Positions 1 through 64,000 of a stretch of 64,000 nucleotides of DNA are shown here, piece by piece. Position 1 is the stretch's first letter. Each line of letters begins with the position of its first letter. Origin of the DNA: Pelodera strongyloides (Eukaryota > Nematoda > Chromadorea > Rhabditida > Rhabditidae); assembly GCA_036852015.1 (NCBI GenBank), contig JAANDG010000146.1, positions 62,001 through 126,000 on the forward strand, read 5' to 3'. A model generated the notes under the pieces. That model ran no database searches. It was not told the origin of the DNA and worked only from the letters and a program-made list of their open reading frames with translations. The position numbers and the translations under genes were made by a program.

Positions 1-53
1 TTCAGTCTAAAACAGGACATAACACTTACAAAGAAACATGGCATTCACGCATT

Positions 54-224
54 AAGCGAAATATCGGCCGGTTTTTGAAACGCATCGGGGACAGCTGAAT
101 TCTTACGTCTTTATGCAGAGTTGCTCGAATTTAACTCGATTTTTTATTCTAATTTATGTTCATTTATTTGCATAAGCTGAATAAGAAAACAGGTGTCTAC
201 GATGCGTTCAAAAACCTAAGCCGG
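54..224. repeat. Palindromic MITE, GAAATACCGGCCGG family (degenerate copy)
   Basis: Starts with TTAAGCGAAATATCGGCCGG and ends with the imperfect inverted form near AAAAACCTAAGCCGG. The interior holds the A/T-rich core typical of this family, including a stretch related to GCTCGAATTTA and GCATAAGCTG. Copies with the same ends recur throughout the window. The ends resemble TTAA-flanked palindromic elements known from nematodes; that assignment is inferred. Confidence 0.7.
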
Positions 225-579
225 ACTAACCTAAAAGAGAAAGGTTTATTTGTCCTCATGTCGGGAACGAAATCCATACTACGTTTCAAGGATTTGGTAT
301 AAGCAGTCCAACTTTTTGCAACTCCAAAATAAGCCACATGCGTCTCATTACATTAATTATAGACTATACGCTTCAGACGTTTCACATAAGTATGCCCACT
401 TTTGTCAGGCTGTGCAATATTAGGAAGTCGACTCACTCAGGCGGCGATGGCCGTCTGGTAGAAAATACTTATGCTAGATACACCTGTATGCAGTGGTTAG
501 ATTAATGGACCATTATACAGAAGACTAATCTATTAGTCCCACCGCGAGGTTTAGTATTGTGGTTAATTGTGATACTTAC

Positions 580-1858
580 CCTAACCAATTCAAACGAGTT
601 GAATGATCTGATTAATACGTAGTCCGAAGGAGCATCCACCACAGTCACATTACAGTTCGCTCCACTTGGGGCAGAACATAAGTTTTCGCCCTCAGTACAG
701 AAATATCGCCCTTTCTGCAATTTATTCGTATTGTGATTTATTTTGTTAGACATACCAGAAAATGTCACTACCACATGGGAAACCAACAACCCGATCAAGT
801 TCCTCAAGAAATCTGCGCAAAATCGGGGTTTTTCGGAAAAAAATCGGGGCAAAATCGTTTTTTTTAAATAATCGAGCAATATCGGGCCTTGTTCCCAATT
901 TAGCCCCGATTATTTGAGAGCGGGACGAAAAATCGGTGTTTTCACTTTCCCGTGTACAATTCAATTCTGTTATTATTAATCATATGGAAACTAAATAGTT
1001 TCTTACCTTAAATGTGCATTCTGTGAAGTCGATTGGCTCTGTGCTTTCGCCTCCCACTTTTCCAAAATTTACAGGCATGTTATCATGGTAGGCGTATGTA
1101 TTAGCCCCTACAACGTGAAAGTCGGCGACATCGTCGCGCACAAAAACAGGGGCTTAAATAAAAACCAAGTGTCAAAAAGGGTTATTTTTCGGAGATAGAT
1201 TACAGTAGATTATCGTATTTTTTAGCAAAAGGATATTTAGACAAATATCCGGCAAAAAGCGAACAATTCTCTATCGTAAAAAGAGTTACTCCGTAACTAA
1301 AAGGGTAGTTTTTGGATCTTCAAAAAGAGAACAATTCAGCGTTGGGCAATCTACAAAAAGGGGCGAGTTCAGCATATTCTATGACTGGACAAAAAGAGAA
1401 CAATTCGTTGTATTTTTCTTAGTTTCATTTTCTCATAACTAACTTAACAAGGGATTATATTAAATATTCATAATATAAACAAAATATTCGCATCTATGCG
1501 TAAATCATAAATTTTACGAAGGCCAAAAATATGCGGCAGTTTTTAACGCAGGGATTGTATAAATATTCATTATCGAAAAAAAAAATATTCTCCTCTATGT
1601 ATAAATCATAAATTTTACGAAGGCCAAAAATAAGTGGCAGTTTTTAACGCATAAACTCCTCCTACAATGCGCTCAACTCGGCAAGGATTGCTCTATACAA
1701 AATGCTGTTAGCAAACTACCATAAACCTTGGCCTTATCATTGACAATGGTAACGAACTCGCCATTATGGTACTCATGCAAGAAGCCGCCCATCTGCCTCG
1801 TAAACCGTACAGATGCTTGCTTCATGGCCAGGGTCATAAGCAGTGTAATAAACAAGTG
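580..1858 (-). CDS. Partial unrecognised nematode gene, apparently frameshifted in its upstream exon
   Basis: Three coding-looking exons in transcript order: 1858-1720, 1152-1007 and 714-580. The first intron joins in phase 1 (donor GTAGTT, acceptor TTTAAG) and the second in phase 0 (donor GTAAGA, acceptor TTGCAG). The last exon could instead end at 586. The reading encodes a cysteine-containing, Asn/Val-rich stretch, with DDVADFHVVGANTYAYHDN in the middle exon and GRYFCTEGENLCSAPSG in the last. I do not recognise a family; a secreted or extracellular protein is a guess. In the first exon the protein-like frame before about 1771 (AYDPGHEASICTVYEADG) hits TGA, and the following protein-like frame (HEYHNGEFVTIVNDKAK) is shifted by one base, so there is either a one-base lesion or an assembly error. 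No convincing start, stop or further exon is seen, so the gene is incomplete. Confidence 0.45.
785..935. repeat. Fragment of the ATCGGGG-iterated element
   Basis: Contains repeated AAAATCGGGG/AATCGGGGC motifs and the phrase ATCGGGCCTTGTTCCCAATT, matching the interior of the larger inverted-repeat element at 49732-50615. It lies in an intron of the partial gene. It lacks the long terminal inverted repeats, so it looks like a remnant. Confidence 0.6.
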
Positions 1859-2759
1859 CTAATCAAAGATTTACTGATGAACATAATAAAAATGGATTTT
1901 CCGAATATGAGAAAGAGTCTGGTTATAGGTTATAGATATTATTATGTTTTAGTGGAAAGTAAAAATATGTTTATACGAGGTCAGCTAGCAGTGATTGATA
2001 ACAAAACATGCATGTGAGAGCAAACTAAGTTGACCCCTTGTATGGCTGATGCATAATTATTTCACTTTAAAGCGAAATACCTTCCGCCGAGATTTTTGAA
2101 ACACATCGAGTAGGCCAGCATAAGTAGCATGTATTCTAACATAAAGCATAAAGTCTATGTTATCTGCAGCCGTATGATTGCTTAGTTCCCCGAAGGGAAA
2201 ACGTCTTTACATTAGAACACGTGTTCTGTCTCTGAGCGAATCTAAACCTAGTGTTGAGTATAGCTTCTCAAAGTGTGTCTCTAAACTCCGGGAAGTTTAA
2301 GGGCCAGTTCGTTCGGCTTCAGAAATGAACGGGACCCCGTTGCACCGTTTCTGCGGATTCGGTTGATATAACCCGGTACTCTTTATCTTTGTCTCTTTTT
2401 TTATGTCTCAATTCTTTTTGTGATGCCAGTCCTTCATGGGTTAGCAGTTAGTTACATAAAATATTCTTCTTGGTTAATTTCTGTCATGTTTATTCATGTT
2501 TCGACTAGTTTGCATTGGATGTACTACATTGCGGTGCGAAAGCGTTTAGAGAAGTAGTTGATAATGCATGGTAATCAACTTGTCAGTCTCGTTGATAAGT
2601 TACTTGTGTGATTCTTTGCATGTTTGGCAGGTTGCATTTTTTGATTTTGTTTCGATCATTGGGCAAACTTTATTCATAAGTATACTGTATACGGTGGTGC
2701 AAAACGTCACAGAAACAATGAAATTGTATGTTTTATCCAAATTCCAAATAGAACAAAAC

Positions 2760-2931
2760 TTAAAGCAAAATACCGGCCGGTTTTTGAAACACACCGAGTA
2801 CATCAGCATTCCTATGCAGCTTATGCAAATGAACATAAATTAGAACAAAAAATCGAGCTAAAATTCGAGTAACTCAGCATAAATACGTATTCTGCAATGC
2901 ATTTCAAAAACCAGCCGGTATTTCGCTTTAA
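2760..2931. repeat. Palindromic MITE, GAAATACCGGCCGG family
   Basis: Well-preserved copy. The left end is TTAAAGCAAAATACCGGCCG and the right end is the inverted form, AACCAGCCGGTATTTCGCTT. The core contains CTTATGCAAATGAACATAAA followed by an AATCGAGCTAAAATTCGAG stretch, as in the other copies. Confidence 0.8.
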
Positions 2932-3444
2932 TGACAATACCTAATCTCATAAGGACATAAGTAATGACAGACGGCAAGAGTCACAGATTCCATTCTTGGA
3001 CGGTGCACTACACTATATGACATATTGGATAATTTCTCATAACAGTGAGATTCGTGGTAAAGGGAAACTAATATTAATAGACGTTTTCAAAGGGCGAAAA
3101 AAAAATCCTTGTTTTAACCTATTTTCTTAATTATCAGTGACCTATTTTCTTAATTATCAGTGTTTATTTTACAACCTATAATGGTTCCCACATGGTCTGT
3201 AGCAAATTTTCCGTAGAATACATAGTATACTTCATTCGTAAATCTGGGATCTGAATAGCCTCAGTGTCATCGTCAGCAGACATAAGTGACTTCTGTTGAG
3301 GGCGCTCTCCTAACAGGGTTTCCATTTTTCGGTGCATTTCTAAAAACGAGGAGTATAAGCTTCAACATCACAGTCACATTGAAATTCATTGTATTGTTAA
3401 TCACGAGTTTGCCCGTAACTCGGATTAAACCATTGTGTGTGTAT

Positions 3445-4043
3445 GTGTCGGTATTGTGTTGTTGTAGATGTTTTATATACAACACTAGAGGTCGGCGCGC
3501 TGCGCGCGCCTCGCTCTAGCTCGGGTGCTCACACCCTCGATTTCTCGGCCCGCTTCGCGGGCCTCGATAGACGGGGGTCTCGATAGGCCTACGGCCCGCC
3601 TCGCTCGACGGGCCTCGATAGGCCTCGATAGGCCTACGGCCCGCCTCGCTCGCCGCCCGTTGTGCCGCTTTCTTTCGTTGTCATATATTAAGCAGAGGCG
3701 ATATTAACGGCCTGAGTCAAATGCGTATCTGACATCAGCGTTGAAGTTCATTGCATCATTACTTTGGCGCTAAGATTAATTTTACACGTCGACTTTTTTA
3801 TGATGTCGTGGATTCTGAAGTCGAAGCGTATTGGAAAAACTGCCTCTTCTATACGCTTTACTTCATCATTGAAATTCATTTGCATAGTTGCTTTTGCGCT
3901 ACGATGAATTTCGCACGCCGATTTTTTTCACGTCATAGATTCTGTAGCAGAAGCGTATTCGATGCATCATTGCTTCGGCACTACGGTGAGCTTCGCACTT
4001 GGATCGGTATTGTGTTGTTGTAGATGTTTTATATACAACACAT
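3445..4043. repeat. GC-rich tandem block between two 40-bp direct repeats
   Basis: The sequence GGTATTGTGTTGTTGTAGAT followed by GTTTTATATACAACAC occurs at about 3450-3485 and again at 4006-4041. Just inside the first copy, 3487-3665 is strikingly GC-rich and built from iterated CTCGATAGGCCTACGGCCCG and CGCTCG motifs, unlike its AT-rich surroundings. Between 3740 and 4000 a second set of diverged tandem units occurs (TTCATTGCATCATTACTTTG-like). This could be an insertion flanked by a duplication; no coding capacity is seen. Confidence 0.6.
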
Positions 4044-4080
4044 GTACGAGAATAGTTTATGTCGATATAGGTGGACCCTA

Positions 4081-4457
4081 CTGTTAGTCGACATGGGGGC
4101 ACACTGAGGCTTCAATATAAACACGTCTCTTTCTCCGTTGTAAATGTGGGCGGCACGCACACGTGACCGCCGTCAGAGAGACAAACTAGAATGGCCCTCA
4201 CGCATGAATAGATGTTGAAAAGAGGGAAAGAACCAAACTAGAATGCCTCATACGTAACTAAACAAAGACATAAGTGTTGTGAGAACACAGCACTTACATC
4301 CAAGGGTTGTGCACAGCTCAACTCTTATAATATTCAACAGCTGTCTAACCCCCTGCATCCTCTGTGTTTCTATGCGTAGGGCCGCTCTCTCGTATGTATC
4401 CTATTGATGAGCGCTGCTCCCTTTCCTCCTCAGTGTGCCCCCATGTCGGGCTAACAG
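4081..4457. mobile_element. TIR element with CTGTTAG...CACACTGAGG ends
   Basis: The terminal inverted repeats are about 29 bp. The left is CTGTTAGTCGACATGGGGGC then ACACTGAGG, and the right is its inverse with a one- to two-base difference. The 377-bp body has no ORF, consistent with a non-autonomous DNA transposon. The family was not identified. Confidence 0.65.
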
Positions 4458-6065
4458 CCGGTTCTACCTCGCCCCGATAAAGATATTGTGCTCAACCTAT
4501 GTATTTCAATACACGCACAACTACACACTCAACACAACACAGATAGATCATGGGCAGGGCAAACCCATGATTTACATGGCGGCAGATGGGACTTATTAAA
4601 CAACATACTTCCTAGAGACCCAATCCAAGTGAGAAACCAGGCGAGGTCCTGCAGCCATAGGAAGCCTCTTTACACTATTACCCAGTACATGAAGTTTAGG
4701 AAAGGGTGATGTCGTTGTCCAAGTAGAGTAGTTTGAATAAAATGAGAATTTTCGATTGTTTGAAGAAATTGAATAAGACGAGTGAATGATTTGATGAGAT
4801 GAGTCGTACAGGATAAAATTGACCCACTGTAAATAACAGTGCTAGCGAATGGTCAGCAGGAGATGTAGATCCGGCCCTGGTTCGGGAAAAATGAACCAGG
4901 TACCGCTGGTCGCCATGTAATACGAGGGTCGCTAGCCCACTCGTAGTATTATTCTGTCGTATTGTCGATGTGTATGTATTGCCTTATATAATGGAAATAA
5001 CAATACATAGTAGCCAAATCATTTATCGGGGTGTGCACCGGTTGTCATTTGTGCACATACAACACTAACTAGAAAAATCGATGTCATGTGGGCCGAGCTC
5101 CTGCTAGAGAAAGAGAACATAAGTGGGTGAGTCGGTGCGTATAGAGAGGAGGTTTAGAGACGCACCGAAGCAGACACTTACAGTATGTATTGTATTTGAT
5201 ACGGCTCACTGATGAAATTCGGGTTTCGCGTCGAAAAATCAGTTCTCTCTTGCATTTCGTCGTGCTGCAATCGTCGCCGGATTCTCTCCAGGTCAGGGCA
5301 TATTCTTTCGCGAAAACTGGGCGGAGCTTGGGCGTAAACGCCGCGCATCCTCCCTATTTGTTTCAGCATATACGCATAGATTTTCACATTTTTTGTTGGT
5401 CGGTCGGTGCGCCGCCAGCGCCGCTTTCTCGCCGGGTGTACGTGGCAAGAGCCTGACGAAGACTGGGTAAAGTGCGCGACGAGATGGGGATAAAGGGGAA
5501 CCTCCCTTTTTTGTCCAGATGATCAAAGTTTCGCGTTGTGTGTGTGCGTCTTGTTCGACTACAGTGAATATATATAAGACGCTTGCATAAACCTAAGAGG
5601 GATTTATTAGCTAACACATATATCTGATGTTTATCAACAGCAACACTTTGACCATTAAAGTTTCCAAACAAACGTGAATACTTGAACAAAAGTCTTTTGC
5701 CAAGGGGTTTCCAAGTATCCCAAAAATTCGGTGAGATTCTGTAAATACTACCATATTTCTGCACGAAACATGCATATATAATATGAAAAATTAAAAAAAT
5801 TGTCTCCTGTAGTTCCAAAATACTGTAAATTTTCACCATGCTTGGAAACCCATTAGTATCTCACCTCCCTCCTCATCAGCTTGTACATATTGTCTCCTCA
5901 CGAAAATTTTAACCAGTTACAGAATTTTTTTTATTCTGAAATAAATATGTATGACTCATATTGCATGCAAAAATAAAGCTAAATGTGCTTGCTGGGAAAT
6001 ATGAATGGTAAAGTACTATATAATTTCTCATCTAACACATATGCGGTAGTGCAGTAAAATGGATC

Positions 6066-6209
6066 TGAGGCGGTATTCACCAGCACGCAGGGAGACCTCC
6101 CTGGCCTGCCCAGGGAGCTAAAGAGCGTGTAGAGAGTGCGAGAGCAGAAGAGATTAAGAGCACTCGTGCGCCTGGGAGGGCTCCCTGTGTGTTGGTGAAT
6201 ACGGCCTCT
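6066..6209. mobile_element. MITE, GAGGCCGTATTCACCA group
   Basis: The ends are GAGGCGGTATTCACCAGCAC and, inverted, GTTGGTGAATACGGCCTC. The interior has the family motif GGCCAGGGAGG in inverted orientation plus AGAGCGTGTAGAGAGTGCGA. Other copies of the same group lie at 12652, 21171, 25578, 30703 and 35544. Confidence 0.75.
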
Positions 6210-8192
6210 GATTGAAAAGGAAACATGGCCAACAAGTCAAGATTCAGTAACGTCTGAGCTCTGAGCTATGGGCGTTGTCTCCCGAGACTCCCAACGTTAT
6301 CTATCTTTAGCGTCACTCAGTTGGTACACAACACTCTCACTAAAAATATTGTATTTCTACTATTTCGTGCTTGCGCCTCCCGAGAATGCACACTCTCCCA
6401 TCTTTGTATGCTCGCTTGTTTTTCAATTGTTTGGACAGAATTGTCGCGATAAAGTGCAAAAAACCGTCATCCCAATGTTTCTATATATGTAAAAAAAAAC
6501 AGTGCAGTGCAATGTAGTTGTCCAGTGGCCGTATGCACACACAGCGGGAACCTTCCTGGGTGGGAGAATTTGGCCCTGCGTGTCTCACTTTAGAATGCTA
6601 TTTTCTGTCAGCAGGGAATATTTCCCCGAGGGAAAATAGTTTCGTATCCCAGTCGTGGTAGCAATCCTTTCCTGGATTGTACTCCTCGAGGTTCACACTA
6701 TTCACGTCCCTGTACCCTGTGCCCTGAGTAATACAAACGCGAATACCACTTTATTCAGGCATACAAAATCATACTGTATAGTTTTATTTAGGCGATTCTT
6801 CATTAGAACAAATCGACATGAACTTCAAAGTGAAAGCTTCAAATTAATCCCTTTTTTATTGTAATTTGTCTTCGTGTAAACAGTGGTGCCGTTCGCTCAC
6901 GTCTCACCCAGTTGCTATAGGCGCCACAGACGAGGCGTATTACTTAATACTCATGAAGTAAAGGGAATGCGTGTTCGTGAAAGTTAAGGCGTCACAATAG
7001 GTTTAGTTCGCTGTGTATAGTCCGTTTGTATTTGAGCACGCCAGCACTTTGTGCATTTAGTGGCTGTCAGACTCACAATCAGACGAGACGTAAAGTTAAC
7101 GCGTGTCAAAATGAAAATAAAATCACATGTGAATGCTTAGAAATCTTTACTCGACAATTCATGAGCATACAAACTACAAAAAAACTATAAACTACAAAAC
7201 CGAGTATTCCTAAAACAGAACACATAGAGAATAAAGGACACAAAGTAACAAGTCAACCAACTGAGACTAAAATAACAACCATTTAGATCTACCGCGCATT
7301 TAACAAATCGCTAATACCTAAGAATAAACAGGTACTAAAGCTATCCACTAATACAAAACCATAAATACAAAAAAAGGAGTGCTGAAACCAAATAAACTAC
7401 TAGCTTCTACAGATAGTTGTGCAAAAACTTTAAATTACCGTACCCAAAACGTTAAACTACCGTACCAAAACTTTAAATTACCGTACTACCGTAAATTAGC
7501 ATACCGTAAATTACCGTCCAAACGGATATTCGCTTGGTAGGGCGCATCGCCGAGTTGAACATAATACAGAGCACAAGAAATATCAAACACGCCTAGACAT
7601 ACAAAATATAAAAGAAAACTCATAACTTATAGTTGAATGTTTTGTACGTCTCACACAAAAAGTTCCTACAGACCGTACCTACCGAGTTAACGTTACACTT
7701 CCGATCAAACAATCAAACTACTACACAAAGTGAACTCTTGGGCAGGATGTATCATATAGCATACAGTAATCAAGTATCGTGCAGAAGTTTTACACACAAT
7801 AACGAGCCTAATGAGTACTAGAACAAACTATCTAATACATACTAAATTGCAACACATCGAATCATAACAATTAATAGCAACAATTTGGTAAATAACCCCT
7901 TCGGCAAGTTTCTAAAATACTATGTCACTCGGAATTGAACGTAAATATATGTAAAATGAGTATACTGGCGGTTATTACTTCGTACCGTTAGTTTTTGCAA
8001 TAGACGTAAATGGCACTACAGCTTACTATATTTAATCAAAATCAGCTGTGGCCATATGCACGAACAGCGGGAACCTCCCAGGGTGGGAGAATTTGTCTCC
8101 GGTCAATCAAAGGTAACTACAGTAGCCGGGTAGGCAAATTTCACAACCTGCTACGGTAGTCTGAACCTATGAGGTCACTCCCTTTAATCACC

Positions 8193-11100
8193 CTATTCCT
8201 TATTCCGATGCGCAAAGTAGAGCTTGGAGTACTCGTATGATCCTATCATAATTGCGCACGCCGGAGCAATTTTCATCACACGAGGTATCGTACCTGAAAT
8301 GAAATACATAGTCAACCAATTATTTATTAAATCCAAAGTGTAGTGTGAGCTTCTAACCACCTCATGTCATACGGTAACTTCATGGTCCACACCACAGTAA
8401 GTAAAGAATACTTACAACAATAAGCAAAGGAGTAATAAATCATACATCGCCGACATAATATCCTCATACCTCACTAATCAATACAAATCCTTATGATTCT
8501 CTTTCTATGATTACATTCACCACTCACGTTAGAATGCTATTTTCTGTCCCCAGGGAACATTTCCCCGAGGGAATCGGAGTGGTGAATAGCGCTCTGAACC
8601 TTTTCTGCTCTCGTACTATCTACGCACTGTTTAGCTCCCTGGGGAGGCCAGGGAGAGCTCCCTGTTTGTTGGCGAATATGGCCTCTGGGAACCCGTTCCC
8701 AAACTCCCCTCCCAAATAAAGAAAAAAGCTCCGCACCTGCCCACAACGACTTGATGCCCCTTGTCTCCACCAAGTGCCTCATCACAGCCAACGTGGTCGT
8801 GTTCCCATTATGCGGTTTCTCACCACTTAGCGCTTTGCCCAGTAAGATCTGGCGCTGCGTCTTCACAACGTCGAATGGCACTGAAAAGAAGTGAATAGGT
8901 ATCTATACACTACATAGGTCTTACGTCTTAGGCACTATACAGACCAGAGGCCATATTCATCACTTCGATTCCCTCGCGGAAATAGTCCCTGGGGACAGAA
9001 AATAGCATTCTAATGTGAGACACGCAGAGAAAAAGAGGGAATTCCCCATGGGGAATTGAGTGTTGGATATGGCCTCATAGGATAGGTACTACACAGGTCT
9101 CACCGCTTTTGTAATGAGTCTAATAAATATTCAAGCTGTGTTTCCAAAAATCTGACGTTGGGTTAAAACAACATCGAATGACATCAAAAATAAACGCGTA
9201 CTGTTCCCAATATATCGTATACGGTAGTTCTAATTTCAACACTAGAGATGCTTCGGCACAAAATAAAACAAATATGCGTGAATATGGTCATCTAAATAAA
9301 TACGGTGATTCCTCTGACACTCGCTCACATGTTCTCGTATAGAATCTCGGAACTAAGACCGTACCTGTACAAAGGGCCGCAATGGTGCCCGCACCGGCTC
9401 CACAAACGAACGAGTGAAAGAACGTCGTCTCTTTTCGGCCCAGGTACCGCAATAGACGCATCTTGAACAGTTCGTAGCCCGCCCAATAGATCGCTAAACA
9501 CAGAGCAGTACACTTCGATATTACTACAATATTACTGGTGCCATAATAGTAATTACTGTTGTCATAATAGTACAACATCATTGATGCAAACCAGCACAGC
9601 TAGATAGAAAGACGTCACCTTGTTCTCCAACCTGAGACGGATATTGACATGTTTCACTCAACTTTTAAATGTTGCGCCCAGTGTGCGGACCGTGTTCTGC
9701 GGGTGCTCGATGTGCCACGCGGGTCTTTCGAACAATCTTTATTTAGTTGGTTATATTATTTAGTTAAAAGAGAGAAGAGGTGATGTCCAACAACTGGACA
9801 CTAGGAGTACAGTTCCTCAGCAACTGAGGTGTGGGGAGATTGTTCTGCAACAGAACAAACTGGAGATGAGCCCCAGCAACCGGGACTACCGTCAAAGCAG
9901 CGTCAAAGAGTTAACCTAACCTCCACTTAAGTACTGATGATGGTGGGCGGAGCCTATTACATCATGCGGGGCAAGATATTAATAAGAAATATGCGCGCAA
10001 TTAATCGAATAACAACAAAATGTGAGTCATGAGGAAGAAAGTTAACTCAAAAGTTTATTGATTATTGTATAGTTTCCTAAAGGATATAAGGAATAAAGTG
10101 AAGGATAAAGGCAATTGAATCTATAATAAGTGCAAATTTAGCATAATTATGCACACTCCCCCCGAGCGAAAAAAAAGGGAGATTGGCGAATATGAAATAA
10201 CATTGAAGCATCAAATAAGAATACTGCAATAATAATGTTACTCATGTTACTCAACTACCAACAACATCAATAGGGGACATGTTCAGCAATTTTATACTAC
10301 AACGAATGTAGTACGGCAATGATGTAGAATTGTAGAACTGCAGCCGCAGCAGCTGTGGCAAACAGACGACTACGACGGTAGACTGACAGCAACTGTTCAA
10401 TCACGGAGATGGTCCAGTAGTGCTCGACGACTTCAGGACGGCGACGACGGGAGACATACTGACAGGCGGCTGTGCAGTCTCGAAGATGGTCCAGAAGTGC
10501 ACGACGACTTCTGGACGGCGAGTACGGGAGACTGGCCGGCGGCTGCGCAGTCTCGGAGATGGTCGTCTGGACGGCGACGACGGGAGACTGACAGGCGGCT
10601 GTGCAGTCTCGGAGATGGTCCAGAAGTGCACAACGACTTCTGGACGGCGACGACGGGAGACTGACCGGCGGCTGTGCAGTCTCGGAGATGGTCGTCTGGA
10701 CGGCGACGACGGGAGACTGACAGGCGGCTGTGCAGTCTCGAAGATGGTCGTCTGGACGGCGACGACGGGAGACTGACAGGGCTGTGCAGTCTCGGAGATG
10801 GTCCAGGAGTGCACGACGACTTCTGGACGGCGACGACGGGAGACGGGAGACTGACAGGCGGCTGTGCAGTCTCGGTGATGGTCGTCTGGACGGCGACGAC
10901 GGGAGACTGACAGGCGGCTTTGCAGTCTCGAAGATGGTCGTCTGGACGGCGACGACGGGAGACTGACAGGCGGCTGTGCAGTCTCGGAGATGGTCGTCTG
11001 GACGGCGACGACTGGAGACTGACAGGCGGCTGTGCAGTCTCGGAGATGGTCTTCTGGACGGCGACGGCGGGCGACGGGAGACTGACAGGTGGCTGTGCAG

Positions 11101-14100
11101 TCTCGGTGATGGTCGTCTGGACGGCGACGACGGGAGACTGACAGGCGGCTGTGCAGTCTCGGAGATGGTCCAGGACGGCGACGGCTGGATGGCGACGGGA
11201 GACTGACAGGCGGCTGTTCAGTCTCGGAGCTGGTCCTAGAAGTGCACGACGACTTCTGGACGACGACGACGGGAGACTCACAGCAACTGTTCAGTCTCGG
11301 AACTGGTCCTAGAAGTGCACGACGACTTCTGGACGACGACGACGGGAGACTCACAGCAACTGTGCAGCCTCGAAGAGGATCCAGGAAGTGCACGACGACT
11401 TCTGGACGACGACGACGGGAGACTGACAGCAACTGTTCAGTCTCGGAACTGGTCCTAGAAGTGCACGACGACTTCTGGACGACGACGACGGGAGACTCAC
11501 AGCAACTGTGCAGCCTCGAAGAGGATCCAGGAAGTGCACGACGACTTCTGGACGACGACGACGGGAGACTGACAGCAACTGTTCTGTCTCGCAAAGGGCG
11601 GTCAAATAGCAACAATTGACGCACGAGTGGAACATCCGCAACGGTTGCTTCTGAAGAGTTGCACAACAGGCAGCTGTTGCGAACGAAGAGGAGAACCACA
11701 TCAGATGTGGCTTTCAGCAACCATAATTGAAGAACTTCGGTGCAGATACAGTAGCAACTACTGGTCTGCGCGGGCGGCGTAGATTCAGAAGGAACGGTGC
11801 ACCATGTGCGGACCGTGTTCTGCGGGTGCTCGATGTGCCACGCGGGTCTTTCGAACAATCTTTATTTAGTTGGTTATATTATTTAGTTAAAAGAGAGAAG
11901 AGGTGATGTCCAACAACTGGACACTAGGAGTACAGTTCCTCAGCAACTGAGGTGTGGGGAGATTGTTCTGCAACAGAACAAACTGGAGATGAGCCCCAGC
12001 AACCGGGACTACCGTCAAAGCAGCGTCAAAGAGTTAACCTAACCTCCACTTAAGTACTGATGATGGTGGGCGGAGCCTATTACATCATGCGGGGCAAGAT
12101 ATTAATAAGAAATATGCGCGCAATTAATCGAATAACAACAAAATGTGAGTCATGAGGAAGAAAGTTAACTCAAAAGTTTATTGATTATTGTATAGTTTCC
12201 TAAAGGATATAAGGAATAAAGTGAAGGATAAAGGCAATTGAATCTATAATAAGTGCAAATTTAGCATAATTATGCACACCCAGTAGGACTTAAACAGTTG
12301 AGCCAAAGTATCTGTGCACATTCACATACGTGCACATTCACATACGTACACACACGTACATGCTAATTCATACTGTATTTTTTTTTTGCTTTCTCCTAGC
12401 ATTAGAACGTTTCCAAAATGTCCATCCCGAACGATGAATCTGCATGAGAACCTTTCGGAAAGGGCATCCCGAACGCGCCCTAACAATAAAGAAAGATGTT
12501 TTACATATTTTCAATAATCTACATTATAAACTAACCCGAGAACGGAATATCCCTGCATAACGTGGGCGCCCATCCCAGGTAGAATCCCCTCCATCCATAC
12601 GTTTCAACTGATGCCCGGACAGCACGACCAACGTCTAAAGCACGAATTATTACTGTATTCACCAACACACAGGGAGTACTCCCTTGGCGCAGGAGCGCTC
12701 TGAATCTCTTCTGCTCTCGCGCTCTCTACGCACTCTTTAGCTCCCTGGGGAGGCCAGGGAGGGCTCGCTGCGTGTTGCTGAATACGGCCTCTGATTGATA
12801 CCTTAGGGCTCCCTTTGGTTCTTTACAAACCGGTTCCCATTGCACGATCGCAACGTCAACAAAGAATAATATTGATAATGTTATTATTTCAAAAGTCAAG
12901 CAGGTCGTGTACAATACAAACATAGAAAATCATCAAGAAAACAACAACTAAACATATTATTGTATTCATACGGAACACTACAGGACAAAAATAAACAATG
13001 CGCAGCCTTCATCCCTTATCATCCTGGTAGTCATTAAAACAAGTTACACAATATGGGAATACATAATGCTATGTTTCAAAAATTGGATGTTATACCGCTT
13101 CAAGAAACATAGACAACTAGAAATTCACCCACCAGTATAACTCATCCTCTCGCTCTGCATCTTCGTTCGCACCATCTCAATCGGTGACACAACCGTGACA
13201 GCTGGAATAGAAAACAGTTACAGTTTCACTACACTAGATTATAAGAGAGAAAAAGGAAAATTATTTGTTAAAAAATAGAACACCACATGGACCACACTAC
13301 TAAACAATGTGACAATAAAAACAATCAACACACTGTAATATCGTTGCTTATCACTTATAGATAAAGGGAGATAGTCCTGCAGAGCACGTACATACTTGTC
13401 AAATGCAAACAAAACTGGGCTACCGGGCAGAAACGGAGTGTTTTTCATACTATCAAGATAACAAGAAGATGTATCAATTGTAGGGTTCTTTTGCATATTT
13501 GCATGCATTCCCTGTAATAATTACTAAATTCTTAAACTCAAAAAGCCCACCAATCGCCCTCGCTATCGAGCCGGCCACCATTGGCGCCACCCATGCAGAA
13601 TGCGGAGAATATCGACATTTCAACTTCTCATGAAGGCGGTCGTACACAGAGAAATAGAAGACGGTTGCAGGGATGGCCATCATTCTGAAATAATATCGAT
13701 TAATAATAAAATAATAATAATAATAATGCAAAGGAGTAGTTACTCCCTTTACTCTCTGAGACCTGGTTGCATTAGTTGGTACATTTGCTTCTCGATGTTT
13801 CAATGAAACTTTATACACCTCACAAACAAAACACTTCGATTGTCCTTGACCACTTCTCTGTTAATCTCCGACCAAATGCGCGCCCAAATTGTGGCTTTCG
13901 ACCCCACCGCCGACGTTAAATATGACTGAAATTTGCAGTGCCGACCCTTTAGCAGTACAAATAGTGTAGCAGTACAGTAGACAGCAGCAGTGAACGCATG
14001 CCAGCCAAACTGACCCAAGTCTGACCCAGGTCCGACCCAACTGGCGCGCTTGCAGCCCTTCCGCATGCACATCGCATTTTTCACGATGATTTTTTCAATT

Positions 14101-16545
14101 TTTTTTGAAGTCCTGCACTTTCTGGTTTTTTCTAATTTGTTTCCACTTCCTTTATTATTTCCTCTATTAACTTATTGCTATCGCAGGTACCATTGCTTCA
14201 CTTACTGGTGCGCGTCCAAGCAAGCAAACAAACGGAAGGAAACACGATAAAGTAAGTAAGTTTATGATGTGGTAGGAGTAGGATTCTCATCAGTCACTAT
14301 AGATAGACTCAGCTGTAAAAGTATATCTTACTAATAGTTTGTAATATTCGCAGAATGACGAAGAAGTATTATACTTTCATTTACTATTTAATTTAATACA
14401 TTTAGACACTGGTGGCCAGCTCCATGGAAGTTCACAGCATCAAAGATGCATTCTGCTGCCTGATACTAATACTGGACAATGGAAGATTCGCTAAAAACCG
14501 TCAAATTTGAATGTTTAGTCATATACTGGTATGTATTATTCGCAATAAACTTTTCCTCCCGTTATGTAGTGTAATTTATGGGCTACGCAGGCTACGCTTC
14601 TGTACAAATTACGATGGTGCCGACTCCAAACCGTGGTGGTGCCGACCCAACTCCGACTCCAAACAGTGGTTTTGCCGATCCAAATCCCACGCCTTTTTCA
14701 AATTTTTCGATCCGGGGCGGAAACTAGGACCGCCCAGAGTCGGACTTCGCTTTAGTTGGGTCGGCACTTTGGGTCGGAGAGGAACATAGTTATTTCCATG
14801 CAACGTAAAGGAAAAAAAGGAGAGCTATGATAATTAACCTATCCTAATTACCCATTAACGAAACCATAAAAAGAACTCACAAAGTTGGGGATAATCCGCT
14901 CCACAAACTGCGCACACCTTCATTTCGAGCGATTTTCACAAATGCATCCTTAAACAAAGAAAAACTGTTCTACTGATAAACAAAAAGATAAAGGGCGCGT
15001 TCGGGATTGATTTTCCGAAAGGAAACTCGGCCAAATCCTCGTTCGGGATGGACTTTTTGGAAACGTTCCAATGCTTGGAGAAAACAAAAAATACAGTATG
15101 AATTAGCTTGCGAAAAACGTTTCCCGCGCATATTTTTCAAATTTTCCATGCTAATTCATACTGTATTTTTTGTTTTCTCCAAGCATTGGAACGTTTCCAA
15201 AAAATCCATCCCGAACGAGGATTTGGCCGAGTTTCCTTTCGGAAAATCAATCCCGAACGCGCCCAAAGAGTTTCGGTTTACACATATCACCCGAATCCGC
15301 ATAAACGGTGCGCCGGGGTCCAGTTCATTCCTGAACCCGGTTATACTGGCCTTTAAGGCGAAATACCGGCCGTTTTTGAAACGCATAGAGTACACCAGCA
15401 TCCCTATGCAGCTTATGCAAATGAACATAAATTAGAATGAAAAATCGAGCTAAATTCGAGTAAATTAGCATAAATACGCAAGAATTCAGTTGTCCGCGAT
15501 GAGTTTCAAAAAACGGGCGGTATTTGCTTTAAACTTTTCGGACGCTAATAAGCAAAACATACAACCACACAATAGGAACGAAACTCTACAAGCAAATCCA
15601 ATCTTCATTGTATACCCTTATAAAATAAGGCAATGTTAGGGTGTACAGAACAAGGACTAAATGCTCTCGGCTAAATATAATAACAAAAAACTTACAAAAG
15701 TCCCCGTAAAGTGTCCCGGTCTCTCAAACCATTCACACGGTAGATTCTTTGATGGATGTGCACAGGCCGTGCAAAAATGCTCCATTAGACCGTTGTTGTA
15801 CAAGAAGCATTCTCCCTGAAATACAAAATGTTACTTAAAACAATCAAACACGTACAGAAGAGGGGGAGCATGATGAACATATAAGCCAAGATACTTTCCT
15901 ACGAAAAATTACCTTTACCTAGCAACAACGTAAGCACTCTATACTCATTAATGAACTGCTCCAAGAAAGTCCAATGCGTACAAATTGATAGCAGTTTCGT
16001 TAGGGAATTCTGCCAGCACAGGTATAACTATAATTATGTCAAAAAGAGTAAACCATCAAGTAAAAGAATTAAAGGATACATATGTGAAAACCTTAACAAT
16101 CGGTTTCATCTGTTGTTGTAGTCGAATCTTGACCACATCCATTGGAGTCACTGAAAGGAAAAGTATTCAGGTTCACCATACAAAAAGTTTACAGGTTTCC
16201 ATTAAAAAAACACCCGAAAATCAACCGGTGAGCCTGTTTGCAAAAAAAACCCACAATCATTCTCGACGAATTTTATTGCAATAGAAAATTTTATTGCAAT
16301 AATTTAGCACAAATACATAAGTATTCAGCTGTCTACAATGCGTTACAAAAACAGACCCTCGCTTTAACCTACGTGACTTCAAAATAAAAACAAACACAAT
16401 CTAAATAAAATTAAAACCACTCACTCAACAACGACGTGCATATCGCTCCCGTCGACGACGAGACCATCTGTTGAACTAGAGATATCGATCCACATTTAGA
16501 TGTTGTTGGTACTTCATCACTAGCACAAGCACATCCTTCTCGCAT
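8193..16545 (-). CDS. slc25a39/40-like: Mitochondrial carrier, SLC25A39/40 type (putative glutathione importer)
   Basis: Exons in transcript order: 16545-16425, 16150-16092, 15815-15696, 14948-14881, 13684-13551, 13201-13133, 12634-12536, 9493-9365, 8880-8737, 8293-8193. All phases agree and give 347 aa, the usual length for this family. The three carrier repeats each carry a P-x-D/E-x-x-K/R signature: TPMDVVKIRLQ (residue 42 on), SPIEMVRTKMQ (173 on) and VPFDVVKTQRQ (267 on). The C-terminus has the family hallmark RVMKIAPACAIMI. The first matrix loop (residues 61-88, starting GECFLYNNGLMEHFC) has four cysteines (63, 75, 78, 87). Human SLC25A39/40 import glutathione into mitochondria, and iron-sulfur binding by loop cysteines is reported for SLC25A39; function here is inferred by homology. 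The start is the ATG four bases after a TTTCAG acceptor, typical of trans-splicing. Intron 7 (9494-12535) carries an LTR element in the gene's orientation. Confidence 0.95.
8516..8687. mobile_element. Composite of two MITE groups inside the carrier's last intron
   Basis: The left half is the TTAGAATGCTATTTTCTGTC group (ending GGAATCGGAGTGGTGAATA). The right half is the CTCTCTACGCACT / GGGGAGGCCAGGGAG group ending in GGCGAATATGGCCTCTG. It appears to be a hybrid or a deletion fusion of the two groups, in the intron between 8294 and 8736. Confidence 0.6.
8945..9077. mobile_element. MITE, TTCTGTCCCCAGGG group
   Basis: Begins AGAGGCCATATTCATCACTT and ends GTTGGATATGGCCTC. The body contains the inverse of the AGAATGCTATTTTCTGTCCC motif and GGGAATTCCCCATGGGGAAT. 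Related copies: 34536-34667 and 62094-62229. Confidence 0.7.
9682..12278 (-). mobile_element. Complete non-autonomous LTR retrotransposon with a minisatellite interior
   Basis: Two 474-bp direct repeats (9682-10155 and 11805-12278) are identical as far as I can compare by eye. They run from TGTGCGGACC to ATTATGCACA, so the ends are TG...CA. The element is flanked by the 5-bp duplication CCCAG (9677-9681 and 12279-12283). Read on the minus strand, TGGTGCACCGTTCC starts directly after the 5' LTR (11804 downward), as a tRNA primer-binding site should. GGGGGGAG (10164-10157) directly precedes the 3' LTR, as a polypurine tract should. The 1.65-kb interior encodes no gag, protease, reverse transcriptase or integrase; most of it is a minisatellite. 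Replication would need proteins in trans. Identical LTRs imply recent insertion. It sits in intron 7 of the SLC25A39/40-like gene in sense orientation. Confidence 0.9.
10420..11600. repeat. Minisatellite forming the interior of the LTR element
   Basis: The basic unit is about 56 bp: GGAGATGGTCGTCTGGACGG, then a CGACGACGGGAGACTGACAG stretch, then GCGGCTGTGCAGTCTC. A longer unit of about 70-77 bp includes GAAGTGCACGACGACTTCTG and dominates from 11215 on. Because unit lengths and base content avoid stops, long open frames run through it on both strands. The longest (11858-10401, minus, 485 codons) begins inside the 5' LTR and encodes Ser/Arg/Pro-rich repeats such as SLPSSPSRRPSPRLHSR. Whether any of this is translated is unknown. 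Confidence 0.85.
12360..12483. repeat. Half copy of the GGGCGCGTTCGGGAT palindromic element
   Basis: Contains TGCTAATTCATACTGTATTT, AACGTTTCCAAAATGTCCAT and, at the end, CCCGAACGCGCCC. This is one arm of the inverted-repeat element found in full at 14993-15264. It lies in the intron just downstream of the LTR insertion. Confidence 0.6.
12652..12792. mobile_element. MITE, GAGGCCGTATTCACCA group
   Basis: Begins CTGTATTCACCAACACACAG and ends GTTGCTGAATACGGCCTC. The body includes CTCTACGCACTCTTTAGCTC and GGGGAGGCCAGGGAGGGCTC. It lies in an intron of the SLC25A39/40-like gene. Confidence 0.75.
14993..15264. mobile_element. Long palindromic element with GGGCGCGTTCGGGATTGATT arms
   Basis: Each arm is roughly 115 bp, nearly perfect, and runs from GGGCGCGTTCGGGATTGATT through ATACAGTATGAATTAGC; the second arm is the inverse. 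The spacer of about 40 bp contains CGAAAAACGTTTCCCGCGCA. It is in intron 3 of the SLC25A39/40-like gene. An RNA copy would fold into a long hairpin. Confidence 0.8.
15352..15532. repeat. Palindromic MITE, GAAATACCGGCCGG family
   Basis: Left end TTTAAGGCGAAATACCGGCC; right end AAAAAACGGGCGGTATTTGC then TTTAA. The family core with ATGCAAATGAACATAAATTA is present. It lies directly next to the previous palindrome, in the same intron. Confidence 0.8.
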
Positions 16546-17764
16546 AATACTGAAATTGGAATATTTACAGTAATGATAAGTAGATCATAAAAAGCACGGC
16601 AATAATTACATAAAAGTACCGTAATAATAAGTACCGTAATAAGATACAGTACAGAGAAAGACGAATAATTATCGATGAATAAAGCAGCTATATACCACAT
16701 ACTCCTACAAATAGTAAGCAATAAGGTACACCCCACCAGCATACGGTACTATATGATACTAAACGCTACTGGCAACACACAAACCCCGACAAACTTATTA
16801 ACACAAATTTACAAACATAAAAAATCCCACATGTACAAAAATCTCTCAAGGTAGATAACACCTCCCATTCTGCTCAATAACAATACATTCTCGTAAACTT
16901 AACAATTTATTTGATAAATATTAACAAGTTGATAACAAGAAAGAAAACAAATATAAACGACGTGCTCTTAAAGTAAAAAGGGCAGAAATCACATTGCGGT
17001 AATCTGAAACATGAAAAATAACGAGAGATATGCAAGTGTAAAAAACAACGTGCAACATAAGTTAACAAATAACTGGTCCTCTTGATAACCATTCCTGGAG
17101 ACTGGTAAAAGCAGGGCATAAAACTCGTCGAGAAAAGCTCAAAACCACCATCCAAATATGTGTAGTGTTTCCCAAACGTGTGTCTCTTTATGATACGTTC
17201 CTGATTTTCAGCATACCTAATATTCTAATCCGGATGGTGGTATGGCTACGAGCTCAAGACCACCGTCTAAATTTATGCAATATGCTAATTCGGATGGTGG
17301 TTTCGTCGGTCAGAGCGTCAACGGGTTTATGCCATGGGTAAAAGTAAAAGGTGATTAATCGTACTTCTGACACCGTAGAGTGGAAACAATTCCTATCACC
17401 AGCGCCCAGCATACAAAAGTGCTAGAAGTATCATAGTACCAAAAACTAACAGCAACAAAAGAAAACTATAGATTATAAAAGCGAGAAAATACCAACATGC
17501 TTAACAGCCTACGATATTGATAGACCATAGACTTGTGCAAAGTTTTCCAAGCTCTGCAAGCTGCAGGCTGCAGCCCAAAAAGTATAATCGCAAATAAAAT
17601 ATATCAACCCTAGCATAACAAGAAGAAATAACAAACCATGATTAGTGCTAGTTCCCCATGAAAGAAGAAAATAAAGAAACTTGCATACCTCCCTTACTCC
17701 CTTCCAATCGCATGCAAATCTAACAAACTCTCCATCTTTGCTCCCTACTCCACGTCCACACTCT
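16546..17764. other. Spacer between the LeuRS stop and the SLC25A39/40-like start
   Basis: 1.2 kb, AT-rich, with no supportable exon. It holds a diverged inverted pair around 17110-17335 (GCATAAAACTCGTCG at the left; ATGGTGGTTTCGTCG and CAACGGGTTTATGC at the right) that recurs at 39860-39960. It must contain the LeuRS 3' UTR. I cannot place a convincing poly(A) site. Confidence 0.6.
16550..16555 (-). promoter_or_regulatory. Probable trans-splice acceptor (TTTCAG) upstream of the carrier ATG
   Basis: TTTCAG is followed by TATT and then the ATG at 16545. A strong acceptor this close to a start codon, with no coding exon upstream, is the usual nematode spliced-leader arrangement. SL1 or SL2 cannot be told from sequence. 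Confidence 0.6.
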
Positions 17765-35171
<17,407 letters not shown>

Positions 35172-35543
35172 TTGGACCGAGTTTTACCCTATAAATGCTA
35201 TAATATAAAATCGTATTATTAAATAAATTGCAAAAAAAAAAACGATAACTGCAACCAGCTACAAACAACCAAGGAAATGAATTGCAAAGGACAAATAGAA
35301 AATGACACAACTACAACATTAATAAATTGCATCAGAATTGCAAAAAAATACAGAAATATTACAAAACTACGTGAAAAATCTATGCACGGGCGCTTTCAGA
35401 GATATGAACGTGAGTAGTACATTGATGTTTGCGAAAGAGTTTTACAGTACTTCTTCTCATTCGCAGATAAGACTGGAAAACATATAAAAACACGGAAATA
35501 AGCTAGCAAAGGAAAAACAGCGCATATAACTTAGCTACCCTCC

Positions 35544-35660
35544 CTGAGGCCGTATTCACCAACACACCGGGAGCCCTCTGAATCTCTTCTGCTCTCGCAC
35601 TCTTTAGCTCCCTGGGGAGGCCAGGGAGGGCTCCATGCGTGTTGGTGAATACGGCCTCTG
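35544..35660. mobile_element. MITE, GAGGCCGTATTCACCA group (short version)
   Basis: Ends CTGAGGCCGTATTCACCAAC and GTTGGTGAATACGGCCTCTG. The middle is shortened to GAATCTCTTCTGCTCTCGCA followed by CTCTTTAGCTCCCTGGGG. Confidence 0.78.
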
Positions 35661-36231
35661 ATCCATTCACGTAAATTTATCAAAACACGGTAAATGTCCA
35701 CCCCGTATTATAATACATACAACACAGCACCCGAAACCTTTCAGAATAAATTCACAACGACTCACAACGTCAGTGACAACAATTAAATAACAAAAAATAT
35801 TAAATGTGAGATTAAAAGTTTATTGATCGCAACGACAAAACGTAGTTACTAATAATAATAAATGACGGAGAACAACAAAACTGTACAAAATGAGACTCTT
35901 TCCTGGCCAGGCTAACGCCACTCAATGTTTAAATGACAGATAGCAAATACAACACTGAATTAGAAAAAGCCTCACCAAACGCGAGATAATAAACAAATAA
36001 CAAAAAGTAATCATTTAACTTAAGACAACTTCTACTCAATAATATTGAGAATCCCTGAACTATTAGTATTTTACACTTTAACTAAGCGAACTGCTGGCTG
36101 TTCAAAAGAAGAAGAATAAAAAAGGAACACTGGAAAACATAAAAAAGGAAAAAGGGAGGTTTTTTCTTTCAATTTGGTATGGAATTCGAAGTGCTCAATA
36201 GCTCAATGAAATGACTGAAGTACACAGAGAA

Positions 36232-36382
36232 TTTAAAGTGATATAACGGCCGGGTTTTGGTATGCAAAAAAACTAAAATAATATATTAAAGTGCACAACA
36301 TATGACAACTGGTTAGGAATGCAGTTGTGCAATCCTCCAATCAAACATACCTTTCAAAAACCCGCCGTTATGTCGCTTTAAC
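36232..36382. repeat. Palindromic MITE, AAAGCGATATAACGGC subfamily
   Basis: Left end TTTAAAGTGATATAACGGCC; right end AAACCCGCCGTTATGTCGCT then TTAA. A/T-rich centre. Confidence 0.65.
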
Positions 36383-36551
36383 TTCACAGTGGAGTGCCGT
36401 TTGATGTCCAACACTTTCAGCTTTTCAATAAATGGCGACAGAAATTATACATAAATATGGTTTCACAATGGAAAGAGAGCATCCGAGTGACATTTGCAAC
36501 TGTTTGCCAGACACAAACCAACTTGGTGCGCCACACTTTAAGTATGTGTCA

Positions 36552-36664
36552 TTAAAGCGGTATGTCACGTTTGCGTTGTAAACAGCATGCATGACGTGCG
36601 AATTGTTCCATTGTTCAGCTACATTCTGCCGATTCTGCGCAAATCATGTGTCATACCTCTTTAA
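36552..36664. repeat. Short palindromic repeat, TTAAAGCGGTATGTCACG
   Basis: TTAAAGCGGTATGTCACGTT at one end and ATCATGTGTCATACCTCTTT then AA at the other, with an unpaired centre. A small relative of the neighbouring AAAGCGGTAT elements. Confidence 0.5.
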
Positions 36665-36846
36665 GTTTTAAGCATCAAGAAATAGAAATATATCCAGTCC
36701 CTTAATTCTCATAGACTCGCATACCAATACACAAATCGGAAAAAGCTGCTTACCAAGCATCTGGCACACAAGTTGTTTCATGAAAGAAAAAAAGTAACGA
36801 AATAAGTTAAGAAATCAAAGTCTACTTCAAAATGCACGAATTTACA

Positions 36847-37000
36847 TTAAAGCGGTATTGTACGCGCTGTGTGAAAAGGACAACTGCATTAAGCTGTGCC
36901 CTTCCGGCGCAGAGGGGCGCAGAAAATTTGCATATAATATAAGGTAATATAGTTGGCCCAGTACGTTTGTTTGATAAACCACCTGCAATACCGCTTTAAC
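36847..37000. repeat. Palindromic repeat, TTAAAGCGGTATTG
   Basis: Bounded by TTAAAGCGGTATTGTACGCG and CACCTGCAATACCGCTTTAA. It ends about 50 bp from the HMG-gene stop, so it probably lies in or next to that gene's 3' UTR. Confidence 0.55.
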
Positions 37001-37048
37001 GTTCAATGGATAAAACAGAGCGAAACCACCGGATTTATTGTCGAGAGT

Positions 37049-39736
37049 TTACTGATGATGGTGATGTTGCTGCAAGTGGTGCATATCGTGGACCTAAAAT
37101 TAAATGACTTTTATAGCTTAAAGCGAAATAACAGCCGGAAACGAATGTTGGACAACTGCATTCCCATACTTTGTATGCAAATGAATACAATTATTATAAA
37201 AAAAATGTGCCAGTGTCGCGCAGTCACTCACGAATAGATAGCGCGACATACGTTTCAAAAACCGGCTGTTATAACGCTTTGACTTAGTTCTACCCATTAA
37301 CCAATTTTTACGTTAAAGGAATATAATCTCGTGATGACAAACTAAGTTTACACACTCATATCAACTTGATAACCAAAGCCTAAGAGACTTGTTAGTTACG
37401 CAGTTTTTAGAGCTTCTATACAACTTTTTGTCGCACAACCACTACGACGTTTACTACCGCTACTACTACTACAAACTACAAGTTAACTTGCCTAACCAAA
37501 TCATGTATATTTCAACAACAAAAAAATCTCAAAACCAACCACAACATGCTGCGGGGGTTCGTGCTCGTGGTCATCAACATCTCCGAGGTCTAACCTGCCA
37601 CCAGTCTTGTAGCCGCGCATTTCCTAAACGTTTCAACTTTGCAACCCTGAAGTAACCAAACAAAAATTTGCGGTTCTCAATTTCAAGGATTCATGAAACA
37701 TACAAATTTGTTGCATATATTATGAGGCAAAAACGCAACCTAAAGGTGTAAAGTGTAAAGGTTAGCTCATACTCATAGCTCAAATCTATGCCTTAATCAC
37801 TCGACAGTGAACAGACTGAACTCCACCAGCGCATAAACACAAACCCCGCCCCCGCCGATAACTCAGGAGTGAGATCGACAGCCAGCTTAGAGTTTATGCC
37901 ACAATCATAGAGTCCTACCTCTGCATATCGCTCCTTGTCTGCCATTGCTCGCGACTCATAAATTTCCCGTTGATCATTGGACATATCTTTCCACTGACGA
38001 CCGAGTTCTTGCGCAACTTGTCCGACCTAAACATCAACATAAAATAAAGATAAAGTGCACAGTGCACCCCGTTTATCAACCGAAATCCGTCCGGTGGCGT
38101 GAGCAAGGGCCTTGCCACTGTACCCGAGTATAACTAATGCGCGCATGTATGAAGGAACATTCAATTGAATGCATCGAACGATCGAACTCTATGCTCTCAG
38201 CTCTCAGTTTCATTTCTCTCTCACGACGGAATCCAGTACATAGTACAGTACGACAATCACACTGAGAAAAATACCACAACTTCAACTTCTCTCTTTTGAA
38301 TATTACTAACGACGTGGTGGCCCAGCACTCTGCGCTCGAAGACAATACTACGATTCTTGATACTTCAAAATCAGTGACCATGGCTGACCATGCTCACAAG
38401 TTTCGAGTTTTCAACAATACAATACACGTAACACCAACAAATAACCCGGTATACTTTATCTTTACACTTTACAATTTAACACCAACAATAAACAATGTAC
38501 CTTCCAATCGGGATGTTGTGCTTGCACCTCCGGACGCTTATCTTGTGAGAAGAAAAAGAATGCAGACCTGAATTCAAATAACTCATCTCATCCACGTTTT
38601 ATAATCTGATTATCACAACAATATACCTCAAAAATAACATTAACATCAACGAGTCACCGAGTGAGTAATACAACAACTACCACAAGTGGTAGATATACAT
38701 AACGTTCCATTTCAGTTGTACGCAAAAAGTGTCGAAATTATCAAGGAACTGGAACTGACCTTACCTTACTTTAGATACCTTAGATCAGGAAATATACTAC
38801 CAAGAAACTGAGAAAGATGCTGGAAAGAAAGAATGGAATAACTTATAACGAATGTACTAACGGTATAAGTAAGGGATAACTTACAGTGCCCTCTTTGGTG
38901 CGTTCGGGTCCTTCTTTGCTCTCTTTCGTTTTCTGATCATATCTTCCCCGCCATACGCAGCCACCTAGAAATATTAAAAAATTATAGTAATAATCTATAT
39001 CGTATGTTAGTTACTGATAACACGCGCATTTGCAATGTTATGACATATGACCACATAACCATATGACCACAAAAACACCAATGCACAAAATGGCATTTCT
39101 GCAAAGGTGCAGGGTACAGCCGTACAGCAAAAAATACGAAGTAAAAGTAAGTCGGGAATATTTAAATACCTGCGATGTTACTTTGTTCCTTTGTTTTTAT
39201 CACATCACTTTGCTCTTACGGAATAAAGTATTCAGGTCTGTTCAATATAAAGCATAAAATGCGCGCATACCTCAGCTTGATACCTCTCTGCGTCCTTTTG
39301 TGCTAGTTCATAAAATCGGCGTTTTTCATCATCAGACATTGTCTGAAATACACAAAATGCAAATAATTCGGCTAATGAGTAAAGATATAAGGCAGTATAC
39401 ATACATATACAAAACCTTAATGACTCCAATACTACTCCTGCTCAATATAAATAGGATCATAGGAACGTCACCGTCACAAAACATCCAATTATCACAACAA
39501 TTCAAAGGAGCGTTCTCCGAAAAACCACGTGCCATATCACTTTAAGCGATTGAACATACCTTCCACTTTTCTGAGCACTTCTTCGAGATCTCTGTAACCT
39601 GGACATTCTCATTCGGGTACTTCTTCTTGTGTTCCTCGTAGCACATCTTCACAAAGAAGCCGTACGGTGACGTTTTACCCCTAACCGGGGGCTTTGCGCA
39701 GTCGCGAATTCGCACTACTGATGGATGGTAGTCCAT
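37049..39736 (-). CDS. hmg-1.2: HMGB-type protein with two HMG boxes (HMG-1.2-like)
   Basis: Non-sequence-specific DNA-bending chromatin protein, expected in the nucleus. Exons in transcript order: 39736-39560, 39342-39271, 38964-38885, 38567-38501, 38026-37919, 37623-37540, 37093-37049. All junctions are in phase; 210 aa. HMG box A spans about residues 15-83 ([20 protein letters not shown] ... [25 protein letters not shown]). A basic linker ([16 protein letters not shown]) leads into box B, about residues 100-178 ([11 protein letters not shown] ... [19 protein letters not shown]). The tail is acidic then His-rich (DVDDHEHE ... [10 protein letters not shown]), much shorter than the long acidic tail of vertebrate HMGB1. 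The ATG lies 8 bases after a TTTAG acceptor, consistent with trans-splicing. From memory it closely resembles C. elegans HMG-1.2; orthology needs a search. Confidence 0.96.
37118..37280. repeat. Palindromic MITE in the last HMG-gene intron
   Basis: Left end TTAAAGCGAAATAACAGCCG; right end AAACCGGCTGTTATAACGCT then TT. It begins about 25 bases upstream of the last, 45-bp exon in genomic terms. Confidence 0.65.
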
Positions 39737-40779
39737 CACGGCGCCTAAATACACAAGTAATAAAATAACACATTTACACCCTTTTTATCACTTCCCTTTA
39801 CCTTTCCCTATACACTACAAATAAACAACACAGTGGTCGGGAGACAGATCCCAGGATTGCCGCATGGCATAAAACTCGTCGGGAAACAACCACAGAAATT
39901 TGTGCAATATGCTATTTCGGATGGTGGTTTCGTCGGGCAGTTCGTCAACGAGTTTATGCTATGGGGATTGGATATCATGATGAATGTACCACATCCACAT
40001 ACAAAAAATGGTGCATGGGACATGGGAACTTAGAGTTTGCGTGTTTAGCATGTTTGTTTGAAAATCACACAGTGTATTCATCTACATATTCATAAAGTTA
40101 GCTGTATGTTGCTGAAAGTGAAAGTCACTGTGACTATAACGGATATTGCATAAATGATCTCACTACACTGTGAACTACGACGAATCTTATTATATAAAGT
40201 TGGGAGCTTTGTTTGTTTGTTTGATTGATTGTGTGTTTGGATGATGTGCGTTACGCTCAGGAAGTAGGATTGGTTCAGTAGTTCATGTTCCCATGCACTG
40301 AGCCATCTCACATCCCGAGCGCCCCTCTCACAATAGTCCAAAAAAGGCTGCATATACGGAATGTGTGTGGTGTATCGTTCGGGCGCGGTGGCGCGCAGCT
40401 CATTTTAGGAAACAACGAACACTCACAACTCAGAGAACTACCAAATCACAATCATTGACAACTTTTTATGAAATACTTTTTTGTAATCACTTCGTAGTCT
40501 AATTTTTCATTTACTCTTTTTACAAAGATTTAGTCGACATATTTTGCAACAAAGCATTGAGTAATTCTCTGCACTTTTCCATTATTTCCCATGAAACGAG
40601 CGTCCAATCTTGGGCGATGTTTCGGTCGAACGAAAGAACATTCAACAGAATTTCTTAATTTCGCGTACTTTTTGCTTTAGTATGGATTATACACGGTATC
40701 ACCTGTAACGTTCTACGACATTCTTTAGTTTAATACAGTTAAGGAAAAGATCTGTGACAATTTTGGATTTTTTCTGCTT

Positions 40780-41653
40780 TATAGTCTAACGATCTGCAGA
40801 CAGTTTAGGAAGAATACGTTCACCAGTTAAATAAAGGGCACACCGGCACACTAAAACTATGTTCGATCCCATGTTTAACATTCGTATAGGTTTCAAAAAG
40901 TAAAATAGCGGTCACTTACATTCCGCTGCTTTTAGGCTTTGGCTATTTTTTTAGGTTATAGACTTATAGAGTCCAACAAGTTGCAGACAATTTAGGAGAA
41001 ATATAGTCAACAGAAACTAAGTTCTATCCCCGTGTTTGATATTGGTGTATGTTTCAAAAGGAAAATAACAAAAGTGAAACTGTTTCCTTCGGACAAATGT
41101 TTGCTTCTAACTTATATAGCCCAGCGAAACATTGCGACGTATCATCCAGGCACTTATTCCTTCTTTTTTTTGACATTTTTTCGATATTGTAGCCAGCAAG
41201 TTGCAGACAATTTAGGAGGAATATAGAAACTAAGTTCTAACCCGTGTTCAATATTGGTATGGGTTCAAAAGGAAAAATGAGAGACTGGACTGGAGACTCT
41301 TTGCATAGACATGTTTCTTCCTAACTTATATAGCCCAGCGAAACATTGCGGCGTATCAGCCACGCGATATTAAGCTGCTTTTAGGATTTGGAATTTTTTC
41401 GATATTATAGAGTCCAGCAAGTTGCAGACAACTTAGGAAAAAAATAATCAACAGAAACTAAGTTCTAACCCGTGTTTAATATTGGTATGTTTCAAAAGGA
41501 AAATGAACAAGAGACTGAAGACTCTTTTTGCAGAGAAATGTTTCTTCCTAACTTATATAGCCCAGCGAAACATTGCGGCGTATCAGCCACGCGATATTAA
41601 GCTGCTTTTAGGATTTGGAATTTTTTCGATATTATAGACCAGCAAGTTGCAGA

Positions 41654-41736
<83 letters not shown>

Positions 41737-42290
41737 AGAAACTAAGTTCTAACCCGTGTTTAATATTGGTATGGATTTCAAACGGAAAAATGAGAGACTG
41801 GAGACTCTTTGCAGACAAATGTTTCTTCCTAACTTATATAGCCCAGCGAAACATTGCGGCCTATCAGCCACACGATATTAAGCTGCTTTGGCAATTTTTT
41901 CGATGTCCTAGATTAGCAGTTGCAGACAAATTTAGGAGAAATAGCAACAGAAAAATTTCGGAAAAAAATATCCCCGTGTTTGATATAGGTGTAGGTTTCA
42001 AAAGGAAAATAACAAAACTGAAACCATTTCCTTTGTGAAAACGTTTGCTTCTAACTTATATAGCCCAGCGATGCGGCGTATCAGCCACGCGCTTATTCCG
42101 CTACTTTTACGTTTTGGAAATTTTTGGACGTTATATTTGTCCAACGATTTACAGGCAATTTAGGAGGAATATAGTCAACGTCCTAAAATGGGCGAACCAA
42201 AACTAAGTTCTATCCCCAGGAAATTATTCTTGCGAGAAAGAGTTGCTTCTACTTATAGATATAGCCCAGTGAAACATAGCGACCATCAGC
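40780..42290. repeat. Degenerate tandem array, about 7 units of roughly 200-230 bp
   Basis: Each unit shares CTTATATAGCCCAGCGAAAC, AAGTTGCAGACAATTTAGGA, CAGAAACTAAGTTCTA(A/T)CCC and GTTTCAAAAGGAAAAT. Units are diverged by substitutions and small indels, so the array is old. The outermost left units (near 40780 and 40970) are weakest. No coding potential. Confidence 0.75.
41655..41735. repeat. 81-nt homopolymer A tract inside the tandem array
   Basis: GCAGAC is followed by 81 A and then CAGAAACTAAG. In sibling units the same place reads GCAGACAACTTAGGAAAAAA then ATAATCAACAGAAAC. The tract therefore replaces or expands a short A run rather than marking the tail of a recognisable retrocopy. Its length may be affected by assembly. 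Confidence 0.9.
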
Positions 42291-44216
42291 GAATATTGGA
42301 AAGACGCCTCAGGCGGCGGTAGCCGACTGGTATTTCATAAATTATTATTGTGAATCGATTAAGCGAATAACAATACACACGAACACGCCATATCCCCCAA
42401 CAACACTACCAATACTAACCAGACCATGGTACTCAAACTCAACTACTCAACACTTACTAATTGTAAGGGTGCACAGTATATTAAAAACCGGATTTAAAAC
42501 ATCCACACATATCATATTTACATTCTGCAATACCCTGAGATCTTTTCACTTTCGCAATTCGCCATAAAAAAACACCGGAAAATAAGGTAAAAAAACCCAC
42601 CTTGATGTACCAAATCAATTGTTGTAGCTAGAGGAGGACTGTACCTTAAATTAATTATACTTATTTATCATTTTTCACAAAAACAGTCAGTACTTCGTCC
42701 CATTCCCATCTTCCGGACTGAAGCAAACCAAACCACGATTCACGATATCACGTATGCTAATAAAGAAGATATAATACAAAAGAAGGAAAAGGCGTCGGGT
42801 GAGGATTTGTCCTGTAATAGTGTGCTGAATAGAGAGGGGGGCAGTGGGGTGTTTGGCCCGAGTAGAATGGCTGGGCTGGGCAGAGAGAAAGGGGAAAAGA
42901 GAGAAAGGGAGCGTGGGGCGAGGCGATAAAGGGTGCGATAGAGTGTGTCACGGAGAGAGACACAAACATACTACGACGAAAGATCACACGAATTTAGAGG
43001 CACCCGGCGAAGGAAGAACGAGTTTGCTGAGAATGAGCGGGAGAGGTCCGGTCGATAGGCAACGAGAGGCAAGGACGGAAAGAGACAGGAGAGGAAGAAA
43101 TCACCCAGAGAGTGCGCAAAACTGGAGACGATAGGAAATATGGATGCATAGCACATCAACCGCGTGAGGACGCACAAAGACAGACGCTTGGTCAGCTGAA
43201 AGGAGACTGGGAACATCGTTGTGCGCTATGAGCTCTCCGAAGTAAACGTAAAGAATTCACCCATTATTAAAATTCGAGCACATCTCTGACTTAGTTTCGG
43301 CATTCATCTGAAACGAGATACGCATAATATTGTGTGTATACTACGGATTTATCCATTCATCGACAAAACGGATATAACATGAACATTGTCCAAAGTTTCA
43401 AAACAAACAATACTGAAATCATTACTTCGATTAGGCAGCAAAATGAAAAGAACCTGCTATGTAACACAGATAAGTCTTGAAAAAGCAAGCATAAGCAGAG
43501 CTGGAGCATGTTGAAATCAAGAATAACATGGTAAACTAGGCAACAAGATTTCAGGTGTGTAATTTTATCCAACAATGGAAAATGGGATTGTTTATCGTTA
43601 AAAAAAACTTGCACATATAAAACCCTAATTTAATAACCGCCAAGCAACATCCTCGAAATAGTGCAGCACTTGCAGGAGGGTACCAGAGATCAATAATAAC
43701 ACGAGAAACGCAGACGCAGGCAGAACAGAACAGAGGCCGCAGTTCTCTCGCACCTCTCTTCGTTTTCTACGATGACTAGCACAACGCTGCTGGGAAATAA
43801 CCGTCCTTTCCAACACACATAGAAATTGATCCCCGTATTCTACCAAACAGAATGGAATAAAATACACTGAATCATAAATAAAGAAAAATCAGAAAAGAAT
43901 TTTTTAAATCTCGTTTCGGGAATTGGGAGAATTTTCTTGATGAACAGTCATAATCCATCTGGTCAACAACGGTTCAAAATAGACTAACAACAACTGATGA
44001 GATTGGCCAAAACTGTGATGTGCAAAGTAAAAGAAATTTAATCAACTACTTATCGGCAACATAAATAAACATCCCTCCAAAAAAGCAACGAACGTGGACG
44101 GACGTCGAGAAAAAGATTTATTGATTTTTATTTTCACACACTTCCTATACACTTCAGTCCTACAATCCGTGTACGGTAGCCCATCTATGTTTTGTATTTG
44201 TCAAAAAGGAGGAAAT

Positions 44217-47200
44217 CTATTTATTTTCAATTAAATCATTGAAAACTTTCCGCCGTACGTTACTTATGTATTGAGAAGTTGGCGATAACACTGCCTCCTC
44301 TTTCGATTCGGAGTGCTTTCTGAAAAAAAAATGTTTTGAATATCCACCAATATCAACAACTACTGCAGCAAATAAATGCACTGCGAGGTAACACAGTTTC
44401 TAGGTCAGGTCTATAGGGTTGGTAAATATGCACTGACGAAAGTTGGCATGCAGGCGGTAACCTTTCGGCGTGCATTTGGCAATGTGGCGGCGTGCAAAAA
44501 TGCACGCGGAATGGAAATGGCGTGCAACTTGTCCGTCGTAATCTCGCCGTTCGCACGCCAAAAGCCCGAGGCGACATGCATGTCACGCCACGTGAGTACG
44601 GCGTGCAAGCGGCTACCTTACTTCTTCACGGCGTGCAAGCGGCAACGGTACGACGGGCAACTTGCACGCCAGAACCCAACGGCGTGCATCTTTTTTCCAC
44701 GCCGCTTGTACGCCGTCACGTTGCCGCTTGCACGCCAATTTTCACGGTGTGTGTTTCTCCGCGATTCCTAATGAAAAGCCCACCTGTTTTCAATATTCTT
44801 CTCCCGCTCACTCCTACTAGACGCATCGGAGTTGTCGCTCGACGTACTAGCCGACGTACTGCTCGTTCCTGAGGAGCTGCTTGAGGTGCCACTGCTCCCC
44901 GTGCCCGCCGTCGAACTACTACTTGTCGTTTCTTCCTCACCACTCACATCTTCTTGTAATGGTTCGGCAAAAACCACGTGCCTTTCCGGCTTTCTTACTA
45001 GCTTTATTCCTTTAGAACTTTCACTTTCCTCTACCTTCTCTGCTCTCTTTTCCTTCAAGATTCTAGCCAATCTCTCCACTCTTTTCTCCAGATTCTCCTC
45101 CAGTTTCGGTTGTTTTCGGCTGCTAAGTCCTGTCGGCGACAGTATAGGTCGAGGTCGTGAGTGCGACTCCGACGGTCGCCCCCGCGGAGACGGTTTCCTC
45201 GGCTCTCTATTCACTGACCCGGCTACCGTACCCCTTCCAGATTCAATCGATAAATAGTCTTTCTGCAATTTTTTCAAAGTCTTCTTCCTGTCGGCAATCA
45301 TTCCGTCTAACTTGCGAACTGCTTCAAAACGGGGAATCACATTAAATCCTGGAGGTCGGGCATCGTAAGCTTTAGGTGAAGTTTCTGCAACACAATGCTG
45401 TCGTCTCTGAAAAAAATTTAGCAAAAGTTTATTCCCTTTATCGTATTTCGACACTGCTGTATCTACGTACCTTGTGGTATCTTAACGATGCTGAAGAAAT
45501 CAACATGCAAAGGGTTTACTGACGGTACCGTACCCGAACTATACGTACATAATTGTATGTCAGCACTGCGTTAGGTAATTAGCTTGTTTTTATGGTTAGC
45601 GTACTGTTCGAAATTTTGTGTTCGTTTTCGGGTTTATTAGGTTAGGAATGGACCTTAGCGATAGACTCTTATATAATTAACAGGCGACAATCACCGCCTG
45701 AGGCGACTACTCTCTCAGGCGATCCCAATAAAATGACCATAATGCATGCTCATATGAAACGTCTGAAACGTATCTTCCAAGTTTATGAATTAAAATCCGA
45801 CTGCGCTTATTTTGAAGAGTTGCGAAAAGGGACTACTTATACACTTATACCAAACGCCTCAAACGTAGGATTCCGTTTCGTTCGCACAAACAAAAAAGTA
45901 AACTCTTCTCCTTTATATAGTAAGATGCAAAGGTAACAAACCTCAGTCGTTCTACTAAAGTTCTCCTCCTTCATAGTTCGCATGGCATCTAGTCGCTTTT
46001 CAAGTACTCCCTTTACTATACTTTCAATTTGCTCGCGAGCTAGTAGGGGTCGGAATGACGTTTCTATAATAATTACTGCCTCAATTACTGATAATTACCC
46101 AATTTTGAGGTAATTATTCGTTTGTTATGATTCGGTCGTAAGACAAAACGTTCTTATCTTATAATACAACCTATATACATATAACTAATTGCCAACAATT
46201 ATGTACCCTTTAGTGTTCTAAAGTTCTAACTAGCACCTAAGACCTAACATAGAGGTCGATACGAATTAGCACAGAAAAACAGCCCGACTACATCGAAATA
46301 CTTCATAGATAATTCAGAGCCAGTCATTAGTTGAAGAAAATTCCTCAAATTCTACCCAGTGAAAACAATTGAGACCCTCACCTGTGGATTGGTCAATTTT
46401 TTCGTTCTCTCTTTGCGAAAGTGGTTTCTCAACCTGCTGTTCATCCTTGTCACTGTCACTGTCATTGCCGTTGTACACCTGCATGCCACTCTATGTTTAT
46501 TTTATCAGTTACTCTATCACCGTAGTCAACGAATTGCTTATTACGGTTGGTTGCTAATGCACATACTTATTGAGCTTAGGGCTCGAAACGGGATACAATC
46601 AGTCAACATGAAAATTCAGATATTTATCCGTTTCAACAGACAACGCACCACACCGCTTTAAGCTTACTCCTAGCCGTTGTATTTTATGTATCTGATTTAC
46701 ATGAAAACCGATTACCGATTGGCCGCCTTGCATTGTTGTCCACCCCTTGTAACTTATTTACTTTTATAGTTCAAAAACAATCAACGGTGTTACAGCTCTG
46801 AAAAAAATAAATAAAACTAGTACCTCTTCCTCGACTTGGCTCTGAACTTCTCGATCTCGCAGTTTCAACCGTTTTGTCTGAAAATGATCCGTTGAAGGAA
46901 TAAAGTCCAGTATTTTCGGTGTTCTGGCCCAAGGCTTAGTTCAATACAGAGTGTTCAAATCTTTATAGATCGCATAAAAAATAGTTTAAAGCGACATAAC
47001 GCCCGGTTTTTGAACGTAAAACTCGCTCTTTTTATTCTTATCATGCTCATTTGCATACGATATGATGCATTAGAATGTAGTTATCCAGGATCCGTTTCAA
47101 ACACCTGATGTTATCCGGCTTAAAAAATACCTGTATTCCAGCATTTCGTTGTCTTACGGTAGCCGTCTGCGCTTCACAACTTTGAAGTGAAGGCAGCAAG

Positions 47201-49604
47201 ATTTGATGCTTCATCAAACGGATACCAATGCCGAGAAGCAACATCTTCAACATTAGATGAGATGTGTCTTTTAATTCGTTATCAATATGTGTTTCGACTC
47301 CTACACCGGGCAGACAAGCCTTCTCATTAGAGTAAATTCATTGGTAGAGTACATTGCGGAGGAAAAGTGTGCTCAATCGCTATCCCTGGCCATGAGGACT
47401 GGAGTATAAGTATAATAATATGCATAATATCTGTGATCATTTTTGTAGCAAACTTTATAATAAAGGAGCACACAAATACATAATAAAATATTCATTATTT
47501 ATTATACAATTTTAAAGTTCACCTTGCTCGAATCGTCCACATTGAAGAGAATGATCTGCCCTCTGATAGTCACTGGGCTCGCCTGAAATGGAACGAAAAT
47601 TAGGATCCCAACCTTACGGGAAGGCTGACACATATAACTATTTATTACTTACTGTAGTTACACAGTTCTGAATTGCGCACGCAGTGTTCCTTTTATGTAC
47701 TTTTTGGGCAATCCTAATGCTTGGTTCAATCTACAGTTACTTCATCTTTCTGTTCTCCCACCACTCTTCCATTCCCTTTAAAAATGTGATTTTTGTGCTT
47801 TCCAACCACCCTCACCTTCTCTTTAAACATTTCATGTTTTGTGTTGTGTATAAACACCGTTGCTTCCTAACGCTGCCTTTAACCATTTTCATATTGTACC
47901 CCCCATGTTCGTGTTTTCCAACCACCATCACCATCCCTTTAAACACTTTGTGTTTTGTTATTCTACGTCCGGCTTCTCTGTTATCTCTGCCTCTGATAAT
48001 TCCGCACAGCCGCTATCTAGTAATGATGGATGTCCCGTTCGCACGGCCCAACAATTGCTTTTCAATTGTCTAATAGTGAATAATGAGCCCAGTCACTTCT
48101 AAGCGTCCTTGCTCTCATTTCTTATCGATTACTAAGGCTTTTGTGCCCTTACTACGGCCGACTAAGGTATTGGACATCAATCTGAGTCCACCTTCGCGTT
48201 TCACATAAATCGACTTTGAAATTAAAGCGAAATATCGGCCCGTTTTTGAAGCACATCGAGTAGACCTGCATTCTGATGCAGCTTATGCAAATGAACATGA
48301 ATTAGAAAAAATCGAGCTAAATTCGAGCAAATTAGCAAAAATACCGTAAGAATTCAGTTATCCACGATGCGTTTCAAAAACCGGCCGGTATTTCACTTTA
48401 ACCGCTACTACAGTACTTTGAATGAAAGTAACGAACGAAAACTATTGCAAGAATTAGTTGAGCCGACTGGCTACCCTCAAAACGCGAAGGCGGACATAGA
48501 TTGCTTTTGGTCCCTTTTTGCGACCGCGAGATGAAAACTTTTTTTTTCACCAATGTATATTATTTTCTACTCACTGATGAAACTTGGCGTGCAAGCGGCA
48601 ACTTCGTGACGGCGACATCACGGCGGGCAACTTGCACGACAGAACCCAACGGCGTGCCACTTTTTTCCACGCCGCATGCACGCCGTAAGGTTGCCGCTTG
48701 CGCGCCAAGTTTCACGTTGCACCTAATTATTCATCCAAATTTGTTCTCTTTTTCACATCTACTCATTTCCTACGGTACCCGTGCGTGAAAGTAAAAACAC
48801 CGTAGCAAGAACTAAAGCGAGATACAATTGTATAATAATAAATTGTATGCAAATAAATTTTGTTTAAGCATGGTCCTAATAAAAAATAAATAAAACGAAG
48901 AAATCAAACCTCTACATCCTTCCCATTCCACGCTATTCCGGCGGCAAAAATCTGGTGCTCCACATCAACTTTTAGCTGCAACGTTTTGAGGATTGACGCG
49001 TAGTCTTCAGAAAATAGGAGGCAGTCGCCGCCTTTTGGAATTTCTAAAAAAAAAAAAACTTTTGGTGTAAAAGACTCAGAATAGCTTCAATTCGAATAAG
49101 TTAATTTGAAAACTATAGCCCTGTCCTTGGAATTTGTTATAATACTTCCGTTTTTTTTTAAATCATAAAACCAGACGGCTACGCCGCCTGACTGAGGCGT
49201 ATTTCCATACTTATGAAAAACGTAGATGCAAATCTTGTGAATGAAGAAGCTTCGCTGGAGCTCGACACCCTTTTTATATGCCAGCGGAACAATTTATTCT
49301 TATGCTTTTCGTAACGTGAGTCCTAACTCACATTACAACTCTTTTATATAATAGTAGATAGAGGGAGAAACAGAAAAACTTCAAGTGATTCAGCTCCTCA
49401 CACGGTGTACATTTCTCACCTTTGCTACTTTTTTCTAGAATTCTAAAAAAGAATAAAGGTAAAAATCTTACCTTTATTCGATTGTATTGTCGTCAAAAGA
49501 GTCCACTCAATTCCCCGGATCCTTATATAAACTTCGCATTTTTTATTTTCTTTGATTGAAATTGTCTCGATAATTAGCTGGAGCCGTGTGAGGCAATTAG
49601 ACAT
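44217..49604 (-). CDS. Unrecognised nematode protein with a Ser-rich low-complexity C-terminal half
   Basis: Model, in transcript order: 49604-49472, 49043-48910, 47582-47523, 47244-47131, 46877-46824, 46478-46382, 46063-45942, 45406-44784, 44319-44217. Phases agree throughout; about 479 aa. Residues 1-109 look folded (MSNCLTRLQLIIETISIKE ... PKGGDCLLFSEDYASI ... VTIRGQIILFNVDD). A charged middle follows (TKRLKLRDREVQSQVEEE, GNDSDSDKDEQQVEKP). The large exon 8 has a possible coiled coil (EENLEKRVERLARILKEKR) and then a long Ser/Thr run (TSSSSTAGTGSSGTSSSSS). I do not recognise a family. Exon 4 is the weak point: its acceptor (TTGAAG) is poor, and another frame of the same DNA also looks coding (see findings). 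Exons 1-3 and 5-9 are well supported by clean splice sites. Nuclear or disordered scaffold roles would be guesses. Confidence 0.75.
44438..44745. repeat. Inverted-repeat element of GGCGTGCAAGCGGCAAC motifs
   Basis: Many direct and inverted copies of CGGCGTGCAAGCGGCAAC and CACGCC, ending with CGTTGCCGCTTGCACGCCAA. It is GC-rich compared with its neighbours and lies in the last intron of the unrecognised gene. A shorter relative is at 48590-48712. Confidence 0.65.
45680..45925. repeat. Repeat of the CCGCCTGAGGCGA ... TTTATATAGTAAG family
   Basis: Begins near ACAGGCGACAATCACCGCCT and ends TCCTTTATATAGTAAGATGC. It matches the 19.5-kb copy in layout (CATATGAAACGTCTGAAACG, then ACTTATACCAAACGCCT in the middle). 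Intron of the unrecognised gene. Confidence 0.55.
48232..48402. repeat. Palindromic MITE, GAAATACCGGCCGG family
   Basis: Left end TTAAAGCGAAATATCGGCCC; right end AACCGGCCGGTATTTCACTT. Standard core. Intron 2 of the unrecognised gene. Confidence 0.78.
48590..48712. repeat. GGCGTGCAAGCGGCAAC inverted-repeat element
   Basis: Starts TTGGCGTGCAAGCGGCAACT and ends with the inverse GGTTGCCGCTTGCGCGCCAA. The centre has ACGGCGGGCAACTTGCACGA and CCAACGGCGTGCCACTTTTT. Same family as 44438-44745. Confidence 0.7.
49172..49370. repeat. Repeat of the CCAGACGGCTACGCCGCCTGA family
   Basis: Begins ACCAGACGGCTACGCCGCCT and ends ACTCTTTTATATAATAGTAG. The right half (CGGAACAATTTATTCTTATG ... CGTAACGTGAGTCCTAACTC) recurs at 52575-52670. 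Confidence 0.55.
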
Positions 49605-49731
49605 AATAATTAACTAGTGTCTATTAGTAGAAAGTTGAAAACCATCAGAAACCAAGGAAAAGCACCATAAGAAAACCCGTCTGGAAATACATAAAAATTA
49701 TTATTCAAAAAATATTACGAAAAAATGAGCA

Positions 49732-50615
49732 TTAAAGGGTCAGGCCCATTTCAAATGACCCCTATTTTTGATGATTAAATCTGATTCTCCATGTCAAATA
49801 TAGTAGGCTGAATTTTTTTCCAATTTTCAGTCGCAATATTCACGCAGTTTTCAGCAATTTACCATGGGCAGTCATACACAACAATCAATCGCAATCGGGC
49901 CTTGATCGGGGCGAAATCGGGGTTCTTAATTAACCGTTTACTCCGCCGAAAAATCAACGTGTTTCACTCAACTGTTTTAAGTGATTTTTTGGTTAGTTTA
50001 TTCATGTTACCCCTGGACAGAGTAAATACGGATGCACACAGGAAAGTGAAAACCCCGATTTCGCCCCGATCATTTGTCAAAAAACCCCGATTTCGCCCCG
50101 ATCATGTCAAAAAACCCCACAAAAAGCCCGATCACGTCCCGATTTCGCCCCGATCACAAATAATCGGGGCATAATTGGGAACAAGGCCGGATTTCGCCCC
50201 GATTCTTTCAAAAAACCCCGATTTCGCCCCGATCATTTGTCGAAAAACCCCGATTTCGCCCCGATAACGGCCCGATTTTTTGAGGGACTTGATCGGGGCG
50301 AAATCGGGGTTTTTAGTTTCCCATGCATGATCGATTATTTTCGAAAAAACCCGATTTTGCCCCTATTCTTTCAAAAAACCCCGATTTCGCCCCGATCAAG
50401 GCCCGATTTTTTGAGGGACTTGATCGGGGCGAAATCGGGGTTTTTTGGTTTCCCATGCATATAGTTGGTTATGACTGGCCATGGTAAATTGCTGAATAAT
50501 GCGTGAATGTTGCGCTTGAAAATTAGAAAAATATCGTATCCTACTATATTTGACATGGAGAATCAGACGGAATCATCAAAAATAGGGGTCATTTGAAATG
50601 GGCCTGACCCTTTAA
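49732..50615. mobile_element. Large inverted-repeat element filled with ATCGGGGCGAAATCGGGG iterations
   Basis: The terminal inverted repeats are about 140 bp. The left starts TTAAAGGGTCAGGCCCATTT and the right is the inverse, ending AAATGGGCCTGACCCTTTAA. Between them (about 49885-50455) GATCGGGGCGAAATCGGGG and its inverse recur many times, often as back-to-back palindromes with the phrase TTTTTTGAGGGACTTGATCG. No ORF of interest. It looks like a non-autonomous DNA element whose centre has expanded. Confidence 0.8.
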
Positions 50616-50638
50616 TATTTAAATTTGTGTGCGACCAA

Positions 50639-50820
50639 TTAAAGCGGAATACCTGCCGGTTTTTGAAAGGCATTAAGTGCACCAGCATTCTTATGCAGCT
50701 TATGCAAATGACCGTAAATTAGAATAAAAAATCGAGCTAAAATCGAGCAACTTTGCATAAATAAGTAAGAAGTCATTTGTCCACGATGCGTTTCAAAAAC
50801 CGGCCGGTATTTTGCTTTAA
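50639..50820. repeat. Palindromic MITE, GAAATACCGGCCGG family
   Basis: Left end TTAAAGCGGAATACCTGCCG; right end AACCGGCCGGTATTTTGCTT then TAA. It lies only about 25 bp from the larger element. Confidence 0.78.
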
Positions 50821-51511
50821 TATGTAATAAATAAAAAAAGCTATTGTTTTCGGAATAAAATTCTCAACTCTTCAAGTTATAAGATAAACAATGTATAGCT
50901 TTGTATAAGACCCCCATCTAACAATAAAAAATCCAAACTAATGAAGTACTTGGAAATAAAAAAATATAATTACAACCACAATAAATTAGTATATATGTGT
51001 AATAATTAAAAATATGATAATATAATAATTAGAATTAGAATAAGATTCGTAATTGATCTATCTCTGCATAACATAGCTTCGTGCCAGCTTGTTTGTGGTT
51101 TTGTATACGTATACAGGAGCGTTGCCTGGGGTAACGCGCCTGCTCCATTAGACTATTATTCAACCAAAATTTGCATACAGCTGGTGCACATTCAACCATA
51201 GGCTATAATCATAACACACAGGCGTCTGACGACTAACAGAGGAACTTTATATACATTAAAGCGGTATGGCACGTGGTTTTTTAAACCATCTTGCAAAATT
51301 GTATTCTAAAAAAAAATTTGTTTTACGCTTCAAGAGCGTGCACCTTTATTCAAGGGAGTTCAAAGTACAATTTCAAGGTTTGCTTATGACATGTTCCGCA
51401 GAGGTCCTGAGCAGGAGGCGACGAGTTCCAGATGACAAATTGCTCGACGTCTTCGGGCTAGGGCCAGGAGGGATTGCCCATGGTTCCCTCGCCTGGTGGT
51501 GTTTTCAAAGG

Positions 51512-51588
51512 TGTCACGGGCCGGAATCGAACTCGGGTCGATTGCGTTAGAGACGAACGCGCTGCCACTGGACCACCAGGCCCCCCGT
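51512..51588 (-). repeat. tRNA-like sequence, probably a SINE head or tRNA pseudogene
   Basis: On the minus strand it has an A-box-like GGTCCAGTGGCAGCGCG, a 5-bp anticodon-type stem GCGTT/AACGC and a B-box-like GAGTTCGATTCCGG. The anticodon loop lacks the invariant U33 and the T stem does not pair well, so I do not call it a working tRNA. Confidence 0.5.
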
Positions 51589-53637
51589 GAAGGTCTCCAA
51601 AAATTGTAACCGGGTCTTATGACAAGGCCCTTCGTATAAATACTTTATTCTAATTCTCATGCATTCTCATGCATTGTGTTCTCATGCAAGAAGTTATATA
51701 AAGGTTTTATTGAGGATATGCAATTAACACATCTCAAAAGGTGACCCTAAGATACCACGCTTCACAACGCAGTATACTCACAAGGGAAGTTATTGGCTGG
51801 CTCAGAAATTTGCATAAAAAGCTCTACGTGGCTAAGTTTTTTTGCAATGCTAGCTGAAATTAGTCGCTAAGTGGTCGTTGACCGGGCACCAAAATGGCGT
51901 GGAAACCATTTGGAGACCGGATGCCGACGGTTTTTTGCGGTCACAGTGACTCCGTCGTTGTAAAATTTCTTCAAGTTCATCCACCTGGAAAAACGGAATA
52001 ATTGTCCAGACCACAGAAAAACGGTCATTAGCCGGTCACCAAGTGGTCCCCAAATGGTTTAACCCACAGAAAAAACAGGAAATTCCTCGATTTCCTATGT
52101 AGTACATTCACTGTTCCTTGAGCAGGTGCAATTTGTCTGGTCTATTAGACAACAGGAACAAGAAACAGATTTTTTACTCTTGAAATATTTTGGAGAAGCT
52201 CGGAGACAGATAACGAGAGAGAGAGAGGGAGAGAGAGAGAAAGAGAAGAGAGAGAGAGATAGTGGAGAGAGAGAGAAGCCGAAGAGTGTCTAAAAGAAAT
52301 GTCAGAAAAATAAGATGAAGTACAGCGTTCCAATGATGAATTAAGGTCAATTAGACCACTGTAATAGGATCACGGATGGCACATTGTGAAGACAATTGCA
52401 AAGCAAATATACGTCTAAGCTAATCTTAAAGCGGCATGGCACGTGATTTTGGAACGTTTTCCGCAAAGCGACATTCTCATGTATTATGACGTATTCTATG
52501 CAATCCTCGTCAAACCTTTACGAATGAAGGCATACCTCGTTCTTTTACAGGAGATTATTCTAATTTGAGCGGCGGCACTCTTTTATATCCGATGCGGAAC
52601 AATTTATTCGAATTATTCTTCCGTAACGTGAGTGCTAGCGCACACTACATTTACTCTTTTATATAATAAGAAATGTTCTATTTCTACCACTATGAAGCAT
52701 ATTTTAAATCTAGTTCACCCGTGTCAACCCGCTGTTCCCCCCTTTTATCTTAGTTTCCTCGTTTCTATATTATAAACAGATGTGCTCCGAAAAACAAGAC
52801 AGTTTTTCAGGGGCAGCACGAATAAAAATCGTTTGTAATATATGCAAAAACTCCCTGTAATCCCCATTCTGTTTAGTTATGTGGGTAGGTTTACACAAAA
52901 GTTGCCGACTTACTTTTGAATTCAATATTTTACTTTTTTTCGGACTCCGCAAACACCAAAATGTTGCCCTGTATTGTAAGCTTGATAGATAATTTAGCAT
53001 ATTTAATTACTAACTTTTTTATAATGGGGTTTACAAGAACCCTAAAAAAATGGTGTATTTCTGTCAATACTACCGTATTTCTGCACGAAACCTGCATATA
53101 TAATATGAAAAATAAATAAAAAATTCCAGCATACTTGGAAATATCCTAGCCGGTTAGAAAAACTACGGTATTTGCTCATATAGAATTTCAAGCACCCTAC
53201 CAATTCGCGGTACAAAATACAAAAAATGTTAGTACAAAGTACAACATGTGTGTGTGTGTTATTGTTTTTGTGTCTAGAATAAACAGAACCAATACACAAT
53301 ACTAGATCAAAGAAATGAAACTTCATATTATTGTTTATCTCACCTCTTATCTTATATCTATACTTCCTTATACAGAAGAAGAAGACGAAGAAAAAACTGC
53401 AACAAAGAGTTATCTCCGAATAGGATACCAGTAACTGATAAACCAAGTAAGGTGCGATGAAGCTGAGCATAAATTTAAGTTGTTTACCGAAATGTATATA
53501 AGTTTTATTTTGTTCTAGCTCAGAACTGTTTTAAATCAATGTGCATTCCATAAGTATAGATACTTTTTAAACTATTGGTTTTTAAACTACTACTCACTGA
53601 ATAGATTTAAAAGTTCTTTTTCAACCAGAGGCCGGTT

Positions 53638-53859
53638 TCACCAACAGTTCCGTGCGCACGGAAGGTTTTAGTATGGAAAAGAAACTTGCGCGGCAGACTA
53701 GAAGTTTCTTTTTACTTCTTACTTAAGCGCACGTAAATGTTGGTGAAACGCCAAGTAAGCGCGCACGGAACTTCCGTTGAACGGAAGAAGCGTGCCGCAA
53801 GTTTCTCTCCGTTCAAACGGAAGTTCCGTGCGAACGGAAATGTTGGTGAAACCGGCCTC
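53638..53859. mobile_element. Palindromic MITE with GAGGCCGGTTTCACCAACA ends
   Basis: Left end GAGGCCGGTTTCACCAACAG; right end is the inverse TGTTGGTGAAACCGGCCTC. The inside has repeated TTCCGTGCGCACGGAA-type palindromes and CGCGGCAGACTAGAAGTTTC. The ends closely resemble the GAGGCCGTATTCACCA group. Confidence 0.75.
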
Positions 53860-54879
53860 AGGTAGGGGATCGCGGACAACCACGCACCACTTTTTGGCCG
53901 TGAAATGAATTGTTGAAACAGCTCTTTAAACTGAACTTTGCTCTATTTTTCTTTTTGTTCTAGTTGAATTACTATTAAATTTTTTTTAAATACGTCGAGT
54001 TTGCCAGTTTAGTACTTTATATCATAAACTGCATAGGTGTGCGGTTAGAGGGCCAGTGGTGGGTGACCGCGCCAGTTATCCTCGAAACGCCCGCCTTTAT
54101 TTGGCGCACTTCTGGCCCTGCTGCCGCGTAAAATATTCCATAATTTGAGGGGAACTCATTTGTCCAAAGGGCGCCAATCCTGGTCCAACTACAAACTTTA
54201 TGCTAGAATATTAAAGGATCGCAGTCACTCCAAATTCGTATTTTTTATTCGCTTTTCATTAATTGTTCAAGTCTGTGAAGAAAACGACGATTCCAGCGCC
54301 AAAGTACGGCAAAACGAACTCAGGGAGAGAAATCCCTGTTTATGACTTTTACTTATATACCGTAGTTTATAATTGCCCGTATAGAGTTTCATAATAAATA
54401 CCCTGCAGTGATAAACCACGCGCCAGGTGTAACACTGCAGGCTGTTCACTCTCCAAGTACCCCTGGCAATTGCATATATGCACCGGCGTCGGTCATTTAT
54501 CAAAACTCATTCTCATTGATTTCTCTCCCTGAGTTCCATTTTATGTGGATTTTTATGGGCTGCATATTGTTTTATAAATCTGCTTACATCTAATAAAAAT
54601 CGAATAAAAAAGTTGATTTTGAAGTGACTGCCTTCCTTTAAGGGCACTTCTCCCGCGTTGTTCAAAAGAACGCCAAAACTAGGCGGCACACGCGCACACG
54701 GACACGTGCTTAATTTGTCTTCACGATACGCTAATCTAAATCCAGTTGCAGACTTTATGCTAATTTCTATCCAAAAGGCCACCTGCATCTTCCAATTTCA
54801 TGTGTTTTTTTGTTGATAGACGGCGGTGATCAATAGCTATATAAGGGCAATGAATTCAAATATACAAGTCTTATCTGCT

Positions 54880-55095
54880 TATTACTGTTTGATTACTCTT
54901 TCTCTCCCTTCTCTCTCTCTCTCTCTGTCTCTTGTCTCTCTCTCCTTCACTTTCCCTCCATCTCATTATCTCTATGAATCTCAGGTACTTTTCATATTGG
55001 GCGCGTTCCAAGCCAATAAAGTTGGAAAGAGAGGGAGAGATAGTGATAGAGAGAGAAAGAGGGAGTGAAAGAGGGAGAGAAAGAGAGAGAGACAG
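54880..55095. repeat. (TC)n ... (GA)n imperfect inverted simple repeats
   Basis: A TCTCTC-rich tract (54895-54970) and a GAGAGA-rich tract (55025-55092) face each other across about 60 bp containing TTTTCATATTGGGCGCGTTC. They could pair as a hairpin; a chance pairing of simple repeats is equally likely. Confidence 0.6.
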
Positions 55096-55401
55096 ATAGA
55101 AGCGTTTTGTTTTATCGTGTTTTTCACACATTACAGGCCATTATGACACTATGCGAAGCAGAATTTCAGAATTCACGTTGTGCCCTTTTTTCGCTTCGAA
55201 CACAATCATTTAATTCTATTGCTTTATCTTCAACTTTTGCTTTTGTTACTTAGCTTGACATTAATTATTACCGGTGCGCCGCAAATGTGCCGCGCACCGC
55301 CACAGTAGTGCGCCGCAAGTGGTTCGGTTGTGTGCCAGGAATAAGCCACAGGTCCGCGAAGAACAATTTTCCGTACCCCATGCGTCTAAAATTTTCTCAT
55401 G

Positions 55402-55475
55402 AGCGCACGGCATGGGAATCGAACCCGCGATCTATGCGTGGGTGTGTGGGCAGCTATCCACTACAACACACCACA
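55402..55475 (-). repeat. tRNA-like sequence, probably a SINE head or tRNA pseudogene
   Basis: On the minus strand: A-box-like TTGTAGTGGATAGC and a good B box CGGGTTCGATTCCC. The anticodon arm does not fold into a standard 5+7 form (GCCCACACACCCACGC), so it is not a functional tRNA by eye. Confidence 0.5.
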
Positions 55476-56526
55476 CTCGATAAATCTACCAATCTACTTT
55501 ATTATACAAAAAGAACGTCTGTAGTTTGCATAGCATAAAAAAGTAGAAGAAAGAACGCTTCGCGACACTTTTTTTTCGAACGAAAGATTAATTGAAAAAT
55601 TTTCTTATCTCGGAAACGCGATCTAAAAAAAAACTTAAAAAAAAAAACTCTCGGGACTGTTGAGGAACAAAATCATGTGGCAAAGTTACCAGTACTCAGG
55701 GGTAACCCCCAATTTTCAACATTTACTTGTTAATAAGAATTTGTAATGAACCACGAAACTTACTTAAAGCGGTATAACACCCGGTTTTTCGTCCCATGTA
55801 GCGTATGCAAATAACTGCGCGGTACTGCGCGATTTTTTATGCTAATTATATTGTGTCCGCGTGATTGCGTCTCTACGTATGCGAGTAGCGTTCGCGTAAT
55901 AAATTATCAGTATTACTATTACAATAAACACTACCCGAGAAATCTTATCAAAACTATTTATCAGTTATATTATAGTTATCACTGATCATTTGATTTTATT
56001 TCTCTCTTTTTACTAGTATCGTCTGCCAGCCTTTCGATGATATGCCTGTGACAAGATTATCATTTTCATTGTTTTTAAGCGGAAATATAATTTTCGTCCG
56101 TGAAAAATTGAACGCATTTCATAGAAAATTTCCCGAAATGGGCCGCGCACTTGGAAAATACTATGCTATTGAGCTACACCCTATAACCTTTGAATAATTG
56201 CATCAGGTTAAATTATTCATGGGAATTTTTTTTCTGATTGAGGGAAGCCACGCTTATAAAGTTATGCATTAGTCTTGGTTTTTACTTCCGCTCACCTTGA
56301 TAATCAAGGTAGTAAAAGTAAAATGGTATTCTTTCATTTGTATTTTTTTCATCTATTTAAAATATATTTGAGTTGACAGGTGTTTTGGTCCTGCTTATTT
56401 TTATTTATTGTTCCAGAACTGCATGTATTACATCGCTTTCTTTTCGCCACTTATATCTATTACTTATACGATCAGCTCATGATTTTCGTAATATTTTTCA
56501 AACAGATTTCTATGCTTCACATTAAA

Positions 56527-56707
56527 TTAAAGCGAAACACCGGCCGTTTTGGAAACGCATCGCGGACAACTGAATTCTTACGTATTTATGCTAATTTGCT
56601 CGAATTTAGCTCGATTTTTGATTATAATTTATGTTCATTTGCATAAGCTGCACAAGAATGTTGGTGTATTCGATTCGTTTCAAAAACCGGCCGGTATTTC
56701 GCTTTAA
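56527..56707. repeat. Palindromic MITE, GAAATACCGGCCGG family
   Basis: Left end TTAAAGCGAAACACCGGCCG; right end AACCGGCCGGTATTTCGCTT. The centre is in the opposite orientation to most copies. It abuts a second palindrome, sharing TTTAA. Confidence 0.8.
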
Positions 56708-56854
56708 AGCGGTATAAAATTATGTTGGACGCCAAATTCCCATCATTCCCATGTAGTGCTAGTTTTTATTCTAATTATTATCAGTTGCATTGATGATATG
56801 GTAATGCAGGTGTTCATCACGCGTTTCAAAAACCAGCTGTTATACCGCTTTAAC
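56704..56854. repeat. Palindromic repeat, TTAAAGCGGTATAAAATT
   Basis: Left end TTAAAGCGGTATAAAATTAT; right end CCAGCTGTTATACCGCTTTA. It follows the previous MITE without a gap and ends about 30 bp upstream of the transporter's first coding exon. Confidence 0.65.
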
Positions 56855-56882
56855 ATCACTAATTTCAGTAATAAATCCACTG

Positions 56883-59800
56883 ATGTTGTTCGACATCAAC
56901 CGCTTCCATTTCTTTGTCTTAATAACATGGCAATTTGCCATTTTCTTCGCATCACAGCAAATTTTTCCGATATTTTCAAATTATTTGCCGCACTGGAGCT
57001 GCGATGATGGGGCACCGACTAAGGTGGGTAAATTTTTAATCATGTATTTTCTTTTACACGCAGGGTCCCATGTTGACATGTTGATGTCCCTCATCTTAGG
57101 GTCCTTTTTGGTCATTTAAAAACTAGTTCGCATTGCTTGCCTCATCTATATCGAGTAAATATCTTATTATATTTCCATGAAGCTTCATTAGTTGATGGTA
57201 ATTAGATCTATTCTTAGGTCGTAACTTTACGCTTGGTATTGTTCTAGGGTTTATCTTCTACCTGCGCTATGCAAACTCTTGGGTTTACGTTTACGCTTTT
57301 CAAACTGTGGCATTAGCCCTAGGAGTACCCGTCAACTTACATAGACTGGAAATTGTTCAAAATACAATATTTCGCTATTCAGGATTGCTCTGTCTATTTG
57401 GAATGCAACGGGACGATAAAATTCCATGATTCGGCATTTGCCTCGGCGGCACTAGAGTGAGATTTTCGGATTTACCTACGTTGCCCTTCTCGTCGTTGGC
57501 ACCTTGTGTTTGCCTGTGGAATGGCTATTTACCGAGGCCTATACTGAAGCGCTTATTCTTGTGCTAAGTATCCTAGTTCAGAAAAATTCCGATTCCAACA
57601 AATTTATCTTCACCGCTGTTACCACACTTTCAAGAGAAAAAATGTGTAAGCATGAAAAAAAGAGCTACCAAATTTTTCATGGAACTGTTCCTTTAGATAC
57701 GGTTGGATATGCGGTCCAGATGCGTACCTCGCCTCGCTCTTCTCGCAAATCCAATTCGCCGGCGTCTTGCTGGGAACTTTTTCGTTCGGAGCGATTTCTG
57801 ACGCCATAGGCCGAAAGCCAATTGCCGTCTTGGCAATGACCATTGGAGTAATTATGAACTTTGTCACAGGTATGCGTAGAATAATTTATTAAGGTAATTG
57901 CGATCGCGCTGAATCTGACAAATAACTTAATTTTCTAAAGTCTCCCAATTGATATTCCACAAGCGATATCCATTTACAATGATTGTGTAGAGAATGGGGA
58001 CAGTCTATTGAGTACCCTAGCTCCCTTTGAGTATATTCCTTTCCGGCGAGTTATCTCACCACTATGGCAATCAGCTCACCATTAGCCATTTAGCTGTCCA
58101 TACAATTACAGGTCAACCACCCTCCTGTAATTATCCTGTAATTACAGAACAATCCACTTACAATTATCCCGCAATTACAGGTCAACCACCCTCCTGTAAT
58201 TATCCTGTAATTACAGAACAATCCACTTACAATTATCCCGCAATTACAGGTCACCACCCACCTGTAATTAGCCTGTAATTACATAACAATCCACTTACAA
58301 TTATCCCGCAATTACAGGTCACCACCCTCCTGTAATTAGCCTGTAATTACATAACAATCCACTTACAATTATCCTGCAATTGCAGGTCATCACCCTCCTG
58401 TAATTAGCCTGTAATTACATAACAATCCACTTACAATTATCCCGCAATTACAGGTCACCACCCTCCTGTAATTAGCCTGTAATTACATAACAATCCACTT
58501 ACAATTATCCCGCAATTACAGGTCACCACCCTCCTGTAATTAGCCTGTAATTACATAACAATCCACTTACAATTATCCTGCAATTACAGGTCATGACCCT
58601 CCTGTAATTAGCCTGTAATTACATAACAATCCACTTACAATTATCCCGCAATTACAGGTCACCACCCTCCTGTAATTAGCCTGTAATTACATAACAATCC
58701 ACTTACAATTATCCCGCAATTACAGGTCACCACCCTCCTGTAATTAGCCTGTAATTACATAACAATCCACTTACAATTATCCCGCAATTACAGGTCACCA
58801 CCCTCCTGTAATTAGCCTGTAATTACATAACAATCCACTTACAATTATCCTGCAATTACAGGTCATCACCCTCCTGTAATTAGCCTGTAATTACATAACA
58901 ATCCACTTACAATTATCCCGCAATTACAGGTCACCACCCTCCTGTAATTAGCCTGTAATTACATAACAATCCACTTACAATTATCCTGCAATTACAGGTC
59001 ATCACCCTCCTGTAATTAGCCTGTAATTACATAACAATCCACTTACAATTATCCCGCAATTACAGGTCACCACCCTCCTGTAATTAGCCTGTAATTACAT
59101 AACAATCCACTTACAATTATCCTGCAATTACAGGTCATCACCCTCCTGTAATTAGCATGTAATTACATAACAATCCACTTACAATTATCCCGCAATTACA
59201 GGTCACCCCCTCCTGTAATTAGCCTGTAATTACATAACAATCCACTTACAATTATCCCGCAATTACAGGTCACCACCCTCCTGTAATTAGCCTGTAATTA
59301 CATAACAATCCACTTACAATTATCCCGCAATTACAGGTCACCACCCTCCTGTAATTAGCCTGTAATTACATAACAATCCACTTACAATTATCCTGCAATT
59401 ACAGGTCATCACCCTCCTGTAATTAGCCTGTAATTACATAACAATCCACTTACAATTATCCTGCAATTACAGGTCTGGCTCCGAATTGGCAGATCCTTCT
59501 CGGCATCCGTTTCTTCGTCGGTCTCTCCATCGGAGGCACCCTGGTTGTCGTGTGCACTTTCGTAATGGAAATGCTGCTCCCGAAACAGAGAATGGCACTA
59601 CGAGCATTCTTTAACTGGGTGAGCTTCAGTAGAAAATTAGATATAACATAACTCAAGCTCTTTGCATAACTCTGTGCTCATCGGAACGGTCAAGTAATTT
59701 GGAACGGGAGGGCGTGCGGCGCAGTGGCAAGCGCCTTGCTCCACGCCACCGGTGGCTGGTTCGAGCCCGGCCCGGAACCCCTTCACCCACCAAAGGTGTA

Positions 59801-62800
59801 AAAGTTGGTAGCTGGCTAAAACCGGCGGAGATAAATAGGCTTTCCCGAGAAAATTGGCCTCCGGGAAGTTTAAAGGCCAGGTCCGGCTTCAGAAATGAAC
59901 AGGACCCCGGGACAACTGAACTTACGTATTTACGAATTTAACTCGATTTTTTATTCTAATATATGGTCATTTGCATAAGCTGCATAAGAATGCCGGTGTG
60001 CTCGTTGCGCTTCAAAAATCGGTCGTTATTTCGCTTTAATTCATTTTTATAGGGTGTCGCTCGTCTGATGGTAACTCTTATTTGCTGGCTTTGGCCCGAG
60101 TGGAGGGCGGCTTCAATTGGATGCGCGTTGACTGCAGTTCCTGCAGTACTCATTCTCATATTCGTGTTCCCCGAAAGTCCGACCTGGCTTCACAATAAGG
60201 TAGGCTAGTTGTCGAATGATAGACTATTCATATTTATGCATTGAATGCCCAGCGCGAGCATAAGCAATTAATAATTATTATAATAATTTACCACATCAGG
60301 GAGATGCGCACAAAAGCCAACACAGAGTAAAATGTTTCAAAAACAAATGAGTTCTATTGAATGGAGATAAGGACACAAAAGTAGGAGTTTTGGGTCTTAT
60401 AACAAGAGAATAGCGTTTCTTAGCCGAGCACTACGAACCCAGTAGCTGGACACTCTCGGACACTAACACACATAAGCGTGCACAGACCCAGGGTTACGTC
60501 AGTGACAATACATACTTATATACGCTCCCAAGTGTTGTCACTTATTGTCGGAAATTACCGCATCCAGACGGGATACGATGCGGATCCAATGGTGAGCGAG
60601 GATATCGCCGCACACGCGCTGCTTGGCCTTGTGCCAAGGTGGCAGACTTAATGTATCCTATTACATGGTCGTCTCGACGAGATGCGCGCATCCGAGAAGA
60701 AGATTGCACGATTTGCTGGTGTAGAATACGTGCCAATTGCACATAAGAAGCTTGAGAAGACAAAGGTTAGTCTAAATTGCCCATTGATTGAAGTAATCAG
60801 CGAAATTCGTGTATCTTGAACTACCCAAAAAACGGTGAATTTTAATGAAGTCAGGAACAGGTCCTATAAAGCCTAAGCCTAAACATGCCTATTTTCTATT
60901 TTCAGTCATTCTGCGAAATGATGCACACCGGCGGTCTCTACAAACGTTTGATGGTTCTGTGGTCGATGTGGTCAGTTACTTCAGCTTTCAATTGTTTGGG
61001 ATTACTAAAAGGTGCCGTAGGATAGTCGAAGAGAGAAAGAGAGAAAGAGAGAGAGAGAGAGAGATTGAGTTCCGTAGTTGGGTATTTGCAGTAGCTAGAG
61101 TGAACCTCCTTCAACTGTAGGTACTGAAATTTGAAAATGACACGTTTTGTCGAAATTATTTTTTTAAATAAAAAAAACCTCTAACTCCAGGTTCACCGCC
61201 TCCATCTGTGGATATGCGACAGATCTGAATTCCAATACAATTTCCGGAGATCTTTTCCTCAACCAAGTTCTATTCTCTATTCTAATCGCCGCTTCGAAAA
61301 TGGTAAGCGTTGCATACAGTAGCAGTGAATTTTCATGGGAGGTCTTGAAGGTGTCCTGGGAGGGAGGAACATGTCCGTTCGGTCATGGTTACTTCCTGCG
61401 TGGTCTGGGACTCTTCGTCGGTGGTTCTGTTTACTTCTCGGATTGCCCAGGACGTTTCCTGGGCGGACATTCCCGCTTCCATGGTGGTATTTTTCATTCC
61501 TTGGGTGGTCCTATTAAACTTCGTGCTCCTGGACTCTTCGACGGCGGTCCTGCTTCCTGGATGGTCCTATTAAACTTCGTGCTTCGGGCCTCTTCGAGGG
61601 TGGTCCCTGCTTCCTGGATGGTCCTATTAAACTTCATGGGTGGTCTCGTGGGTGGCCCGTGCTTCCTGGGTGGCCTCCAACAATATGTTGATTTCAGTTT
61701 CTGGTCGTCGTGGACAGTCTCCTTCCGGGTTTCTCCCGTCGTGTCCTTCATCAAGGCAGTCAACTGGTCGTCTGCGTCTGCTTCTTCGTCCTCACAATCA
61801 TGACGATTCGGGGAAATACGGTAGGTATAAGTTTATGAACAAATCGATAACTACACTATTTCTCCTACTTTATCTACCAAAATACTGTAACCACGCCACG
61901 CTTCATTGAGTGATAAATAGTAAATGGCCTATCGCCCATGCGGGTAAATGATTAAAACAAATGTTGGGGGTTCCGCTCGTCCAATAGCCGAAAAAAGACG
62001 AGAACTACATTGCATGACGCGCAAAAATAGTTGTTTGGTAGTTCAAGTTCAGAGACCAAGATACTCGTTCTAGGCACAAAGTAAAGTACTCTCCTGAGAC
62101 CATATTCACCACTCTGATTCCCTCGGGGAAATATTCCCTGGGGACGGAAAATAGCATACTAACGTGAGACACACAGAGAAAAAGACGGGGAATTCCCCAT
62201 GTGGAATCGAGTGGTGAATATGTCCTTTGATTGCTATTATCTATTCTGTACCATGTTTAGCACAGCACCCTGTTCCTCGCCGTAAACCTTCTGGGCACCG
62301 TCTTTATCGAGTACACGTGGGATGCGTGCTATTTGTGCGCCGTCGAGTCAATGGAGACATCGTGCAGAGCGTCGGCGACCGGAAGTTGCTCATTCGTCGC
62401 CAGGATCGGTGCCATCATTGCGCCATTTGTGAGTAGTATTTGCGAATTAAAATTTTATATTCTTATAGCATACAGTTTCACGTAGGCGTTGCGAACACAC
62501 ACGCGCTTTAGCACTTAGAATGACTGTTAATTTCAAATAGCTGTGCATTGAGTGGTGATAATTGTAAAGAGCAGTGTTTGAAATTTATGAGCAGCACAAC
62601 GCGAAACTCTGAAACATATGAAAAGGGTGCGCGGCGCTTTCGCCCAATCTTCGCCCGGTTTTTGCCAAAGGGGACATCAGTGCACTCGCTCAGTTCTGGC
62701 GACAGTCCGGCGAAGTGCGCGGCGAAGCATGGGCGAACCGGCGAACCACCTTTATTCGCCACGCACCAACAGAGTTTCGTCAATGCAACGCTAACACGTA

Positions 62801-63409
62801 GCACTCACAGGCACTTTTCAACTAATAAGCTTAACTTACAGTTGAACTACCTCAACACCTCGTGGTCCTCATCCTTGTACCTCACAGTCGTTATACTTGG
62901 CACGGTCAACCTCGTCGTGTCCTACTTCCTTTTGGTTGAAACAAAGGTAAGTCGTTTAAAGTGGTATAGCAAATGAAGTGTATCTTCCTATTGGTTCAGA
63001 CGAAGCTCAAAGTTCAATCAATCCGGCTTAGGATACGAGAATATTTTGCACTCCCCATCTTAGCCATTCTCGCCTCGTTTTATCCCATGAGAACAAAGCG
63101 AACGTCTACCGTAAATAGGTTTTGAATACACACGCTGCTCTTCATCAATCACTGATAAAATAAAGCCGCGCGCAAATCTGGCACACGCGCAGCACAGATC
63201 TGGCACACGCTTAGCACAGATCTGGTACACGCTTAGCACAAATATGGCACACGCTCGGCACAGGGATTGCGCAGCAATGACTGCGCATGTTTTCCATGTA
63301 ATCATAATTATTCATTTAGAATGTCAACCTCGACAACGTGCACGTAGACGAAGAAGAAACCACGAGTACGCCCGAGGAGAGTGCAATGTTAGAGAAAATA
63401 ACGGAATAA
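56883..63409 (+). CDS. SLC22-type organic ion transporter (MFS)
   Basis: Predicted 12-TM plasma-membrane carrier for organic cations, anions or zwitterions; the substrate is not readable. Exons: 56883-57023, 57383-57456, 57697-57869, 59473-59618, 60053-60199, 60667-60765, 60906-60970, 61191-61302, 61698-61820, 62261-62428, 62842-62946, 63320-63409. Frames agree; 480 aa. Family marks: the Cys-rich first extracellular loop (WSCDD ... DCSVYLECNGTI ... YGWICGPDAY), the MFS motif GAISDAIGRKP (residues 103-113), FPESPTWL, then GYATDL, and EYTWDACYLCAVESMETSCR near the C-terminus. The N-terminus is shorter than in typical SLC22 proteins, so a further 5' exon may exist; the acceptor TTTCAG at 56863-56868 would fit either cis- or trans-splicing. 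Exon 6 has no AG at its expected acceptor (60665-60666 is AT). Intron 3 is a tandem array. Confidence 0.9.
58088..59472 (+). repeat. Tandem array, about 21 units of 68 bp, each carrying the intron's 3' splice site
   Basis: Unit: TAATTACATAACAATCCACT, then TACAATTATCCCGCAATTACAG, cut here to CCGCAATTACAG, then GTCACCACCCTCCTGTAATTAGCC. The last unit ends CTGCAATTACAG exactly at 59472, which is the acceptor of exon 4 (the exon begins GTCTGGCTCCG). Every upstream unit has the same CAATTACAG|GTCA sequence. Two unit types differ together at two sites (CCCGC...GTCACC versus CCTGC...GTCATC). Confidence 0.9.
59706..59785 (+). repeat. tRNA-like sequence, probably a SINE head
   Basis: Plus strand: GGCGCAGTGGCAAGCGCC resembles a D arm with A box. 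GCTGG-TTCGAGC-CCGGC forms a complete T arm with B box. The anticodon region is irregular. A dispersed-repeat fragment follows (CTTCAGAAATGAACAGGACC), then a decayed GGCCGG-type MITE to about 60040. Confidence 0.5.
61480..61660. repeat. Tandem GGTGGTCC/TATTAAACTTCGTGCT repeats in transporter intron 8
   Basis: Three or four copies of CCTGGATGGTCCTATTAAAC then TTCGTGCTTC of about 55-60 bp. They keep an open frame from exon 8 into the intron (61300-61803), but the protein-level homology resumes only at 61698 in another frame, so this is intronic. Confidence 0.7.
62094..62229. mobile_element. MITE, TTCTGTCCCCAGGG group
   Basis: Begins CTGAGACCATATTCACCACT, contains the inverse of AGTATGCTATTTTCCGTCCC, and ends GGTGAATATGTCCTTTG. 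Transporter intron 9. Confidence 0.7.
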
Positions 63410-64000
63410 ATATTAATATTATTAATAATAATATTAATTATCACTACCTAGTTTTTTACTCTATTTTATCATCTTATTCGTCATACTAGCAGAATAGCAT
63501 AAAAAACAATCGCTATATCTTTCATCTTTCCTATCTAAAATACGCGATATTTTCACGTGCGCCGCGGAGGATTTCATGGTGCGCGGAAATACAACAGTCT
63601 CGTAGCGCAAATAAGACAAATAATAAATATTGTTCCTATGATTCTCAAATAGAGATTCAACTACTTATCATTTCATTGTTAGTGCCTTTCATTATTTCAC
63701 TATCATTAGTCCGTATTCTCGGGCTGCACGGAACTTCAAAAATGGGAACATGTTCCGGGAAAATATCCGCGCGGAAATCTTCCGCTGCGGAAATGGTTCC
63801 GCTCTGGATGGGCACCAGAATACGAATCGAACGGAACATGTTCCATGTAGTTTAAAACTTTCATATTTTGAGTTTATACTATATATTTTTTATTGTTTTT
63901 ATATATAATTTAACACATTTGTTCTTTGTTTAAAGCCAAATACCGGCCGGTTTTTGAAACCCATCGAGTACTCCCTGCTTTCCTATGCTTCATATGCAAA
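63410..64000. other. 3' flank of the transporter and start of another palindromic MITE
   Basis: The stop codon is embedded in GGAATAAATATT, which doubles as a possible AATAAA signal. The rest is AT-rich with a pairing motif GAACATGTTCC (63750, 63833). From 63930 a GAAATACCGGCCGG-family element begins (TTTAAAGCCAAATACCGGCC) and runs off the window. Confidence 0.6.

What the first reader, a model, noticed from the sequence alone, without database searches (positions are those of the whole stretch)
58088..59472. An intron made of about 21 copies of its own 3' splice site
Intron 3 of the SLC22-like gene is largely a 68-bp tandem array in which every unit contains CAATTACAG|GTCA. The last unit supplies the acceptor of exon 4. 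The spliceosome therefore faces about 20 near-identical upstream acceptors yet must use the last one, or the gene makes a family of isoforms. An upstream unit would insert in-frame or frame-shifting repeat sequence depending on position: 68 mod 3 is 2, so frame would rotate with unit number. The array seems to have grown from the exon boundary, and array length polymorphism could alter splicing.
Basis: partly seen in the sequence, partly recalled or inferred. Interest (0 to 1): 0.8.

Follow-up and report, generated by a model that had tools for sequence, protein, structure and literature searches.

The report
Intron array of repeated splice acceptors
In a nematode transporter gene a 68-base repeat has copied the end of an intron about twenty times, so the cell has to pass over some twenty look-alike cutting sites and use the last; similar repeats are known in amphioxus, so this is a striking example rather than a new kind of thing.

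Summary
Intron 3 (57870-59472) of a 12-exon MFS/SLC22-like nematode gene holds a 20.2-copy, 68-bp array (58103-59475, 97% matches), found nowhere else in the assembly. It has 21 acceptor cores; the last is exon 4's acceptor, fixed by a gap-free protein alignment across the junction. The isoform idea fails: all 20 upstream acceptors enter one frame and meet a stop within 5-55 codons (18 of 20 within 9), so upstream use would give NMD-type transcripts. Each core is followed by GT (AG|GT, a potential dual-specific splice site). In 20 of 20 upstream units a 9-bp hairpin just downstream can close the acceptor; the last lacks it because exon 4 begins there. But the last can pair upstream, and in wider folding windows it is not clearly more open, so structural masking is only suggestive. 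Closest known: amphioxus 'mirage' minisatellites (tandem copies of intron-exon boundaries, reported not to disturb splicing) and human UBC's AGGT array. Best reading: a boundary minisatellite grown from the native acceptor, tolerated because exon 4 with its donor selects the last site and NMD clears errors. No RNA evidence was available.

The parts
58103..59475 (+). 68-bp minisatellite, 20.2 copies (units 1-2 are 69 bp, unit 17 is 67 bp), ending 3 bases inside exon 4
   Evidence: TRF; unit listing; found only here
57697..57869 (+). Exon 3, ending CACAG|gtatgc (phase 1)
   Evidence: Protein alignment; gene model
57870..59472 (+). Intron 3, 1603 nt
59464..59472 (+). CAATTACAG, the acceptor that gives exon 4; lacks the downstream hairpin partner
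58103..59404 (+). 20 upstream acceptor cores CAATT[AG]CAG, each followed by GT (AG|GT) and by a 9-bp hairpin partner
58141..58147 (+). Extra ATTACAG inside unit 1 (likewise 58210-58216 in unit 2); units 3-20 have ATTACAT there
59473..59618 (+). Exon 4, 146 nt, donor TGG|gtgagc
56883..63409 (+). Whole gene: 12 exons, conceptual 480-residue MFS/SLC22-like transporter (PF00083, PF07690); exon 6 was joined by homology although no AG precedes it

Best explanation
This is a boundary ('mirage'-type) minisatellite. A stretch containing the native acceptor of exon 4 and its first three bases was duplicated in tandem, then expanded and homogenised to about 20 copies (inferred). It could grow only on the intron side, because the last copy must keep acceptor and exon intact; that is why it ends at the exon start (inferred). 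The functional mRNA must join 57869 to 59473 (shown by protein conservation). The upstream acceptors are decoys: mostly as strong as the last by sequence, but any mRNA made from them carries an early stop (shown) and should be removed by nonsense-mediated decay (inferred). The last acceptor is preferred (inferred) because it is nearest to exon 4 and its donor (exon definition), and perhaps because each upstream acceptor can be closed by its own downstream hairpin, which the last one lacks.
For: Array and register; exon 4 start fixed by homology; paralogue with the same intron position and phase, ACAG|GT acceptor, about 163 nt by reading, no array; 20 of 20 upstream acceptors give early stops; on a small matrix 19 of 20 upstream acceptors score 6.2-7.95 against 7.95 for the last, unit 1 scores 1.35; intron 3 minus the array is of ordinary length; 20 of 20 upstream acceptors have a -9.2 to -11.0 kcal/mol downstream fold that pairs 9 of 10 bases, the last 2 of 10; the repeat RNA folds beyond all 200 shuffles; precedent in amphioxus with regular splicing (PMC3087553, abstract and passages).
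Against: No RNA data, so use of the last acceptor in cells is inferred from coding need. The last acceptor still pairs upstream (-7.9 kcal/mol, 9 of 10 bases). In sliding-window folds 3, 11 and 3 of the 20 upstream acceptors are more open than the last at windows 80, 150 and 240, so hairpins may not single it out. Exon overlap of the unit is only 3 bases. Exon 6 of this gene has no AG acceptor, so the allele may not be fully functional.
Confidence: 0.66

Rival explanations
1. Recursive or error-correcting splicing: every unit carries AG|GT, so each is a potential 67-69-nt intron, and a transcript spliced to an upstream unit regenerates a donor (CACAG|GTCACC) that can be spliced on until the last acceptor is reached.
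For: 21 AGGT sites at unit spacing, the last at the exon 4 junction; CAGGTCACC scores 3.84 against 1.68-10.59 for the gene's own 11 donors, one of which also starts GTCA; human UBC shows that arrays of AGGT dual-specific sites can really be used (PMC10809524, abstract and two sections).
Against: 8 of the 11 real donors score higher (tiny training set, and the real donors were scored leave-one-out); C at +3 is rare in donors (recalled); the hairpins would hide the site; no lariat or RNA data.
Confidence: 0.1
2. Regulated unproductive splicing: the number of units sets the share of transcripts caught on decoy acceptors and sent to NMD, so repeat number tunes the dose of the transporter.
For: 20 of 20 upstream acceptors give early stops; an intronic VNTR in human TERT is reported to affect expression through alternative splicing and NMD (PMC11830802, passages).
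Against: Nothing here bears on selection for copy number; no second isolate; no RNA.
Confidence: 0.12
3. Splicing is a bystander: a palindrome-rich minisatellite (its TAATTA/CAATTA cores, about four per unit by eye, resemble homeodomain sites, a recalled motif) arose in the intron and by chance ends at the acceptor.
For: Minisatellites are not rare here: 4 TRF rows of period at least 20 and at least 4 copies in the 64-kb window, this array being one, and arrays in 2 of 8 sampled 5-kb stretches, so some will end at splice sites by chance; unit similarity to exon 4 beyond 3 bases is not significant.
Against: The paralogue's acceptor is also TACAG|GT, and the array ends within 3 bases of the boundary.
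Confidence: 0.1
4. Assembly artefact or wrong copy number.
For: Tandem arrays are often misassembled (general knowledge); the amphioxus BflGb6 mirage is reported as aberrantly assembled in the draft genome (PMC3087553).
Against: Units carry variants that are phased across the acceptor in 19 of 19 internal junctions, which argues for real sequence; the copy number itself could not be checked.
Confidence: 0.05

Closest known systems
'Mirage' minisatellites of amphioxus (Adh3, BflGb6, BflGb9), PMC3087553
   Same: Tandem minisatellite copies of an intron-exon boundary, on the acceptor side in BflGb6; many units with AG/GT; authors report that regular splicing seems undisturbed; concerted evolution inside clusters, with cluster boundaries excluded from it.
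   Different: BflGb6 has 6 or 3 units of 150-160 bp with an exonic part; here about 20 units of 68 bp with only 3 exon bases, 97% matches, and a strong hairpin at each upstream acceptor; a nematode.
Tandem dual-specific (AGGT) splice sites of human UBC and VCX3A, PMC10809524
   Same: Each repeat unit carries an AG|GT that could serve as acceptor or donor.
   Different: UBC units are coding, 228 nt (a multiple of 3), and give real isoforms; here units are intronic, 68 bp, and lead to stops.
CBS 31-bp VNTR, c.1444_1467+7(16_21), PMC2630376
   Same: By its coordinates, a 16-21-unit VNTR that spans an exon-intron boundary.
   Different: Donor side, human, shorter unit.
TERT VNTR6-1, PMC11830802
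   Same: Intronic minisatellite with strong nucleic-acid structure, reported to affect splicing.
   Different: Lies about 3.5 kb from the affected exon; G-quadruplex; the unit is not described as the splice site itself.

Membership tests
Mirage-type boundary minisatellite | Tandem repeat unit spans an exon-intron boundary | tested here: inconclusive
   Unit covers intron end, AG and 3 exon bases; further exon similarity not above chance
Mirage-type boundary minisatellite | Repeated splice signal (AG/GT) in the units | tested here: met
   21 AGGT at unit spacing
Mirage-type boundary minisatellite | Length instability between alleles | not testable with these tools
   One assembly only
Mirage-type boundary minisatellite | Regular splicing not disturbed | not testable with these tools
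   No RNA data
Dual-specific splice-site array (UBC-like) | AGGT site used both as donor and as acceptor | not testable with these tools
   Needs junction or lariat reads; as donor CAGGTCACC scores within the range of the gene's donors
Dual-specific splice-site array (UBC-like) | Unit length keeps the reading frame and gives coding isoforms | tested here: not met
   68 bp; 20 of 20 upstream acceptors lead to stops
MFS / SLC22-like transporter (host gene) | MFS or sugar-transporter domain over most of the protein | tested here: met
   PF00083 E 1.1e-30 (residues 61-459), PF07690 E 6.5e-15; 75% identity to a Caenorhabditis nigoni protein

The most novel reading that the evidence does not exclude
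A self-locking acceptor array: each duplicated acceptor carries its own hairpin lock (CAAUUACAGG with CCUGUAAUUA ten bases further on), and the true acceptor is the only one whose downstream lock half is replaced by exon. The repeat would then contain both the decoy and the device that silences it, so that it can grow without harm.
Probability: 0.15. Interest if true: 0.65.

Novelty: new member of a known kind. Interest (0 to 1): 0.42.

Why it matters
It is a natural competition assay: some 20 acceptors with nearly the same upstream bases differ mainly in position, downstream hairpin and exon context, so one long-read cDNA experiment could tell which of these the nematode spliceosome follows. 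It also shows how a minisatellite can take in a splice site and leave the protein intact.

Tried and rejected
Protein isoform family: rejected, stops in 20 of 20. Dispersed transposon or introner end: not supported; the unit is found only here, the palindrome CCTGTAATTACAGG occurs at two places in the assembly, neither in this array, and no Rfam family reaches its gathering score in 56500-64000. Hairpin masking of all but the last acceptor: only partly borne out. It is clear in 32-nt local folds. In sliding-window folds (chance that the last four bases are unpaired, last acceptor against upstream median) it is 0.0054 against 0.00017 at window 80, 0.0015 against 0.0016 at window 150, and 0.0016 against 0.0005 at window 240; 3, 11 and 3 of the 20 upstream acceptors are more open than the last. 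Unit extending well into exon 4: not significant. A degenerate unit left of the array: weak (70 of 1000 shuffles as good).

Full report
WHAT IS THERE. TRF finds an array at 58103-59475 with period 68, 20.2 copies and 97% matches. Splitting at the acceptor core gives 21 cores, from 58103 to 59464, spaced 69, 69, then 68 bp except for one of 67. Of the 20 upstream cores 19 are CAATTACAGG and unit 5 is CAATTGCAGG. The 13-mer CAATTACAGGTCA is found 19 times here and 3 times elsewhere in the 160-Mb assembly; a backwards control also gives 3. The 68-bp unit gives 20 matches, all at this locus; its inner 23-mer gives 20 here and one 3-mismatch match elsewhere, control 1. Units 1 and 2 are identical to each other and 69 bp long, and they carry a second ATTACAG, so intron 3 has 23 ATT[AG]CAG in all. 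Two unit types exist: one ends CCCG and is followed by GTCA[A/C], the other ends CCTG and is followed by GTCAT. The two sites agree in 19 of 19 internal junctions (13 of the first type, 6 of the second); unit 20 is of the CCTG type and runs into exon 4 (read). Such a mosaic is what unequal exchange or conversion leaves in a real array (inference).

THE GENE. Anchored on protein similarity, the gene runs from 56883 to 63409 in 12 exons and reads 480 residues (exon 6 joined by homology, see LIMITS). It matches PF00083 and PF07690. Over the 377 residues queried it is 75% identical to a Caenorhabditis nigoni protein and 73% to a Mesorhabditis belari one (158 proteins found among the 7996 candidates scored, best 120 listed). 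So the host is a nematode (inference), with no very close relative among the 120 listed. SLC22-like is a fair name: one listed homologue is called solute carrier family 22 member 15.

THE ACCEPTOR. Exon 3 ends in phase 1 at 57869 and exon 4 starts at 59473. In an alignment with 18 homologues, which I chose from the 120 listed, none of the 18 has a gap at this junction. A paralogue on contig C4 (L035) has an intron at the same place and phase, about 163 nt long by my reading, with acceptor AGTACAG|GTTTGG and no array. So ACAG|GT looks native to this boundary, and the array probably copied it. With 3 exon bases in the unit the overlap is slight; further similarity is not above chance. Without the array intron 3 would be about 230 nt, inside the range of the other ten introns (140-467 nt).

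CONSEQUENCE OF UPSTREAM USE. From exon 3 every upstream acceptor is entered in one and the same frame. All 20 give a stop before exon 4: 17 after 9 codons, unit 17 after 5, units 1 and 2 after 55 and 32. A functional isoform family is excluded unless a further splice follows.

WHY THE LAST ONE? Sequence strength cannot decide. On a small matrix from 9 other acceptors of this gene the last scores 7.95; of the 20 upstream ones 5 score the same 7.95, 13 score 6.42, unit 5 scores 6.22 and unit 1 scores 1.35. Two features set the last apart. First, it adjoins exon 4, whose donor is 146 nt downstream; upstream choices would lengthen exon 4 by about 68 nt per unit (exon definition; inference from established knowledge). 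Second, structure: each upstream core can pair with CCTGTAATTA ten bases downstream in the same unit. In 32-nt folds 9 of 10 bases are paired at -9.2 to -11.0 kcal/mol in 20 of 20 upstream units; at the last core exon 4 follows, the fold is another one (-8.6 kcal/mol) and only 2 of 10 are paired. The repeat RNA is far more structured than shuffles that keep its first 12 bases: three units -42.5 against a mean of -17.4 (s.d. 5.1), 0 of 200 as low; acceptor unpaired 1.3e-5 against a shuffle median of 0.018, 0 of 200 as low.

AGAINST MASKING. The last core can pair upstream too (9 of 10 bases, -7.9 kcal/mol), as can the other units except unit 1 (none) and unit 17 (weak). In sliding-window folds the last four bases of the last acceptor are unpaired at 0.0054 against an upstream median of 0.00017 (window 80), 0.0015 against 0.0016 (150), and 0.0016 against 0.0005 (240); 3, 11 and 3 of the 20 upstream acceptors are more open than the last. 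The gene's other ten acceptors lie at 0.006-0.46 over the three windows. So most array acceptors, the last one included, are unusually closed, and the idea that hairpins pick out the last is only partly supported.

AG|GT. All 21 cores are followed by GT, the AGGT motif of dual-specific splice sites. In human UBC such an array is used for real, and introns using such sites are reported 8.4-fold enriched in tandem-repeat genes (PMC10809524, abstract and two sections read). Here each unit could be a 67-69-nt intron, and a wrong splice could in principle be spliced again. As donor CAGGTCACC scores 3.84; the gene's 11 donors score 1.68-10.59 (leave-one-out), 8 of them higher. I give this a low probability.

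KNOWN KIND. Amphioxus Adh3 and globin genes carry minisatellite-like copies of intron-exon boundaries called mirages. BflGb6 duplicates the 3' end of an intron with the 5' part of exon 2, in 6 or 3 units by haplotype; many units have AG/GT, and the authors' RT-PCR suggested no interference with regular splicing (PMC3087553, abstract and passages). The CBS VNTR, by its name c.1444_1467+7(16_21), spans a donor boundary (PMC2630376, passages). Intronic minisatellites have been tied to alternative splicing in C. elegans (CeRep25B, PMC4039745, abstract and passages) and in human TERT (PMC11830802, passages). In the listings of my searches of the held library I saw no nematode case of a repeated acceptor; most lists were cut to the best rows, and the library lacks most subscription papers.

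LIMITS. No RNA, no second isolate, no orthologous intron of a relative and no reads were available. Minisatellites are not rare in this genome (4 TRF rows of period at least 20 with at least 4 copies in the window, this array included; arrays in 2 of 8 sampled 5-kb stretches and in none of three other fetched stretches), so one that ends at a splice site is not astonishing in 160 Mb. Exon 6 (60667) has no AG directly before it: the nearest AGs end at 60638 and 60645, and a stop in the required frame (60649-60651, read) lies between them and the exon. The allele may skip exon 6 (99 nt, phase 0 on both sides), use a non-AG acceptor, or carry a defect or a sequence error.

Noticed in passing
60667 (exon 6 start): The conserved exon 6 (GRLDEMRASEKKIARFAGVEYVPIAHKKLEKTK) is preceded by ...ctattacat, not AG; no AG lies between the in-frame TAA at 60649-60651 and the exon. 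Non-AG acceptor, in-frame exon skip, sequence error or a decaying allele.
   Followed up: partly
58141-58147 and 58210-58216: Units 1-2 carry a second acceptor-like ATTACAG that reads ATTACAT in units 3-20: the acceptor motif may have been copied at two levels, inside the unit and with the unit.
   Followed up: partly
59705-59900: Intron 4 holds a tRNA-like stretch with a B-box-like GGTTCGAGCCC, perhaps a tRNA-derived SINE (by eye; no Rfam match at gathering score).
   Followed up: no
61497-61635: A second, short tandem array (period 56, 2.4 copies) in intron 8 of the same gene.
   Followed up: no
10365-11591: Large GC-rich compound minisatellite with 56- and 73-bp periods among others.
   Followed up: no
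L035 (C4:668001-677500): A paralogous transporter gene on another contig with the same intron position and phase and no array.
   Followed up: partly
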